64,000 nt of DNA from an uncultured Halorubrum sp. (GTDB lineage Archaea; Halobacteriota; Halobacteria; Halobacteriales; Haloferacaceae). The stretch lies in contig NZ_CAKZRO010000052.1 of assembly GCF_937146585.1 (NCBI RefSeq), forward strand, positions 1 through 64,000, in the 5' to 3' direction. The translations under genes were made by a program, and so were the position numbers. This document shows positions 1 through 64,000 of the stretch, piece by piece (positions within the stretch are counted from its first letter, which is position 1; the number at the start of each line of letters is the position of its first letter). A model generated the notes under the pieces. It was not told where the DNA came from, searched no databases, and worked only from the letters and a program-made list of their open reading frames with translations.

Positions 1-2
1 AC

Positions 3-842
<840 letters not shown>

Positions 843-930
843 GACGAAAACGGCGGTCGGCTGGGCCCCGATCGCGACCGAGAGATCGGTCGCGGCGCGA
901 TCGCGGACGCCCGAAACTCGGCACGGACGC

Positions 931-1839
931 TCACCCGGAGAGCGTGACGAGCGACGCACCCACGACCACGACGAACGCGGCGGCAACCAGCGGCCAGGTG
1001 ACTCGCTCGAGGTGGTTAGGTAGGAATAGGGCCGACAGGGCGATAACGATCAGCGGTGCGGTGTGCGTGATCGGGACCACGATCACCACCGGGGCGGACG
1101 CGAGGGCGCCGAAGTACGCGAGCAGTCCGACCGTGCTCGCTACCCCCGCACCGACGTACCACCGCGCGTGCGGGTTCCTGACGAGCGTGGGAAAAGGGAT
1201 TCTGCGAAGCCGACGGTATCCCGTGTAACCGGCGAACGCCGTGGTCATCATCACCGCGAGGCCGGCGAGGATCGGCGTTCCGGCGTCGAGCCCGATCCGG
1301 ACGAGGATCGGTTCGATACCGGTGAACGCCGCGGCGGCGATCGGGAACAGCAGCGACACGCCGACGCTCCGCGGCGAGGCGGTCGACCGGGAGTCGGCAG
1401 CGGTCACCCACGAGATAACGGCGATCCCCGCGACGATGAGCGCGATCCCGACGACGTGAGGCGGCGTGAGCGATTCGCTGAACAGCAGCACGGCCAAGAC
1501 CGCGGCGACCAGCGTCGAGGCCGAGAGTATCGGCGTCGTTCGGCTCGCGCCGATCGTCTCGATCCCGGCGAACAGGCAGAGGCGCCCGAGGACGAGGCCG
1601 GTGATCCCCGCCGCGGCGAACGCTCCAACGGCGACCGGCGACAGGCCGTACGCCGGATGGTGGCGGACGACGGCCACCGGAACGACGAGCAGGAGGTTGA
1701 CACCCATCATGACGACGACGGCGTCACCGACATCACCGCCGTCGGTGGCCACCCGAATCAGGAGGTTTTGGACGGCCAAGAGGACGGCGGCGAGTACCGC
1801 GAGGCTCAGTCCCACCAGCGAAACGAGCTCGAATATCAC
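931..1839 (-). CDS. DMT-superfamily (EamA-type) membrane transporter
   Basis: A hydrophobic protein of 302 aa if translation starts at the GTG at 1839. A TTG-initiated extension to 1899 would add 20 polar residues that do not look like a transporter N-terminus. The sequence divides into two similar halves of about five membrane segments each, the usual architecture of EamA drug/metabolite transporters. The second half begins near a GIEPILVRIGL motif. The substrate cannot be told from sequence. The gene is transcribed alone, convergent with argF. Both it and the 200 bp upstream (1840-2039, with an AATATAAAATATTG stretch near 1960) are visibly less GC-rich than the neighbours, which may reflect recent acquisition. 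EamA membership is fairly sure; function is unknown. Confidence 0.8.
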   Translation of the reverse strand: MIFELVSLVGLSLAVLAAVLLAVQNLLIRVATDGGDVGDAVVVMMGVNLLLVVPVAVVRHHPAYGLSPVAVGAFAAAGITGLVLGRLCLFAGIETIGASRTTPILSASTLVAAVLAVLLFSESLTPPHVVGIALIVAGIAVISWVTAADSRSTASPRSVGVSLLFPIAAAAFTGIEPILVRIGLDAGTPILAGLAVMMTTAFAGYTGYRRLRRIPFPTLVRNPHARWYVGAGVASTVGLLAYFGALASAPVVIVVPITHTAPLIVIALSALFLPNHLERVTWPLVAAAFVVVVGASLVTLSG

Positions 1840-2039
1840 GTCCGGAATGCGTTCTCGCCGTGACTGCGTATTTTCTCGCGTGAAGGTCCAAATTCCCAAT
1901 CAAACGGACACAATTTTGCTCTCCTTCTGATCGCCATACTTTGGGTGAGCGTTCGCAAGAATATAAAATATTGACGACATGTGACGCCACACAACATGGA
2001 ACATGGCAATCGACGGAACGTTCGATCGCGGAGGAGAGC

Positions 2040-3209
2040 CTAGTTTCCGGTCCAGCGCAGTATCGCCAGCGTCCCCTCGAAGAGGGCGATCATGGTGAGC
2101 GTCACGATGATCGGCGCCATCCCGGTCGGGTCGGGGCTGAACAGGAAGGCGATCCCGAGGAACGACCCCCAGAAGATCAGCCGCTTCGCCTCCAGCCACT
2201 GCCGGGTGACGAGGTTCATCATGATCGCGAGCATGATGAAAAGCGGGATCTGGAAGACGATCGCCATGAACGCGAGCATGATGACGATCAGGTTGAACGT
2301 CTCCGCGAGCCCGAAGGCGATCGTCGCGGCGTCGGAGGTGTAGGTGGTGAAATACGAGAAGATCGCGGGCAGCACGAGGAAGTGCGCGAACGCGATGCCG
2401 ATCCCGCCGAGGATCAGGCTGGTCGGGACCGCCGCGAGGTAGTAGCGCCGCTCGGTCTGGTAGAGCCCCGGGCGCATGAACCGGTACGTCTCGTAGACGA
2501 ACGCCGGGAGCCCGACCACGACGCCCGCGAGCCCGGCCACCTTCAGCTGGGTGAGCGGGAGTTCGAGGGGGCCGTACAGCCGCGGTCGGTTCTCCAGCGG
2601 CGCGGGGATGTGGTAGCTCCAGAAGTAGTTGATCAGCTCCGTCGACTCGGTGACGACGACGAGGGTAGCGAGCCCGCCGATGAGGAAGACGACCGCGAGC
2701 CGGCGCATCATCTCCTCGATGTGCGCGGCCAGCGGCATTTCCTCGTCCGTCTCCGGCCCCTCGACGCCCTCGAAGGGCTCGTCGTCGACCGCCGTCGCGG
2801 CGTCCGCGGGCGGCGTCTCCGCGGCCGTCGCCGGCGTGCCGCCGTCGCCGGCGGTCTCGGTGTCGTATCTCAGCGACGCGGCCGTGGCGTCGTCTGCGCC
2901 GGCGGCGGCCGCGTCGTCGTCCGCATCCTCACCGTCCGCGTCGTCGCCGACCGCCTCGGCGCGCGCGGCGTCCTCGGCGGCCACGACCTCGTCCGGTTCG
3001 AGCCCCTCGTCGGGGTCCGGATCCGGGTCCGCAGCCGCGTCCGGCTCGTCGGCGTCCGAGTCCGTATCGGCCGGCTCGGGGGCTCCGTCGGCGGACGCGT
3101 CGGTCTCGGACCCGCCTTCGACGGCGCCGTCGCTCTCGGGTTCGCCCTCGTCGGTCGACCCGTCAGCGGCGGCGGAGTCGTCGTCGCGCGACCGGTCCGA
3201 GTCGTCCAT
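2040..3209 (-). CDS. tatC1: Sec-independent (Tat) translocase subunit TatC, single-domain form
   Basis: TatC is the membrane receptor for twin-arginine signal peptides. Haloarchaea send most secreted proteins through Tat, and three predicted Tat clients are encoded in this window. The protein is 389 aa. Residues 1 to about 175 are a very acidic, low-complexity Asp/Glu/Ala/Pro region with no predicted fold. The TatC domain follows, beginning with an AAHIEEMMRRLAVV segment (equivalent to the N-terminal amphipathic motif of bacterial TatC) and carrying about six membrane helices. It is transcribed divergently from the double TatC gene at 3367, with a mirrored promoter between them (3234-3344). 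The acidic N-terminal extension is much longer than in bacterial TatC. Confidence 0.93.
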   Translation of the reverse strand: MDDSDRSRDDDSAAADGSTDEGEPESDGAVEGGSETDASADGAPEPADTDSDADEPDAAADPDPDPDEGLEPDEVVAAEDAARAEAVGDDADGEDADDDAAAAGADDATAASLRYDTETAGDGGTPATAAETPPADAATAVDDEPFEGVEGPETDEEMPLAAHIEEMMRRLAVVFLIGGLATLVVVTESTELINYFWSYHIPAPLENRPRLYGPLELPLTQLKVAGLAGVVVGLPAFVYETYRFMRPGLYQTERRYYLAAVPTSLILGGIGIAFAHFLVLPAIFSYFTTYTSDAATIAFGLAETFNLIVIMLAFMAIVFQIPLFIMLAIMMNLVTRQWLEAKRLIFWGSFLGIAFLFSPDPTGMAPIIVTLTMIALFEGTLAILRWTGN

Positions 3210-3233
3210 TCAGTTTCCCTTCGCGACCGGGCG

Positions 3234-3344
3234 GTTATCAACCTTTTCGGATAGCGCCGCCGCGCGGCTCCGTTCGACCCCGCTCGCCGAATCGGCCGGC
3301 GGGCGGGGCGCGCGTGAGCGCCCGCGGTCGAAAAGGTTGATAAC
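3234..3344. promoter_or_regulatory. Mirror-image divergent promoter between the two tatC genes
   Basis: A perfect 16-bp inverted repeat lies in this gap: GTTATCAACCTTTTCG at 3234-3249 and its exact reverse complement CGAAAAGGTTGATAAC at 3329-3344. Each arm reads as a purine-rich BRE followed by a TATA-like TTGATAAC pointing outward to its own gene. The TATA centres lie about 27 nt from the ATG at 3367 and about 29 nt from the ATG at 3209. That spacing predicts leaderless transcripts for both genes. The identical promoter arms suggest that the two TatC proteins are expressed together at matched levels; that last point is inference. Confidence 0.75.
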
Positions 3345-3366
3345 GGCGACGGCCCTCGCCCTCCGT

Positions 3367-5580
3367 ATGGCGAGCGCCCTCGACGAAGACACTCAGCAGT
3401 CGATCGCGGAGGGCCGCGAGACGGCGAAGGCGTTCCTTCGGTCGGTCCAGAAGGACCTCCAGAAGGTGTTCGTCGTCTTCCTCATCGGCTTCCTCGCGAC
3501 GTTCTGGGCGCTCCGGACGTACATCTGGGACCGGCTCCGGGAGGTGACCGAGTCCAACATGAGCGCGGCGGTCGCGGAGGAGGCGGACATCATCGCGACG
3601 ACGCCGTTCGAGGTGATCCTCCTCCAGGCGAAGATCGGGCTGATCGTGGGCGCGATCACCGCGATCCCGCCGCTGATCTACGTCACCCGCGACGAGCTGC
3701 GGCGGCGGGGGATGTGGCCGCAGTCGCCGATCGCGCGCTGGAAGATCGCGCTCCTCGGGCTGCTCTCGGCCGGCCTCTTCACGGCGGGCGTCTCCTACGG
3801 CGTGTTCGCCTTCTTCCCGCTGATGTTCGGCTTCCTCGCCGAGTTCGGCCTCGAGGCCGACATCCAGCCGACGTACGGGATCGTGATGTGGACGGAGTTC
3901 ATCGTCTTCCTCTCGCTGTCGTTCGGCCTCGCCGGACAGATGCCGATGATCATCACCGGGCTCTCGTACGCCGAGATCGTCCCGTACGAGACGTTCCGCG
4001 ACAAGTGGCGCTACGCGGTCGTCGCCATCTTCGTCTTCGGGGCCGTCTTCTCGCCGCCGGACCCGTTCACCCAGTTGCTGTGGGCGTTCCCGCTGGTGGC
4101 GCTGTACGGCTTCAGCCTCTACCTCGCGAAGCTCGTCGTCACGGCCAAGCGGAGCTCCGACCGGATCGACGTGCTCGGCGCGGTCCGCGACCACTGGAAC
4201 GTCGTCGGGGGCGCGGTCGTCCTCGGCGGCGGGCTCGTGTACGCCTTCTACGAGTACGGCGGCCGGACCGCGGTCAACGACCTCCTGCGGCTCGCGGGCA
4301 GCACCCGACGCTTCCTCGAACCCGGTGCCGGGCTCGGCGTCGACCCGACGACCGCGCTCGGCGTCTACGCCGTCCTGTGGGCGCTCGCGTTCGCCGCCGT
4401 CGCGACGCTGTGGGCGGTGTACACCGACCTCGACACCACGAGCGCGGGCTACCAGTACGGCGACCCGACCGCGATCGACGTGGGCGAGCTCGACGCCGCG
4501 GGTGTCCGGGCGGCCCCCGCGGACGCGTTCGCCGAGATGGAGGAGGACGAGTCGCTCGCGCTGGCACAGGCCGCGATGGACGACGACGACCCGGAGAAGG
4601 CGCAGGCGATCCTCGACCGCTTCGACGAGGCGACGGCGGAGAACGACGGTGACGGAGGCGGTGACGGCGACGCCGACGGTTCGGACGACGGCGACGCCGG
4701 CGACGGCGGGCTCGTCGAAAACGTCCAGAACCGGGGATCGCGGGCGAGCTCGACGTTCCTGGCCGAGCTCACCGACGGCAACGAGGAGGAGGCCGAAGAC
4801 GACATCGGCGGCTACTACAAGGACCTCAAGTTCATCTTCGACTCGCTGCGCTCGCGGTCGTTCCGGATCGTCGCCGTCTTCGGGGCCGTGATGGCGGCCG
4901 CGTTCACGTGGCTGTACCTCGGCGGCCTCGGCACCGTCCGCGGCGACCTCGAGCGGCGCGTGCCCGCGGAGATCGAGGGCGGGATCAACATCATCACCCT
5001 CCACCCGGTCGAGGCGCTGATCTTCATGGTGAAGTTCTCGGTGATGCTCGGGATCTTCGCCGCGTTCCCCGTCGCCCTCTACTACGCGTGGCCCGCGCTC
5101 CGCGAGCGCGGCTTCGTCGCCGGCCGGATCTACCAGGTGTACCTGTGGGCGGGCGCGCTCGGCGCCGGCATGATCGGCGGCTTCGCGCTCGGCTACGCGT
5201 ACATCGCGCCCGGCCTCATCGGGTGGCTCGTCACCGACGCGCGCCTCGCCGACATGATCATCACCTACCAGGTGAGCGACTTCCTCTGGCTCGTCATCTA
5301 CACGACGATCGGGATCGGGTTCCTCGCGGACATCCCCATCGCCATGGTCCTGTTGAACAACGCCGGCGTCCCGTACCACGTGTTCCGGGCCCGCTGGCGG
5401 GAGGTGACGATCGGGATCATGCTCGTCGCGGCCGTGTTCACCCCCGCGGACGTGATCACGATGTTCCTCGCGACGGTGCCGCTGATGTTAGCGTACGGCG
5501 TGGGGGTCGGCGTCCTCTTCCTCGTCACCTTCGGGGGTCGGCGGGACCTCTCGCCGCCAGCGGAGTTCATCGGGGAGTGA
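3367..5580 (+). CDS. tatC2: Double TatC translocase (TatCt, fused tandem TatC)
   Basis: A 737-aa membrane protein made of two complete TatC-like domains joined in one chain, the form called TatCt that is characteristic of haloarchaea. The first domain covers about residues 15-265. A middle region with two further membrane helices and an acidic Asp/Gly-rich linker follows (about 290-475). The second TatC domain begins near the YYKDLKFIFDSLRSRS segment and runs to the end. The ATG at 3367 is preferred over in-frame upstream codons because it sits 27 nt after the mirrored TATA box; an upstream start would run into the promoter and antisense tatC1. It pairs functionally with tatC1 for Tat export. 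No tatA gene is visible in this window. Confidence 0.93.
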   Translation: MASALDEDTQQSIAEGRETAKAFLRSVQKDLQKVFVVFLIGFLATFWALRTYIWDRLREVTESNMSAAVAEEADIIATTPFEVILLQAKIGLIVGAITAIPPLIYVTRDELRRRGMWPQSPIARWKIALLGLLSAGLFTAGVSYGVFAFFPLMFGFLAEFGLEADIQPTYGIVMWTEFIVFLSLSFGLAGQMPMIITGLSYAEIVPYETFRDKWRYAVVAIFVFGAVFSPPDPFTQLLWAFPLVALYGFSLYLAKLVVTAKRSSDRIDVLGAVRDHWNVVGGAVVLGGGLVYAFYEYGGRTAVNDLLRLAGSTRRFLEPGAGLGVDPTTALGVYAVLWALAFAAVATLWAVYTDLDTTSAGYQYGDPTAIDVGELDAAGVRAAPADAFAEMEEDESLALAQAAMDDDDPEKAQAILDRFDEATAENDGDGGGDGDADGSDDGDAGDGGLVENVQNRGSRASSTFLAELTDGNEEEAEDDIGGYYKDLKFIFDSLRSRSFRIVAVFGAVMAAAFTWLYLGGLGTVRGDLERRVPAEIEGGINIITLHPVEALIFMVKFSVMLGIFAAFPVALYYAWPALRERGFVAGRIYQVYLWAGALGAGMIGGFALGYAYIAPGLIGWLVTDARLADMIITYQVSDFLWLVIYTTIGIGFLADIPIAMVLLNNAGVPYHVFRARWREVTIGIMLVAAVFTPADVITMFLATVPLMLAYGVGVGVLFLVTFGGRRDLSPPAEFIGE

Positions 5581-5674
5581 GTCCCGCGCTCGACGCGGCC
5601 GACGGCGGGAACGGCCCCTCGCGGCCCCCGCGACCGACGACTATTCCCGCGCGCGCCCGCAACGGAGGAGTGAA

Positions 5675-8626
<2,952 letters not shown>

Positions 8627-8701
8627 GGCGAAGCGAGGATCGAGACGGGGCCGACCCCCGCGACCCGCATTTTGATGCCGCGGCGCGTCGTCGCTCCGAC
8701 C

Positions 8702-9082
8702 ATGCGAGAGATCACGACCGACGACGTACCCGAGGCGCTCGGCCCGTACTCACAGGGGATCGTCTCCGGCGACACGGTCCACGTCTCCGGGAAGACGGGC
8801 GTGGACCCCGACACCGGCGAGGCCCCCGAGTCGGTGGCCGAGCAGACGACGCAGACGCTCGAGAACGTCGCCGCGATCCTAGAGGCGGCCGGGACGACCC
8901 CGGACGCGATCGTGTCGGCGACCGTCTACCTCACCGACATGGACGACTACGGCGCGGTAAACGAGGCGTACCGGTCGTTCCTCTCGGAGCCGTATCCGGC
9001 CAGGACCTGCGTCGAGGTGTCTCGGCTCCCCGCGCCGCTCGACGTCGAGATCACGGTCACGGCGGAGCTCGACAACGACTGA
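8702..9082 (+). CDS. RidA/YjgF family protein (enamine/imine deaminase)
   Basis: RidA proteins hydrolyse reactive enamine or imine intermediates released by PLP enzymes such as threonine dehydratase. From the ATG at 8702 the protein is 126 aa, the usual family length. It has the N-terminal ALGPYSQGI segment, and Arg in the PARTCVEVSRLP segment (about residue 102) that normally binds the substrate carboxylate. A TATA-like TTTTGA box about 30 nt upstream supports this start; an in-frame codon further upstream would overlap that box. It follows uvrA by 75 bp. Homotrimeric cytosolic action is known for the family; the physiological substrate here is inferred only. Confidence 0.93.
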   Translation: MREITTDDVPEALGPYSQGIVSGDTVHVSGKTGVDPDTGEAPESVAEQTTQTLENVAAILEAAGTTPDAIVSATVYLTDMDDYGAVNEAYRSFLSEPYPARTCVEVSRLPAPLDVEITVTAELDND

Positions 9083-9154
9083 GCGGCGTCTTTGGGCCGT
9101 TTCGGGAGGAAATTGGGAAAACGCTTTTTATTCAACGATGCTCGTTGAACGCCC

Positions 9155-10012
9155 ATGGAACGACGGTCGTTCCTCTCTGCGGGCGGCGCAACGGTCCTCG
9201 CGCTCGCGGCCGGACGCTCCTCCATCGCCGACGACTCGGGCGACCCCGCGGCGGTCGTCGAGGAGTACTACCGACGGGCGAGCGCGAGCGAGGACAGCGA
9301 GGCGTTCGCGGACGACGTGACTGCGCTCGCGCACCCCGCCTCGCCGCTGTTACGGGTCGCCGAAGACGTCCCGATGGCGTTCGACGCGGCCGTCAGGCAG
9401 GAGCTCTCGGACGCCGCGGTCGTCGCCGAGGACCTCTCCGCCGACGAGATCCGGTCGATTTCGGGGTTCCTCGCGGCCTCGCTGACGGACGAGGAAGTCG
9501 AGTCGATCGCGTCGGAGAACGCGGTCGTCTCGGCGACCGTCGTCGACGGCGAGGGCGGGGAGGCCGAGTTCCGCTGGCTCGTCGCGACCGCCGACGGCGA
9601 GTGGCGGCTCGTGTGGCCCGGAGCGCCGGAGGGGCCGATGGCGGTCGTCAGGGAGTACTACCGGCGGGCGGGCGAGGCCGACGACGCCGAGGCGTTCGCG
9701 GCCGACGTCGAGGCGCTCGCGCACCCCGCCTCCCCGCTGGGCGAGATCGCGGCGGACGTGCCGGGGCTCTTCGACGGGGCGCGGCGCCAGCGGCTCGTCG
9801 AGGCGGAGGTCGTCGCCGAGGACGTGGACGCCGAGCGCGTCCGGGGCGTCTCGGACTTCTTCGGCGGGGCGGCGAGCGACGAGGCGATCGAAGCGATCGC
9901 CGCGGAGAACGCGGTCGTCTCGGTGACGGTCGCCGACGACGACGGCGACGAGTTCGAACTGGAGTGGCTCGTCGCGACCGCTGACGGCGAGTGGCGGCTC
10001 GTGTGGCTCTGA
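9155..10012 (+). CDS. Predicted Tat-exported protein with an internally duplicated domain
   Basis: I do not recognise this 285-aa protein. The N-terminus begins MERRSFLSAGGA followed by a hydrophobic stretch, which resembles a twin-arginine signal peptide, although the typical lipobox cysteine is absent. The mature part consists of two similar units, about residues 32-155 and 158-285. Each has an EYYRRA motif, an EAFA.DV.ALAHPASPL segment, an ENAVVS strand and the ending WLVATADGEWRLVW. The repeat is also clear at DNA level, suggesting a fairly recent duplication. The size and repeated strand/helix pattern suggest a small extracytoplasmic alpha/beta fold, but that is a guess. A TTTTTATT box 26 nt upstream indicates leaderless expression. 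Confidence 0.75.
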   Translation: MERRSFLSAGGATVLALAAGRSSIADDSGDPAAVVEEYYRRASASEDSEAFADDVTALAHPASPLLRVAEDVPMAFDAAVRQELSDAAVVAEDLSADEIRSISGFLAASLTDEEVESIASENAVVSATVVDGEGGEAEFRWLVATADGEWRLVWPGAPEGPMAVVREYYRRAGEADDAEAFAADVEALAHPASPLGEIAADVPGLFDGARRQRLVEAEVVAEDVDAERVRGVSDFFGGAASDEAIEAIAAENAVVSVTVADDDGDEFELEWLVATADGEWRLVWL

Positions 10013-10036
10013 GACGCGCCGTCGACGAACCGCCGC

Positions 10037-12046
10037 TCAGAACTTCTCCAACAGGTCGCCGTAGAACTCGCCGCCGCGGTCGTCCGCGAGCTTCTCGACG
10101 ATGAGCTCCGGCGTCGACCGCGCGAGGTGCCCCTTCTTCGGCGAGCGGTTCACCCGGAGTTCGCCGTCGACGAGCCCCGCGGCCTCGATGCCGTCGACGG
10201 CGACCGCGAAGTCGGCGGCGGCGCGGATCTCGCGGGCGAGGTGCGAGACGAAGACGGCGGTCGCGTCCTGGTCGTCGAGCGCCTCCAAGATGCCCGCGAT
10301 GATCTTCGCGGAGGCGCCCGGCTCGGTGATGGATTCGAGTTCGTCGACGAGGACGAGCCGGCCGTCGGCGCCGTCGACGAGATCGCCGAAGTCGCGGAGC
10401 GTCGCCTCGAACGCGCCCGCGTCGAGGGTCCCCTGCGACTTCGCGTAGTAGTGGATCTCCTCGAACCGCTCGACCGTGGCCGACTCGGCGGGCACGGGGA
10501 GCCCCATCTGCGCGAGGACGACGACGAGGGCGACCAGGTCGAGCGTGGAGGTCTTCCCGCCGGAGTTGACCCCCGACAGGAGCGTCGCGCCGGAGACGGC
10601 GTAGTCGACCGACTCGACCGCCGCGAAGTCGACGTCGAGCAGCGGAGAGCGGCCTCCCTCGATGCGGAACCCCGACGACGCGTCTCCCGGGCCGACGACC
10701 TCGGGCAGCGTACAGTCGAAGTCGCGCGCGAACCGCGCGACCGCGAGCTCGACGTCGAGCTCTAAGGCGTCGCGGACCAGTTCCTCGACCGGCTCGCGGA
10801 GGTCCCCGAGGTCGCTCGCGAGGTCGGCCTTCAACGTCGCCGCGCGGCGGTCGCGGGCCGCGGAGAGTTCGGTCCGGAGCCGCGAGACGGCGCTCTCGTC
10901 GTGGTCGACCGGGAAGGAGGGGTCGCCGCCGAAGACGCGCTCGGCGAGCTCCGCCTCCTCGGGCTCCAAGCGGAGCGCGTCGGCGAGGTGCTCGCGGGCG
11001 GCGTCGACCGCCGCGTCGTACTCGTCGGCAAGTTCGCGGTCCAGCAGCGAGTCCACGCGCGCGCCCTGCTCGACGAGGGAGAGGAAGTCGGTCCCCTCGA
11101 TGGTGACGTCGCGCTCGCGGATCGCCTCGCGCAGCCGGTCGTCGGCGACGGACGCGGCCGTCGACACCGCGGCGTCGAGGTCGGCGACGGCGGCGGTCAG
11201 CCGGTCGAGCTCCGCGTCGCCGGCGATGGTACCGTCGTCGTCGAGCCGCGAGAGGGCGTCGCGGAGGCGGTCCAAGTCGACGGGCGGCCCGTCCTCGGAG
11301 ACCGGGTCGCCGGCCGCCGCGGCCGCCTCGTGGACCGCCGCGGCCGCCTCCAGGCGCTCGCGGTTCTCGGCGAAGAACGCGAGCAGCCGCTCCGGGACGG
11401 TCTCGGCCGGGTTTTCGAGCGCGTCCGGGCGGACGCTCACGTCTCCCTCCACGTCGAGGCCGGCGAACGACTCGTCTAAGACGATCACGGACGCGTACGA
11501 GCGGCCCAGCTCGGAGACGTCGCGGGCGTCCTCGACGGTCTCGACGGAGAGCTCGGGGACCGCGGCCTCGGCGCGGGCGAGCGTCTCCGCGTCGGCGGTG
11601 GCGAGGCAGCGGTCGCGGACGCGGACGGTCGGGGGGTCGGCGAGGGGCGCGCAGTCCGCGAGCGCCTCGCGGACCGCCGGGTCGGGGTCGCGCGCCGTCG
11701 CGGCGGCGGCGAACGACTGCGCCTCCTCGATCCGCGAGGCGGACGCGCTGGGGTAGAACGTCTCCAGGCGCTTCGCCGCGTAGTCGGTGACGGTGCGCTC
11801 GCGCAGCAGGTCGATCGCTTCGCGGTACAGCTCGCGGGCGCGGTCGGTGGCGAGCACGCGCCCGTCGTCGCCGTGGCGGCGGCGGATCGCCCCGCGGGCG
11901 ATGCGGGCCGCGCGGGCCTCGTTGACGCCCGGCGCGCGGGCGATGGCGGCCACGTCGCCGGACTCGACGGTCGCGGCCGGGTCGTCGAGCTCGCGCAGCG
12001 CCGCGGCCGTCTTGGCACCGACGCCGGGGATCGCCTCCAGCTCCAT
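10037..12046 (-). CDS. MutS-family ATPase with N-terminal helix-hairpin-helix (MutS5-like)
   Basis: A 669-aa protein with the MutS ATPase domain at its C-terminus. The Walker A variant GVNSGGKTST is near residue 493 and the Walker B segment LVLVDELESITEPGAS near 570, followed by the MutS-type dimer contact region. The N-terminal 60 residues hold two helix-hairpin-helix elements (IPGVGAKTAAAL and APGVNEARAARIA), which bind DNA nonspecifically. The mismatch-binding and connector domains of MutS1 are not evident, and there is no Smr nuclease domain as in bacterial MutS2. Similar haloarchaeal proteins are usually named MutS5. A role in recombination or strand-junction handling is plausible but not shown. 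There is no mutL nearby. Confidence 0.85.
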   Translation of the reverse strand: MELEAIPGVGAKTAAALRELDDPAATVESGDVAAIARAPGVNEARAARIARGAIRRRHGDDGRVLATDRARELYREAIDLLRERTVTDYAAKRLETFYPSASASRIEEAQSFAAAATARDPDPAVREALADCAPLADPPTVRVRDRCLATADAETLARAEAAVPELSVETVEDARDVSELGRSYASVIVLDESFAGLDVEGDVSVRPDALENPAETVPERLLAFFAENRERLEAAAAVHEAAAAAGDPVSEDGPPVDLDRLRDALSRLDDDGTIAGDAELDRLTAAVADLDAAVSTAASVADDRLREAIRERDVTIEGTDFLSLVEQGARVDSLLDRELADEYDAAVDAAREHLADALRLEPEEAELAERVFGGDPSFPVDHDESAVSRLRTELSAARDRRAATLKADLASDLGDLREPVEELVRDALELDVELAVARFARDFDCTLPEVVGPGDASSGFRIEGGRSPLLDVDFAAVESVDYAVSGATLLSGVNSGGKTSTLDLVALVVVLAQMGLPVPAESATVERFEEIHYYAKSQGTLDAGAFEATLRDFGDLVDGADGRLVLVDELESITEPGASAKIIAGILEALDDQDATAVFVSHLAREIRAAADFAVAVDGIEAAGLVDGELRVNRSPKKGHLARSTPELIVEKLADDRGGEFYGDLLEKF

Positions 12047-12177
12047 CTACTCGCGGGTATCGCGGCGACGGTCTAAAGCGTGCGGGTCGCTCCCGCGGTC
12101 CGGCGCCGCGCGTCTCCGGGCGAGGGGAGGCGTGTCGGGTGCGACGCCCTTTTTCGCGCCCGCCGCGAACGCCGGCC

Positions 12178-13161
12178 ATGAGCCAGGACGCGCGTGCCGT
12201 CGGAGACGGGTCGCTCGCCCCCGAGACGGCGGCGAAGGCGGCGAGCGCCCGCGAGGCGCTCGGCGAGCGCGACGGGGTCGTGATCGCGTTCTCGGGCGGC
12301 GTCGACTCCGCGGTGGTGGCGGCGCTGGCGGCGGACGCGCTCGGCGACGACGCCGTGGCGTGTACCGCCCGCAGCGAGACGCTGCCGGCGGCGGAGCTCG
12401 ACGACGCGAAACGGGTCGCCGCGGAGATCGGGGTCCGCCACGAGACGGTGACGTTCTCCGAGCTCGACGACCCGAACTTCGTCGCCAACGACGGCGACCG
12501 GTGTTACCACTGCCGCACGATGCGGCTCGGCCGGATGTACGAGACGGCCAAGGAGCTGGGGATCGGCACCGTCTGCGACGGGACGAACGCCGACGACCCC
12601 GGCGAGGGGCACCGACCCGGGCTCCGCGCGGTCGAGGAGCTCGACGTCTTCTCCCCGCTGCTCGACGCCGGAATAACGAAGGAGGAGGTCCGCGCGATCG
12701 CCGAGTCGTACGGCCTCTCCGTGGCCGACAAGCCGTCGATGGCGTGTCTCTCCTCGCGGATCCCGACCGGGCTGGAGGTGACCGAGGAGCGCCTGACCCG
12801 CGTCGAGAAGGCCGAGCGGGTCCTCCGCGAGTGGGGGTTCGAGGGGTTCCGCGTGCGCGACCACGACGGCCTCGCGCGCGTCGAGATCGCGCCCGACGAG
12901 CTGGAGCGCGCGCTCGACCCCGCCTTCGCCGACGCCGTCCACGAGCACCTCACCGACCTCGGCTTCGAGTACGTCACGCTCGACATGGCGGGGTACCGGA
13001 CGGGCAGCGTGAGCCCGGGAGGAGACGGAGAGGAGAGCGCGGACGGCGAAGGGAACGCGGACGGCGACGACGGGGGCGGCGCGGACGGAGCGAACGACGA
13101 CGACGGAGCGAGCCGGTCGCTGGACGACGAGGTCGACATCGGGCGACAGTACCCGCGCTGA
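12178..13161 (+). CDS. larE: LarE-like PP-loop ATPase (sacrificial sulfur transferase family)
   Basis: LarE activates a nicotinic-acid dinucleotide with ATP and donates its own cysteine sulfur during synthesis of the lactate-racemase nickel-pincer cofactor. This 327-aa protein has the PP-loop SGGVDS near residue 39, a CYHCR segment near 108, and the CLSSRIP motif near 191, where LarE has its sulfur-donating cysteine. The C-terminus is unusual. After the conserved MAGYRTGS segment comes about 40 residues of Gly/Asp/Glu/Ser low complexity before a short DIGRQYPR tail. No larB, larC or lactate racemase gene is in the window, so the pathway assignment is uncertain; another PP-loop sulfur transfer role is possible. 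Confidence 0.8.
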   Translation: MSQDARAVGDGSLAPETAAKAASAREALGERDGVVIAFSGGVDSAVVAALAADALGDDAVACTARSETLPAAELDDAKRVAAEIGVRHETVTFSELDDPNFVANDGDRCYHCRTMRLGRMYETAKELGIGTVCDGTNADDPGEGHRPGLRAVEELDVFSPLLDAGITKEEVRAIAESYGLSVADKPSMACLSSRIPTGLEVTEERLTRVEKAERVLREWGFEGFRVRDHDGLARVEIAPDELERALDPAFADAVHEHLTDLGFEYVTLDMAGYRTGSVSPGGDGEESADGEGNADGDDGGGADGANDDDGASRSLDDEVDIGRQYPR

Positions 13162-13271
13162 GTCGCGGCGCTCGCCCGCTCGACGCCGGGACGCCGACGG
13201 TCGCTCACCGCGTTATCACCGGAGAGAACCCGGCGGGAACGCTTATAACCCGTGTTATTCAACCGACACCT

Positions 13272-13475
13272 ATGCGCGAGGCGCAGACGCTGGCGGTGAT
13301 CGCGGGCGGCGTCGGCGGAGCCGTCGGGGCCTTCGTCGGCGTCGCCGTCGGCGACTCCGTCATGTCGGTGACGCTGACGACCCTCGGAGTGGCGACCGTG
13401 GTCGGCGTCGGAGTCATCGCGAGCGCGGTCATCGCCGGGGACGTCCAGTTCCTCGCCGACGCCGACGGCGAGTGA
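13272..13475 (+). CDS. Small two-helix membrane protein
   Basis: A 67-aa protein with two hydrophobic segments (about residues 6-28 and 35-56) rich in Gly, Val and Ala, ending in a short acidic tail. It is too generic to assign a function. The start is well supported: the TTATAA box at 13243-13248 is centred 26 nt before the ATG, giving a leaderless transcript, and no competing in-frame start lies between. It is probably monocistronic, 110 bp after larE and 46 bp before serB, though readthrough into serB is possible because no separate strong promoter for serB is evident. Confidence 0.7.
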   Translation: MREAQTLAVIAGGVGGAVGAFVGVAVGDSVMSVTLTTLGVATVVGVGVIASAVIAGDVQFLADADGE

Positions 13476-13521
13476 GCCGGCGACCGCGCGCTTCAAGGCC
13501 CCGCCGCGACGAACGAGTCCC

Positions 13522-14172
13522 ATGAGTCTCATCGCGTTCGACTTCGACGGGACGCTCTCCGACTCCGAGATGACGGTCCTGCTCGCCGAGCGGGCGGGCG
13601 TCGCCGACGAGGTGGCCGAGATCACCGAGCGGGCGATGAACGACGAACTCAGCTACGCCGAGAGCCTCTACCGGCGCGCGGCGCTGCTGGAGGGGCTCCC
13701 CGCGGCCGACGTCGAGGACGCGTTCGACGCGGTCCGGATCCGCCCCGGGGCCGCGCGCCTCATCGAACGGTTGCGCGACGAGGGACACCACGTCGCCGTG
13801 CTCACGGGCGGGTTCGAGCGCGGCGTCGAGGCGGCGCTGGCCCGCGAGGGCGTCTCCGTCGACACGATCGTCGCGAACCGGCTCCCGACCGACGCCGAGG
13901 GTGCGCTCGCCGGCGAGGCCGAGGGGCCGCTCATCGAGGGGACGAAGGACGACGCGCTCGCCGACCTCGCGGCGGAGGTCGGGGTCCCGACGGCCGAGAC
14001 CGTGGCGGTCGGCGACGGCGCGAACGACCTCCCGATGCTGGAGGTCGCGGGGCTCGCCGTTGGCTTCGTCCCCAAGTCCGCGGTGCGACCGGTCTGCGAC
14101 TCGGTCGTCGCCTCGATGTACCGGCTCGGGAAGGTGTTGGAGTCCCACGGCGTGCTCGCGGACGCGGCGTGA
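13522..14172 (+). CDS. serB: Phosphoserine phosphatase (HAD family)
   Basis: This HAD-family enzyme would dephosphorylate O-phosphoserine in the last step of serine synthesis. The 216-aa protein has motif I DFDGTLSDSE at residues 6-15 with the nucleophile and acid aspartates, motif II LTGGF near residue 95, the lysine GTKDD near 140, and motif III GDGANDLPML near 160. The cap region between motifs I and II is the short helical type of the SerB subgroup. The family could also act on related phosphomonoesters, so the exact substrate is inferred from similarity. It lies 46 bp downstream of the small membrane protein on the same strand. Confidence 0.85.
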   Translation: MSLIAFDFDGTLSDSEMTVLLAERAGVADEVAEITERAMNDELSYAESLYRRAALLEGLPAADVEDAFDAVRIRPGAARLIERLRDEGHHVAVLTGGFERGVEAALAREGVSVDTIVANRLPTDAEGALAGEAEGPLIEGTKDDALADLAAEVGVPTAETVAVGDGANDLPMLEVAGLAVGFVPKSAVRPVCDSVVASMYRLGKVLESHGVLADAA

Positions 14173-14308
14173 GGACGCGCCGAGACGCCCGACCGCGGCG
14201 GCGGGCCGGCCCCGCCCACAGCGTTCGATACCTGACCATGTTTGGCTCAAGGGTTAATGAACGACGCACCGAACGTATTGGCATGAGCGTCCTCGCCGGG
14301 GTGATCCG

Positions 14309-15139
14309 ATGCTACCGACGCTGACGTATCTCCAGTTCCACCTCGTCTTCAGTCTCCCCGTGTTGGCCCTGCTGTGGTACCTCGCGCCGCGGTACGACGC
14401 CGTCCGGCGGCGACGCGCGACGGTCGGGATCGCGATCCTCGTCGCCATCGCGTACGTCTACACGACGCCGTGGATCAGCTACATGATCCGGCGGGGGGCG
14501 TGGTGGTACGCCGACGGCGCGGTGCTCGTCCGCGCGCTGTCGATCCCCCTCGGCGAGTACCTCTTCTTCGCCATCCAGACCGTCGTCACCGCGTTCGCGC
14601 TCCACCTGATCGGGTTCGACCCGACGTTCCGCGAGGGAGACTTCGACCGGAGGCCCCGGATCGCCGGGGTCGTCGCGGGGATCGCGATGGTCGTCGTGGG
14701 GCTCTGGCTCACGACCGTCGACCCCTCGTACCTCTACCTCGGCGGACTGATCGCGTGGGTCGGCCCCGTGTTCGCGCTCCAGTGGTCCGTCGGCGGCGGG
14801 TACCTCGTCCGCACGCCGCGGATGTGGCTCGCGGCGACGCTGATCCCGGCCGCGTACTTCTGGGTCGCGGACCGGATCGCGATCGCGATGGGGACCTGGC
14901 AGCTCTCGACCGAGTTCACCACCGGGATCGCGGTCCTCGGGCTGCCGATCGAGGAGATGCTCTTCTTCGCCTCGGCCGGCGTGATGACGGTCAACGGGCT
15001 CGTCCTCTTCGAGTGGGTACTCGACTGGAACGACGGCCGGGGCGAGGTCGCGGAGCCCACCCCGTCCGGCGACGCCGAGCGGGACGTGCCCGGCCCGGAG
15101 CCGCCGGCCGACCCGGACCCCGACGTGGTCGATGACTGA
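14309..15139 (+). CDS. crtY: Lycopene beta-cyclase, fused CrtYc/CrtYd type
   Basis: This integral membrane enzyme cyclises the ends of lycopene to give beta-carotene, the precursor of retinal. The 276-aa protein has about seven membrane segments. It shows the internal pseudo-repeat of the family: PLGEYLFF near residue 79 and PIEEMLFF near residue 213, the conserved PxEE-type catalytic motifs of the heterodimeric (CrtYc/CrtYd) cyclases, here in one chain as in other haloarchaea. Its C-terminal 45 residues are a hydrophilic tail. The stop codon overlaps the brp start by 8 bp, so the two enzymes are translationally coupled and act one after the other. Confidence 0.93.
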   Translation: MLPTLTYLQFHLVFSLPVLALLWYLAPRYDAVRRRRATVGIAILVAIAYVYTTPWISYMIRRGAWWYADGAVLVRALSIPLGEYLFFAIQTVVTAFALHLIGFDPTFREGDFDRRPRIAGVVAGIAMVVVGLWLTTVDPSYLYLGGLIAWVGPVFALQWSVGGGYLVRTPRMWLAATLIPAAYFWVADRIAIAMGTWQLSTEFTTGIAVLGLPIEEMLFFASAGVMTVNGLVLFEWVLDWNDGRGEVAEPTPSGDAERDVPGPEPPADPDPDVVDD

Positions 15140-16295
15140 GACGTCGTCGACGGGCGCGACCGAGTCCCGCCGCGGAGCGGCCCGCGAGCGCGGCGCCGAC
15201 GAGGAGACGGGCACGCGAGGGGGGCCCGGAACCGCGGAGCCGGGGGTCGGGTCCGCGGCCGCCGCAAAGCGCGTCGACCGTTGGTTCGCGCGCCGCCCGG
15301 CGGTGGCGCTGGCCGCGCTGTTGCCGATCGGGGCCGTGACCCCCCTGTTTCCGGTCGAAGTCGGCGTCGCGACGTTCGCGCTCGGCACCCTCGTCGTCGG
15401 GATGGCGCACGGCGCGGTCGACCACCTAGTCCCGCTCCGGGGCGCGCCGGACGTGTCGCTCCGGCGGTCGATCGTCGTCGTCTCCCTCGTCTACGCGGTG
15501 CTCGGCGGCGCGGTCGTCGCCGCGTTCTTCGCCGCGCCCGTCGCCGCGTTCGTCGGCTTCATCGCGCTCACGTGGCTCCACTGGGGGCAGGGCGACGTGG
15601 CGACGCTCGCCATCGCCGGCGTCGACCACCTCCCGTCGTCGGCGGAGCGGTGGCTGGCGCTCGCGGTCCGAGGCGGCCTGCCGATGGGCGTCCCCCTGCT
15701 CGCGCACCCGGAGGAGTACCGGCTGGTGGCCGAGTGGATCGTCGGGCTGTTCCTCGTCGACGCGGGCGCGGCCGCGACCGCGGTGGATCCGCTGTTCACG
15801 CCCGCGGTGCGGGTCGGCGTCGGCGTCGGGATGGCGGCCGCGACGCTGGCGTCCGTCGCCCTCGGCTACCGCCGGGTCCGAGACGGGCGCGACCCCGGCG
15901 GCTGGCACCGCGACGTCGGCGAGCTCGCGGTCCTGTGGGCGTGGTTCCTGCTCGCCGCGCCGGTGTTCGCGATCGGGGTGTACTTCGCGCTGTGGCACGC
16001 GCTCCGCCACGTCGGGCGGCTCGTGTTAGTCGACCCCGAGGCCGCGGGCGCGGCGTCGGCCGGCGACGCGGTCGGCGCGCTCGCCCGCTTCGGTCGGGAC
16101 GCCGCGCCGCTGACGCTCGGCGGGTTCCTCGTGGTCGCCGCGGTCGGGGTCTCGGTGCCCGCCGGCGTGGCGGCGCCCGGCGACCTGCTGGCGGTGTCGC
16201 TGGTCGCCATCGCCGCGATGACGCTGCCCCACGTGGTCGTCGTGGCGTGGCTCGACCGGCGGCAGGGCGTCTGGCGGCCGGGCGCCGGCGCGTGA
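15132..16295 (+). CDS. blh: Brp/Blh-type beta-carotene 15,15'-dioxygenase
   Basis: This membrane enzyme cleaves beta-carotene centrally to retinal, the chromophore of haloarchaeal rhodopsins. The 387-aa protein has a 50-residue charged N-terminus and about eight membrane segments. Conserved histidines that coordinate the iron appear in the motifs GMAHGAVDHL, LHWGQGD, WHALRHVGR and LPHVVVV. The gene overlaps crtY by 8 bp, making a two-gene retinal operon. No opsin gene lies in the window, so the retinal must serve rhodopsins encoded elsewhere. Brp and Blh paralogues cannot be separated by sequence alone here. Confidence 0.92.
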   Translation: MTETSSTGATESRRGAARERGADEETGTRGGPGTAEPGVGSAAAAKRVDRWFARRPAVALAALLPIGAVTPLFPVEVGVATFALGTLVVGMAHGAVDHLVPLRGAPDVSLRRSIVVVSLVYAVLGGAVVAAFFAAPVAAFVGFIALTWLHWGQGDVATLAIAGVDHLPSSAERWLALAVRGGLPMGVPLLAHPEEYRLVAEWIVGLFLVDAGAAATAVDPLFTPAVRVGVGVGMAAATLASVALGYRRVRDGRDPGGWHRDVGELAVLWAWFLLAAPVFAIGVYFALWHALRHVGRLVLVDPEAAGAASAGDAVGALARFGRDAAPLTLGGFLVVAAVGVSVPAGVAAPGDLLAVSLVAIAAMTLPHVVVVAWLDRRQGVWRPGAGA

Positions 16296-16360
16296 GGCGA
16301 GCGGAACGCGCGGTGCCGACACCGCACCGTTCTTTGTCGGCGGCGGCGTCTCTCCGATAG

Positions 16361-16999
16361 ATGGACGATATCGCGATCCGCGACCCCCGGCCGGCGGACG
16401 CCGAGCCGCTGGAGGAGCTCATCACCTCGCACTTCAGCGAGGGGAGCTCCTACGGCGTCGACCTCGGGATCGGCGACCCGACGTACCACGTGCTGGTCGC
16501 GGTCGAGGCGGACGCGGGCGACGGCGCCGAGGGGGCCGAAGTCGAGAGCGACGGGGACGGCGAAGGCGACGACGCGATCCTCGGCGTCATGGCGCTCCGC
16601 GAGTTCGACGACCCGACCGACGTGGCCGAGGAGATGTACTTCTTCGACGACCCCGACCTGCTCCCCGCCGCGGCGCTGTACGGGCACCTGGAGATGGGGT
16701 ACGTCCGGGACGGCGCGACCGGTCGCGGGCTCGGGAGCCGGCTGCTCGGGCGGCTCCACGAGACCGGCGCGGAACGGGGCGTCGACCTGTTCCTCGCGGA
16801 CTCGTGGTACCACGGCGGCGACGACTCGCCGGAGCGGCTGTTCGACGCGCACGGCTACGAGACGGTCCACCGCGAGCCGATCGAGCGCCCCGCGGCGGAG
16901 TGTCCGAAGTGCGAGGAGACGTGTACCTGCGAGGGCGCGCTCGCCGTGCGGCGCGTCGACGGGGGAGGAAGTGCGGGCGCAGCCGAGGCGGGCAAATGA
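16361..16999 (+). CDS. GNAT-family N-acetyltransferase with cysteine-rich tail
   Basis: A 212-aa protein with the GNAT fold. An acidic loop (about residues 50-70) interrupts the N-terminal half, and the acetyl-CoA-binding motif A is seen as VRDGATGRGLGSRLLGRL around residues 111-128. The C-terminal part contains CPKCEETCTC near residue 182, a close cluster of four cysteines that could hold zinc, which is unusual for GNAT enzymes. The acceptor substrate is unknown. Its stop codon overlaps the start of the next gene (ATGA), so the two are co-translated. A weak TATA-like TTCTTTG lies about 29 nt upstream of the ATG. Confidence 0.8.
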   Translation: MDDIAIRDPRPADAEPLEELITSHFSEGSSYGVDLGIGDPTYHVLVAVEADAGDGAEGAEVESDGDGEGDDAILGVMALREFDDPTDVAEEMYFFDDPDLLPAAALYGHLEMGYVRDGATGRGLGSRLLGRLHETGAERGVDLFLADSWYHGGDDSPERLFDAHGYETVHREPIERPAAECPKCEETCTCEGALAVRRVDGGGSAGAAEAGK

Positions 17000-17286
17000 A
17001 CCACGACCGCGTCCACGCCCGGGAGCCGTCGCACCACGTCGACCGGTGGACGGTCGGCGTCGTCGAGTCGATGGGCGAGCGCGACGGCCACTGCGTCGTG
17101 ACGGTCCGACCGGTCGCGCCGGAGGGTGAAGCGGGAGACGAGCCAGCGGAGGACGCGGACCGCGGAGAGCCGGTCGAGCTGACGCTCACGCTCGCCGTGC
17201 GGGACCTGTTCGTGAGCCGGCTCCCGATCGACGACGGCGAGTCGCCGGTCGGCGAGCGCGTCTGGTATCGGAAGCGGGGCGGGTGA
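16996..17286 (+). CDS. Conserved-looking small protein coupled to the GNAT gene
   Basis: A 96-aa acidic protein that I cannot assign. It begins MNHDRVHAREPSHHVDRWTV and seems to form a small beta-rich fold: the sequence alternates strand-like stretches (WTVGVVES, HCVVTVRPV, VELTLTLAV) with an acidic loop at about residues 41-54, and ends in VGERVWYRKRGG. The start ATG overlaps the TGA of the GNAT gene in an ATGA junction. No signal peptide or membrane segment is present. Co-translation suggests a functional link to the acetyltransferase, either as a regulator or as a substrate. Confidence 0.7.
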   Translation: MNHDRVHAREPSHHVDRWTVGVVESMGERDGHCVVTVRPVAPEGEAGDEPAEDADRGEPVELTLTLAVRDLFVSRLPIDDGESPVGERVWYRKRGG

Positions 17287-17338
17287 ACGGGCTGGGTAGG
17301 TGAGCGGATAGAGCGAGTCCCCGCCGGCGTCGACGCCG

Positions 17339-19126
17339 CTACTCCAGCTGGTGGTAGTCCAGCTCGTGGCCTTCGTCGAGGGCGGCCTGAACGGCCTCGC
17401 TCGGCTCGTCGACCGGTTCGGTGCGGAGCGTCATGCCGCCGACGTCGGCCGCGTCGAAGTAGACGTTGCGCCGCCAGTCGGGGTCGACGTCGGGGAAGTC
17501 GGTGCGGTAGTGGGCGCCGCGCGACTCCTCGCGTTCGAGCGCGCCGCGGAGCACCGCCTCGGCGGCGACGAGCATGAAGCCGACGTCGACCGCGAGTTCG
17601 AACGACTCGCTGGTGACGGGGCCGACGCGCATGTCCGCCGCGCGGTCGCGCACGTCGGCGAGGCGGTCGAGCCCCTCGCGCAGCGACGCCTCGTCGCGGA
17701 GGATGCCCGCGTGCTCCCACATCAGCTCGCGCAGGTCGGCGAGCACCGCGTCCACGTCGTGGGCGCCGTCGTTGTCCGCCATCGCGCGCAGGTCGCGGAG
17801 GTGCGGTTCGACGAGCCCCTCGCGGAGGGCGTCGGGCACCGCGCCCGGGCCGTCAGCGCGGTCGGCGATCCGCTCGCCGGCGACGACGCCGTACGCGACG
17901 GTCTCGGCCAGCGAGTTGCCGCCGAGGCGGTTCGCGCCGTGGACGCCCGCCATCGTCTCGCCGATGGCGAAGAGGCCGTCCACGTCGGTTTCACCGTGAT
18001 CGTCGACGGCGACGCCGCCCATCCCGTAGTGGGAGGTCGGCGCGACCTCGACGGGCTCTTCCGCCATGTCCACCCCGAGGTCGTCGAACCGCTCGTACAT
18101 CCGGGGGAGCCGCTCCTCGATGAACTCGGCGTCGCGGTGGGAGATGTCGAGGTAGACGCCGCCGTTCTCCGTGCCGCGCCCCTCGGCGACCTCCCGCGCG
18201 ATCGATCGCGCGACCACGTCGCGGGCGTCCAGCTCCATCTGGTCGGGCGAGTAGCGCTCCATGAAACGCTCGCCCTCGGCGTTGAACAGGCGGCCGCCCT
18301 CGCCGCGGACCGCCTCGGTCACGAGGCGGCCGCTCCACGGCTCCCACTCGGGGTCGTCCTCGTCGACGGCCATCCCGGTCGGGTGGAACTGCATGAACTC
18401 CATGTCCATCAGCGACGCCCCGGCGTCGGACGCCAGCGCCGCGCCGTCGCCGTTGTTCTCGTCGTCGCGGGAGGTGTGGCGGTCGTAGACGGCGGCGTGG
18501 CCGCCGGCGGCGAGGACGACCGTCCCCGCGTTGAACAGGACGAACTCGCCGTCGTCCATGTCGAAGCCGACCGCGCCGTGGACCGCCTCGCCGTCGGAGA
18601 CCAGCTTCGTTATCATCACGTTCTCGCGGTAGGGGACCGACAGCTCCTGTGCGCGGTCGACGAGCGTGTCCAACAGCGACTCGCCGGTGTGGTCGCCCGC
18701 GAAGGCGGTCCGGCGGAACGACTGCGCGCCGAAGAAGCGCTGGTCGATCTCGCCGTCGTCGGTCCGGGAGTACTCCATCCCCCAGTCGTCGAGCTCGCGG
18801 AGCCGCTCGGGCATCTGTTCGGTCACGGTCTCGACCTTCGCGGGGTCGTTGACCATGTGGCCCTCGTTGAGGGTGTCCGCCGCGTGGATCGCGGGCGAGT
18901 CCTCGGGGTCGTGGGTCCCGAGCGCGCCGTTGATCCCGCCGCGGGCCCACGTGGTGTGAGCGTCGCCGTGCCCGCGCTTCCCGAGGACGAGCACGTCGTC
19001 GACGCCGCGCTCGGCGAGTTCGATCGCGGTGCGCGCGCCCGCCGCGCCGGCACCGACGACGAGGACGGACACGTCCTCGCGTGCGTACTCGACCGGCTCG
19101 TCGTCGACCGGTGTGCGTTCGGCCAT
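17339..19126 (-). CDS. FAD-binding flavoprotein of the succinate dehydrogenase / fumarate reductase / aspartate oxidase family
   Basis: A 595-aa flavoprotein from the ATG at 19126. Codons upstream (to 19174) add a 16-residue segment that is unlike the family. The Rossmann FAD motif VVGAGAAGARTAIE is near residue 24. Next come HTTWARGGINGAL (the histidyl-FAD region), HPTGM near 238, RGEGGRLFN near 265, and the C-terminal GVHGANRLGGNSLAE near 412. The catalytic-arginine region is ELDARDVVARSIARE. These motifs are shared by SdhA, FrdA and NadB. The gene stands alone, without iron-sulfur or membrane-anchor genes, so it is probably not the respiratory Sdh subunit. It could be an L-aspartate oxidase or a soluble fumarate reductase; sequence alone does not settle this. 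Confidence 0.85.
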   Translation of the reverse strand: MAERTPVDDEPVEYAREDVSVLVVGAGAAGARTAIELAERGVDDVLVLGKRGHGDAHTTWARGGINGALGTHDPEDSPAIHAADTLNEGHMVNDPAKVETVTEQMPERLRELDDWGMEYSRTDDGEIDQRFFGAQSFRRTAFAGDHTGESLLDTLVDRAQELSVPYRENVMITKLVSDGEAVHGAVGFDMDDGEFVLFNAGTVVLAAGGHAAVYDRHTSRDDENNGDGAALASDAGASLMDMEFMQFHPTGMAVDEDDPEWEPWSGRLVTEAVRGEGGRLFNAEGERFMERYSPDQMELDARDVVARSIAREVAEGRGTENGGVYLDISHRDAEFIEERLPRMYERFDDLGVDMAEEPVEVAPTSHYGMGGVAVDDHGETDVDGLFAIGETMAGVHGANRLGGNSLAETVAYGVVAGERIADRADGPGAVPDALREGLVEPHLRDLRAMADNDGAHDVDAVLADLRELMWEHAGILRDEASLREGLDRLADVRDRAADMRVGPVTSESFELAVDVGFMLVAAEAVLRGALEREESRGAHYRTDFPDVDPDWRRNVYFDAADVGGMTLRTEPVDEPSEAVQAALDEGHELDYHQLE

Positions 19127-19250
19127 GACGATAGATACGATCCACACACGGGTAAGCCTCACGCGTGTGCGCACGCTCGCGCACGCGAGGGCGAAACGCG
19201 TCGGTTCGAGCGCCGCTCCGCGGAAGGGGACCGCCGGCGTCTCGCTCCCG

Positions 19251-20138
19251 TCAGTCCCACCCGGGCGTGCCGGGCGCGCCGGCGTCGTCTTCGACCTCGC
19301 GGACGAGTCGGTCGCGCTCGTCGCCGTCGCGGTCGACGCGGTCCCCGTCGTCGCCGGCCCGGTCGGTCCACTCGCGGATCGCCGCCCCGACCCACGAGTC
19401 GGCGTCGCGGGCGCGAGCTCGGGCCTCGGCCATCCGGTCGCGGTTCACCGACAGCGATCCCGGACGGGAGCCGACCGCGGCACCGAGGAACCGAGCGCGG
19501 TCGTCCGCGTCGGCCGCGTCGTCGCGGAGCCGCGCGACGACGCCGTCGAGGGCCTCGGGGTCGGGGTACGCGAACACGGACGCCCCGAGCGCCTGCGGCC
19601 CGAACGCCGGCGCGGGGAGGTCCGCGGGCGGATCGTCGTCGAGCAGCCGGTCGCCGCCGCCGGCGGCCTCGACGCGCTCGCACTCGGTCTCGGCGCCGAG
19701 TTCGAGGTTGTGGCCGGGGTACGTCGCGCAGGTCCGGGGATACCGGTCCGAGCCGTGGATCCGGCACTGGAGCGTCGTCGGGTCGAGGAAGGCGCAGGCG
19801 TCGAGCCAGCGCGGCTCGTCGGTCCCGATCGGCGCGACGGGCTTCGGCGGCTTCCGGAGGCCGACGACGAAGACGGGGCGACCGTCGGCGGCGGCGAGGT
19901 CGACCCCGTCGACCCGGACGCTGTCGTCGCGCTCGGCCGGCTCGAACAGCCGCGGGACGAGGGCGTCGGCCAGCCCGTCGTCGACGAAGCGAGCGACCTC
20001 GTCGCGGGTGAGCGGCGCGAGGCCGTACACGTCGTCGAGCGGGGGGCGCGGTCCGGCGCGGTCGCCGTCGGCCGCCGCCGGGTCGAGCGGCCGCCAGTCG
20101 ACGCAGCAGCCGGCACAGCCCTCACAACGGAGTTCCAT
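19251..20138 (-). CDS. YkgJ-type cysteine-cluster protein
   Basis: A 295-aa protein beginning MELRCEGCAGCCVDW, the CxxCxxCC signature of the YkgJ/UPF0153 family. A second cysteine group appears as CAFLD...CRIHG...CATYPG around residues 113-140. Together these could bind zinc or an iron-sulfur cluster. The remaining half is acidic and helical with no motif I know. Members of this family are widespread, but their biochemical role is poorly defined. The gene lies between the flavoprotein gene and hisB, all on the minus strand with gaps of 124 and 89 bp, so an operon is possible but not evident. Confidence 0.8.
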   Translation of the reverse strand: MELRCEGCAGCCVDWRPLDPAAADGDRAGPRPPLDDVYGLAPLTRDEVARFVDDGLADALVPRLFEPAERDDSVRVDGVDLAAADGRPVFVVGLRKPPKPVAPIGTDEPRWLDACAFLDPTTLQCRIHGSDRYPRTCATYPGHNLELGAETECERVEAAGGGDRLLDDDPPADLPAPAFGPQALGASVFAYPDPEALDGVVARLRDDAADADDRARFLGAAVGSRPGSLSVNRDRMAEARARARDADSWVGAAIREWTDRAGDDGDRVDRDGDERDRLVREVEDDAGAPGTPGWD

Positions 20139-20227
20139 ACGACCGTGCTAGCGACTTCCACGGTGATAAGTGGTCGGCGGGAGCGCGCGAGCGCGGCCGG
20201 CGGCCGAGAGGCGCGACCGACGCGCGC

Positions 20228-20824
20228 TCAGAGTTCGCCCTTCGTGCTGGGCGTGTCGCTGCGGCGCTCGTCGAGGCGGGTGGCGTCGTCGAGCGCGCGC
20301 GCCAGCGCCTTGAACAGCGCCTCGACCTCGTGGTGGGCGTTGTCGCCGCGTTCGACCGCCGCGTGGAGCGTGAGGCCGGCGTTGTGGGCCAGCGACAGGG
20401 CGAAGTGGTCGGCCATGACGCTCGTGAACTCCCCGACCGACTCCTGGGAGAACGCGCCGTCGAACTCGTAGTAGGGCCGCCCGGCCACGTCGACGACGAC
20501 GCTCGCGACCGCCTCGTCGAGGGGAACTCGGCGGTCGGCGTAGCGCCGGATGCCGCGCTTGTCGCCGAGCGCCTCGTCGAACGCCTCGCCGAGGCAGATC
20601 GCCACGTCCTCGACCGTGTGGTGGTCGTCGATGTCCAAGTCGCCGTCACAGCGCACGGTCAGGTCGAAGAGGCCGTGCTTCGCGAACGATTCGAGCATGT
20701 GGTCGTAGAAGCCGATCCCCGTCGAGACCTCGCTGTCGCCGTCGCCGTCGACCGCGAGCGTGAGTTCGATGGTCGTCTCGCTCGTCTCGCGGGTGACGGC
20801 CGCGGTCCGGTCGTGGTCGCTCAT
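20228..20824 (-). CDS. hisB: Imidazoleglycerol-phosphate dehydratase
   Basis: HisB dehydrates imidazole-glycerol phosphate to imidazole-acetol phosphate in histidine synthesis. The 198-aa protein has the manganese-binding motifs [10 protein letters not shown] near residue 65 and [10 protein letters not shown] near 164, with the canonical family C-terminus STKGEL. The length equals the monofunctional archaeal enzyme, without the N-terminal phosphatase domain of enterobacterial HisB. The hisA gene is 2.5 kb away on the same strand, the two being separated by a permease/UspA pair on the opposite strand, so histidine genes are dispersed here rather than in one operon. Confidence 0.97.
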
Positions 20825-20939
20825 ACCGGCCCGTCGCGGGGGATTCGTAAGTCGGTTGCGGGTGGTCGACCGCCGAGGTCGTCCGAGCCGACAGCCGACG
20901 ACGAATATTTGTCGCTACTCTGTGACGTGTTAGCACGAG

Positions 20940-22409
20940 ATGGACGACTCCGAACCACCCGACGCCGATCCGTCGCTCCCTCCGGCGGCCGACGACGGCC
21001 CGTCACCGGCCGGTACCGGTCCGTCGCCGGCCGGCGTCGGAGAGCCGGAGGCCGTCAACGCGGCCGTCGACGCCGACACCGGGGAGGGAGAGCTCGAACG
21101 CACGATTGGTCTCGTGGGCGGCCTCGCCATCGGCGTCGGAACGATGATCGGCGCTGGGATCTTCGTCTTCCCGGGGTTGGCGGCCGAAAACGCCGGCCCG
21201 GCGGCGTCGCTCTCGTTCGCGATCGGGGCGGTCGTCGCACTCCTCGTCGCGCTGCCGGCGTCGGAGCTCGCCACCGCGATGCCGCGCAGCGGTGGCGGCT
21301 ACTTTTTCATCTCTCGGGGGCTCGGAACCGGCCCGGGCGCGATCGTCGGGATCGGGCTCTGGCTCGGCCTCGTGTTCGCCGCCGCGTTCTACCTGGTCGG
21401 CCTCGGCAGCTACGCCGGACAGGTGTTCCTCGAAGCGGGGATCACGCCTCCAGTCGACCCCGCGGTCCCCCTCGGGGTCGCCTTCGGTATCGGGCTGACC
21501 GTCCTCAGCCTCTTCGGGACGGAGAACACGGCGTCGCTACAAAACGGGATCGTCATCACGCTCCTCGTCATCCTCACCCTCTTTTTGAGCTACGGGACCC
21601 TCGACGCGCTCGGCGTGTTCGGCGTCGAGAGCGCGCCGGAGCGCTTCTTCCCGCCCGGCGGGGCCCTCCCGGTGCTCCAGACCGCCGCGCTCGTGTTCAC
21701 CTCCTACCTCGGCTTCGCGCAGGTCGCGACCGTCGCCGGCGACATCAGGGAGCCGTCTCGGAACCTGCCGCTGGCGATGGTGGGCTCCGTGCTCCTCGTC
21801 GGCGTCTTCTACGTCGTCACGATCTTCGTCGCGACGAGCGCGTTCGGCAGCGCCCGCCTCGGCGAGTTCGGGGAGACCGCGATGGTCGAGGTCGCGCGGT
21901 CGTTCGTCGGACTCCCGGGAGCGCTCGCCATCGTCGTCGCCGGGCTGCTGGCGACGTTCTCCAGCGCGAACGCCTCCATCCTCAGCGCCTCCCGCGCGGT
22001 GTACGCCGTGAGCCGGGACGAACTCATCCCCGAGCGCGCGAGCCGGCTCAACCTCGCGTACGGGACTCCCCACGTCGCCCTCGGACTGGCCGGGGGCCCG
22101 ATCGTCGTCCTGACCGCGACGGGGCAGGTCGCGCTGCTCGCGGAGGTCGCCTCCTTCCTCCACCTCGTGATGTACGGGCTGATCTGCGTCGCGTTGATCC
22201 GGCTCCGGCGGGAGCGCCCCGACTGGTACGCGCCCGCCTTCCGCTGTCCGGCCGGCTTCGCGGTCGCCGGCGTCGGCGGGCTCGCGAGCTTCGCGCTCAT
22301 CGCGTTCATGCGGCCGGCGTCGATCGGCGTCGGCGCCGCGGTCATGGCCGCCGCGTACGGCTGGTATCGCTACTACGCGACCGACGTCGAACTCAGAGGT
22401 GACTTCTGA
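20940..22409 (+). CDS. APC-superfamily amino acid permease
   Basis: A 489-aa membrane protein of the amino acid-polyamine-organocation family. After an acidic 55-residue N-terminus comes the first helix with the [13 protein letters not shown] segment, the unwound substrate-binding region typical of the family, then about eleven more helices. The conserved [20 protein letters not shown] loop between helices 6 and 8 is clear. Substrate specificity is not deducible. It is followed 1 nt later by a UspA gene, and the same permease-UspA combination occurs as a single fused polypeptide at 30404-32800, which points to regulation of uptake by the Usp domain. Confidence 0.9.
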
Positions 22410-22410
22410 G

Positions 22411-23280
22411 ATGACCGACACACCGACCGAAGACGACGGAGCATCGACCGACTCTGACCCCTCGACCGACTCCGATCCCCCGATTGACTCCGACCCCTCG
22501 GCCGGACCCCGAGACTCGGCGGCGGCCGCGGACCCACCGGAACCCGACGCGTCTCTCGGGCCCGGTCGCCCCACGGTGCTGGTTCCGCTGGCGGTGCTGG
22601 AGGGTGAATCGCTGCCCAACGGCACGGCGGAGCTACTCGCGAACGCCCGCGTCGTGCTGCTCGGCTATCACGTCATCCCCGAGCAGACGGCGACCGAGCA
22701 GGCGCGCGAGCAGTTCGGCGAGACGGCGATGTCGAAGCTCGAGGAGTTCGCGGCCGCGCTCGCCGCGGCGGGGGCCGACGTGGAGACGCGGCTCGTGTTC
22801 ACCCACGACGAGGCGACCACGATCGACCGGCTCATCTACGAGCACGACTGCCTCGCGGTGTTGGTTCCGAACAGCGCGCCGCAGGTGGACTCGGTGCTCG
22901 TCGCGCTCCGCGGCACGGTCGGGATCGGGCGGAACACCCGTCTCGTCGCCGGGCTGTTCGCCGACGCGGGCGTCGCGGTGACGCTGTACCACGTGTCCGG
23001 CGAGGGCGAGTCCCCCGAGGACGGGGAGTCGTTCCTAGGCGGAGTGCGGTCCGACCTCGTCGAGCGGGGGATCGCGTCCGACCGGATCGAGACGCTCGTC
23101 GAGGACTCGGACGCCCCGCTCGACGCCATCGCTGACCGGGCCGAGTCACACGACGCGGTCGTGATGGGCGAGACGGACCCGTCGGTCACGACGTTCGTCT
23201 TCGGGATGCCGTCGGAGCAGATCGCCGAGCGCTTCCTCGGCCCGGTGTTGGTCGTCCAGCGGGCTCGCCCCGAGGAGTAG
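22411..23280 (+). CDS. UspA-domain protein partnered with the APC permease
   Basis: A 289-aa protein with universal-stress-protein domains. The first 55 residues are a repeated acidic Asp-Ser-Asp-Pro region; the rest holds Usp-like folds, beginning RPTVLVPLAVLEG. The last Usp motif, VMGETDPSV...PSEQIAERFLGPVLVVQR, lacks the fully canonical G-2x-G-9x-G(S/T) nucleotide loop. An alternative GTG at 22399 exists, but the AGAGGTGA Shine-Dalgarno-like sequence just before the ATG at 22411 favours the latter. It begins 1 nt after the permease stop, so it is co-transcribed and probably modulates that transporter. Confidence 0.85.
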   Translation: MTDTPTEDDGASTDSDPSTDSDPPIDSDPSAGPRDSAAAADPPEPDASLGPGRPTVLVPLAVLEGESLPNGTAELLANARVVLLGYHVIPEQTATEQAREQFGETAMSKLEEFAAALAAAGADVETRLVFTHDEATTIDRLIYEHDCLAVLVPNSAPQVDSVLVALRGTVGIGRNTRLVAGLFADAGVAVTLYHVSGEGESPEDGESFLGGVRSDLVERGIASDRIETLVEDSDAPLDAIADRAESHDAVVMGETDPSVTTFVFGMPSEQIAERFLGPVLVVQRARPEE

Positions 23281-23318
23281 TCGGAGCCGGAGTCGACGGC
23301 GACTCGCGGAGACCTCGA

Positions 23319-24071
23319 TTAAACGTCGTCAGCGGCCGCCTGCGCCTCCCGCAGCGTGAACTCGCCCTCGTACAGCGCCGTGCCGACCACGACCGCTGCC
23401 GCGCCCGCCGCCTTCAGCGCGACCACGTCGTCGACGCTCGCGACGCCCCCGGAGGCGATCACCGGGACCTCGACCGCGTCGACCACGCTCGCGACCGCCT
23501 CGCGGTCGATCCCCTCCAGCTGCCCCTCCACGTCGACGTTCGTGAAGAGGATCGCGCCGGCCCCCAGTTCCTCGTAGCGCGCCGCGGCCTCGGCGGGGTC
23601 CAGTCCGGTCCCCTCGGTCCAGCCCGAGACGACGACCTCGCCGTCCTTCGCGTCGAGGCTGACGACGACGCTCCCCGGGTGCGTCTCGTCGATCTCGGCG
23701 ACGATTTCCGGCGTCTCGACCGCCGCGGTCCCGAGGATGACGCGGTCGAGTCCCAGGTCGAGGAGCTCGCGCGCGCCCTCGGCGGCCCGGATGCCGCCGC
23801 CCAGTTGGAGGCCCACACCGTCCTCGTCGTCGCCGCCGACCGCCTCGACGACCGCCTCGATCGCGGCGGCGTTGACGCGCTCGCCCTCGAACGCGCCGTC
23901 GAGGTCGACGAGGTGGAGCGTCTCGGCACCCGCGTCGACCCACCGCTCGGCGGCCGCGACGGGGTCGCCGTAGCGTTTGCCCGTCCCGCGCTCGCCGCCG
24001 ACCAGCTGGACGACCTCGCCGTCCTGGACGTCGACGGCGGGGATCACTTCGAACTCCGAAAAGTGGCTCAT
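23319..24071 (-). CDS. hisA: Phosphoribosylformimino-AICAR-phosphate isomerase
   Basis: HisA performs the Amadori-type isomerisation of ProFAR to PRFAR in histidine synthesis. It is a 250-aa (beta/alpha)8 barrel with the N-terminal catalytic aspartate in EVIPAVDVQDGEVVQLVGG and the second catalytic aspartate in VVVSLDAKDGEVVV near residue 138. C-terminal phosphate-binding loops appear as VIASGGVAS and VVVGTALYEG. All expected motifs are present and the length is standard. It converges with the UspA gene and is on the same strand as hisB. Confidence 0.96.
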   Translation of the reverse strand: MSHFSEFEVIPAVDVQDGEVVQLVGGERGTGKRYGDPVAAAERWVDAGAETLHLVDLDGAFEGERVNAAAIEAVVEAVGGDDEDGVGLQLGGGIRAAEGARELLDLGLDRVILGTAAVETPEIVAEIDETHPGSVVVSLDAKDGEVVVSGWTEGTGLDPAEAAARYEELGAGAILFTNVDVEGQLEGIDREAVASVVDAVEVPVIASGGVASVDDVVALKAAGAAAVVVGTALYEGEFTLREAQAAADDV

Positions 24072-24140
24072 ACGCCACGAGAGCCGGCGGCGGCGATTAA
24101 ACCGGTCGGTTCGAGACGGAACGCGCGGAATCGACTCCGG

Positions 24141-24419
24141 CTACGTCAATGCGATCCCCGCGCCGACGGCGACGCACGTCAGCGCGAGCCCGGCGAGCGC
24201 GACGGTCGTCCGGCCGCGACGCCCGGCGTCGCCGTCGGAATCGAACCCGCGGAAGCCGGTCAGCACGCCGAGGCCGACCGCGACCGCGGAGAGGCCGCCG
24301 GCGAGCGCCAGCGTCGTCCAGGGTTCGAGTCCGTGCTGTACCGCGTCTCGCGCGGCCGTTCCGGCGAGCAGTACGCCGGTCGCTATCGGGGCCGCGGCCG
24401 TCGACGTGTCGGAGGGCAC
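24141..24419 (-). CDS. Small membrane protein, function unknown
   Basis: A 92-aa hydrophobic protein from the GTG at 24419 (a TTG at 24446 would add nine residues). Three membrane segments are apparent, about residues 10-24, 36-55 and 70-90, separated by short polar loops, one of them Asp/Gly/Arg-rich. No motif is recognisable. It sits 69 bp upstream of hisA on the same strand and 56 bp downstream of the lipoprotein gene. Coding status rests on the hydrophobic pattern and GC-rich third positions only. Confidence 0.6.
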   Translation of the reverse strand: MPSDTSTAAAPIATGVLLAGTAARDAVQHGLEPWTTLALAGGLSAVAVGLGVLTGFRGFDSDGDAGRRGRTTVALAGLALTCVAVGAGIALT

Positions 24420-24475
24420 GGTTCGCGGTTGTAGTGTGAACGGCAAAAGCGGTGGGGTCTTCCGAACTCACGCGC

Positions 24476-25294
24476 TCACACCACCGAGATGAGCAGCTGC
24501 GAGACGTCCTCGTCGTAGGCCGCGGGGTCGGCGGCGAGCGTCTCGGCGGTCTCCGCGTCCGCGAGCTCCGTCACCGCGCGCTCGGCGTCGACCGAGTCGG
24601 GCAGCGACTCCTCGAAGACCGCGAGGAGCGGTTCGGTCGGGTACGCGCCGCCGGCGACGATCACGTCGGTCCCGTCGTGCCACACGCCGAGCCGGGCCCC
24701 GACCTGGAGGGGGCCCCCCACGTCGGCGGTGGAGCCGGTCGGGAGCGAGACCGCGCCGTCGACCGCGTACTCCGCGGTCAACCGCCACACGGTCGCCGTG
24801 TGGCCGGAGCGGACGGTGGAGATCCCCTCGTCGGCGATCTCGACGTCCTCGATCCCGGCGCTCCGGAGCTGCCCGTGGAAGGCGTCGGTCGCCGCCGTCT
24901 CCACCCGGCTCAGTATCCTGTCCCGGCCGATCTCGGCCGGGAGTTGGTCGACGGCGGGGCGGAGGTCGATCCGCGTCGCGAAGAAGACGACGGGCGACCC
25001 GTCGGCGTCGACCGTGGCGGCGAGCGCGTCCGCGACGGGCGCGTACTCGAAGACACGCGTGTGTTCGAGCGCCTGGACGGTGACGGGCCCGTACGACTCC
25101 GCGAACACGGCGCGTTCGGACTCGTCGGTCCGCCGCCACTCCTCGATCCGGTCGCTCGTCACCTCGGGGGCCGGCACGGGGCCGTCGCGGCCGCCGAGAC
25201 AGCCGGCGAGCCCGGCGACGCCGACCGCCGCGCCGCCGGCGAGCAGGCGGCGTCGGGTGGTCCGCGTCGGCCGGGACCCGGTGTTCTCGTCCAT
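24476..25294 (-). CDS. Tat-exported lipoprotein, haloarchaeal family of unknown function
   Basis: A 272-aa protein whose N-terminus combines a twin-arginine signal (TTRRRLLAGGAA) with a lipobox ending LAGC near residue 33, so the mature protein should be lipid-anchored on the outer face of the membrane. The globular part has no motif I can name with confidence; it resembles haloarchaeal lipoproteins of the DUF6517 type, an attribution I make from memory. The long open frame extending upstream to 28591 is antisense to the transporter genes and is not part of the gene; the ATG at 25294 directly precedes the signal peptide. It diverges from the thiamine-type transporter operon. Confidence 0.75.
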   Translation of the reverse strand: MDENTGSRPTRTTRRRLLAGGAAVGVAGLAGCLGGRDGPVPAPEVTSDRIEEWRRTDESERAVFAESYGPVTVQALEHTRVFEYAPVADALAATVDADGSPVVFFATRIDLRPAVDQLPAEIGRDRILSRVETAATDAFHGQLRSAGIEDVEIADEGISTVRSGHTATVWRLTAEYAVDGAVSLPTGSTADVGGPLQVGARLGVWHDGTDVIVAGGAYPTEPLLAVFEESLPDSVDAERAVTELADAETAETLAADPAAYDEDVSQLLISVV

Positions 25295-25429
25295 GGACCG
25301 GGGTGGTCCGCGCGGAGTAAATGGATGTCGGCGGGCGAGCCGGGCGAGGCGGTCGACGCGCCCGCTGGGAGACGGCGCGGCGGACGAGGACGGATCCCTT
25401 ATGTAACCACCGAGTACAACAACCGAGTG

Positions 25430-26677
25430 ATGACCACCGACGAGAGCGAGACGCGGCGGCGACGCGCCCGACCACACACCCGACGGCGGTTCCTGACGGC
25501 GGCCGGGGCGGCGGGGGCCGTCGCGCTCGCCGGCTGTAGCGCGGAGCAGGTCGACGACGGGGGCGACGGCGGCGGCGGATCCGGAGACGGCGGAGACGGG
25601 TCCGGCGGCGGCGGAAACGAGACGGACGACGGCGACGACGGCACCGACGAGACCCCGACGCTGACCGTGGCGACGTACTCGAGCTTCATCGACGCGCCCT
25701 CCGTGAGCCCCGGCGAGTGGCTCAAAGAGGAGTTCGAGAGCCGGTACGACGCCACGCTGGAGTGGGCGACGCCCGACAACGAGGTGAACTACTACGTCGA
25801 GCGCGCGGCCTCCGGGGCCGGCATCGACGCCGACGTCTACGTCGGGCTCACCACCGAGGACCTCGTGCGCGTCGACGAACAGCTCGACGACGACCTCTTC
25901 GCCGAGGCGGGCGACGTCGACGGCCGCGACGCCGTCAAGGGGGGACTCCGGTTCGACCCGTTCGACCGGGCGGTCCCGTTCGACACCGGGTACGTGAGCC
26001 TCGTGTACGACAGCACGACCGCGGAGGCGCCCGAGACGTTCGACGGGCTCCTCGACGACGAACACGCGGGCGCGCTCATCGCGCAGAATCCCGGCGCCTC
26101 CTCCACCGGGCGCGCGTTCCTCCTCCACACGATCAACCGCTTCGGCGACGGCGGCGTCGCGAGCGACGGCGACGGGGAGGCGGTCGCGGGCGAGGACGGC
26201 GACCCCGACTACGACTACCTCGACTACTGGGCGGACCTCCAGGAGAACGAGGTGCGCGTGCTGGGGTCGTGGGACGACGCGTACGCGGCCTGGAGCGAGG
26301 GCGAGGCCCCGATGGTCGTCTCCTACTCCACCGACCAGGTGTTCGCGAACATGGAGGGCGCGGACCTCGACGAACACCAGATCCGCTTCCTGAACGACCA
26401 GGCGTACGCGAACCCCGAGGGGATGGCCGCGTTCGCCGACGCCGACGAGCCGGAGCTCGCCCGGCAGTTCATGTCGTTCATGCTGGAGCCGGACGTCCAG
26501 GGCGAGATCGCCCAGCGCAACGTGGCGTTCCCCGCGGTCGACGGCGCGGACCTGCCGAGCGACTACGCCGAGCTGGCCCAGGAGCCGGCCGACCCGGTGA
26601 CGTTCACCTACGACGAGCTCCAGGGCTCGGTCGACGCGTGGGTCGAGGCCTGGGAGCGGCAGTTCGCCGGGAACTAA
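25430..26677 (+). CDS. thiB: Thiamine-type ABC transporter substrate-binding lipoprotein
   Basis: A 415-aa solute-binding protein. The signal is twin-arginine (HTRRRFLTAAGAAG) with a lipobox LAGC near residue 39, then a Gly/Asp linker to about residue 82 that keeps the binding domain away from the membrane. The mature domain begins TLTVATYSSFIDAPS and contains ADVYVGLTTEDL, RAVPFDTGYVSLVYD, NPGASSTGRAFLL and YLDYWADLQ. These match the order of motifs in TbpA/ThiB thiamine-binding proteins. A related iron or sulfonate binder cannot be excluded. The permease and ATPase genes follow at once. I found no THI-box riboswitch in the 135 bp upstream. Confidence 0.85.
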   Translation: MTTDESETRRRRARPHTRRRFLTAAGAAGAVALAGCSAEQVDDGGDGGGGSGDGGDGSGGGGNETDDGDDGTDETPTLTVATYSSFIDAPSVSPGEWLKEEFESRYDATLEWATPDNEVNYYVERAASGAGIDADVYVGLTTEDLVRVDEQLDDDLFAEAGDVDGRDAVKGGLRFDPFDRAVPFDTGYVSLVYDSTTAEAPETFDGLLDDEHAGALIAQNPGASSTGRAFLLHTINRFGDGGVASDGDGEAVAGEDGDPDYDYLDYWADLQENEVRVLGSWDDAYAAWSEGEAPMVVSYSTDQVFANMEGADLDEHQIRFLNDQAYANPEGMAAFADADEPELARQFMSFMLEPDVQGEIAQRNVAFPAVDGADLPSDYAELAQEPADPVTFTYDELQGSVDAWVEAWERQFAGN

Positions 26678-26704
26678 GCGCGTGGCAGACGAGGCGTCGA
26701 GCGC

Positions 26705-28531
26705 GTGACGGGAGCCGACGGCGAGCGGGCGACGGACGGTGACCGCGGGAGCCGCGCGGCCCGCCTGCGGGAGCGCGTCGAGTCGAACGCGCTGACCGCG
26801 CTCGCGGTCCTCACCAGCGCCGCGCTCGTCGTCGCCTTCTACTACCCGACCGCGACGGTCCTGGTCGAGGCGGTCGTCGTCGACGGCGTCGTCACCCTCG
26901 CCGTCTTCGCCGAGGTGCTCACCGACCCGTTCTACTTCGGCGAGCTGGCGCGGCTGCTCTCCGGCGAGTCGCCGGTCGCGGTCGCGCGCGCGCTGCTCTC
27001 GCCGGACCGCCGGCTGGGGATCGTCGGCTTCACCGCGTACCAGGCGGTCCTCTCGACGATCGCGAGCGTCGCCCTGGGGCTCCCGGCCGCCTACCTCCTC
27101 GCGCGGTTCGAGTTCCCCGGGCGGCGGACGCTGCGCTCGCTCACCATCGTCCCGTTCGTCCTGCCGTCGATCATGGTCGCGGTCGGGTTCGTCGCCACGT
27201 TCGGCGACAACGGCACGCTGAACGCCGCGCTGACGGCGCTCGGACTCCCGCCGGTCGACCTGCTGTTCACGCTCGAAGCGGTCGTGATCGCCCACGCGTT
27301 CTACAACGCGCCGCTCGTGGCGCGCGTGACGACCGCGGCGTGGGAGTCGGTGGACGCGAGCGCGGTCGAAACGGCTCGGAGCCTCGGGGCGGGCCCGGTC
27401 CGCGCGTTCGTCGACGTGGTCGCGCCGCAGGTGTACCCGGCCGTACTGACGGGCGCGGCGCTCACCTTCGTGTTCACCTTCGGCACCTTCCCCATCGTCC
27501 TCGCGCTCGGCGGGTTCCAGCTGGCGACCGTCGAGGTGTTCGTCTACCGGCTCGTGCGGGACCTGAGCTACGCCGAGGCGGCCGCGCTGGCGATCGTCGA
27601 GCTCGTCGTCTCGCTCGGCGTCCTCCTCGCGTACCTCCGGTACGAGGCCCGGAACAGGACGAGAACCCGCGGCGCGCGACCCCTGCCGCGGCGCTCGCTG
27701 GTCCCGCCCGCGCCGACGCTCCGGGAGCTGCTGCCGCGGGCGGGACTGGCGGCCTACGTCCTCGTCGCCGGCGTGATCTTCCTCGCGCCGATCGCGTCGA
27801 TGATCCTCGCGTCGGCGACCGGCGGCGACGGGGCGCTCACGCTCGAGCACTACCGGTTCCTGATCGAGCGCCAGCAGACGGGGGCGGCGTTCCAGGTGCG
27901 GCCGTGGCCCGCGATCCGGAACTCGCTGGCGTTCGCGGCGGCCGCGACGCTGCTCGCGCTCCCGATGGGCGTCGTGGTCGCGGTGCTGACGACGCGACGC
28001 TACCGCGGGCGGACGCTGGTCGACGCGGCCGCGATGGCGCCGCTCGCGGTGTCGGGGATCATCGTCGGCCTCGGGCTCCTGCGGGGGCTCGTCTTCGGCG
28101 TCGAGGTCGCCGGGTGGCGGATCGCCGCGAGCGGTGCGGTCGCCATCGTGGTCGCGCACGCGGTCTCCGGGTACCCGTTCGTCGTGCGCACCGTCTCGCC
28201 CGGGCTCTCCGGGCTGGACCGCTCGCTCGTCGAGTCCGCGCGGGCGCTCGGGGCCTCGCGGGCGCGGGTGATCCGGGACGTGGAGCTCCCCTTGGTCTGG
28301 CCCGCGGTCGTCGCGGGCGCAGCGTTCGCGTTCGCCATCTCGATCGGCGAGTTCACCTCGACGGTGGTGCTGGCGACGGGCGCGGACGCGTACACGATGC
28401 CCGTCGCGATCGAACGGTTCATCGGCCGGCGGCTCGGACCGGCGACCGCCATGGGCGTCGTCCTGCTGGTCGTCACCGGGCTGAGCTTCGTCGTCATCGA
28501 GCGGCTCGGAGGTGAGACGCGTGGGCTCTGA
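26705..28531 (+). CDS. thiP: ABC transporter permease, two fused permease domains (ThiP-type)
   Basis: A 608-aa membrane protein starting at a GTG 27 nt after the binding-protein gene. It contains two binding-protein-dependent permease domains in tandem. The cytoplasmic EAA loops appear as ETARSLGAGPVRAFVDVV near residue 222 and ESARALGASRARVIRDVE near residue 511, and about twelve membrane segments surround them. Fused double permeases are the rule for ThiP and for Fe3+ (FbpB-type) importers. Together with the ThiB-like binding protein this favours thiamine or its phosphates as substrate. It overlaps the ATPase gene at its 3' end. Confidence 0.87.
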   Translation: MTGADGERATDGDRGSRAARLRERVESNALTALAVLTSAALVVAFYYPTATVLVEAVVVDGVVTLAVFAEVLTDPFYFGELARLLSGESPVAVARALLSPDRRLGIVGFTAYQAVLSTIASVALGLPAAYLLARFEFPGRRTLRSLTIVPFVLPSIMVAVGFVATFGDNGTLNAALTALGLPPVDLLFTLEAVVIAHAFYNAPLVARVTTAAWESVDASAVETARSLGAGPVRAFVDVVAPQVYPAVLTGAALTFVFTFGTFPIVLALGGFQLATVEVFVYRLVRDLSYAEAAALAIVELVVSLGVLLAYLRYEARNRTRTRGARPLPRRSLVPPAPTLRELLPRAGLAAYVLVAGVIFLAPIASMILASATGGDGALTLEHYRFLIERQQTGAAFQVRPWPAIRNSLAFAAAATLLALPMGVVVAVLTTRRYRGRTLVDAAAMAPLAVSGIIVGLGLLRGLVFGVEVAGWRIAASGAVAIVVAHAVSGYPFVVRTVSPGLSGLDRSLVESARALGASRARVIRDVELPLVWPAVVAGAAFAFAISIGEFTSTVVLATGADAYTMPVAIERFIGRRLGPATAMGVVLLVVTGLSFVVIERLGGETRGL

Positions 28532-29651
28532 GCGCGGAGCGGAGGTCGCGAGCGACGGCCCGGTCGCGGTCGAACTCGACGGCGTGAGCAAGCGCTACGG
28601 CGAGACGACCGCCGTCGACGACGTGAGCCTCCGGGTGCGCGAGGGGGAGTTCTTCACGCTCGTCGGGCCGTCGGGCTGCGGGAAGACGACCACACTCCGG
28701 CTGATCGCCGGGTTCGAGGAGCCGACGAGCGGGACCGTCCGGTTCGCCGGCGAGTCGGTCGCGGGCGTGCCCCCGGAGGACCGCGACGTGGGCGTCGTCT
28801 TCCAGAGCTACGCGCTGTTCCCGCACATGACCGTCGGCGAGAACGTCGCCTACGGGCTCAACTTCGCCGACCCGCCCGACGGCGTCACGCGCGACGAGCG
28901 CGTCGCCGAGCTGCTCGAGTTAGTCGACCTCCCCGACGCCGCCGACCGCGACCCGGAGAGCCTCTCGGGCGGGCAACAGCAGCGGATCGCGATGGCGCGG
29001 GCGCTCGCGCCCGGCCCCGACGTGCTCCTCTTGGACGAGCCGATGAGCGCGCTCGACGCGCGGCTCCGCGAGCGGCTCCGCGCGCAGGTGAAGCGGATCC
29101 AGTCCGAGCTGGGGATCACCACGATATACGTCACCCACGACCAGGAGGAGGCGCTGGCCGTCTCCGACCGCGTGGCGGTGATGAACGGCGGGACGCCCGA
29201 GCAGGTGGCGCCGCCGCGGACGGTGTACCGCGAGCCCGCGACGCGGTTCGTCGCGGAGTTCGTCGGCGACAACAACGTGTTCGCGGGCCGCGTCGCGGAG
29301 TCGCTCGGCGGAGGCGAACTCGCGGTCGACGTCGACGGCGGCGACGAGACCCTCCGCGTCGCCACGGACGGCGAGCAGGAAGCCGGCGAGCGGATCGCGT
29401 TCTGCGTCCGCCCGGAACACCTGCGCGTCGCGAGCGCCGCGGACGGCACGAGCGCCGGAGACGCTCCGGTCGGCGAGAACGCGCTGCGCGCGACGGTCGC
29501 CAGCGCGGAGTTCCTCGGCGAGACGACGCGCGTCACGCTCGACTGGGGCGACCGCGAGCTGCTCGTCCGGACCGTGGACCCCCTCGACGGCGCGGTCGCG
29601 GTCGGGTTCGACCCGAGCGACGCGCACGTGATCGAGGTCGAATCGCGGTGA
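28521..29651 (+). CDS. thiQ: ABC transporter ATP-binding protein of the thiamine-type importer
   Basis: A 376-aa ATPase powering the import system. Walker A is GPSGCGKTTT, the signature is LSGGQQQRIAMARAL, and Walker B is VLLLDEPMSALDARL with the H-loop in YVTHDQEEAL. A C-terminal TOBE-like domain follows residue 245. The protein is longer than E. coli ThiQ and resembles PotA/FbpC-type ATPases. Two GTG codons compete (28512 and 28521); the GGAGGTGA Shine-Dalgarno sequence just upstream favours 28521. The start lies inside the permease 3' end, giving an 11-bp overlap and translational coupling. Confidence 0.88.
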   Translation: MGSERGAEVASDGPVAVELDGVSKRYGETTAVDDVSLRVREGEFFTLVGPSGCGKTTTLRLIAGFEEPTSGTVRFAGESVAGVPPEDRDVGVVFQSYALFPHMTVGENVAYGLNFADPPDGVTRDERVAELLELVDLPDAADRDPESLSGGQQQRIAMARALAPGPDVLLLDEPMSALDARLRERLRAQVKRIQSELGITTIYVTHDQEEALAVSDRVAVMNGGTPEQVAPPRTVYREPATRFVAEFVGDNNVFAGRVAESLGGGELAVDVDGGDETLRVATDGEQEAGERIAFCVRPEHLRVASAADGTSAGDAPVGENALRATVASAEFLGETTRVTLDWGDRELLVRTVDPLDGAVAVGFDPSDAHVIEVESR

Positions 29652-29664
29652 ACAGCGACGTTTA

Positions 29665-29995
29665 TTTATAAATAGATGCGGTGGCGCGTGCCTCCGAGTG
29701 GCCGCCGAAGGCGGCCGCGAGGAGCACGCGCGAGGGAGTCGCTGGCTCCCGGAGCGAAGCGGAGGGTGCCAGCGACGAGGCTGGGGAGGCGTGAGGCGCC
29801 GTGCGGTCGCGGTCGGGCGGGACTCAAAGGGGCAGCCGGCGAGGCGGGCGCAGGCGACATAAGCACCGAACGAGGGAGCAACAGCGACAGAGTGAGGCGC
29901 GCAGCGAGCGTGCGCCCGCCTCGCCGGCTGGGGCTTTGGGAGTGTACGCCATCGATCTGCTGACAGCCGTTTATAACCGAGCGGCTGGTGATTGA
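29665..29995 (+). repeat. Copy A of a structured dispersed noncoding element
   Basis: Noncoding DNA between the transporter operon and the gene at 30093, related to copy B at 42067-42394. Stem I: GCGCGTG 29684-29690 pairs with CACGCGC 29725-29731. A bulged C and CTCC/GGAG (29692-29695/29721-29724) follow, then tandem GA/GA mismatches, a 9-bp apical stem and a GAA loop (29707-29709). Stem II: GTCGCTGGC 29738-29746 with GCCAGCGAC 29768-29776, enclosing GCGAAGC. Stem III: CAAAG 29825-29829 with CTTTG 29934-29938, an internal loop GGGC/GGGG, then a perfect 19-bp helix 29834-29852/29911-29929. A terminal hairpin CAGCCG/CGGCTG (29964-29969/29982-29987) has a loop containing TTTATAA. TTTATAA occurs near both ends. 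Bases 29725-29789 equal 42122-42186. U-G pairs fit the plus strand. RNA gene or hairpin-type mobile element is undecided. Confidence 0.8.
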
Positions 29996-30092
29996 GCGGC
30001 GTTCACCGCAGAGCAGTCAATCGCGGTTCTCCAAGCAACGACGATACATAATTATCGAGGCGACACGCCTTACCCCGCGGGCCCAGTAAGGC

Positions 30093-30356
30093 ATGTATAT
30101 GGCCTCCGAGGCGTGCGACGTCTGCGAGCGGTCCGTGCGGATCGCCGGCGGGATCGGCGACCTGTGGAACTTCGCGTTCGAGTCGACGCAGGGGCTGACG
30201 CTCGAACTCACCGACGGCTCGGAGTTCTTCCTCTGTTTCGACTGCATGGAGAAACTGCCCGACGACCACGAGCCGACCGCCGAGGACGTCGCCGCCCTCC
30301 GGGAGCGCACCGACCCGGTCGAGGACGACGGCAACCACTTCTGGCACTGGGGCTGA
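30093..30356 (+). CDS. Small zinc-ribbon-like protein
   Basis: An 87-aa protein with two cysteine pairs, CDVC near residue 8 and CFDC near residue 48, placed as in small zinc ribbons; a HFWHWG ending adds two histidines. Translation can begin at either of two ATGs, 30093 or 30099. Short conserved-looking haloarchaeal zinc-finger proteins of this size are common, but the function is not known. It is the first gene after structured element copy A, on the same strand. Confidence 0.75.
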   Translation: MYMASEACDVCERSVRIAGGIGDLWNFAFESTQGLTLELTDGSEFFLCFDCMEKLPDDHEPTAEDVAALRERTDPVEDDGNHFWHWG

Positions 30357-30403
30357 CGGGGATCGTTCGGACGCCACCCGCTATGTAACAGAAATTCGCC
30401 GCG

Positions 30404-32800
30404 TCAGTCCGCCTTCGACTCGTCGCCCGCGCTCGACCCCTGGTCCGCGCCCTCGTCGATCTCGGGCGTCGACGGCTCCGGTCCGACGCCAACCTCCGCT
30501 GGCGTCTCCGTCGCGTCCGTCACGTCGTTCGACCGCGCGCCGCTCCCGAACAGCCGGCCGAGGATGCCGCGCTCGCTGCGGTTCTCCGCGAGCAGCACGG
30601 AGCACTCCACCTCGTTGAGCACGTCCAGGACGAGCGAGCCGCTGACCAGCCGCGAGAGTAGCCCCTTCTGGGTCGCGCCGATGATGAGCATCGTCGCGTC
30701 GCGGGCGGCGCGCTCGATGCTCGTCTCGACGTCGCCCGTCTCGATCCGTAGCGTCGCGTCGGCGAGGTCGTGGGCGTCGGCCCACTCGGAGAGGAACGCC
30801 CGGCCCTCCGCCTCCTCGCCCCGCTCCGCGACGTGGAGCAGCGTGACCTCGCCGTCGAACTCCGTCTGGAGCATCTTCGCGACGGCGCCGGAGAGGTCGG
30901 ATGCCGGACCGCCGGCGGTCGGGACGAGGATCCGCGAGGCGTCGAAGCCGCGGTCGCGGAACACGAGGAAGTCCGAGGGGAGCGAGTACGCCAGCTCGTC
31001 GACGGCGGACTCGGCGCGTCCCGGCGCGCCGTGGGAGTCCTTCCCCCAGCCCATTACGGTCATGTCCGCGCCGTAGGTGCGCGCGGCGTCGAACACCTCC
31101 TCGAACACGCGGTGAGACAAGACGACGTGGGTCTCCACGTCGACGCCGAACGTCTCGGCGTCCTCGCGGGCCTGATCGAGGAGCCCGTGCGCCGCCTCGT
31201 GCGCGCCGCGGTCGCGCGCCGCCTCCAAGGAGGTCTGGTCGGGGACGTTCGCGATGTTGACCGCGACGACCGTCCCGTCGCGCTGTTTGGCGATGGCGGA
31301 CGCGAGCGTGATCAGGTGCTCCTCGGTCGCGGGGTTCGCGAGCGGCACCATCACGCGGTAGTCGTCGCCGCTCGGCTGGACCGAGGTCGCCGCCGAGACG
31401 GCCTGCTCGGGCAGGTCCTCGGAGCGGTCGAGGATCCACGAACCGAGCACGCCACGCGCCTCCACCTTCCCGCGGGCGTACAGCAGGTACCAGAGCAGCG
31501 CGAAGACGACGAGCCCGGCGGACAACAGAATGATCGTCGGGTCGATGTAGATTATCAGCGCGAACGACGATATCGTACCGATGATCGGAACGATCGGGTA
31601 GAACGGGACCTCGAAGTCGGGATCGTACCCCTCGACCTCCGACTCGCGCATTACGATGAGCGCGAGATTGAGCAGCCCGTAGACGACGAGGTGGAGGACG
31701 GAGCCCATTGTCGACAGCGACTCGACGCTCCCGGCGACGAGGAAGACGAGGATGAGCGCGCCGGTGAGCGCGATCGACTTGTAGGGCGTTCCGAACCGCT
31801 CGTGGATCTCGTTGAGCGACGGCGTGACGATCTTCTCGCGGCCCATCGCGAAGTTGATCCGCGACGAGGAGAGGATCGACGCGTTCGCGGACGAGGCGGT
31901 CGCGAGGAGCCCGCCGATCAGGAGCATGCTGGCACCGAGCGCGCCCAGCGAGAAGCCGAACACCTCGTACTGCCCGAAGAGGAGTCTAGCGGCGTCGACG
32001 ACCGCGGTCTCGTTGTCCGCGACGAGGTCGGTCGGCACCGCCGCGAGCAGCACGACGAGGAACAGCGCGTACACGACCGTGACGATGACGACCGAGCCGA
32101 GGACGGCGAGCGGGAGGTTCCGCCCGGGATCTTTGATCTCCTCTGCGACCGAGGTGATCTGGACGAAGCCGAGGTACGAGACGAAGATGATCCCCGTCAC
32201 CGGCAGCACCTGACTCGTCGTTCCCGGCGGGGCGAGCGGCCGGAGCGATTCCATGTCGGCGTTCAGGATGCCGACGACGGTGAAGACGGCGAGGATCCCG
32301 AGGAGCGAGAGGACGATGACGATCTGGAGTCCGCCGGTCTCCTTCGCGCCGAAGTAGTTGACCGCGATGAAGAGGAGCGCGCCCGCGAGCCCGATCACCT
32401 GCGCCGCCTCCAGCGTCACGAAGCCGATCCCGACCGGACCGAGGCCGATGAGGGCGTTGACGTACTCGCCGAAGCCGTACATGTAGAAGGCGGACGCGAA
32501 CGCGAGCCCGAGCCAGTTCGCCCACCCCGCGACGGAGCCGAACATCGGCCCGAGCGCGCGGTTAACGTAAAAGTACGCCCCACCGGACTTCGGCATCGCG
32601 GTGCCCAGTTCGGAGGCCGAAAGCGCCGTGAACAGGGCGATCACGCCGCCGAGGACGAAGGTGAACGCCGCGAGCGGCCCGGCGCGGGCGACCGCAGTGC
32701 CGGGCAGGACGAAGATCCCGGCGCCGATCATCGTCCCGATCCCGATGGTGAGCGCCGCGAGCGGGCCGAGGTCCTTCGCGAGCTCCTCGTCGCCGCTCAC
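30404..32800 (-). CDS. APC permease fused to C-terminal universal-stress-protein domains
   Basis: A 798-aa fusion. Residues 1 to about 430 form an APC-type amino acid permease with [15 protein letters not shown] in helix 1 and [20 protein letters not shown] in the helix 6-8 region. Residues from about 465 hold two UspA-like domains. The first begins [16 protein letters not shown] and includes [16 protein letters not shown]. The second begins [11 protein letters not shown] and ends [13 protein letters not shown]...CSVLLAEN. A 60-residue acidic tail follows. Start is a GTG. The Usp domains should lie in the cytoplasm and may sense nucleotides or energy state to gate transport; that is inference from the architecture. 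Compare the split version at 20940-23280. Confidence 0.9.
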
Positions 32801-33013
32801 GGCGGGCCACCCCGGGCGGTTGCGACTCTCGGTGTGTATATCATACCAAGATTCTCTGCTCTGTGCCTATAAAGACGGTTGATCCGCACAACACCACCGT
32901 GGTGCCGCCTCGGCCCGCCGCCGGTCGCGCCCGGCGCCGGCGTTCCCGGTTTTTGAACGGAACACAAGGACCATACCCGCACGCGTCCCGGTACGAACTA
33001 ACAGGTGGATCCC

Positions 33014-34123
33014 GTGACGAAGAAACGCGAATACCGCGACGACTACGACGAGAAGACGCTGTACATCCCGGGCCCGACGGAGGTCCGCGACGACGTCATC
33101 GAGGCGATGGCCGAGCCGATGTTCGGCCACCGGATGGACCGGATGACCGACCTCTACACCACCATCGTCGAGGACACGAAGGAGTTCCTCGGCACCGACC
33201 ACGAGGTCGTGATCCTCACCGGGTCCGGCACGGAGTTCTGGGAGGCGACGACCCTCAACCTCGTCGACGAGCACGTCCTCGTGCCGACCTGCGGCGCGTT
33301 CAGCGAGCGCTACGCCAACGTCGCCGAGCGGCTCGGCAAGGACGTCGACCGGCTGGAGTACGAGTGGGGCGAGGCGGTCAAACCCGAGGACGTCCGCGAG
33401 GCGATCGAGTCCGCCGACGCGAAGTACGACATGGTGGCGGGCGTGCTGAACGAGTCGTCGACCGGCGTGCGGAACCCGGTCGAGGAGATCGGCGACGTGA
33501 TCGCGGAGTACCCGGACACGTACTTCGCGGTCGACGCCGTCTCGTCGCTCGGCGGCGACTACGTCGACATCGACGGGCACGGCATCGACGTCATCTTCGC
33601 GTCCAGCCAGAAGGCGTTCGCGATGCCGCCCGGGCTGGCGATCTGCGTCGTGAGCGACGACGCCTACGACCGCGAGGTCGAGAAGGGCGACTCATCGTGG
33701 TACGGCGGCTTCCGCCGCACGATCGACTACTACGACCGGAAGGGCCAGACCCACTCGACGCCCGCCATTCCGATCATGCTGGCGTACCGGAAGCAAATGA
33801 AACGCATGCTGGCGGAGGGCCACCGCGCCCGCGACGAGCGCCACCGCGAGATGATGGAGTACGTCCACGACTGGGCGGGCGAGCACTTCGCGATGTTCCC
33901 CGAAGAGGGGTACGAGTCGCAGACGGTCGCCTGTATCGAGAACACGCGAGGGATCGACGTGGCTGCGACCATCGAAGAAGTGAGCGAGGAGTACGACATG
34001 GCCTTCTCGAACGGCTACGGCGACATCGGCGAGGAGACGTTCCGGATCGGTCACATGGGCGAGCACACCGTCGAGAGCGTGACGGAGCTCACCGACGCCA
34101 TCGAGGACGTCGCCGGCCTCTGA
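33014..34123 (+). CDS. Class V PLP-dependent aminotransferase (alanine-glyoxylate / serine-pyruvate type)
   Basis: A 369-aa aminotransferase. The N-terminal LYIPGPTEVRDDV segment, the substrate-side GSGTEFWEAT, the cofactor aspartate in FAVDAVSSLGG and the Schiff-base lysine in FASSQKAFAMPPGL are all present. These are the class V subgroup features shared by alanine-glyoxylate, serine-pyruvate and purine-catabolic (S)-ureidoglycine aminotransferases. The substrate pair is not certain; serine or phosphoserine metabolism is possible. GTG codons at 33005 and 33014 compete; a GGTGGA sequence before 33014 and the sequence MTKKREYRDDY favour the latter. It diverges from the fused permease. Confidence 0.88.
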   Translation: MTKKREYRDDYDEKTLYIPGPTEVRDDVIEAMAEPMFGHRMDRMTDLYTTIVEDTKEFLGTDHEVVILTGSGTEFWEATTLNLVDEHVLVPTCGAFSERYANVAERLGKDVDRLEYEWGEAVKPEDVREAIESADAKYDMVAGVLNESSTGVRNPVEEIGDVIAEYPDTYFAVDAVSSLGGDYVDIDGHGIDVIFASSQKAFAMPPGLAICVVSDDAYDREVEKGDSSWYGGFRRTIDYYDRKGQTHSTPAIPIMLAYRKQMKRMLAEGHRARDERHREMMEYVHDWAGEHFAMFPEEGYESQTVACIENTRGIDVAATIEEVSEEYDMAFSNGYGDIGEETFRIGHMGEHTVESVTELTDAIEDVAGL

Positions 34124-34162
34124 CCGGGGGCGCGCCGCTCCGAGTCCGCCTTTCGAGACGTC

Positions 34163-34450
34163 TCAGTCCCCGTCGCGGTCGGCGACGAGTTCGATCCGGT
34201 AGACTCGGCCGCCGCCGTCGGTGCGCTCGGCGTCGACGACCACGAAGGCGCGGTCGTCCACGTCGACGATGTCGCCGGTGTCGAGCGGCTCCGTCGGTCC
34301 GTCGTCCCCGTCGCGTTCGCCGTCGCCGATGGCCGCCGCGCCGACCCCGAGCGCGGCCTCTCCCCGGTCGATCGCGCGCCGCCAGAAGGCGTCGGACGGC
34401 GGTCGCGGCCCCACCCGCGACGCCAGTTCGCTCCGCGTGAGTCGTCTCAT
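34163..34450 (-). CDS. Small conserved-looking protein, function unknown
   Basis: A 95-aa acidic protein starting [20 protein letters not shown]. The C-terminal half reads like a small beta-barrel (DTGDIVDVDDRAFVVVDAE, then GGRVYRIELVAD), possibly OB- or NfeD-like, but I see no diagnostic residues. It is the last gene of a minus-strand group with the TPR and DUF424 genes, 68 bp after the latter. The much longer open frame running to 35941 is antisense overlap with the TPR gene and should be disregarded. Confidence 0.6.
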   Translation of the reverse strand: MRRLTRSELASRVGPRPPSDAFWRRAIDRGEAALGVGAAAIGDGERDGDDGPTEPLDTGDIVDVDDRAFVVVDAERTDGGGRVYRIELVADRDGD

Positions 34451-34518
34451 CGGATTCGCCTCGTCGCCCGCGCCCTTAGCCGGTTCGGATCCCGGCGAGA
34501 CGCGGGGGCGTCGAACCG

Positions 34519-34818
34519 CTACAGCCAGAGGAGCTGCGCGTGGCGCGTCTCGTCGAACTCTAAGACCGCCTCCTCGTCGACGAGCCCCGCCTCGACCGCG
34601 ACGCCGACCGCCTCGGTGCCGACGATGTTCGCGACCTGCGCGCGCTGGAGCCCCGCGACCACCTCGTCGGCGGTCGCCTCGACGGCGTCGTCGCCGCCGT
34701 AGAACTCCTCGCTCACCGTGATCGTCGCGCGGCCGTTGTCGTACGTCTCGCCGAGGCAGTCCGCGTCGCAGACGGAGACGAGCCGTCCCTCGGCGGTCTC
34801 GCGCTCGCGGAGGAGCAT
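34519..34818 (-). CDS. DUF424 family protein
   Basis: A 99-aa protein matching the archaeal DUF424 pattern: an N-terminal LLRERETAEGRLVSVCDADCLGET segment, EEFYGG near residue 39, and VANIVGTEAVGVAVEAGLV. DUF424 proteins are widespread in archaea and often sit near information-processing genes; their biochemical role is unknown. The start codon directly abuts the TGA of the TPR gene (TGA then ATG without spacing), so the two are almost certainly translated from one mRNA. Confidence 0.85.
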   Translation of the reverse strand: MLLRERETAEGRLVSVCDADCLGETYDNGRATITVSEEFYGGDDAVEATADEVVAGLQRAQVANIVGTEAVGVAVEAGLVDEEAVLEFDETRHAQLLWL

Positions 34819-35691
34819 TCAGAAGCCCTCGGGCCCCTCGCCCTGAAGCTCGCGCTCCGGACCGTCCGCCTCGCCGCCCCGCCCGCCGCGACCGCCCGCA
34901 CCGGGGTCGCCCTGGCGGCGCTGGCCGCCGGGCCCGGGCGCCTGCCCCGTCTGCTCTTCGACCATCTGCTCTTCGGCCTCGCGCCGGAGCTCCTCGGCGC
35001 GGTCGGCGACCTCCTCGGCCTGCTCGTGGTCGCCGGCCTCTTCGAGGGCCCGCGCCTTCTCCTCTAAGACGCCCGCGTCGCGGTAGCCGAGGCGGATCGC
35101 GTTGTCGAAGCACTTGACCGCGTCCTCGGCGAGCCCGCGCTCGACCAGCAGGAACCCGCGGTTGTACCACGCCTCGGCGAAGCGCGGGTCGGTCTCGACG
35201 GCGCGCTCGGCGTGTTCGAGCGCCTGTTCGCCCCGCCCGGACTCCCAGAGGGAGTACGCGAGGTTCGTCTCGGCGGTCGCGGCGTGTTCGGACTCCTCGT
35301 CGATCCGGAGCGCCTCCTGGTACGCGCCGATCGCCTGGTCGAACTCCTCCAGCTGGGCGTGGGCCGCCCCCTTGTTCACCCACGCCTCCTGGGCCTCGAG
35401 CGAGTCCTCCTCGGCGAAGTTGGCGGCGCGCTCGAACGTCTCCGTCGCCTCCTCGAAGCGGTTGATCCCCATGTACGAGAGGCCGACGTCGATCAGCTGC
35501 TCGACGTCGACGTCCTCGCTGCCGATGTTCCGGCGGTCCAGCTCGTCGGTCAGCACGCGGGAGTCGACGGGGTCGACGCGGCTCGGGTCCTCGCCCAGCT
35601 CGGGCGGGTCGAGCGTGAACGCGTCGTAGTCGGCGTCGACGCCCTGCCCCGAGGAGAACTCGTGGCCGTCGTCGTCGCGTTCGTCGGTCAT
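34819..35691 (-). CDS. TPR-repeat protein
   Basis: A 290-aa protein from the ATG at 35691. After a 50-residue acidic start it contains about five consecutive 34-residue tetratricopeptide repeats (roughly residues 65-230), seen as recurring patterns such as AWVNKGAAHAQLEEFDQAIGAY and AWYNRGFLLVERGLAEDAVKCF read at the usual spacing. A charged, Glu-rich and finally Gly/Arg-rich C-terminus follows. TPR arrays are protein-interaction scaffolds; the partner is unknown. It is translationally coupled to DUF424, so the two may act together. Confidence 0.87.
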   Translation of the reverse strand: MTDERDDDGHEFSSGQGVDADYDAFTLDPPELGEDPSRVDPVDSRVLTDELDRRNIGSEDVDVEQLIDVGLSYMGINRFEEATETFERAANFAEEDSLEAQEAWVNKGAAHAQLEEFDQAIGAYQEALRIDEESEHAATAETNLAYSLWESGRGEQALEHAERAVETDPRFAEAWYNRGFLLVERGLAEDAVKCFDNAIRLGYRDAGVLEEKARALEEAGDHEQAEEVADRAEELRREAEEQMVEEQTGQAPGPGGQRRQGDPGAGGRGGRGGEADGPERELQGEGPEGF

Positions 35692-35850
35692 ATGGCCCGA
35701 GTTGGCGGTCACGACCGGTAAGGGTTGCGTCGCGCCGGGCGCATCGGGGACGGTTCGCACGGACGCGTTCGGCGGCGACCGGCGTCTCAGCCGCCGAGCG
35801 CAGGGATCGCGGACGTAATTTTATTGCGTCGACCCGCGAACGTCGACCCG

Positions 35851-36546
35851 ATGACTGGTCCCCGACTCTCCACGCGGCTCCGGTTCGGCGTCGCGACCCT
35901 CCTCGTCGCCGCCGCCGGGGCCGCCAGCCTCGCGGTCGCACCGGACCTCCCCGAACAGATGGTGACGCGGTGGAACGCCGCCGGCGAGCCGACCGGGACG
36001 CTCTCCCGCACGGCCGGGATGTGGCTCGTGCCGGGGATCGCGGCCGGCCTCGTCGGCCTGTTCGCGCTGCTCCCGCGGATCGACCCCCTCGGCGAGAACG
36101 TCGCCGGGTTCCGGGTCCACTACGACCGGTTCGTCGTCGTGGTCACCGCGTTCCTCGCCGCGCTCCACCTCGCCGTCCTCGCCGTCAACCTCGGCTACGC
36201 GGTCGACGTGACGACGATCGCGGTGGCCGGCGCGGCCGCGCTGTTCTACTACCTCGGAACGCTGCTGCCGCACGTCGAGCCCAACTGGTTCCTCGGGATC
36301 CGGACGCCGTGGACGCTCAGCGACGAGACCGTCTGGGACCGCACCCACGCGCTCGGCGGCCGGCTGTTCAAGCTCTCCGCGCTGCTCGCGGTCGCCGGCC
36401 TCTTCGCCGGCGAGTACGCGGTCTACTTCCTCGTCGGCCCGGCGGTCGCGACCGCCGCGATCACCGCGGCGTACTCGTACGTCCTGTACGCGAGGCGGCC
36501 GGCCGAGGGGGACGACGGTGACGGGGCGGCCCCGACCGCGAAGTGA
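35851..36546 (+). CDS. SdpI-like / DUF1648 membrane protein
   Basis: A 231-aa integral membrane protein with about six helices. The N-terminal DUF1648 signature is visible as LPEQMVTRWNAAGEPTGTLSR, and the C-terminal half has the SdpI-family pattern NWFLGIRTPWTLSDETVWDRTHALGGRLF. In Bacillus, SdpI gives immunity to the SdpC toxin and sequesters its regulator; in archaea the role is unknown. A TTTTATTG box centred 28 nt before the ATG supports a leaderless start. Its stop codon lies within a short sequence duplicated downstream (36528-36601). Confidence 0.85.
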   Translation: MTGPRLSTRLRFGVATLLVAAAGAASLAVAPDLPEQMVTRWNAAGEPTGTLSRTAGMWLVPGIAAGLVGLFALLPRIDPLGENVAGFRVHYDRFVVVVTAFLAALHLAVLAVNLGYAVDVTTIAVAGAAALFYYLGTLLPHVEPNWFLGIRTPWTLSDETVWDRTHALGGRLFKLSALLAVAGLFAGEYAVYFLVGPAVATAAITAAYSYVLYARRPAEGDDGDGAAPTAK

Positions 36547-36601
36547 GGGGGCGACCACGAAGTGGGGACTGGCCGCGAGGCGAGGCCCCGACCGCGAAGT
36601 G
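36528..36601. repeat. Direct duplication of the SdpI-like gene's 3' end
   Basis: The 18-nt sequence GGCCCCGACCGCGAAGTG occurs at 36528-36545, spanning the last codons and part of the stop codon of the SdpI-like gene. It occurs again at 36584-36601, 56 bp downstream, with a degenerate third copy (GACCACGAAGTGGGG) between them. In the downstream copy the stop is altered (TGG rather than TGA). This looks like a slippage or short tandem duplication at a gene end. Confidence 0.8.
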
Positions 36602-36692
36602 GGGCCCCGAGCGTCCGAGTCGCCCGTCAGTCGCTCGGGCGAATTCCGCCCCGGTGCCCGGCGTTTATATCCGCGGCCCCGAAGGTGTGTGT

Positions 36693-37355
36693 ATGACCGA
36701 GGAGTCACGCGCGGACCGGCAGTCGCCCGTCGGCGAGCCGGTGGTGCGGTCGGACCCGGCGGTGACGGGCGACCGGGCCGCGGACGCGGTGGGGTTCGAC
36801 CCGACCGACCCCGACAGCGTCGCCGAGGCCGCGGAGACGGTGGGCCGCTTCGCCGGCGGCGGCGTCGGAGACGACGACAACGTCCTGATGCTGCGCGGGG
36901 CGGCCGCCTGCGCGGCGCTCGTCCGCGGCGTCGGCTCGTACAAGGAGGCGGCCGAGCGGGCCGGCGATCGCGTCTCCGTCGCGTTCATCCGCAAGTGGGC
37001 GCGGGTCCACGACCTCCCGCAGGCGATCCGCCGCCAGGTCGCGAACGGCCGGATCGCGCCGAGCGCCGCGAAGCACGTCGCGCGGCTGGGCGGGCGGGAC
37101 CGCTACCTGCTCGCGTGGGCGACGATAGACGGCGGACTCACGGTCCGCGAGGTGCGCGCGATCGCGTCCGCGGTCAACGACGGGGCCGACATCGGGGCCG
37201 CCGTCCGCGACGCGGGCGTCGAACTCGGCCGCCTCCAGGTGAGCCTCCCGCCGGAGACGTACGTCGAACTGCGTCGCCGCGCCTCGATGGAGACCGTCGA
37301 GCCGAGCGCCATCGTCGCCGACGCGGTCGACGAGTACCTCGCGGACGACCGGTGA
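36693..37355 (+). CDS. Putative DNA-binding protein with ParB-like HTH and C-terminal RHH-like region
   Basis: A 220-aa protein. The central part carries SVAFIRKWARVHDLPQAI followed by GRIAPSAAKHVARLGGRD, which resembles the helix-turn-helix and following helix of ParB/KorB-type proteins. The C-terminus, LQVSLPPETYVELRRRASM with VADAVDEYLADD, resembles a ribbon-helix-helix dimerisation/DNA-binding unit. The N-terminal 60 residues are acidic and probably flexible. No ParB nuclease/CTPase motif is evident, so it is unlikely to be a true ParB; a transcriptional regulator is more probable. A TTTATAT box centred 26 nt before the ATG gives a leaderless start. Homologues are, I believe, haloarchaeal-specific. 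Confidence 0.7.
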   Translation: MTEESRADRQSPVGEPVVRSDPAVTGDRAADAVGFDPTDPDSVAEAAETVGRFAGGGVGDDDNVLMLRGAAACAALVRGVGSYKEAAERAGDRVSVAFIRKWARVHDLPQAIRRQVANGRIAPSAAKHVARLGGRDRYLLAWATIDGGLTVREVRAIASAVNDGADIGAAVRDAGVELGRLQVSLPPETYVELRRRASMETVEPSAIVADAVDEYLADDR

Positions 37356-37410
37356 CCGCGTCCGAAGCCGGACCCGCGGTCGCCGCGGTGCGGGACGACT
37401 CTCCCGACGG

Positions 37411-38793
37411 CTACGCCGCGTAGTCGCGCGCGAACTGCTCCGCGGCGGCGGCGATGGCGGCCCGCGCGCGCTCGACCCGCTCCCACGCGATCGTCTCGTC
37501 CGGGTAGTGCGCCTCGTCGATGGTGCCCGGCCCGAACAGCACCGCCGGGATCCCCGCCGCGACGAAGTGCCGCGAGTCGGCGCCGTACGTCGCGCCCCGC
37601 GGCTCGGCGTCCGGGAGGCCGGTCGCGGCGAGGCCGGCTCGGACCGCCTCGACGACCGGCTCGTCGGCGGCGATCGCCGCCGGCTCGAACTGGACGGAGA
37701 ACCGCTCGAACCGCGGCGGGTGGTCGCGCAGCCAGGGGTCGGCGGCGGCGACCTCGCCCAGCCGCTCGCGGAACGCCGCCTCCACCTCCGCGACGGTCTC
37801 GCCCGGCGCGACGCCGATCCGGAACTCCGCCTCGAGCGTCGCCGGGACCGTCGACGCCCACGAGCCAGCCTCGACCCGGCCGCAGACGACCGGCCACGGC
37901 ACCGCGAACGACTCGTACAGGGGGTGCGAGACCGACTCGCCGCGCTCCGACTCCAGGTCCGCGAACCCCTCGCGCACGGCCTCGAACCGCGGGAGCACGT
38001 CCTCGCCGCGCCAGCGCGTGGCCGCGTGGGCGCTCCGCCCGTCGATCTCCAGCCGGGCCATGAGCGAGCCCTCGCAGGCGACGACCGGGCGCAGCTCGGT
38101 CGGCTCCGCGACGATGGCCGCGTCGCGCTCGAAGGGATACGGGTTCGCGAACGCGGCGGTCGCCGCGCCGTAGCCGCCGTCCTCCTCGCCGGCGACCGCC
38201 TCGACGACGAGTCGAAGTCCGGACGGCGGCAGGTCGACGGCGCCGTCGGCGACTCCCTTGCGCAGGTCCACGGCGGCGGCGACGCAGGCCGCCAGTCCCG
38301 ACTTCATGTCGGCCGCCCCCCGGGCGGTGAGCGTCTCGCCGCCCTCGCCGCGCTCGCCGCCGGCGTCCGCGGACCGGTCCGCGTCGTCGCGCCAGACCGG
38401 CTCGAAGGGATCGCTCGACCACTCGGTCGGCTCGGCGGGGACGACGTCGAGGTGGCCGTTCAACACGAGCGTGGGGGTCGGATCGCCGGCGGCAGAGCCG
38501 GGGGCGGATTCGGGGCCCGCGTCGCCACTGTCGCTCGCGGCGACGGCGTCGCCCGCGCCGCCCAGTTCGAGGACGCCGGCGACGCTGCGCCGCCCCTCGA
38601 CGGCCGCCGCGTCGAGGTCGTCCGGGAAAGAGGGGTGGTCGGCGAGGACCGTCGGGTCCGCGTCCCAGGCGTACGTCTCGAAGCCCAGGTCGCCGAGTTG
38701 CTCCGCGACGAACGTGGCCACGGCCGCTTCCTCGCCGGCGGTCGAGCGGTGCCGGCAGAGGTCGGCGGCGAACGCCCGCATGTCGAACTCCAT
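37411..38793 (-). CDS. M20-family metallopeptidase (ArgE/DapE type)
   Basis: A 460-aa zinc-dependent amidohydrolase of the ArgE/DapE/CPG2 group. Metal-binding motifs in order are LNGHLDVVP near residue 111, ARGAADMKSG near 159, AGEEDGGYG (catalytic glutamate) near 205, and the final histidine in GTIDEAHYPDETI near 433. An insert of Gly/Ser/Asp-rich sequence at about residues 80-102 and another at about 134-153 lengthen the protein. It could be an acetylornithine deacetylase, succinyl-diaminopimelate desuccinylase or general peptidase; sequence does not decide. It stands alone next to tRNA-Lys. Confidence 0.87.
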   Translation of the reverse strand: MEFDMRAFAADLCRHRSTAGEEAAVATFVAEQLGDLGFETYAWDADPTVLADHPSFPDDLDAAAVEGRRSVAGVLELGGAGDAVAASDSGDAGPESAPGSAAGDPTPTLVLNGHLDVVPAEPTEWSSDPFEPVWRDDADRSADAGGERGEGGETLTARGAADMKSGLAACVAAAVDLRKGVADGAVDLPPSGLRLVVEAVAGEEDGGYGAATAAFANPYPFERDAAIVAEPTELRPVVACEGSLMARLEIDGRSAHAATRWRGEDVLPRFEAVREGFADLESERGESVSHPLYESFAVPWPVVCGRVEAGSWASTVPATLEAEFRIGVAPGETVAEVEAAFRERLGEVAAADPWLRDHPPRFERFSVQFEPAAIAADEPVVEAVRAGLAATGLPDAEPRGATYGADSRHFVAAGIPAVLFGPGTIDEAHYPDETIAWERVERARAAIAAAAEQFARDYAA

Positions 38794-38898
38794 GTTCGCC
38801 GCGACGGCGGGACTCCGGAAACCGTTTCGGGTGGCGACGGCGGCGCCTCTCGCGGTTCTAAACGTTTATCCGTCGGCTACCCTTACAGCGATTCGTCT

Positions 38899-38972
38899 GG
38901 GCCGGTAGCTCAGTTAGGGAGAGCGTCCGGCTTTTAACCGGACGGTCGGGGGTTCGAATCCCTCCCGGCCCG
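38899..38972 (+). tRNA. tRNA-Lys (anticodon UUU)
   Basis: A complete 74-nt cloverleaf without encoded CCA. The acceptor stem is GGGCCGG (38899-38905) paired with CCGGCCC (38965-38971). The D-arm begins GCTCAGTTAGGGAGAGC. The anticodon stem TCCGG/CCGGA holds loop CTTTTAA with anticodon TTT. The T-arm GGGGG-TTCGAAT-CCCTC is at 38948-38964 with one G-U pair, and the discriminator base is G. No intron is present. Pieces of its T-arm and acceptor sequence recur in the 180 bp downstream. Confidence 0.97.
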
Positions 38973-38974
38973 CT

Positions 38975-39150
38975 GTACTGTCGCGAGCAATATCGCGAGC
39001 GGTAGTGCTGTGCTGGGGAGGGATTCGAAGAGACCGGTCGCGCGCAGTGAGCGAAGCGAACGAGCACGTCCGGGCGTGGTTCGAATCGCGTCGCACCCGA
39101 CGGGTGCGACTGACCCACGCTCGCGTCGCTCGCGTGGATCCCTCCCGGCC
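38975..39150. repeat. tRNA-derived fragments and hairpins downstream of tRNA-Lys
   Basis: Noncoding DNA with three relations to the tRNA. First, GGGAGGGATTCGAA at 39016-39029 is a perfect inverted copy of the tRNA T-arm segment TTCGAATCCCTCCC (38953-38966). Second, a direct partial copy begins with GGTTCGAATC at 39078-39087 and resumes at 39138-39150 as ATCCCTCCCGGCC, identical to the tRNA 3' end. The roughly 50 nt in between form hairpins, notably GTCGCACCC-GAC-GGGTGCGAC (39090-39110). Third, TCGCGAGC is directly repeated with a 4-nt spacer near 38979-38998. Such debris is expected at a past integration site but no integrase is present. Confidence 0.7.
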
Positions 39151-39222
39151 GCGGCGCTCGCGGTCGCCGAAATGGGGAAAATCGTGTGCCGCGTCAGCCC
39201 GTTTCGCGCTTCGGCAAGTCGT

Positions 39223-39879
39223 TCAGTAGCCGAGCTGCTCGCGGACGAGGACGACCGTCGTCCGGCCCTCCTCGGTCTCGCGCCGGTAGACGAGCTGCTT
39301 CGCGATCGCGGACTCGGCGCCGTACGCCTCCTGCGCGCGCTCGTTCTCCAGCGGGTACGCGACCGACTCCAGCCGGTCGAAGGCGTCCGAGAGCGTCGGG
39401 ACGACCTTGTTGGCCCCCGTGACGATGACGACGTTGCCCGCGGCGAACGGGTACGCGCCGATCCGGCTGCCGGAGAGGTCGGCGGCGACCAGCTCGCCGG
39501 TCTGCGCGACCGCGTTGATGCCGCCGAGGAAGTAGTCGGCCGTCTGCGACTCGCGGCGCGCGGTCTGCCGCTCCGCGTCGTCGTCGATGCTCCAGATCTG
39601 GTCCGGCAGGCTCTCCCAGTCGTGGTCGCCCTCGCTCAGGAACTCGTCGAACCCGATCTCTTCGAGCGTCGTCGAGTGCCCGTTCATCACCGAGACCCCG
39701 TCGGGGATCTGGGACTTCACGGCCGTCAGCGCCTCGTCGGCGTCGTCGACGACGATCACGTCGAAGCCGCGCTCCTCCAAGTTCGCGACCGTCTCCTCGA
39801 CGGTCTCGTCGTCGGGGAGCCGGTCCAGTTCGGCGTCGATCTCGGCGTCGTCTGCGTAGTCGGCTTTCTGCTGTGGCAT
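39223..39879 (-). CDS. LUD-domain (LutC/YkgG-type) protein
   Basis: A 218-aa protein of the LUD family, whose members include the LutC subunit of lactate utilisation complexes. The start chosen is the ATG at 39879 (MPQQKADYAD); it is about 26 nt from an ATAAAC-type TATA element at 39902-39907 on the plus-strand numbering, whereas the GTG extension to 39924 would include the promoter. The core has VSVMNGHSTTLEEIGF near residue 66, the YFLGGINAVAQTGELVAAD segment, and AGNVVIVTGANKVVPTL, the typical LUD signature. No lutA or lutB gene accompanies it, so its role may differ from lactate oxidation. Confidence 0.87.
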   Translation of the reverse strand: MPQQKADYADDAEIDAELDRLPDDETVEETVANLEERGFDVIVVDDADEALTAVKSQIPDGVSVMNGHSTTLEEIGFDEFLSEGDHDWESLPDQIWSIDDDAERQTARRESQTADYFLGGINAVAQTGELVAADLSGSRIGAYPFAAGNVVIVTGANKVVPTLSDAFDRLESVAYPLENERAQEAYGAESAIAKQLVYRRETEEGRTTVVLVREQLGY

Positions 39880-40233
39880 GGTGAACGTGAGAACCTCGTC
39901 GTTTATCTGAGGGTCGAGAGCCACTTAACCGCTCGCGGACACCGCCGTCCGGTGGTTACGCGGGTGTTACCGTCGTGTCGCGCGAGCCGAATGTGTGGCT
40001 CGATACCGTTGATCGCGGCCGCTCAGCGAGCGCGTCGCTCTCCGGTCGAGTCCGTGAATAAAAATCGCGTGTCGTCGTGGCCCGAAGGGGCGCGCGACGG
40101 TCGATCGGGAGACGGTTCCGGGGTCGGGGAGCGTGGAGGTGTGAAGGCGTTAGCCGAACTTCACACTTCGCGGGTCGCGTGCGCTCACGGGGCGACGCGC
40201 CCCGTTCGCTTCGAGGTTCTTTCAGAACCTCGC
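39880..40233. other. Intergenic region between LUD and thermosome genes with two hairpins
   Basis: No gene is supported here. It contains the promoter of the LUD gene at its left end. There is a perfect 8-bp inverted repeat GTGTGAAG/CTTCACAC (40139-40146 and 40159-40166) of unknown role. Another 8-bp inverted repeat, CGAGGTTC/GAACCTCG (40212-40219 and 40225-40232), starts two bases beyond the thermosome stop codon and could act as a terminator or 3'-stabilising hairpin for that highly expressed mRNA. The short open frames on the plus strand have no coding character. Confidence 0.6.
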
Positions 40234-41919
<1,686 letters not shown>

Positions 41920-41944
41920 TACAGCCATTGATTGATTGTGATTC

Positions 41945-41952
41945 TATATAAA
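41945..41952 (-). promoter_or_regulatory. TATA box of the thermosome gene
   Basis: TATATAAA on the plus strand (TTTATATA on the coding strand), centred about 29 nt from the ATG at 41919 and 20 nt from the ATG at 41928. With the usual archaeal spacing of about 26 nt from TATA centre to start site, transcription would begin near 41922, directly before the 41919 ATG. Confidence 0.7.
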
Positions 41953-42066
41953 CCCTTCGCTCGTATCGTGCGGAACCGCAACACGGTGGGGGAGTATCGG
42001 CCGGTATGCGGTGCGTTCACACGGGTCTTTATATAGAACACCAGATCAACTGCTGGACGCGCATTG

Positions 42067-42394
42067 TTTATAAACGGACCGCGGTGGCGCGTGCCGACGA
42101 ACGCCCGGAGGGCGTGAGTCGCACGCGCGAGGGAGTCGCTGGCTCCCGGAGCGAAGCGGAGGGTGCCAGCGACGAGGCTGGGGAGGTGTGAGGCTGCGGT
42201 TGCTGTGCGGTCGGGGTGGGGCTCAAAGGGGCAGCCGCGAGGACGCCGTAGGCGACGCAAGCACCACAGCGAAGGAGCGGTAGCGACTGAGCGAGGAGCG
42301 CAGCGAGCGTACGGCGTCCTCGCGGCTGGGGCTTTGCAGGTAGTCACCGTCGATCTGTGGTCAGCTGTTTATAAGCCAGCGGCTGAGGCTTTGA
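42067..42394 (+). repeat. Copy B of a structured dispersed noncoding element
   Basis: Related to copy A at 29665-29995 and built the same way. Stem I: GCGCGTG 42087-42093 with CACGCGC 42122-42128. The bulged C follows, then CGAC/GTCG (42095-42098/42118-42121), the GA/GA mismatches, and ACGCCC/GGGCGT around a GGA loop. Stem II: 42135-42143 with 42165-42173. Stem III: CAAAG 42224-42228 with CTTTG 42332-42336, the GGGC/GGGG internal loop, and a perfect 18-bp helix 42233-42250/42310-42327. Terminal hairpin: CAGCTG/CGGCTG (42362-42367/42380-42385), with one U-G pair. TTTATAA is at 42067-42073 and 42368-42374. Relative to copy A, at least four substitutions plus one base-pair deletion in stem III, and several changes in stem I, occur on both arms together. 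The element fills the gap between the KH-protein and thermosome genes and runs opposite to both. Confidence 0.8.
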
Positions 42395-42473
42395 CAGTAC
42401 TCACGACACCGCTGGTAACAACACTTCATAAACAAACAGCGACGGCGACGCCGAAAGTGATAACGGATCCTGC

Positions 42474-43016
42474 TTACTGCGGCGCGTTGAAGCTCACGTC
42501 GTCGTCGAGCTCGTTCGACATGCGCTCCAGGTACGAGTACACCGCGCCGTGCGGGGCGCCGTCGAGCAGCATCCCGACGGCCCGGCGAACGACCTCAAGC
42601 TCCTCGGGCTGGCCCACCGCGCCCACGGTGGACCCGTAGACGACGACGTTCGCGCCCGACAGCTCCTCGATGAGCTCGCGCGTGCGACCGTTTTCGCCGA
42701 TGATCCGGCCCTTCTTGCGCTGGAGGTCGTTGTCGTTGCGGGTGTGTTCCGACAGGTCGACTAAGTCGAGCGTCCGGAGGTCGTGGTCGAGGATCGACAG
42801 CGCCGTCTCCGGCTTGAAGCCGCGGCCGATCGCCTTGATCACGTCCGGGGCCACCATCGCCGCCACGGGGTCGTCGCGCTCCTCGATGGCGACGCTCCCC
42901 GACTCCGAGTCGATGTCCAGCCGCACGTTCGCCCGCTCTTCGATCTCCCGCATCGTCTCGCCGCCGGCGCCGATGACGACGCCGATCCGGTCCTGCGGAA
43001 CCGTCACGTGTTGCAT
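42474..43016 (-). CDS. KH-domain protein, archaeal Dim2/Pno1-like
   Basis: A 180-aa RNA-binding protein with two KH-type domains. The first has the GxxG loop in VVIGAGGETMREIEERANV. The second has RIIGENGRTRELIEELSGANV near residue 105, followed by VVYGSTVGAVG. This is the layout of archaeal relatives of eukaryotic Pno1/Dim2, which binds the 3' end of pre-small-subunit rRNA during ribosome assembly. The adjacent RIO1 kinase, also a ribosome-assembly factor, supports that role. The two genes are on the same strand 94 bp apart. Confidence 0.92.
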   Translation of the reverse strand: MQHVTVPQDRIGVVIGAGGETMREIEERANVRLDIDSESGSVAIEERDDPVAAMVAPDVIKAIGRGFKPETALSILDHDLRTLDLVDLSEHTRNDNDLQRKKGRIIGENGRTRELIEELSGANVVVYGSTVGAVGQPEELEVVRRAVGMLLDGAPHGAVYSYLERMSNELDDDVSFNAPQ

Positions 43017-43110
43017 ATCACGGAGTACCCGGCGGAGCCTTTTAAGCGTGTTCCGCGGCGGTCGCCGCGTGACGGGTTCTCGGACCGCCTGCGGACGAAA
43101 TCGGCGCCAC

Positions 43111-44079
43111 TCACTCGTCCGACTCGGGGCTCGACGGGGATCCCGGACCCGTCTCCGGCTCCCCGCTCGGGTCGGCCTCGGGCTCCGTCACGTACGTGCG
43201 GAGGTCGTCGGGGTCGACGTCGATCCCCTGTCGGGTGAAGAAGGTCGCCACGTTCTCGCAGTCGCGGTCGAGGAACTCGCCGGCGTTCGGGTGGTGGATC
43301 GTCACCGCCTGCCCCATGTCGATGATCACCAGTTCGCCGTCGTGGATGATCATGTTGTACTCGGAGAGGTCGCCGTGGATCAGGCCGGCCCCGTAGAGCC
43401 GGCGCATGTACTCGCGGACGACCTCGTAGGCGGTCTCGGGGTTCTCGACGTCGACCTCGCTCAGCCGCCGGGCGCGCTCCTCGGCGTGGCCGACGAGCTC
43501 CATCACGAGGACGTTCCGCTGGACCGCGATCGGTTCGGGGACGCGCACGCCGGCCGTCCGCGCGCGTTCGAGGTTCGCGAACTCCTTGCGGGTCCACGCC
43601 AGCACGACCGCCTTCTTGTCGCTCGCGATGCCGTCGAATCGCGGGTCCCCCTCCAGGTACTCGCGCATCTGCCGGAAGTTCGAGGAGTTGATCCGGTACA
43701 CCTTCACCGCGACCTCGCGCTCGGGCGTGACCCCCTCGGGACCGCCGCCCGCCGCCTTCGAGCCCGGTTCCGGTCGCTCGCCGGCCTGCCCCCCGAGCGC
43801 CTCGAAGACGCTCGCCTCCTTCCCGGTCGACACCGGCCCGCCGAAGGCGTCGACGTAGCCGTCCTGGACCAGCTTGTACACCGCGGCGAGCGTGGCGTCG
43901 TCGAACACCGACTCCTGGAGTTTGAACTGCTCGGTGTCTTTGATCCGCTTGCGGAACTCGTCGAACTCGCGGTCCTGCCGCCGGGCGATCCGGTCGGCCT
44001 CGGTGTCGGAGACGTCGAGTTTCTCCCACTCGTCGCCGGGCTGGTCCGCCGGTTCGAGCAGGCCGAAGTCCTCGCTCAT
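43111..44079 (-). CDS. rio1: RIO1-type atypical serine kinase
   Basis: A 322-aa RIO-family kinase, needed for late maturation of the small ribosomal subunit in archaea and eukaryotes. The RIO1 features are all present: the ATP-binding STGKEASVFEA near residue 92, the lysine in VAVKVYRINSSNFRQM, the catalytic loop IHGDLSEYNMI near 234, and the metal-binding aspartate in VIIDMGQAVTI. The ATG at 44079 is used, because the upstream in-frame extension is Pro/Arg-rich and unlike the family. It lies between Hjc and the Dim2-like gene on the same strand, the latter being a likely functional partner. Confidence 0.95.
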   Translation of the reverse strand: MSEDFGLLEPADQPGDEWEKLDVSDTEADRIARRQDREFDEFRKRIKDTEQFKLQESVFDDATLAAVYKLVQDGYVDAFGGPVSTGKEASVFEALGGQAGERPEPGSKAAGGGPEGVTPEREVAVKVYRINSSNFRQMREYLEGDPRFDGIASDKKAVVLAWTRKEFANLERARTAGVRVPEPIAVQRNVLVMELVGHAEERARRLSEVDVENPETAYEVVREYMRRLYGAGLIHGDLSEYNMIIHDGELVIIDMGQAVTIHHPNAGEFLDRDCENVATFFTRQGIDVDPDDLRTYVTEPEADPSGEPETGPGSPSSPESDE

Positions 44080-44165
44080 TCGTCCCGGGGTTCGACGCCG
44101 CGAGGGATAAGCGAGGGGGTCCGCGGGCCGTCCGGGCGACCCGGGAGCGCGGCCGCGACCGGCCG

Positions 44166-44711
44166 TCACAGCACGTCGAGCGCGTCCGCGACCGGCATGT
44201 GACCGTCGCGGACGGCCTCGAGGATCGTCCGCCGCTCCTCGGTCTCGGGGTCGGTCGCGTCCGCGTCGTCGTCGTCACCGACCTCAGAGAGCGTCACCTT
44301 CTCCGTCTCGCCGACGAACTCGGGGAAGTCGGTGCCGTCGGCGAGCGCTTTCTCCTTCTTCACGCGGTACGACCCGGCGTCGGTGGTGTAGAGGTCGCCG
44401 GGGTGGAAGAAGTACCAGTCCTCGCGGTCGAACCGCACCGCGATGCGCGCCTTCGCGCCGAAGTTCCGCGCGAAGAACAGCAGCGCCTCCACCTCCTCGC
44501 CGGTGAGGTAGATGGGGTCGCCCGCGCTGGACTTCGCCTCGATGGCGTAGAACGTCTCGCCGTCGCCGGCGAGCACGTCGGGGAGCTCGCGCTCGGTCGC
44601 GGAGCCGCTGGCCGGCGCGCGCATCACGGCGAACCCCGCCTCGTCCAAGGCGTTCACCAGCTCGCGCTCGCGGCGGTCTCCCTTCCGGTTAGCGGACACG
44701 GTCGTCGTCAC
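44166..44711 (-). CDS. hjc: Holliday junction resolvase Hjc
   Basis: Hjc cleaves four-way DNA junctions symmetrically during homologous recombination. This 181-aa protein has the nuclease residues in order: the glutamate in [13 protein letters not shown], the aspartate in [10 protein letters not shown], and the EAKSS motif near residue 58. The core of about 120 residues is normal, followed by an acidic C-terminal extension ending VADALDVL. The first codon is GTG at 44711; another GTG at 44699 is possible and would begin at SANRKGDRR. The gene is upstream of rio1 with 86 bp between. Confidence 0.93.
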
Positions 44712-44799
44712 CCGGTTCGGTCATGGCCGTCGTAGACGGGAGCCGGGCAAAAGCCCGGCGGGTCGCGGGGCGCGTGCGCCGCTCCGGTCCGAGCGCTCG

Positions 44800-45171
44800 T
44801 CACCCGCGCAGCCGCCACCACAGCGACCGGATCTTGTACCCGAGCGACCCGCGCTCGTACCCGTTCCAGCCGCTCATCCCGCCGGCGAGCGTCGACGCCT
44901 CGTAACCCGCCTCGTCGAGCACCCGGGTCGCGCGCTTGGCGACGATCCCCATCTTACAGACGGTGACGACCTCGCGGTCGTCGGGGATCTCGTCGAGGCG
45001 TCGCCGCAGCGCGGCCTCGTCGCCGCCGCGGAGGTCGTCGTACACCGGCACGTTCCGGCTCCCCTCGATCGCGCCGCCGTCGTAGTTCGACTCGGGGCGG
45101 ATGTCCAGCAGGAGCGGCTCGTCGTCGGTTCCGAGGCGCTCGTCGAGTTCGGCCGGGAGAATGCGACTCAT
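44800..45171 (-). CDS. Single-domain rhodanese-like protein
   Basis: A 123-aa rhodanese domain. It includes the LLLDIRPESNYDGGAIEGSRNVP strand/CH2A-type segment and the active-site loop TVCKMGIVAKRA with its catalytic cysteine near residue 72. It then has AGGMSGWNGYERG and a basic tail. Rhodaneses carry sulfane sulfur as a cysteine persulfide; the acceptor is unknown. The start ATG overlaps the stop of the flavin reductase gene by four bases (ATGA), indicating translational coupling and perhaps a joint redox-sulfur role. Confidence 0.9.
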   Translation of the reverse strand: MSRILPAELDERLGTDDEPLLLDIRPESNYDGGAIEGSRNVPVYDDLRGGDEAALRRRLDEIPDDREVVTVCKMGIVAKRATRVLDEAGYEASTLAGGMSGWNGYERGSLGYKIRSLWWRLRG

Positions 45172-45734
45172 CGACGGAGGCGCTCCGCGTGCTCGACGAC
45201 GACGCGGCCCAGCCGCTCGGTGCGGTCGCGGAGGTCCGCGTCGGTGATCCGCGGTCCGCCGTCCGGTCCGGTGCCGCCCGCGGTCCCGCCCGTCTCGACG
45301 ACCGACGCGGCGCCCCGGATCCCGACCTCGTGGGGGACCGTCCACGCGTGGACGTTCCGGAACGTCGAGCGGAGGTGTTCGAGCGTCCCGCCGTAGGAGC
45401 CGCCGCCGGCGGTCGCGAGCAGCCCGACGGCGGTGTCCGCGTACTCGTCGGAGCCGCAGAAGTCGTGGAAGTTCTTGAACGTCGACGAGTAGGAGCCGCG
45501 GTAGACGGGCGTGCCGGCGAGGACGCCGTCGGCCTCGCGGACGCGGCGCTTCAGCGCCTCGCTGTCGCCCTGCGCGCCCTCGTCCGGGTGGTAGAGGGGG
45601 AGGTCGACGGTGGCCAAGTCGATCAGGTCGGTCTCCGCGCCGGCGTCGGCCGCGGCGTCGAGCGCGACGCGGAGCGCGGCCCGCGTGGTGCTGTCCGCGC
45701 TCCGACTGCCGGAGACGGCGGCGATTCGGGTCAT
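45168..45734 (-). CDS. NADPH-dependent FMN reductase family protein
   Basis: A 188-aa flavodoxin-fold protein. It has the N-terminal phosphate-binding AVSGSRSADSTTRAALRVA, the LPLYHPDE loop, the GTPVYRGSYSSTFKNFHDF segment near residue 73, and a LATAGGGSYGGTLEHLRS loop near 107 that contacts the flavin ring. These are family hallmarks. Substrates in vivo may be free flavins, quinones or metals. It begins at the ATG 45734, close to the divergent phosphohexomutase gene, and overlaps the rhodanese gene. Confidence 0.88.
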   Translation of the reverse strand: MTRIAAVSGSRSADSTTRAALRVALDAAADAGAETDLIDLATVDLPLYHPDEGAQGDSEALKRRVREADGVLAGTPVYRGSYSSTFKNFHDFCGSDEYADTAVGLLATAGGGSYGGTLEHLRSTFRNVHAWTVPHEVGIRGAASVVETGGTAGGTGPDGGPRITDADLRDRTERLGRVVVEHAERLRR

Positions 45735-45869
45735 ACGTCGGGTTCGACTGCCGGCCACTAAAACGCGGGCGGTCCGCGGCGACCGCCGCCGGTCTCCCGG
45801 TCGCACGCACGCTCGCAACCGTCGCGGCCGACACGGGGCATTATTGTCCCCGCCGCCGACGTGGCTCCC

Positions 45870-47276
45870 ATGGACCAGATTGCCTTCGGCACGGACGGGT
45901 GGCGCGCGACTCTGGACACGTTCACCGACGAGCGCGTGCGGATCGTGGGGCAGGCGGTCGCCGACCACCTGAAGGCGGCGGGCCGCGACGGCCCGGTCGC
46001 GGTGGGGTACGACGCCCGCGAGACATCGGAGGGGTTCGCCGAGAGCCTCGCCGAGGTGTTCGCCGGCAACGGCTTCGACGTGCTCCTCCCCGAGCGCGAC
46101 GCGCCGACCCCGGTGATCGCCCACGCCATCGTCGACCGCGACCTCGCGGGCGCGTGTATGGTCACCGCCTCGCACAACCCGCCCGAGTACAACGGCGTGA
46201 AGTTCATCCCCCACGACGGCGCGCCCGCGCTGCCCGACGTCACCGAGGACGTCGTCGACCGGCTCGCGGAGCCGGACCTGCTCCCCGGGGGCGAGCGCGG
46301 CGACGTCTCCCGGGTCGACCTCGTGAGCGACCACGCCGACGCCGCCCGCCGGGTCGTCGGCGAGGTCGTCGGGGGCGGGGACGGCGGACCGGACCTCTCC
46401 GGGCTCACCGTGGCGTACGACGCGATGCACGGGAGCGGGCGCGGCGTCACGGACGCGCTCCTCGAGTCGGCCGGCGCGGAGGTCGTCCGGCTGCGCTGCG
46501 AGCGCGACGTGACCTTCGGCGGCGACTCCCCGGAGCCGTCGGCCGAGCACCTCGGCGCGCTGGCCGACCGCGTCACCGACCCCGACAGCGACGTCGACCT
46601 CGGGGTCGCGAACGACGGCGACGCCGACCGGATCGCGGTCGTCACGCCCGAGCGCGGCGTCCTCGACGCCAACCTCTTCTACGCCGCCTGCTACGACCGG
46701 CTCCTCGAGGCCGACTCGGGCCCGGCGGTCCGCACCGTCTCCACGACGTTCCTCGTCGACCGCATCGCGGAGGCGCACGGCGAGGCGGTGTACGAGACCC
46801 CGGTCGGGTTCAAGTGGGTCGCCGAGGCGATGGGCGAGCACGACGCGCTGTTCGGCGGCGAGGAGTCCGGCGGGTTCACGCTCCGCGGCCACGTCCGGGA
46901 GAAGGACGGCGTGTTGATGGCGCTGCTCGCGGCCGCGACCAACGCCGCCGAGCCGTTCGACGCGCGCGTCGACCGCCTGCTCGACGAGCACGGCCGCATC
47001 GCGGCCGGGAAGGTGTCGCTCGACTGCCCCGACGACCGGAAAGAAGGGGTCCTCGACGAGCTGGAGGACCACATCCCGGGGTCGGTCGACGGGCACGAGG
47101 TGGCGAAGGTCGTCACGCTCGACGGGTTCAAACTCCTCTTGGAGAACGGCTCGTGGCTGCTCGTCCGCCCCTCGGGCACCGAGCCGAAGCTGCGAGTGTA
47201 CGCCGAGGCCGACTCCGAGGACGCCGTCGACGACCTGCTCGCGGCGGGCCGCGACCTCGTCGAGCCGCTGGTCTGA
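45870..47276 (+). CDS. Phosphohexomutase (phosphoglucomutase/phosphomannomutase family)
   Basis: A 468-aa alpha-D-phosphohexomutase, which moves phosphate between C1 and C6 of sugar phosphates. The phosphoserine loop is TASHNPPEYNGVK near residue 96, the metal loop is NDGDADRIAVV near 249, the sugar-binding loop GEESGGFTLRGH near 330, and the phosphate-binding loop VRPSGTEPKLRVY near 431. Substrate (glucose, mannose or glucosamine phosphate) is not determinable. The ATG at 45870 follows a TTATTG element by about 27 nt, matching a leaderless transcript, so it is preferred over the GTG three codons upstream. Confidence 0.93.
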   Translation: MDQIAFGTDGWRATLDTFTDERVRIVGQAVADHLKAAGRDGPVAVGYDARETSEGFAESLAEVFAGNGFDVLLPERDAPTPVIAHAIVDRDLAGACMVTASHNPPEYNGVKFIPHDGAPALPDVTEDVVDRLAEPDLLPGGERGDVSRVDLVSDHADAARRVVGEVVGGGDGGPDLSGLTVAYDAMHGSGRGVTDALLESAGAEVVRLRCERDVTFGGDSPEPSAEHLGALADRVTDPDSDVDLGVANDGDADRIAVVTPERGVLDANLFYAACYDRLLEADSGPAVRTVSTTFLVDRIAEAHGEAVYETPVGFKWVAEAMGEHDALFGGEESGGFTLRGHVREKDGVLMALLAAATNAAEPFDARVDRLLDEHGRIAAGKVSLDCPDDRKEGVLDELEDHIPGSVDGHEVAKVVTLDGFKLLLENGSWLLVRPSGTEPKLRVYAEADSEDAVDDLLAAGRDLVEPLV

Positions 47277-47412
47277 GGGCGGTCGCCGAGCTCGACGGTC
47301 CGCAGGCCCGCGCCCCGGCCGCGCGACTTTCAGTTCCGCCTTGCGTTCGGCTCGTCTATTTATGAATTAACTCCGTATCGTCGTGTACCGCCTGACGCGG
47401 CCGAGGACACAG

Positions 47413-47793
47413 ATGATCGACGAGCCACTGCCAGCGCCGGAGCACAGCGACGCCGAACCGACGCCGCCCGCGGAGACTGTCGGCGGCGACGCGCCGGACC
47501 CGATGAACGCGTCGAGCCGGGCCGCCGAACCGCCGCCCGATCCCGACGACGGGCGGGCCCGCGACCGCGACGACGGAGACCGCGGTCCCGACGGCGACGG
47601 TGACCACTGCCCCGACGACGGGGAGACCCGTGACCGCGAGCGCGAGCCGGCGGACGACGGCGCGGATCCGGACGCGAGCGACCGCGACGCCGACGAGCCG
47701 GAGACCCTCGAATACCGGCTCGAACGGCTCCGACTGCTGCGAGCCGTGGTGACGCTCGCGGTCGTCGTCGCCCGCCTCATCCGGTCGCTTTGA
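47413..47793 (+). CDS. Hypothetical acidic protein with C-terminal hydrophobic helix
   Basis: A possible 126-aa protein. Residues 1-95 are an Asp/Pro/Arg-rich low-complexity stretch. The last 25 residues form a hydrophobic or amphipathic segment, [19 protein letters not shown], which could be a tail anchor. It follows a TTTATGAA element near 47359-47366, consistent with a short leader. No family is recognisable, and low complexity makes the coding call moderate. The open frame on the opposite strand (47356-47868) is rich in Arg/Ser/Val without pattern and overlaps the PCNA start, so it is not favoured. Confidence 0.5.
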
Positions 47794-47854
47794 GCGTTTC
47801 CGTGCCGACCCGATCGGGTGTCTTTTTAGGGGATACCGCCCTAGCCGAACGTAT

Positions 47855-48598
47855 ATGTTCAAGGCCATCGTGGGCGCGTCGACGTTTCAGGACGCGCTCG
47901 ATTCGGTGAGCGTGTTGGTCGACGAGTGTAAGATCCGCCTGAACGAGGAGGAGCTCTCCATCCGCGCCGTCGACCCCGCCAACGTCGGCATGGTCGACCT
48001 CACCCTGGAGGCCGCCGCGTTCGAGTCCTACGAGGCCGACGGCGGCGTCATCGGCGTCAACCTCGCCCGGCTCGAGGACATCGCCGGCATGGCCAACTCC
48101 GGCGACCTGATCCACCTCGAACTCGACGAGGAGACCCGCAAGCTCCACATCGAGATCGACGGGCTCTCGTACACGCTCGCGCTCATCGACCCCGACTCGA
48201 TCCGGCAGGAGCCGGACATCCCGGACCTCGATCTCGCCTCCGAGATCGTCGTCGAGGGCGCGCAGCTCGACCGCGGGATCAAGGCCGCGGACATGGTCTC
48301 CGACCACATCCGCCTCCGCGTCGACGAGACCGACGAGGCGTTCTTCATCGAGGCCGAGGGCGACACCGACGACGTCAACCTCAAGCTCGACCGCGAGGAC
48401 CTCATCGCGCTCACCGCCGGCCCCGCCGACTCGCTGTTCAGCCTCGACTACCTGAAGGACATGAACAAGGCGATCCCCTCCGACGCCGAGGTCACCGTCG
48501 AGCTCGGCGAGGAGTTCCCGGTCAAGCTCCACTACGGCTTCGCCGAGGGGCTCGGGAACGTGACGTTCATGCTCGCACCCCGTATTCAGAGCGACTGA
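47855..48598 (+). CDS. pcn: DNA polymerase sliding clamp (PCNA)
   Basis: PCNA encircles DNA and tethers polymerases, ligase and FEN1 during replication. The 247-aa length and sequence are standard: [19 protein letters not shown] at the start, the two PCNA domains separated near residue 118, and the C-terminal [10 protein letters not shown]. As in other haloarchaea the surface is very acidic, including the inner face, with fewer lysines than mesophilic homologues. A TTTTTAGG element centred 28 nt before the ATG indicates a leaderless transcript. Confidence 0.98.
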
Positions 48599-48648
48599 GG
48601 GCCTGAAGCGGCGGTTTTCGAGATCGAACCGAGCTCGTTTTCGCCCCC

Positions 48649-50571
48649 TTACTCCGCCGCGACGACCGGGATCGACACCGTCACGCGCGTCCCGCGCGGC
48701 GCCCGCTCGGCGTACGTCACGTCGGCGCCGACCGCGGCGGCACCCCACGCGACGACCCACAGCCCCAGCCCCGAGCCGTGTTCGAGGGCGGTCTCGCGAC
48801 CCGACTCGACCGCCTCGACCTCGTGTTCCGGGATCCCGGGACCGTCGTCCGCGACGGTGAGGACGAACCGCGCGTCGCGGCCGGAGTCGCTCTCGTCGCT
48901 CCCGTCACCGCCGTCGCGATCCCCCTCCAGCCGGAGCGCGGCTCGCACCCACGCGCCGCCGTCGTCGCGCTCGGTCCCCTCGCCGTCGTGGTGGTCGAGC
49001 GCGTTCTCCACGGTGTTCTCGACGACCGCGCGGAGCGCGTCCGCCCGGACCCGCGTGACCCACGCGTCGGCGTCCCGGGCCCCGTCGGTCGTCCCCTCGT
49101 CGGCGGCGGTCGCCGCCCCGCCGTCGGCGGTCGTCGGCTCGGTGGCCGTCGTCTCGGCGTCGGCGGTCGTCGGCTCGCCCCCGATCGCGAGTTCGATCGT
49201 CGCGTCCCCGTCGCGCTCGCGGGCGTCCGCGACGACCGAGTCGAGGAGTTCGCGGACGTCCGTCGCCGCCGGCTCGCGGTCGGTGAGGAGCCGCTCGACG
49301 GTCCCGGCCTTCTCGCCGAGCGCGGCCAGCGCGCCGGCGCGGCGCTCGACCGCGTCGGCCATCTGGACGAACTCCGGGTCGTCGAGCCGGTCGCGGAGGA
49401 TCTCGCCGTACCCGTGGACGACGCCCGCGTCGTTGCGGAGGTTGTGCCGCAGGATGCGGTTGAGCACCTCGAGCTGCTGCCGCCGCCGCTCGCGCTCGGT
49501 GACGTCGGAGAGGACGAGCGTGTACCCGACGTGGGTCCCGTTGGGGTCGGTGAGCCGGGAGACCGACACCGCGTACGTGCGGGGCCGGGCCGCGTCGGCG
49601 ACGTCGATCTCGACCGTCTCGCGGGAAACGCTCTCGTCAGGGCCGGCGTCGCCGTCCGACGCCCGCGTCTCCCCCTCGTCGACTCCGACCGGCAGGTCGA
49701 GGAAGTCGGCGAGCGGCCGGTCGCGAGCGGTCTCTGCGCCGACGCCCAACACCGCCTCGGCCGCGGGGTTGAGCCGGACGACGCGGTGGTCCAGCCCGAG
49801 CGCGACGATGGGGTCCCGCAGGTCGTCGATGGCGGTGCGCTCGGCGGCGCGGCTGGTCGTCGGGTTCCGTTCGAACATCTCCGCGCGGTTGAACGCGTAC
49901 GCGTCGAGGAGGACGTGCGGGACGAACATGATCGGCGCGAGCTGGAGCTGCGGGACCGGACCGAGCGACAGCGCCCACGCGACCAGGGCGAACCCCGGCG
50001 GAATGGGGCTCAGCGCGACCGCGGCGCTCTCCCGGCGGTAGAGGGGCCCGTAGCTCAGGAGGGTGTCGACGAGGAGGAACACCGCGCTGGCCACGAGGAC
50101 GGTCTCCGCGGCGACGGTGAGGTACGCCCACGGCCCGAGCGCGTAGGAGACGGTCTCGACGCCGAAGGCCGGGTCGGGTCCGAAGTCGGTCCAGAAGGCG
50201 CCGTGGAGAGAGTTCGTGACCAGCAGAGCCGTCGAGAGGAGGCCGAACCCGACGATCGTCGCGAACAGGCGGCTCCGGACGACGTCGCTCCGGCCGGTGT
50301 ACTCCAAGGCGAAGCCGAGGAAGGTCACGCCGGTCCAGATGATACCGAGCCACGTCGCCGTTTCGAGCAGGGCACGGAGGGCCGGGTCGGCCACGAGCAG
50401 CCCGGTCCCGTAGGCGAAACACCACGTCGCCTGCGCGGCGAACACGCCGAGGAACCAGTCGACGCCGGGGCGACCGCGGTGTTCGCGGATCGCCCACGCG
50501 AGCACGAGCGCCCCCGCCCCGCCCGCGAGCGAGCCGACGGCGGGCCACGCGGGGACGAGGTCGAGGGCCAT
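48649..50571 (-). CDS. Membrane sensor histidine kinase (7TM input, PAS, HATPase)
   Basis: A 640-aa kinase from the ATG at 50571; the upstream in-frame extension to 50637 lacks support. Residues about 8-215 contain seven membrane helices of the HisKA_7TM sensor type. A PAS domain follows (about 230-360), beginning DDLRDPIVALGLDHRVVRLN. The phospho-acceptor region is LNRILRHNLRNDAGVVHGYG near residue 394, the HNLRND variety frequent in haloarchaea. The ATPase domain has its N box ENTVENALDHHDGE and the G boxes DDGPGIP and GSGLGLWVV. A Thr/Ala/Glu-rich insertion interrupts it around residue 490. No response regulator is adjacent, so its partner is unknown. Confidence 0.92.
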   Translation of the reverse strand: MALDLVPAWPAVGSLAGGAGALVLAWAIREHRGRPGVDWFLGVFAAQATWCFAYGTGLLVADPALRALLETATWLGIIWTGVTFLGFALEYTGRSDVVRSRLFATIVGFGLLSTALLVTNSLHGAFWTDFGPDPAFGVETVSYALGPWAYLTVAAETVLVASAVFLLVDTLLSYGPLYRRESAAVALSPIPPGFALVAWALSLGPVPQLQLAPIMFVPHVLLDAYAFNRAEMFERNPTTSRAAERTAIDDLRDPIVALGLDHRVVRLNPAAEAVLGVGAETARDRPLADFLDLPVGVDEGETRASDGDAGPDESVSRETVEIDVADAARPRTYAVSVSRLTDPNGTHVGYTLVLSDVTERERRRQQLEVLNRILRHNLRNDAGVVHGYGEILRDRLDDPEFVQMADAVERRAGALAALGEKAGTVERLLTDREPAATDVRELLDSVVADARERDGDATIELAIGGEPTTADAETTATEPTTADGGAATAADEGTTDGARDADAWVTRVRADALRAVVENTVENALDHHDGEGTERDDGGAWVRAALRLEGDRDGGDGSDESDSGRDARFVLTVADDGPGIPEHEVEAVESGRETALEHGSGLGLWVVAWGAAAVGADVTYAERAPRGTRVTVSIPVVAAE

Positions 50572-50650
50572 TCGTGGAGGTACGACGGCGACGGCGGGGG
50601 TAAAACTGTCGTGGGGCGACGGAGCGCCGCTCGGCACCGGCTCCGACCCG

Positions 50651-52039
50651 TCACTCGTCCCGACGGCGGAACGCGGCGGCCACGGGCACGAGGAGGAGCG
50701 CGCCGATCAGGAACGGCGACGCGACGGCGACGGTGTAGAGGACGGCCATCAGCGGGGGCCCGACGGTCCGGCCGAGGCTCGACGCGCCCTGCGTCACGCC
50801 GAAGGCCGCGCCCTGTGCCGCGTCGTCGGCGGACGAGGAGACGAGCGTCGCCAGCGAGACGTTGACGAGGGCGTTCCCGAGCGAGAGCGCCGCGAGCGCG
50901 GCGAGCAGCGCGACCAGCGAGAGCGTGAGCCACTCCGGGCCGCCGAGGGCGGCGTCGGCGGCGACGCGGTCGACGAGGCCCGTCGCGGGGATGGCGGCGA
51001 GCCCCCCGGCGAGGACGACCGACCCGGCGGCGACGAGCGTCCGGGAAGAGACGACCCGGGAGAGCCGCCCGACGAGGACGCCCTGGTTCACCGCGCCGAG
51101 GACGCCGACGTAGGTGAGCAGCAGCGCCGCGGCCGTCGCGTCGTAGCCGAACGCGTCCGCGACGTACGGGATGAACATCACCTGAACGCCCGCGAACGCG
51201 ACGGCGACGACGAAGTACGCGACGGTCAGCGGGCGGAGCGCCGCGGAGGCGAGCGCGTCGCGGAACTGACCGATCGCCGTCGTCCGCCGGCCGCCGCCCT
51301 CGGCCGCCGACCGCGTCCGCGTCGGCTCTTGGAGGAAGGCGAACCCGACCGTGACCGCGAGGAAGCTCATCCCCGCCGCCGCGAAGCTCGGCAGGGAGTA
51401 CGCCGTCGCCGGGACGAACGCCGGGAGGAGCGCGTCGGCGCGGGCGACGACGGCGTCGGCGGCGAGGAGGCCGCCGATCGCCGGCCCGAAGACGAACCCG
51501 AGCCCGAACGCGGCGCCGACGAGTCCGAGCGCCCCGGCCCGGCGGTCGACGGGGGTGATGTCCGCGACGTACGCCTGCGCGGCGGCGATGTTCCCGCCCA
51601 TCGCGCCCGCGAGCGTCCGGGAGGCGAACAGCGTCGCCAGCGCCGCGGCGGAGCCGAAGCGCGCCCCCGCCGCCCCGGCGTAGCCGAACGTCACCCACGC
51701 CGCGCCGGCGGCCGCGAGCGACGCGAGGAGGACGGGGCGACGGCCGATCCGGTCGGAGAGTCGGCCGAGCGTGGGCGCGGCGAGGAACTGCGCGAGCGAG
51801 TACGACGCCGCGAGCAGGCCGATGTAGGCGTCGCTGACGCCGAATGACCTGACGTAGAAGGGGAGGATCGGGATCACGATCCCGAAGCCGACGAGGTCGA
51901 TGAACACGACGCCGATCACGACCGCCAGCGCGCGGCGCGGGTTGTCGACGGCCGGGGGGCGCTCGGCGTCGGCCGGTGAGGCGGCGTCCGCGGCCTCGTC
52001 GTCGGGCCCCGACGCGGCTCCGGCCTCCGGGTGTGTCAC
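50651..52039 (-). CDS. Major facilitator superfamily transporter
   Basis: A 462-aa, twelve-helix MFS protein that starts at a GTG. The signature loop between helices 2 and 3 is LGRLSDRIGRRPVLLASL near residue 96, and the RTLAGAMGGNIAAAQAYVADI segment follows helix 4. The pattern of motif A and the helix 5 Gly/Pro content (GLGFVFGPAIGGLLA) fit drug-proton antiporters of the DHA1 type. Substrate unknown. It is located next to the sensor kinase on the same strand, 79 bp apart, but an operon is not obvious. Confidence 0.9.
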   Translation of the reverse strand: MTHPEAGAASGPDDEAADAASPADAERPPAVDNPRRALAVVIGVVFIDLVGFGIVIPILPFYVRSFGVSDAYIGLLAASYSLAQFLAAPTLGRLSDRIGRRPVLLASLAAAGAAWVTFGYAGAAGARFGSAAALATLFASRTLAGAMGGNIAAAQAYVADITPVDRRAGALGLVGAAFGLGFVFGPAIGGLLAADAVVARADALLPAFVPATAYSLPSFAAAGMSFLAVTVGFAFLQEPTRTRSAAEGGGRRTTAIGQFRDALASAALRPLTVAYFVVAVAFAGVQVMFIPYVADAFGYDATAAALLLTYVGVLGAVNQGVLVGRLSRVVSSRTLVAAGSVVLAGGLAAIPATGLVDRVAADAALGGPEWLTLSLVALLAALAALSLGNALVNVSLATLVSSSADDAAQGAAFGVTQGASSLGRTVGPPLMAVLYTVAVASPFLIGALLLVPVAAAFRRRDE

Positions 52040-52139
52040 GGTGGAGAGAGACCCCCCAGAGAGTTAAGTTGGCGCTCGGGTGCGTCGCGAGGGGCTACTG
52101 TGGCGCGCCGAGCGGGTCGGGGCTCCGAGCGAGCCGGGG

Positions 52140-52733
52140 CTACAGGTGTCGCTCGATGACGCGCTTCGCGGCCTGCCCCTTCTCCTTCCAGCCGTACCCC
52201 TCGTCGTACACGTGGCGCTTGGCGTCGACGAGCTCCCCCGGCGTCGACTCCTCGAAGCCGCCGCGGTCCCACGCGCCCGACTCGTGGAGCCACTCGATCA
52301 CGTTCTCGCGCGTCTCGGGCCACGAGAGGCCGACCATCTCGTACCACGCCACCATCGCGAACACCGCGTTGTCGTGACAGCCCGGAACGGAGCCGTGCTC
52401 GTAGACGGTGCGCATCGGGTCGCGGGTGGGCTCGGAGACGCGCTCCTTGAACTCCGCGGCGGTGAGCAGGCGGAGCCGGTCCCCGTCCTCGACGACGCGC
52501 TGGTCGCGGCGGAGCGCGCCGAGCGCGGCCTTGTGGAGCCCGCCCCACTGCGCCGGGACCGCGTCCCGCAGCGCCGCCTCCGGCAGGCCGTCGGGCTCCG
52601 CGGACAGCACCGACAGGAGGTCGGTGTACGCCTTCTCGACGGTCGGCCAGCTCACGCCCTCGAAGTCGCAGTCGGCGTCGTGAAGGCTGTTCGTCGTCCG
52701 ACAGCCGGGACACGGATAACGGAACGTCGGCAC
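52140..52733 (-). CDS. Haloarchaeal zinc-ribbon-like protein, function unknown
   Basis: A 197-aa protein from the GTG at 52733. The N-terminus [21 protein letters not shown] forms a likely zinc site with cysteines and histidine. The rest is helical and includes [17 protein letters not shown], a winged-helix-like segment with [20 protein letters not shown], and [16 protein letters not shown]-type aromatic stretches near the end. The longer open frame to 52847 would run across the malate dehydrogenase promoter and past its start, so it is rejected. Possibly a DNA- or RNA-binding protein, but I do not recognise the family. Confidence 0.75.
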
Positions 52734-52840
52734 GAGGCGACGGTTCGACGCCGCGGGAGTTAGGGGTTTCGCGACGACGGTCACGGACGTTGCTGCGGTT
52801 CCGAAACGTTTACTCACCGCCCGGTCGCGGATCCAGACGT

Positions 52841-53755
52841 ATGACAAAGGTCAGCGTTATCGGTGCGGCGGGGACCGTCGGAGCCGCGGCCGGCTACAAC
52901 CTCGCGCTGCGCGACGTGGTCGACGAGCTCGTCTTCGTCGACATCCCGGACCAGCGCGAGACGACGATCGGACAGGCCGCGGACGCGAACCACGGCGTCG
53001 CGTACGACTCGAACACGACCGTCCGGCAGGGCGAGTACGAGGACACCGCCGGCTCGGACGTCGTCGTCATCACGGCCGGCATCCCGCGCAAGGAGGGACA
53101 GACGCGGATCGACCTCGCCGGCGACAACGCGCCGATCATGGAGGACATCGGCGCCTCGATCGCCGAGCACAACGACGACTTCGTCACCGTCACCACCTCG
53201 AACCCGGTCGACCTGCTCAACCGCCACCTCTACGAGGCGGGCGACCGCGACCGCCACAAGGTGATCGGCTTCGGCGGCCGACTCGACTCCGCGCGCTTCC
53301 GCTACGTCCTCTCCGAGCGCTTCGACGCGCCCGTCCGGAACGTCGAGGCGACGATCCTCGGCGAGCACGGCGACGCGCAGGCGCCCGTCTTCTCGAAGGT
53401 GCGCGTCGACGGCCGCGACCCGACGTTCGACGCCGACGAGAAAGAGCAGATCCTCGCGGACCTCCAAGAGTCCGCGATGGACGTGATCAGCCGGAAGGGC
53501 GCGACGCAGTGGGGGCCGGCGACGGGCGTCGCCCACACCGTCGAGGCGATCCTCGAGGACACCGGCGAGGTGCTCCCCTGCTCCGTCGTGCTCGACGGCG
53601 AGTACGGCTACGACGACACCGCGCTCGGCGTGCCGGCGAAGCTCGGCTCGAACGGCGTCGAGGAGGTCGTCGAGTGGGACCTCGACGAGTACGAGGCCGA
53701 CCTGCTCGACGAGGCCGCCGAGAAGCTCTCCGAGCAGTACGAGAAGATCGCGTAG
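52841..53755 (+). CDS. mdh: Malate dehydrogenase (LDH-like type)
   Basis: This enzyme interconverts malate and oxaloacetate with NAD(H) in the citric-acid cycle. The 304-aa protein has the dinucleotide loop [16 protein letters not shown] at residues 6-21, the mobile loop with substrate arginines in [17 protein letters not shown] near 81, the NPVDLLN segment near 122, and the catalytic histidine in [14 protein letters not shown] near 174. This is the tetrameric, LDH-like haloarchaeal enzyme. A TTTACT element 29 nt before the ATG at 52841 sets the start; an upstream in-frame codon at 52790 is on the wrong side of it. Confidence 0.97.
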
Positions 53756-53809
53756 GACCGCGGCCGCCGTCACCACCGTCTTTTTACCACTTCCCGCGCT
53801 CGTCAGGGC

Positions 53810-53998
53810 ATGAATCGCGCCGAGGTCGACACCGACGACCTGCTGAAGGTCGTGTTGCTGCTCGTCGTCGCGTGGCTTCTCCTGGAGATCGTCGAGACGG
53901 CCCTCGACATCGCCTCGTGGCTCCTCGACGCCCTCCCGACGCTGATCGGGGTCGCGCTCGTCGTCGTGATCGCCTTACACCTCACCGACCGGATCTGA
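53810..53998 (+). CDS. Small two-helix membrane protein
   Basis: A 62-aa protein with two hydrophobic segments (about residues 11-33 and 38-59), the first rich in Leu, the second in Val, joined by a short loop, after an acidic start MNRAEVDTDDLLK. The TTTTTACC element centred 26 nt before the ATG makes a leaderless transcript probable and supports the call. The 2H phosphoesterase gene starts 13 bp after the stop, so the pair is probably co-transcribed. Function unknown. Confidence 0.72.
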   Translation: MNRAEVDTDDLLKVVLLLVVAWLLLEIVETALDIASWLLDALPTLIGVALVVVIALHLTDRI

Positions 53999-54011
53999 GG
54001 CGGACCGCGAC

Positions 54012-54617
54012 GTGTTCAGCCTCAACGTGCCGCTTCCGCCGACGATCGACCGTCTCGCGAGCGATCTCCACCCGAAACTGTCGGGCTTCGACCGGGTCCG
54101 CGACCGCCACACGCTCGTCTGTAAGCGGTTCGGCGTCGACGACGTCCGAAGCGAGGAGCGTGCGGAGGACGGCGAGCACGGAAGAGACGGCGACACCGGG
54201 AGAGACGGCGAGCGCGGAGCGTCTCGGGCGGCCCCGTCCCGACAGCGGGCGCTCGACCGCCTGCGCGACCGCCTCCGTCGGCCGCTCGGGCCCGCCGACC
54301 CCTTCGAGGTGACCGTGACCGGCGTCGACGTCTTCGACGCGCCGCGGTCGGGGTCGCGCCCGGTCGTGTACCTCGCGGTCGAGAGCGGCGGGCTCGACCG
54401 GCTCCACCGGCGGCTCTGCGCGGCGTTCGGTGCGGTCGAGGGCATCGAGGGCGACGACTACGTGCCGCACGTGACGCTGGCGCGCGGCGGCAACCCCGAA
54501 CCGGGCGCGGTCGCCGACCTCGTCGGCGCCGCGTTCGACCCGATCCGGTGGCGCGTCCACGCGCTCGACGTGTGGGACCCGGAGTACCGCGAAGTGGCGG
54601 CGACGGTCGAGCTGTGA
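54012..54617 (+). CDS. 2H phosphoesterase superfamily protein (2'-5' RNA ligase-like), divergent
   Basis: A 201-aa protein starting at a GTG. The second H-x-T motif is clear as HVTLARGGNPEPG near residue 156. The first is less typical: RHTLVCKRFG near residue 32. A polar, Glu/Gly/Arg-rich insertion at about residues 45-75 separates it from the rest. Members hydrolyse or ligate 2'-5' or cyclic phosphodiesters in RNA. The weak first motif leaves activity uncertain. A second, more canonical 2H protein is encoded at 62602. Confidence 0.72.
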   Translation: MFSLNVPLPPTIDRLASDLHPKLSGFDRVRDRHTLVCKRFGVDDVRSEERAEDGEHGRDGDTGRDGERGASRAAPSRQRALDRLRDRLRRPLGPADPFEVTVTGVDVFDAPRSGSRPVVYLAVESGGLDRLHRRLCAAFGAVEGIEGDDYVPHVTLARGGNPEPGAVADLVGAAFDPIRWRVHALDVWDPEYREVAATVEL

Positions 54618-54662
54618 GCGGCCGGCGGCCACCGCCGAGACCCGCGCCCGGCGACGGAGCGG

Positions 54663-55370
54663 TCACGCCTCCGGGCGACGGACGCCGCGCAGACAGAGGA
54701 ACACCGGTTCGCCGGCGGTCCGGTCGTACTCCTCCGGCGCGGCCTCGCGGAACGCCTCGGTCGGTCGGGGCTCCCGGAGGGCGTCGAGCCGGAATCCGGC
54801 GTCGAGCAGGGTGCCGACCATCTCGTCGAGCGGTCGCCTGTACAGCGCGGGGCCGACGTCGAACTCCGCCTCTCGGGGCTCGACGTCGAAGTAGTTCGAC
54901 GCCGCCTCCCGGTTGACTTCCGAAGCGGGGTGACCGACGGAGGCGACGAGGAAGCCGCCCGGGCGAAGCACGCGGGCGAACTCCTCGAAGGGGTCGCGCC
55001 AGTCCTCGACGTAGTCGAGCACGCCCGAGCAGACGACGCCGTCGAAGGCGTCTGCGTCGGCGAACGCCAGGGGTTCGGCGACGTCCGCGCAGTGGACCGA
55101 CGCGTCGTCGCCGAGGCGGGCGCGCGCCTGCTCGACCATCGCCTCACTGACGTCGCAGCCGACGACCGCGGCCCCCCGATCGCCGAGCCACTCGGCGTAC
55201 CGACCCGCGCCGCAGCCGGCGTCCAAGACCCGCAGGCCGTCGACGTCGGGGATCAGCGCGGTCGTCGCGGGGAACTCGTGGTGCGCGTTGTGCGGCTGCG
55301 TCTCCGCGACGGACTCGTACTCGTCGGCTATCGCGTCGTACGCGTCGGCTATCGCGTCGCGCGACGGCAT
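54663..55370 (-). CDS. Class I SAM-dependent methyltransferase
   Basis: A 235-aa methyltransferase. Motif I is VLDAGCGAGRYAEWL near residue 48, with the acidic residue of motif II in AVVGCDVSEAMVE, motif III region VHCADVAEPLAF, and FDGVVCSGVLDYVEDW for motif IV. The pattern is that of UbiE/COQ5-like or small-molecule methyltransferases. The substrate is unknown. The ATG at 55370 is preceded by a TAAAAT-type element 27 nt upstream; in-frame codons further up (to 55439) lie across that element and add a Pro/Arg-rich segment. Confidence 0.88.
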   Translation of the reverse strand: MPSRDAIADAYDAIADEYESVAETQPHNAHHEFPATTALIPDVDGLRVLDAGCGAGRYAEWLGDRGAAVVGCDVSEAMVEQARARLGDDASVHCADVAEPLAFADADAFDGVVCSGVLDYVEDWRDPFEEFARVLRPGGFLVASVGHPASEVNREAASNYFDVEPREAEFDVGPALYRRPLDEMVGTLLDAGFRLDALREPRPTEAFREAAPEEYDRTAGEPVFLCLRGVRRPEA

Positions 55371-55473
55371 CGAGCGGTGTCTCGGCGTCGACGGTAAAAT
55401 GGGTTCGGGCCGAACGGTCGGCGGTCGGCGAGGGCGCATCGCGTCGCCCGCCGCTCGACCGGAGCGGCGCCGG

Positions 55474-55653
55474 CTACGGATCGTCGGCGAGGCCCGGTTC
55501 CGCGACCGCGTGGTGCGGTCCCACCGGTCCGTGCGTCGGACAGACGCCGGCGATGGGCGTCGCGTTGAGACAACAGGCCCGCCGTTCGCTCGCGATGACG
55601 CCCCGCGAGAGCGGCTCCCCGCATCGGGCGCAGTACGTCTCGGCGTCGGCCAT
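55474..55653 (-). CDS. 59-aa cysteine-rich zinc-finger-like protein downstream of the P450
   Basis: A short gene reading MADAETYCARCGEPLS and so on to a TAG at 55474. Cysteines occur as CARC at residues 8-11, an adjacent pair CC at 27-28, and CPTH at 38-41, a spacing suggestive of a treble-clef or zinc-ribbon site. It begins 3 nt after the P450 stop codon on the same strand, so the two should be one transcript. Haloarchaea encode many zinc-finger micro-proteins of this size. Function unknown; a regulator or assembly partner of the P450 is possible. Confidence 0.7.
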   Translation of the reverse strand: MADAETYCARCGEPLSRGVIASERRACCLNATPIAGVCPTHGPVGPHHAVAEPGLADDP

Positions 55654-55656
55654 CCC

Positions 55657-57051
55657 TCAGCGCTCGCGGATCCGCATCGGCACCGGGTGGTTCGGGTGCA
55701 TGGTGAGCGAGCCGCGCAGCGAGAGGTCCGGCCCCTCGTAGCCGAGCTCGTACCGCGAGCAGATCTCGGCGAGGATGATCTTCGCCTCCAGCAGTGAGAA
55801 CGCCTTGCCGATACAGTGGCGCGGGCCGCCGCCGAAGGGGAAGAAGGCGAACCGGGGGCGCTCGCTCCGGCGCTGGGGGGCCCAGCGGTCCGGATCGAAC
55901 GTGTCGGGATTGTCGTACCACCGCTCGGACCGGTGGACGACCCACTGCGACACCATCAGCGCGGACCCCTCGGGGATCCGGTACCCCCCCAGTTTCACGT
56001 CGAGCTTCGGCTCGCGGAACAGGGTGTAGACGGGCGGGTAGAGGCGCATCGACTCGTTGAGCACGCGCTCGGTGTACGCCATGTCGCGGACGTCGGCCGC
56101 GGTCGGCGGGCCGTCGGCGGTCGCCGCCTCGGCCTCGCGCTCGACCTCGCGGCGGGCCTCGGGGTGGTTCGAGAGCAGGTAGAACGTGTACGTCAGCGCG
56201 AGCGCGGTCGTGTCGTGGCCGGCGAGCAGCATCGTCACCAGCTCGTCGCGGAGGTTCTCGTCGGTCTGCTCGCCGCGGTCGCGGGCGCGCAGGAGGACGG
56301 AGAGCAGGTCCATCGGCAGGTCGCCGTCGCCGTCGCCCGCGGGGCCGGGCACCGCGACGCCCTCCGAGCCGGCGGGGTCGACGCTCGGGTCGCGCTCGGT
56401 CCCCCGGCGGCGGTCGACGATCCCGTCGATCACCGACTCGAGGGTGTCGATCGCGGCGTCGAACTCGCGGTTCTCGCGGGTCGGCACCCAGTTCGGGATC
56501 AGGAACCGCCGCGGATCGGGCTCGAAGCGCGCGCCGAGCGGCTCCAGGTTCTCCTGGACGGTCTTCACCTCCTCGTCGGTGATGTCGGCCCCGAACATCG
56601 CCGAGACGATGATCTTCACCGTGAGGCGGGCGACCTCGAGCTGGATGTCGACGACCTCGCCGTCGCGCCAGTCGGCGAGCTGCGACTCGGTGTGCTCGAC
56701 CATCGTCCCGTCGAGCGCGCCGATCCGGCGGTTGTGGAACGAGGGGTTCGCGAGCTTGCGCTGGCGCTGCCACGTGTCGCCGTCGCTCATGAGGAGGCCG
56801 TCGCCGAGCAGCGTGTCCATCGCGTCGTCGCCGAACTGGGGTTTCCGGTAGCGTTCGGCGTCGGCGACGAGCACGCGCTCGATGTCGGCGGGGTTCGTGA
56901 GCAGGTACGTCTCGCGGGGACCGAGGTCGAGCCGCACCACGTCGCCGTAGCTGTCGGCGCAGGCGCGCAGGAAGTCGAAGGGGTCGTCGGCGAACTGGCG
57001 ACCGTTGCCGAAGAGCGGGTCGCCGAGCGGTCCGGGCGGCGTAACGGACAT
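55657..57051 (-). CDS. Cytochrome P450
   Basis: A 464-aa soluble-type P450 monooxygenase without a membrane anchor. The oxygen-binding I-helix motif AGHDTTA is near residue 279, the K-helix ExxR as ESMR near 333, and the heme-binding loop FPFGGGPRHCIGKAF near 401 with the thiolate cysteine. An acidic Gly/Asp-rich loop at about residues 232-245 is a local insertion. Haloarchaeal P450s of this class resemble CYP174-type proteins, an impression only. The electron donor is unknown; no ferredoxin or reductase gene is adjacent. A TTAAA element 27 nt from the start codon indicates a leaderless transcript shared with the small zinc-finger gene. Confidence 0.95.
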   Translation of the reverse strand: MSVTPPGPLGDPLFGNGRQFADDPFDFLRACADSYGDVVRLDLGPRETYLLTNPADIERVLVADAERYRKPQFGDDAMDTLLGDGLLMSDGDTWQRQRKLANPSFHNRRIGALDGTMVEHTESQLADWRDGEVVDIQLEVARLTVKIIVSAMFGADITDEEVKTVQENLEPLGARFEPDPRRFLIPNWVPTRENREFDAAIDTLESVIDGIVDRRRGTERDPSVDPAGSEGVAVPGPAGDGDGDLPMDLLSVLLRARDRGEQTDENLRDELVTMLLAGHDTTALALTYTFYLLSNHPEARREVEREAEAATADGPPTAADVRDMAYTERVLNESMRLYPPVYTLFREPKLDVKLGGYRIPEGSALMVSQWVVHRSERWYDNPDTFDPDRWAPQRRSERPRFAFFPFGGGPRHCIGKAFSLLEAKIILAEICSRYELGYEGPDLSLRGSLTMHPNHPVPMRIRER

Positions 57052-57220
57052 ACGAATTCTGGGGGTCGAGCGAGGTTAAACGTTCGGCGGGACCGGAAGA
57101 ACGAGCGAGCGGAAACTGACGGGAGCCGGGGCAGGAGGAGGTGTGGGTCGGGGTCGGAAAGAGGTGTGAGCGGGGCGGGAAGGGGACCGGAACCGGGCCG
57201 GAAAGAGGAGTAGAGCGACG

Positions 57221-58825
57221 TTACCGAGCGTCGAGCTGTTCGACCCGTGCGATCAGCTCGTCGACGGCCGCCTCCTGGTCGTCGGTGGCGTCGACGATGC
57301 GGTCGGTCGCGTCCTCGGTGCGGTCGGAGCGCTCGCGGACCGCCTCCAGCGACGAGGTGAGCTCCTCGACGGTCGCGGCCTGGTCGTCGGTGGTGCGCGC
57401 GACCTCCGCGACGCCCGCGGCCGCCTCGTCGACCGCGTCGGCGATCTCCTCGAGCGAGTCGAGGACCGTCTCGATCTCGGTCCCGGCGTCCTCGATCCGG
57501 TCGTGCGAGCGCTCGACGGCGGTCGTGGTCTCCGCGGACTGCGCCTGGAGCTTGTCGAGGCTCTCCGTGATCTCCTCGGTGTAGCCGCGGGTCTCGTCGG
57601 CGAGCTTCTTCACTTCCTCGGCGACGACCGCGAAGCCGTCGCCGCCCTCGCCGGCGCGGGCGGCCTCGATGTTGGCGTTGAGCGCGAGGAGGTTGGTCTG
57701 CTCGGCCACGTCGGAGATGACCTCGATGACCTCCTCGATGTCGTCCATGCGCTCGGAGAGCGCGCCGACGCTCTCGACCAGCTCGTCGCCGATCTCGACG
57801 ACGTCCTCGGTCGCCTCGCGGGCGTCCTCGCTGGCGTCTAACCCCTCGTCCGCGGCGTCGGCGGCCGCGACCGCGGCGGTGTCGACCTCGTCGGCCGTCG
57901 CGGCGACCTCCTCCATCCCGGCGGAGAACGACTGCATCTCCGAGACGCTCTCCTCTAAGAGATCGTTCTGTTCGTCGACGTTCTCGGCGATGTCGGCGGC
58001 CGCGGCGCTCGCCTCCTCGACCGTCTCGTCGAGGTCGCGCGCCTTCTCGTGGACGCCGGAGGAGAGCTGGTCGAGGTTGTCGGCCATCCGATTGACGACG
58101 TCGATCACCCGGACCAGCTCCGTGTCGAGGTGTTCGAAGGCGTCGCGCCGAGCGACCCGGGCGTCGAGGTTCCCCTCGCCGATCGCCTCGGCGGTCTCCC
58201 TGACCTCGGTGACCAGCTCGCTCGTCGCGTCCCGCTCGTTGACCGTCTCCGTCCGGTCGACGACGACCTCGACGACGCCGACGAGCCCGCCGTCGTCGCC
58301 GTACAGCGCGGTCGCCGTGAACTCGATGTGCCGCTCCTCGCCGTGGCGGTCGACCATCGTGCTGGAGTCGCGGTAGCGGTCTCGCGCGGAGTCGCACGGC
58401 TCGACGCCGTACGCCTCGTCGGCCGTCGCGGGCGCGTCGAGCACCTTGTCCGCGAGCGTGTCGGCCCGGCGACCGTCGGGGTAGAACAGCTCGGAGACGT
58501 GGCCGTGGCCGATCGCCTCGTCGCGGTCGACGCCCGTGAGCGACGCGATCGACTCGTTCCACTCGGCGACGTTGCCCTCGGCGTCGAGGATGAACGTCGG
58601 GATGCTCGTCGCGTCGAACACCTGTTCGAAGCCGGCGGCGGCGAGGGTCCCCGCGCGGTCGACCCCCGCCGCCTCGGTCACCGCGTGCGCTTCGCGGTCC
58701 TCGTCGCCGTCGGTCGGTCCGGCGGCGTCGACCCCGTCCTCGACGACGACTCCCCCGTCGGGAACCGACCGGGAGTCACCCTCTCTTCCGAGCACGCGCC
58801 GTAACAGCCCTCGAACTCCCGTCAT
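57221..58825 (-). CDS. Soluble methyl-accepting chemotaxis (Htr-type) transducer with PAS domain
   Basis: A 534-aa transducer without membrane helices, so it should act in the cytoplasm. A PAS domain (about residues 68-185) begins [25 protein letters not shown]-like segment follows (about 190-260, [20 protein letters not shown]). The signalling coiled coil has its conserved hairpin tip as [20 protein letters not shown] and [16 protein letters not shown] around residues 366-410. The C-terminus lacks a CheR-docking pentapeptide. What the PAS domain binds (heme, flavin or a ligand) is unknown. No che genes are near. Downstream (57109-57215) is a pyrimidine-rich stretch on the coding strand. Confidence 0.93.
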
Positions 58826-58985
58826 TTCTGTGTCCCTCTATCCCAAGGAGCGGGATAAACCGTTCTCCCCGTGCCTCAGGTTTGATAACTATCCGGTTCG
58901 GGAAGCGACAGTTCGGGCCGCGACATGCCTCGACTCGGGCCCGCAGCGTTCAATGGCGTCGGGCGGCTACGGCGATCCGAGACCG

Positions 58986-60755
58986 ATGGACGCCGACGCG
59001 GTCCGCGAGCGGGCCCGAGACCTCCCGACGGAGCCGGGGGTCTACCAGTTCCGGGCGGGCGAGACGACGCTGTACGTCGGGAAGGCGCTCGACCTCCGCG
59101 ATCGAGTGCGGTCGTACGCGGACCCGCGCTCGGGCCGGATCCGGGGGATGGTCGAGCGCGCCGATCGGATCGAGTTCGCGGTCACCGACACGGAGACGCA
59201 GGCGCTGCTCCTCGAGGCGAACCTGATCAAGCGGCTCCGCCCGCGGTACAACGTCCGGCTGAAGGACGACAAGTCGTACCCGCTCGTCGCCTTCTCCGAC
59301 CACGAGGTGCCGCGGATCGAGGTGACCCGCGACCCCGAGGCGGGCGCGGTCGCGTACGGGCCGTTCACCGACGTGGGGCGCGTCGAGACCGTGGTGAAGG
59401 CGGTCCGCGACGAGTACCGGCTGCGCGGCTGTTCGGACCACAAGTACGACGGCCGCGACCGCCCCTGCCTCGACTACGAGATGGGGATCTGTTCGGCGCC
59501 GTGTACCGGCGAGATAACCCCCGAGGCGTACGCAGAGGACGTGGCCGCCGCGCGGCGCTTCTTCGAGGGCGAGACGGGCGCCCTCGCCGACCCCCTGCGA
59601 CGCCGCATGGAGGCCGCGGCCGAGGCGAACGAGTTCGAGCGCGCGGCGAACCTCCGGGACCGGCTGGAGGCGGTCGAGGCGTTCCACGGCGAGGGCGGCG
59701 AGGCCGTCAGCGACCGGAGCGACGACCGCACCGTCGACGTGCTGGCGGCCGCGGTCGAGGGCGACACCGCCCGGGTGGCCCGGCTCCACAGCGAGCGCGG
59801 GCAGCTGGTCGACCGGAGCCGCCACCAGTTGGACGCGGCGGCGGTCGAGGACGAACGCGGGACCGACGGCGCGGACCCCGACGCCAACACGCCCGCCGCC
59901 GTCCTCGCCGCCTTCCTCGCGCAGTACTACGCCGAGCGGGAGTTTCCGGACGCCGTGCTCCTCGCCGAACAACCCGCCGACCGCGACGTGGTCGACTGGC
60001 TGGAGCGCGAGGGGGTCGCGGTCCGGGTCCCGGGCGCGGGCCGCGAGGCGAAGCTCGTCGAGCTCGCGCTGAAGAACGCCCGGAAGCGCGGCGGCCGCGA
60101 CGACCCCGCGGGCGCGCTCGGCGACCGGCTCGGGATCGCCCGCCCCGACCGGATCGAGGGGTTCGACGTGAGCCACGCGCAGGGCACCGCCGTCGTCGGC
60201 TCCGACGTGTGCTTCGTCGACGGGAGCGCGGAGACGGCCGACTACCGCCGGAAGAAGCTCACCGAGCGCAACGACGACTACGCGAACATGCGCGAGCTGA
60301 TCCGGTGGCGCGCCGAGCGCGCGCTCGCCGGCGAGGACGACCGCCCCGACCCCGACCTCCTGCTCATCGACGGGGGCGAGGGACAGCTGGGGGCCGCGCG
60401 CGACGCCCTCGCGGAGACCGGGTGGGACGTGCCCGTCGTCGCGCTCGCGAAGGCGGAGGAGCTGGTCGTCACCCCGACCGGGACCCGGCGCTGGGACGAC
60501 GACGCCGCGGAGCTCCACCTGCTCCAGCGCGTGCGCGACGAGGCGCACCGCTTCGCCGTCTCCTACCACCAGACCGTCCGCGACGAGGTGAAGACGGTCC
60601 TCGACGACGTGCCGGGAGTCGGGCCCGAGACGCGCCGCCGCCTCCTCCGGCGGTTCGGCTCGGTCGAGAACGTCCGCGACGCCTCCCGCGACGACCTCGT
60701 CGACGTCGACGGCGTGGGCGACGCGACGGCCGACACGCTCCGGGAGCGGCTGTGA
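58986..60755 (+). CDS. uvrC: Excinuclease ABC subunit C
   Basis: UvrC makes both incisions in UvrABC excision repair. The protein is 589 aa from the ATG at 58986; an ATG 11 codons upstream is possible. The GIY-YIG nuclease domain is at the N-terminus (PGVYQF...[16 protein letters not shown]). The UvrB-interacting UVR segment is near residue 205. The RNase H-like second nuclease follows, with its aspartates in [12 protein letters not shown] and LLIDGGEGQ. Two helix-hairpin-helix motifs end the protein ([14 protein letters not shown] and [13 protein letters not shown]). A TTTGATAA element near 58881 suggests a leader of 40-75 nt. It partners with uvrA at the start of this window. Confidence 0.97.
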
Positions 60756-60791
60756 CCGGGAGCGGGTCGGCGCCCCGCGTGGCGGCCGTCG

Positions 60792-61436
60792 TCACGCGGA
60801 CTCGACGGCGCGCTCGACGACCGCCGCCTCGGCCTTCCGGAGGAGTTCGCCGGCCGTGCTCGTCGCGCAGTCGAGCGCGGCCGCCACGTCCGCGACGGTC
60901 CCCTCGCGCGGGACCTCGTAGTATCCCGTCGAGACCGCCGTCTCCAGCGCCGCTCGCTGTCGGTCGGTCAGCCGCGACGGAGACGGTCGTCGCTCGAACT
61001 CGTGGACCCGCTCGATGGTGAGGTCGGCGAGGGTCCCGAGGTCGTCGTGGAACTCGCTGAGCGCCGCCGTCGCGCCCACCGCCTCGAACCGGACGTCGCC
61101 CGGCTCGCGGAAGACGACCGGCGGGAGGAAGATGACCCGCGACGCCGCGACGGTGTCGAGGAGCGCCGCCGGGAACTCGTAGGCGTCCTGCCGGAGGAAG
61201 GCGTAGGTCCCGTCGGCGTCGCTCAAGAGGCTGCTCGCGACCAATGAGTCGAGCGCGTCGAGGGCGGCCGCCGTCGCGTCGCGGTCGCCGTCGAACCAGA
61301 GCAGCGTCGTCGCGTCCGCCGTCGGGCTCCACATCAGCAGCTCCGCGCGACGGACCGGCGAGTCGCCGACGATCACGTCGTGTAGCGGGTGGCGGAGCCG
61401 CTCCGGGTAGGCGGCCGAGAACCTGATCCGTTTCAT
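60792..61436 (-). CDS. HTH-10 (bacterio-opsin activator-like) transcription regulator
   Basis: A 214-aa regulator from the ATG at 61436. The C-terminal 55 residues are a helix-turn-helix of the HTH_10 type, RLTDRQRAALETAVSTGYYE followed by TVADVAAALDCATSTAGELL, which is the DNA-binding domain of Bat, the bacterio-opsin activator, and its many haloarchaeal relatives. The N-terminal 150 residues form an unassigned sensor-like domain; PAS and GAF domains of Bat are absent. The target genes are unknown. The in-frame extension to 61655 has no support. Confidence 0.87.
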   Translation of the reverse strand: MKRIRFSAAYPERLRHPLHDVIVGDSPVRRAELLMWSPTADATTLLWFDGDRDATAAALDALDSLVASSLLSDADGTYAFLRQDAYEFPAALLDTVAASRVIFLPPVVFREPGDVRFEAVGATAALSEFHDDLGTLADLTIERVHEFERRPSPSRLTDRQRAALETAVSTGYYEVPREGTVADVAAALDCATSTAGELLRKAEAAVVERAVESA

Positions 61437-61529
61437 TGGGCGGTCGCTCGACGTTCGAGCGTGCCGCACATCAATCCGCGTGGTTCGGGACCGCTCGCGG
61501 GAGGGACGCGAGGCGGGCTCGGAGGGGAG

Positions 61530-61592
61530 GGCCGAGCGGGTCAGCGGGGACCTAACGGCGTCCCGGGGGAGGCCGAGCGGGTCAGCGGGGAC
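61530..61592. repeat. Tandem duplication at the 3' end of the alpha/beta hydrolase gene
   Basis: The 22-nt sequence starting GGCCGAGCGGGTCAGCGGGG is present at 61530-61551 and again at 61571-61592, a period of 41 bp. The second copy contains the stop codon of the minus-strand hydrolase gene (TCA at 61582-61584). The first copy lies just past the gene end. The arrangement parallels the duplication at the SdpI-like gene end (36528-36601). Confidence 0.85.
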
Positions 61593-62478
61593 GCGACAGC
61601 GCCTCGGGGACGGCTCGGAGGAGCGTCCCGAGGTGGTCTGCGCCGTCGAGGACACGGAGTTCGGCGGTCGGAAGCGCCTCGGTCAGCCGTTCCGCCCCGG
61701 CGATCGGGACGTTGGCGTCGGCGGTCCCGTGCCACAGGCGCACCGGGGGGTCGACCGCGTCCAAGTCGATCCCCCAGTCGTCTGCGGCGTCGCGGAACTC
61801 GGTGACAGCACCGCTCCGGTGGCGCTCGAACGCCGCGAGGAAGTCTTCCTTCACGACGGTCGCGGCGTCCTCGGGGACGGCGTCGGGGTCCTCGGCGTAC
61901 TGCGCCACCACGAACGACGAGTCCGCGCGCGACGCGACCCACGCCTGCCCGCGGAACAGCGCCCCGAGGAGCGACGGCGTCGCGGCCGCGAGGCCGGACA
62001 GGAGCCGCTGGACCGCGGGCGTGTCGCCGCCGAACGACGGCGGCGTCGCGCCGGCGACGAGGTCGACGCCGGTGACCCGGTCGCCCAGCGACGCGGCCGT
62101 CGCGAGGGCGTGGGGCGCGCCGCCGGAGAACGCGACGAGGGCCGCGCGCTCGACACCGAGGTCGTCCAAGACGGGTCGCACGGACGCCGCGGCGTCGCCG
62201 ACGGTCCGGTCCGGCTCCGGCGACGAGCGCCCGTAGCCGGGCCTGTCGGGCGCGACGACGCGGACGTCGTTCGCTCGCGCCGCCGGTTCGAGGAGCGCCC
62301 CCAGCCGGCGGGACCCGGGCGTCCCGTGGAAGAAGACCACCGGGTCGCCGTCGGGGGCCCCGTACGTCGCGTACGCGATCCGGCGACCGTCGGCCGAGCG
62401 CGCGACGCTCGGCGCCTGACGCGCCGGCGTCCGGCGCTCCGAGGTCGAATCCGGTCGCGCGGAGTCGGTGGTGGCCAT
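61582..62478 (-). CDS. Alpha/beta hydrolase
   Basis: A 298-aa hydrolase of the alpha/beta fold. The oxyanion segment FFHGTPGSRRL is near residue 50, VVAPDRPGYGRSS near 74, the nucleophile elbow VAFSGGAPHAL (serine near residue 116), the acid region RLWHGTADANVP, and the catalytic histidine in LDGADHLG near residue 284. It could be an esterase, lipase or C-C hydrolase. The first 30 residues are polar and may be flexible. ATG at 62478 is chosen over a GTG immediately upstream. Confidence 0.9.
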   Translation of the reverse strand: MATTDSARPDSTSERRTPARQAPSVARSADGRRIAYATYGAPDGDPVVFFHGTPGSRRLGALLEPAARANDVRVVAPDRPGYGRSSPEPDRTVGDAAASVRPVLDDLGVERAALVAFSGGAPHALATAASLGDRVTGVDLVAGATPPSFGGDTPAVQRLLSGLAAATPSLLGALFRGQAWVASRADSSFVVAQYAEDPDAVPEDAATVVKEDFLAAFERHRSGAVTEFRDAADDWGIDLDAVDPPVRLWHGTADANVPIAGAERLTEALPTAELRVLDGADHLGTLLRAVPEALSRPR

Positions 62479-62601
62479 CACCTGTGCGTAGGCCGGCGCG
62501 AGTACTGTGGGTTATGCCGGACCGATGCGGTGGTTTTTACGTGCGGCTCCGGGTGGGCCACCCCAAGCGGTATGCGTCTCTCGGTCAATCCGACGATCGA
62601 G

Positions 62602-63186
62602 ATGCGAGCGTTCTTCGCCGTCGACCTGGCGGACTCGCTCGCGGCCGCCGTCGCGGACGCGCAGGAACCCTTCGCGGACGCGTCCGGGGTCGACCCGGTC
62701 GACCCGAAACGGGCGCACGTGACGCTGAAGTTCCTCGGCGAGGTCGGCGAGAGGGGCGGTGACGCCACCGACGACGCCCCAACCGTCGACGACGTGATCG
62801 CCGCCGGCGAGCGCGCGGTCGACCGCGCTGACGTCGCGCCGTTCGAGAGCGAGATCCGCGGCCTCGGCGTCTTTCCGAACCGCGAGTACGTTTCGGTCGT
62901 CTGGGCGGGCGTCGGCCGCGGCGGCGACGCCCTCGCGGCGCTCCACGAGGCGCTCGAAGCGGAGACGACCGCGCTCGGCGTCGACCCGGCCGACCACGAC
63001 TTCACGCCGCACGTGACGCTGGCGCGGGTAGAGAACGCGACCGGCGCCGAGGCGGTCCGCGACGCGCTCGACGCCGAGGAACCCGAGGTCGGAATGTGTC
63101 AGGTCGACGAGGTCCGGCTGGTCGAGTCGACGCTGACCGCGTCCGGCCCGGAGTACGAGGTCGTCGAGCGGTTCCCGCTCGGGTGA
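62602..63186 (+). CDS. thpR: RNA 2',3'-cyclic phosphodiesterase (ThpR)
   Basis: A 194-aa 2H phosphoesterase. The two catalytic motifs are HVTLKFLGEV near residue 40 and HVTLARVENATG near residue 141, with MRAFFAVDLADSL at the N-terminus. ThpR enzymes hydrolyse 2',3'-cyclic phosphates at RNA ends, and in vitro also join RNAs through 2'-5' bonds. The ATG at 62602 gives the usual length; an ATG ten codons upstream (62572) is possible. An acidic loop follows the first motif (about residues 51-62). Stands alone after the divergent hydrolase gene. Confidence 0.92.
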   Translation: MRAFFAVDLADSLAAAVADAQEPFADASGVDPVDPKRAHVTLKFLGEVGERGGDATDDAPTVDDVIAAGERAVDRADVAPFESEIRGLGVFPNREYVSVVWAGVGRGGDALAALHEALEAETTALGVDPADHDFTPHVTLARVENATGAEAVRDALDAEEPEVGMCQVDEVRLVESTLTASGPEYEVVERFPLG

Positions 63187-63195
63187 TCCCCGGCG

Positions 63196-64000
63196 TCACT
63201 CGGCGGGCGCGTCGACCGCGAACCCCTCCTCGTCGGCGTGTTCGACCCGGACGCGGGTGACCCGCGTCGCGGTCGCGCCGGTGACGGCGAGCGTGACGTC
63301 GCCGACTGCAACGCGGTCGCCCTCCGCCGGGAGCCGGCCGAGCTGTCGGGTGACGAGCCCCGCGACGGTCTCCACGCCCGCGCCTGCGGGCAGCGAGAGC
63401 CCGAGCGTCTCGTTGAGGTGCGCGACCGTCGTCCAGCCGCGGACGACGGCGGCGTCGGGCGCGACGACATCGACCGCGTCCGTCTCCCAGCGACCGACCA
63501 GCTCGCCGACCACCTCCTCGAAGAGGTCCTCCAGCGTCGCGATCCCGACGACCGCGCCGTGCTCGTCGACGACGATCACCATCCGCGCCTGGCTCGCCCG
63601 CATCTCCGCGAACAGCTCGTCGAGCGGCTTCGTCTCGGGGACGAACGACGGCTCGCTGAGCGCGCTCGCGAGGTCGGCACCGGTCTCGTCCGCGCGGATC
63701 GCGTCGCGGACGTCGACGATCCCGACCACGTCGTCGCGGTTCTCGCCGTAGACGGGCATCCGGGTGACGCCTTCGCTCGCGGCCCGCGAGAGCGCGTCCG
63801 CCGGGGTCGCCGTGTCGGGGAGCCCGACCACGTCCGTCCGCGGGACCATCACCGCGGCGACGGTCGTGGCCTCTAAGTCGAGGACGCCGCGGATCATCGC
63901 GCCCTCGTCCGGGTCGAGCGCGCCCGCGACCTCGCCGGAGCGCACGAGCGTCGCGATCTCCTCGCGCGTGAGGTACGACTCGATGGCGGACTCGCCGCCG
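63196..64000 (-). CDS. CBS-domain CorC/HlyC-type protein (5' part beyond window)
   Basis: The visible 267 codons are the C-terminal part of a CNNM/CorC family protein. The frame is open to the window edge, beginning GGESAIESYLTREEIATLV, so the N-terminal DUF21 membrane domain lies outside. Two CBS domains follow: the first begins VMVPRTDVVGLPD with RMPVYGENRDDVVGIV, the second includes ARMVIVVDEHGAVVGIATLE. The C-terminal CorC_HlyC domain starts AVVRGWTTVAHLNETLGL and ends with the acidic segment DEEGFAVDAPAE. CBS pairs bind adenine nucleotides and control magnesium or other cation transport in this family; transport here is inferred. Confidence 0.92.
   Translation of the reverse strand, partial: GGESAIESYLTREEIATLVRSGEVAGALDPDEGAMIRGVLDLEATTVAAVMVPRTDVVGLPDTATPADALSRAASEGVTRMPVYGENRDDVVGIVDVRDAIRADETGADLASALSEPSFVPETKPLDELFAEMRASQARMVIVVDEHGAVVGIATLEDLFEEVVGELVGRWETDAVDVVAPDAAVVRGWTTVAHLNETLGLSLPAGAGVETVAGLVTRQLGRLPAEGDRVAVGDVTLAVTGATATRVTRVRVEHADEEGFAVDAPAE

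Follow-up and report, generated by a model that had tools for sequence, protein, structure and literature searches.

A derived match between facing tatC promoters in one Halorubrum clade, probably made by short templated copying

Template switching is seeded by a shared short inverted repeat, and its expected product is a longer, perfect repeat at unchanged length. In polyploid haloarchaea, gene conversion is the non-reciprocal copying of sequence between places; the haloarchaeal cases known to us concern whole genome copies or long homology. Quasipalindrome correction, or template switching, has been described in bacteria, yeast, and great apes (PMC8604942, PMC7954356, PMC3820800). Arm homogenization is described as the typical prokaryotic pattern (PMC7954356), and yeast arms were homogenized via template switching at short inverted repeats in a search that covered spacers of up to 70 nt (PMC8604942). 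For haloarchaeal core promoters, the motifs CGAAA and TTWT have been proposed, and 72% of the protein-coding transcripts of Haloferax volcanii are leaderless (PMC4983044).

The region between two divergent tatC genes of Halorubrum resembles these corrections in two respects: a short imperfect inverted repeat appears to have become longer and perfect, and a cluster of substitutions appears to have been copied off the opposite arm with the length kept. It differs in lying in an archaeon, in its spacer of ~42 nt (the yeast study extends to 70 nt), and in that a core promoter, not a coding sequence, was altered, by a mechanism that we infer. Compared with haloarchaeal gene conversion, it involves only 8 bp of homology and a tract of 8 to 16 nt, so that a template switch is the better fit. 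Mutations of this kind have been described before; the novelty lies in a clear case from an archaeon, resolved to a single branch, in which a core promoter was replaced. A literature search on template switching, promoters, and archaea returned only the yeast study, and no report on promoter homogenization or on Halorubrum tatC promoters was found, in searches that covered few subscription journals.

The window is the whole 64,000-nucleotide stretch of DNA that was analyzed, and the features of its tatC region are as follows.
2040 to 3209, minus strand: left tatC gene, 389 aa, with an acidic N-terminal extension and then a single TatC domain (open reading frame and profile match).
3233, minus strand: first mismatch past the tract (C on the left, G on the right), the outer bound of the putative transfer.
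3234 to 3249, minus strand: left arm, which would serve the left tatC gene as its core promoter; minus-strand sequence CGAAAAGGTTGATAAC, plus-strand sequence GTTATCAACCTTTTCG, with the reverse complement CGAAAAGGTTGATAAC at 3329 to 3344.
3234 to 3241, minus strand: TATA-like half of the left arm, TTGATAAC, confined to one clade, where it replaces CCTATAGT or CCTATAAT; minimal tract.
3242 to 3249, minus strand: BRE-like half of the left arm, CGAAAAGG, common to both promoters in the ancestral state.
3250 to 3328: spacer between the arms, 79 nt.
3329 to 3344, plus strand: right arm, which would serve the right tatC gene as its core promoter and is the presumed donor.
3367 to 5580, plus strand: right tatC gene, 737 aa, a single chain with two TatC domains (open reading frame and profile match).

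Both flanking genes encode TatC proteins, as the preliminary description of a divergent tatC pair had it. The left protein contains one TatC stretch (TIGR00945, 1e-31, 110.6 bits, which is below the curated cutoff of 132.7), and the right protein contains two (TIGR01912, 262.9 bits, above the cutoff of 192.6). We take the left gene to be the tatCo, and the right gene the tatCt, of the haloarchaeal literature.

The 16-bp perfect inverted repeat of that description was also recovered, with 16/16 bases paired between the arms. When the arms are extended to 3231-3249 and 3329-3347, 18 of 19 positions pair, with a single mismatch. In the window, the 16-mer occurs at up to three mismatches only at the two arms (and in none of 100 shuffled sequences), and the 2.7-Mb draft genome contains no further site at up to two mismatches. 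The window holds three inverted repeats whose arms match perfectly over 16 bp or more within 250 nt, against an average of 0.2 per 64 kb for 20 order-4 Markov sequences, and the tatC repeat is the sole AT-rich one of the three.

In each arm, a BRE-like CGAAAA block precedes a TATA-like box, both upstream of the ATG. The center of TTGATAAC lies ~27 nt from the start codon on the right and ~29 nt on the left, the spacings first reported. A BRE-like CGAAA and a T/A box ~25 to 29 nt before the start codon are thus present at both genes, which resembles the published leaderless haloarchaeal promoters, with their CGAAA-type BRE and T/A-rich box ~27 nt before the start codon (PMC4983044). The likeness has limits: TTGATA fits TTWT only in part, TTGATAAC does not follow TTWT letter for letter, and conservation at the right gene reaches far beyond that consensus (PMC4983044). 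The promoter-to-ATG segment is 46 nt long on the left in 52/52 Halorubrum rows (51 genomes), and its counterpart on the right is of constant length in 51 of the 52 Halorubrum genomes, namely those with a match. This constant spacing, together with the conserved ATG in relatives, supports starts at 3209 and 3367. Judged by its sequence, the inverted repeat would be a pair of outward-facing archaeal core promoters of the ordinary kind, each a BRE with a TATA-like box, and a leaderless BRE/TATA reading fits both their position and the published haloarchaeal motifs (PMC4983044).

The two arms are not alike in most relatives. A scan of genome contigs gave 80 loci, and upstream regions were read for 79 of them (L038 is cut off). 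A uniform set was drawn from 52 Halorubrum genomes. The pattern for the left promoter matched 49 of them, the left arms of G037 and G049 were read from stretches, and the G013 contig carries no left arm, which leaves 51 readable genomes. The left core is TTGATAAC in 18 of these (the new state; 19 copies, as G050 has two) and CCTATARY in the other 33 (the old state, with the variants ACTATAGT in G043 and CCTATAAC in G034). Outside the new-state clade, the cores of the two arms therefore differ, with TTGATAAC on the right and CCTATARY on the left, whereas all 19 new-state copies retain 16/16 identity between the arms. Half-formed left cores were found in none of the 51 genomes, but the stem of the clade has no sampled side branch. 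Named species with the new state include H. californiense, H. ezzemoulense, H. coriense, H. distributum, H. sodomense, H. xinjiangense, H. tebenquichense, and H. trapanicum. H. xinjiangense (G050) has two tat loci, L010 on contig C15 and L011 on C9, which are identical over the compared stretch and could reflect either a duplication or an assembly effect.

A pattern search across the family detected the new left state in 18 of 170 genomes, all of them Halorubrum, and in none of the 118 genomes of other genera, albeit with a pattern that could miss genomes whose left promoter is more diverged. Inspection of loci from other genera likewise revealed no new left state. The old core, CCTATA(A/G), is held by nearly all other Halorubrum and by most of the other family genera examined.

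The match between the arms is derived and arose once. In a tree that leaves out the promoters (right tatC plus uvrA, 55 rows of which 52 are ingroup, 4755 columns), all 19 new-state rows group together in a single clade (SH-aLRT 100), and one change of state suffices; the stem of this clade has a length of 0.060. The tree comes from a quick search with SH-aLRT as its only support measure, and its long branches, the outer old-state rows G029, G034, and G041, are not near the new-state clade. The tree of the left gene, built from 50 of 52 rows after omission of two short sequences, also recovers the new state as one clade (SH-aLRT 99) with one change.

Fitch parsimony over the 46 columns of the left promoter placed eight changes on the stem, in columns 11, 12, 13, 17, 18, 20, 27, and 36. 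Five of these lie in the eight-column core, and every one of them is toward the base of the right arm. Elsewhere on the tree, the eight core columns changed only six times, which gives an expectation of 0.041 changes on the stem (Poisson P of ~1e-9). Three of the five changes are in adjacent columns, and these columns changed once elsewhere altogether. The change in column 20 also matches the right arm but column 19 does not, and the secure tract is thus columns 11 to 18. Columns 17 and 20 have a parent state that varies among relatives, and the tract count could thus be four rather than five. The BRE-like half CGAAAAGG (columns 3 to 10) changed twice in the whole tree. Eight of the 16 bp were therefore already common to both arms, and the old core gave way to the remaining eight at unchanged length; the two halves of the repeat probably differ in age, with CGAAAAGG shared earlier and TTGATAAC copied later. 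That two degenerate TATA boxes came to match by chance is hard to credit: some likeness is expected, given that both core promoters carry the same BRE half, but the other half differed and became identical on one branch, in a number of changes far beyond expectation, and the resulting 16-mer has no match at up to two mismatches elsewhere in the genome.

A second alternative is that point mutations accumulated stepwise under positive selection for a better left TATA box, good boxes being alike. Four of the five tract changes are transitions, so that their matching direction is by itself weak evidence for copying. The remaining 38 columns also changed more than expected on the stem (3 versus 0.6), which may mean that the stem branch was faster or longer than the tree indicates; even when the expectation is scaled five-fold, however, it reaches only ~0.2 in the tract, well under five. 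We consider the stepwise route unlikely because intermediates are missing from all 51 genomes, because a core so widely held across Halorubrum and other genera of the family can hardly have been a poor box, and because the new core equals its neighbor to the last base.

The right promoter supplies the only evident source of that sequence. This promoter is the stable one of the pair: AAGGTTGATAAY leads into the beginning of the right gene in 51 of 52 Halorubrum genomes, and the 14-mer AAAAGGTTGATAAC likewise occurs in 51 of 52. It is found once, at the right tatC gene, in 32 old-state genomes; twice in each of the 17 single-locus new-state genomes; four times in G050, with its duplicated locus; and twice in the old-state genome G049, where one copy is on another contig. 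As 50 of the 51 genomes with AAAAGGTTGATAAC have no copy of it beyond the tat promoters, good boxes do not appear to converge upon this sequence, and the facing promoter is indicated as the donor. When both strands are considered within 6.9 kb in the three nearest old-state loci (G018, G025, and G040), only the right arm matches the new left arm at 16/16, and the next-best sources match at 11/16.

The same asymmetry is seen outside the family. In 20 stretches taken from 71 non-family genomes and compared by inspection, the right gene carries TTGATA in 20/20 and TTGATAAC in 16/20. By the same inspection, the left promoter is mostly TTATAGGC or TTGTAAGC/TTGTAAAC (plus strand), and the left form TTATCAACC is present in none of the 20. 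Given that the right core is kept and the left core is distinct beyond the family, the difference between the promoters is an old one, with the right promoter as the donor. Among these, L202, L203, L204, L206, L207, L209, and L210 (families f3 and f8) have TTGTAAAC or TTGTAAGC (plus strand) as the left core and retain TTGATAAC on the right, which indicates that replacement of the left core has also happened in other lineages.

Taken together, the branch test and the unique donor strongly suggest a templated transfer over independent point mutations. The most probable course, in our estimation, is a single template switch at a short inverted repeat, or a micro gene conversion, after which ordinary purifying selection acted. 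Along the stem of the new-state clade, the left CCTATAGT or CCTATAAT became TTGATAAC, the exact core of the right promoter. Pairing would have begun at CGAAAAGG, the inverted repeat that the arms already had in common on either side of a ~42-nt spacer; DNA synthesis or repair would then have copied 8 to 16 nt off the facing arm before returning, and the copy would have been retained as a working promoter core, with each promoter thereafter under separate purifying selection. A prior imperfect inverted repeat is indeed present, as CGAAAAGG occurs in both arms of G018, G025, and G040. The change is a one-branch cluster of substitutions that makes the left arm the reverse complement of the right, and its new sequence has a single local source. 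These observations uphold the suggestion in the preliminary description of gene conversion between the arms, of which a template switch is the replication form; that it was a template switch specifically, rather than another short conversion process, we infer.

The geometry of the arms bears on this mechanism. Their inner distance is 42 nt in G018, G025, and G040, 33 to 93 nt over the 33 old-state rows, and 21 to 154 nt in the 19 new-state rows. An 8-bp shared arm with the old spacers of 33 to 93 nt makes a weak hairpin, which counts against a template switch. Spacers of the new state tend to be longer, at 61 to 154 nt in 18 of 19 rows (21 nt in G038) versus 33 to 56 nt in 29 of 33 old-state rows. 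In the nested genomes G015 and G046, the mismatched position corresponding to 3233 is G, so that one later matching base was gained and the repeat measures 19 to 20 bp in all; this extra base could be due to chance or to a second transfer.

We also considered whether the arms are held identical by a shared regulator or by a need for equal amounts of TatC. The 16/16 identity in all 19 copies from 18 genomes is what such a need would produce. Against it, the left arm differs from the right core in 33 of 51 Halorubrum genomes and in 118 of 118 genomes searched in other genera of the family, so that the idea of maintained matching expression, as put forward earlier, is not supported as a general rule. 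Right arms are equally invariant where they have no matching partner, and conservation within the genus is just as strong upstream of uvrA (found at 47 of 52 loci), which means that the invariance of the tat arms is by itself no evidence for coupling. The base adjoining the repeat differs in 17 of the 19 new-state copies, and steady homogenization is thus not indicated.

Nor do the arms covary. Across 16 genera, the within-genome arm distance was 5.95/16, compared with 6.23 when arms were shuffled among genera, and 10% of permutations were as low, so that the proposed coevolution had no significant effect. The comparison used 42 loci from 43 that were hand-chosen among the 80 (36 of these from other genera than Halorubrum); L065 had a right arm that could not be parsed and was left out, and the arms of Halonotius and A07HB70 are uncertain. 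The suggested shared regulator site fared no better, as AAAAGGTTGATAAC is restricted to the tat promoters bar the one extra copy in G049. With neither further targets nor coevolution of the arms, the pattern is not that of a shared operator, and we judge a shared regulator or need for equal TatC amounts to be very improbable. For a candidate regulon, the draft genome and the 52 Halorubrum genomes were searched, and the only extra 14-mer was the one in G049.

Copying from the facing promoter would mean that a left core promoter otherwise frozen across the genus, and recognizable across the family, was overwritten in one step. It would be a mutational route to promoter replacement without a series of beneficial point mutations, and it cautions that co-regulation need not follow from identical promoter arms. 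Because both promoter states exist in close relatives, they offer a ready experiment on core sequence versus TatC levels. A broader proposal, which we offer as a rather doubtful conjecture, is that template switching has an inherent seed in the BRE half shared by the promoters of divergent gene pairs, and that a gene can thereby acquire the core promoter of its neighbor through a single mutation; here this would have tied together the basal expression of two export-channel genes in one Halorubrum clade.

Several other elements were observed in the window. Upstream of uvrA (5610-5674), a block, GACCGACGRSTATTCCCGCGCGCG, is kept in nearly all of the 47 loci found (of 52) and is unlike the usual BRE/TATA promoter. 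A strongly folding hairpin element (CAAAGGGGCAGCCG ... CGGCTGGGGCTTTG) has copies at 29825-29936 and 42224-42333, with fold z-scores of -8.3 and -6.9 and perfect arms of 20 and 19 bp; the arms differ between the copies and pair within each. Its exact pattern occurs only in these two copies in the draft genome, and no Rfam family matched it at the gathering score. Lastly, the end of the tRNA-Lys gene (38899-38973) at 38953-38966 recurs in inverted orientation at 39016-39029, as 14 perfect bp 49 nt away, and resembles the remnant of an integration site.

Follow-up and report, generated by a model that had tools for sequence, protein, structure and literature searches.

Two hairpin-rich elements in the window

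The window, a stretch of 64,000 nucleotides from the genome of an uncultured Halorubrum sp. (G000, 92% complete), carries two copies of a non-coding element, both in the plus orientation (Table 1). Copy 1 lies between an ABC transporter gene and a DUF7561 gene (site 1), and copy 2 between the thermosome gene and the KH-domain gene (site 2). In Halorubrum the element consists of three hairpins (stems I, II and III) linked by purine-rich, single-stranded motifs that hardly vary, and followed by tandem units of 54 or 57 bp. The 57-bp unit of copy 1 is followed by a truncated second unit; in copy 2 a second unit begins at position 42381 (GGCTGAGGCTTTG). Only one tRNA reached the Rfam gathering threshold in the window, and the best match within the element had an E-value of 0.86. 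No publication describing the repeat was found in searches for names or for sequence strings, which did not extend to most subscription journals, and the family is apparently undescribed so far.

Table 1. Features of the two copies of the element in the window
Feature	Position	Strand	Evidence or remark
Copy 1	29662..30004	+	Family profile, nhmmer 296.7 bits
Copy 1, left TTTATAA edge motif	29665..29671	+	Fixed position in 76/165 copies
Copy 1, conserved start GCGGTGGCGCG	29678-29688		Stem I starts just within
Copy 1, stem I with conserved GA/GA internal loop	29684..29731	+	Fold; RNAalifold two-sided changes; G.U vs A.C 24:2
Copy 1, stem II (GTCGCTGGC...GCCAGCGAC)	29738..29776	+	Fold; outer-pair conservation
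Copy 1, conserved unpaired motif GAGGCTGGGGAGG	29777..29789	+	Alignment; also in other haloarchaeal families
Copy 1, conserved motif GGGACTCAAAGGGGCAG, 5′ side of stem III base	29819..29835	+	Alignment
Copy 1, long stem III; AAAG...CTTT closing, GGG/GGG internal loop	29826..29937	+	Fold; basal-pair counts
Copy 1, 57-bp 3′ unit (start GGCTGGGGCTTTGG, TTTATAA 29970-29976)	29926..29982	+	Genus-wide 57/54/51-bp tandem spacing
Copy 2	42064..42401	+	Family profile, nhmmer 307.1 bits
Copy 2, left TTTATAA edge motif	42067..42073	+	
Copy 2, stem I of the GAC.ACGCCCGGAGGGCGT.GTC type	42087..42129	+	Fold; parse with GA/GA loop
Copy 2, stem II	42135..42173	+	Fold
Copy 2, stem III	42225..42335	+	Fold
Copy 2, 57-bp 3′ unit (TTTATAA 42368-42374)	42324..42380	+	Sequence, unit family

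TTTATAA motifs and the 3′ tandem unit

The first-pass annotation of this DNA had drawn attention to a TTTATAA motif occurring twice in each copy; the four positions that it gave (Table 1) are exact, as are the separations of 305 nt in copy 1 and 301 nt in copy 2. No further TTTATAA is present on either strand of the 64 kb, where dinucleotide shuffles predict a mean of 0.02, the two matches on the minus strand being the palindromic left copies themselves (TTTATAAA). The motif had been described as lying at both ends of the element, which is right for the left occurrence and wrong for the right one. Of 165 Halorubrum copies, 76 have a TATA-like motif within the 25 nt that precede the core, compared with 7 that have one in the adjacent 25 nt upstream, and the modal distance of the motif to GCGGTGG is 13-16 nt; the left TTTATAA is a feature of the left edge of the element. 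It had also been doubted that this motif is the promoter of the full structure, and with reason: transcription starting about 26 nt downstream would begin inside stem I, a spacing unsuitable for a promoter of the whole RNA.

The right TTTATAA sits in the 54/57-bp unit, which is present in tandem one to six times 3′ of the core. The unit starts with GGCTGGGGCTTTGG, i.e. the repeated 3′ arm of stem III, and often includes TTTATAA, which within units is often mutated to CGTAYNGCC forms; the small hairpin enclosing it, on the right-hand side, is poorly conserved among copies. Spacing of the units is 57 bp in 98 of 140 distinct cases, the others being 54, 51, 63, 69, 60, 48 or, rarely, a different number. 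In another Halorubrum genome, G027, the unit core occurs 144 times, in arrays of up to six, and the reversed control not once (0). Lying as it does in a tandemly repeated unit, the right TTTATAA is neither an end of the element nor a target-site duplication, an explanation that the unit rules out. TTTATAA is an internal component of the repeat and not a pair of IS200/IS605 termini. Almost all spacings of the 3′ units are divisible by three (48-69 bp; positions 42324-42400 of the window and arrays throughout the genus). One frame of the units is mostly open. They were nevertheless rejected as protein-coding, because they show no codon-position signal and because the proportion of synonymous changes is lower in this frame than in any other.

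Folding and strand polarity

Compared with shuffled sequences, the plus-strand folds of copies 1 and 2 gave z = -8.2 and -6.6, respectively. Across the family the pairing of the hairpins is preserved despite near-total sequence turnover. RNAalifold analysis of 53 diverse copies revealed two-sided changes in 10 of 25 predicted pairs, eight of them in stem I. When stem I was parsed explicitly in 126 copies, 628 of 630 inner cells were paired, and among the distinct stems G.U pairs outnumbered A.C by 24:2 (p = 1e-5), these counts being of distinct sequences, which are phylogenetically non-independent. In stem II the outer five base pairs are Watson-Crick in 718 of 735 cells (147 copies), with a G.U to A.C ratio of 7:5 that is not significant. 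At the base of stem III the pair is C-G in 89 copies, T-A in 31, T.G in 27 and C.A in two. A GA/GA internal loop is present on the plus strand of all parsed copies of stem I, as the parse itself requires, and plus-strand GA/GA purine-purine loops outnumber pyrimidine ones.

Unguided hairpin finders had given a G.U to A.C ratio of 26:18 in the first of these tests and 47:28, 19:12 and 71:131 later, an inconsistent bias. SRP RNA, taken as a control through the same aligner, gave 74:82, without a G.U bias; because the control was also flat, the first method was judged to be insensitive and explicit parsing was substituted.

The U-G pairs T29699/G29717 and T42366/G42381, from which a plus-strand RNA had been proposed, do exist, and that reading gains support from the compensatory changes in stem I, the excess of G.U there and the basal T.G pairs of stem III (27:2). 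Judged from sequence comparison, these data support a fold of the plus strand, most simply as RNA; single-stranded DNA of the plus strand would also favour G.T over A.C.

Distribution of the family

At least 40 copies of the repeat are present in each of three Halorubrum genomes (G000, G027 and G062), and all 35 Halorubrum genomes first searched contain matches. Exact matches to a core 26-mer in named genomes belong exclusively to Halorubrum. The core motif GGTGGGACTGAAAGGGGC, which is related to GGGACTCAAAGGGGCAG, was found with at most two mismatches in 106 of 155 genomes and in 41 of 57 genera of the order; it reaches up to 235 occurrences per genome in this order-wide search, against 0-1 for the reversed control, and ranges from 5 to 143 between congeneric species. 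A covariance model of the 5′ half recovered relatives in other families of the order. Those with the full architecture have, in order, GGTGGCGCG, stem I, GCGCGAGGGA, stem II, GAGGCTGGGGAGG, GGGTGGGACTGAAAGGGGC, stem III carrying GACGCAAGCACCG and GAGGAGCGCAGCGAG, and GGGGCTTTC, while the stem III part alone was detected in several other genera. Plasmid-borne matches of this kind come from named hosts of Halobaculum, Halorussus, Haloarcula, Natrinema, Haladaptatus and Halobacterium. The two elements of the window are thus members of a large family of non-coding, hairpin-rich haloarchaeal repeats, located between genes and numbering dozens per genome.

Some variant arrangements were noted. In genome G180 several occurrences of the core motif form divergent pairs separated by about 45 bp, which suggests that they are arranged as palindromes, and in some other genera (loci L271 and L277) tandem repeats of about 32 bp (GGCCGGTGACACAATCCAC...) lie upstream of the stem III element. 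A viral origin of the repeat was rejected: phage records contain no match, the Halorubrum pattern has none in viral contigs, and the 16 matches of a 15-base motif in IMG/VR are not above chance by our own estimate.

Genomic position and evolution

Of 105 copies, 102 lie between genes, and convergent intergenic regions are enriched for them (33/95 versus 26/145, p = 0.004). The right neighbour gene is oriented toward the element in a ratio of 69:29 and the left neighbour in a ratio of 51:51. These ratios and the convergent enrichment are based on simple, rough gene calls with at least one visible error. Of 25 Halorubrum species, about 20 carry all or part of the element at site 1, with its orientation unchanged, and the intergenic sequence outside the element is hard to align among them; most of the 25 species also have a whole or partial element, oriented alike, at site 2. 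Many copies are truncated, for example at site 2. The DUF7561 gene of the window (30093-30353) lies just downstream of the repeat, and the same is seen in one relative from another family (L260).

Six pairs of orthologous copies in G000 and G062 have flanks that are 83-93% identical. When the elements themselves were ranked by similarity among 42, the orthologues ranked 15, 2, 21, 24, 40 and 16: orthologous copies keep their position, yet resemble each other no more than random copies do. The type of stem I also varies between orthologues with its pairing intact. The simplest account suggested by these data is that hairpins are swapped as units between copies. No recent duplicates were seen among the copies fetched from G000, G027 and G062, the best within-genome identity being 87-90% over at least 200 bp, and in the genomes examined the repeat is probably now mostly dormant.

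Small modules of double-hairpin structure are found inside copies, namely M1 (48 bp), M2 (about 53 bp) and M3 (about 75 bp). M2 is present in locus L099, at site 2, and missing from the nearly identical L089; comparison of L317 with L318 places a related M2 within the hairpin at the left end of a TnpB element. M1 was also found outside the repeat family, and one double-hairpin module has been inserted in both orientations.

Relationship to IS200/IS605, PATE and TnpB elements

The first-pass annotation had considered whether the repeat is an IS200/IS605-type element or a derivative like the PATEs of Haloquadratum. Some PATE-like features are indeed present in the folds and alignments: near-terminal palindromes, a lack of inverted terminal repeats and a lack of a transposase gene. 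A search for the Y1 transposase (TnpA, PF01797) gave no match in G000 and 1-3 matches in each of four other Halorubrum genomes. As for a TnpA with ends matching the hairpins, eight TnpA loci had no match to the family within 1 kb; one separate copy of the repeat lies more than 1 kb away from a TnpA gene. The expectation that empty sites would break at TTTATAA was not borne out in the empty alleles compared, none of which contains the motif, although diverged intergenic parts limit the precision of the junctions. These were the empty site at about 45700-45820 of the window, compared with the filled locus L194 of G062, and the alleles L131 at site 1 and L091 and L092 at site 2.

Repeat motifs are absent from the 3′ ends of 30 TnpB loci, and the repeat was rejected as the omega-RNA of TnpB, not being located at tnpB 3′ ends in these loci. 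About nine of the 30 have a copy of the repeat within the 3.2 kb fetched, where our own density estimate predicts two or three; TnpB loci and repeat copies therefore seem to co-accumulate in the same regions. In locus L305 (reverse complement, about 410-430) a TnpB element starts exactly at the left TTTATAA of a repeat copy. The same TnpB family starts after TTATAA in L300 (about 420-440), some way past the last unit of the copy, and after TTTAT in L301; the left end of this Halorubrum family of TnpB insertion sequences is immediately preceded by TTTAT or TTAT. In view of the insertion in L305, TTTATAA is at least a target for such TnpB elements. The proposed relationship to IS200/IS605 elements or PATEs is thus mostly unsupported, no TnpA having been detected in G000 and no related ends having been found, and keeps one point in its favour, namely the targeting of the motif by TnpB elements.

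Nature of the repeat

We estimate the probability at about 60% that the repeat is an old, order-wide, mostly dormant family of structured intergenic repeats, comparable in kind to the BOX elements. The plus strand would act as a folded RNA once transcribed, as far as its sequence allows this to be judged. The family may once have dispersed as a non-autonomous element, and would now be evolving by gene conversion between copies, with whole hairpins being replaced as modules. The number of 3′ units would change through slippage, and small double-hairpin elements presumably insert into the palindromes of the repeat. The spread of counts among congeners points to more activity than the word dormant implies, or to loss. 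The structure kept at one site for the age of the genus could in turn reflect selection on a host function rather than dormancy.

Such a function is at the heart of a possible, though rather unlikely, alternative, in which the copies are multi-copy non-coding RNA genes serving the host, for instance as ligands of a protein that recognises the invariant GA/GA, GAGGCTGGGGAGG and GACTSAAAGGGGC motifs. Compensatory change and the G.U bias agree with it, as do the preservation of the single-stranded motifs in other families, the DUF7561-adjacent site common to different families and the retention of the element by about 20 species at one site amid poorly alignable intergenic sequence. However, motif counts varying from 5 to 143 within one genus, the many truncated copies (again including those at the thermosome/KH site), the overall inconsistency of the neighbours and a TTTATAA misplaced as promoter of the full structure all argue against RNA genes of this kind. 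It is about equally tentative that we are dealing with a family of hitherto undescribed structured RNA elements whose dispersed copies swap whole hairpins yet retain their position and architecture, and which either serve the host or are mobile in an RNA-dependent, SINE-like manner with an expandable 3′ end. A structure operating in the DNA, either a cruciform or a protein-binding site like REP/BIME, and involved in chromosome organisation, recombination or transcription termination, appears still less likely. The near-perfect, very GC-rich stems would suit it, and so would the enrichment between convergent genes with the right neighbour directed toward the element, the differences between orthologues by whole hairpin types and the targeting of the palindromes by small elements. 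However, plus-strand GA/GA loops predominate and G.U exceeds A.C; because of these asymmetries it appears to be one strand that folds, something for which a symmetric cruciform does not account.

The least probable of the readings considered is a PATE or another non-autonomous derivative of IS200/IS605, in which TTTATAA, preceding the left end, would be the target and the hairpins the substrates of TnpA. It would account for the absence of inverted terminal repeats, for a short AT-rich motif with a palindrome about 14 nt away and for an element too short to encode a transposase. The small repeats nested in palindromes, to be compared with SMR-A in PATEs (PMC3119063), and the Halorubrum TnpB family with TTTAT or TTAT before its left end, inserted at the motif in L305, are also in line with it. 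It is opposed by the lack of a detected Y1 transposase in a genome that is 92% complete, by the unrelated ends of the eight TnpA loci and 3′ ends of the 30 TnpB loci, by the absence of TTTATAA from the empty sites, by the location of the right TTTATAA in a tandem unit and by the lack of visible recent duplicates.

Comparison with other dispersed repeats

The BOX elements of Streptococcus pneumoniae and its relatives are likewise dispersed, intergenic and modular, with one module varying in number and a strong structure if transcribed; they are also enriched between convergent genes, show little current movement and have no known mobilising enzyme (PMC3049150). No sequence relation exists and no homology to BOX (PMC3049150) is claimed; in the haloarchaeal repeat the tandem module (54/57 bp) lies 3′ of the core, entire hairpins are apparently swapped, and the family extends across an order of archaea. 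If the present reading is confirmed, the repeat is an archaeal counterpart to bacterial modular repeats, and one carried by dozens in many haloarchaeal genomes had stayed nameless. With more than 180 natural variants, a clear strand polarity and both filled and empty sites at hand, the persistence and the RNA nature of such repeats would then be directly testable in culturable organisms.

PATEs of Haloquadratum walsbyi share with the repeat their non-coding nature, a near-terminal palindrome after a short AT-rich motif, the lack of inverted terminal repeats and the attack of small mobile repeats on palindromes (PMC3119063). In contrast to PATEs, the present repeat matches no IS200/IS605 ends, TTTATAA is missing from its empty sites and no recent insertions were seen; it is also order-wide and built of three hairpins with tandem 3′ units.

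REPINs are much shorter than the repeat studied here and are moved by a single-copy RAYT. Both form long-persisting populations of intergenic hairpin sequences (PMC8049555), whereas no Y1 transposase was detected in G000.

The nested modules resemble SMR-A, small repeats lacking a transposase that likewise insert into the palindromes of other repeats and apparently do so without duplicating the target (PMC3119063). The modules are double hairpins of about 48-75 bp, whereas SMR-A is about 110 bp long and has inverted terminal repeats (PMC3119063). Small double-hairpin inserts without obvious target duplication were observed in loci L058, L066 and L136 and in loci L048, L069 and L153.
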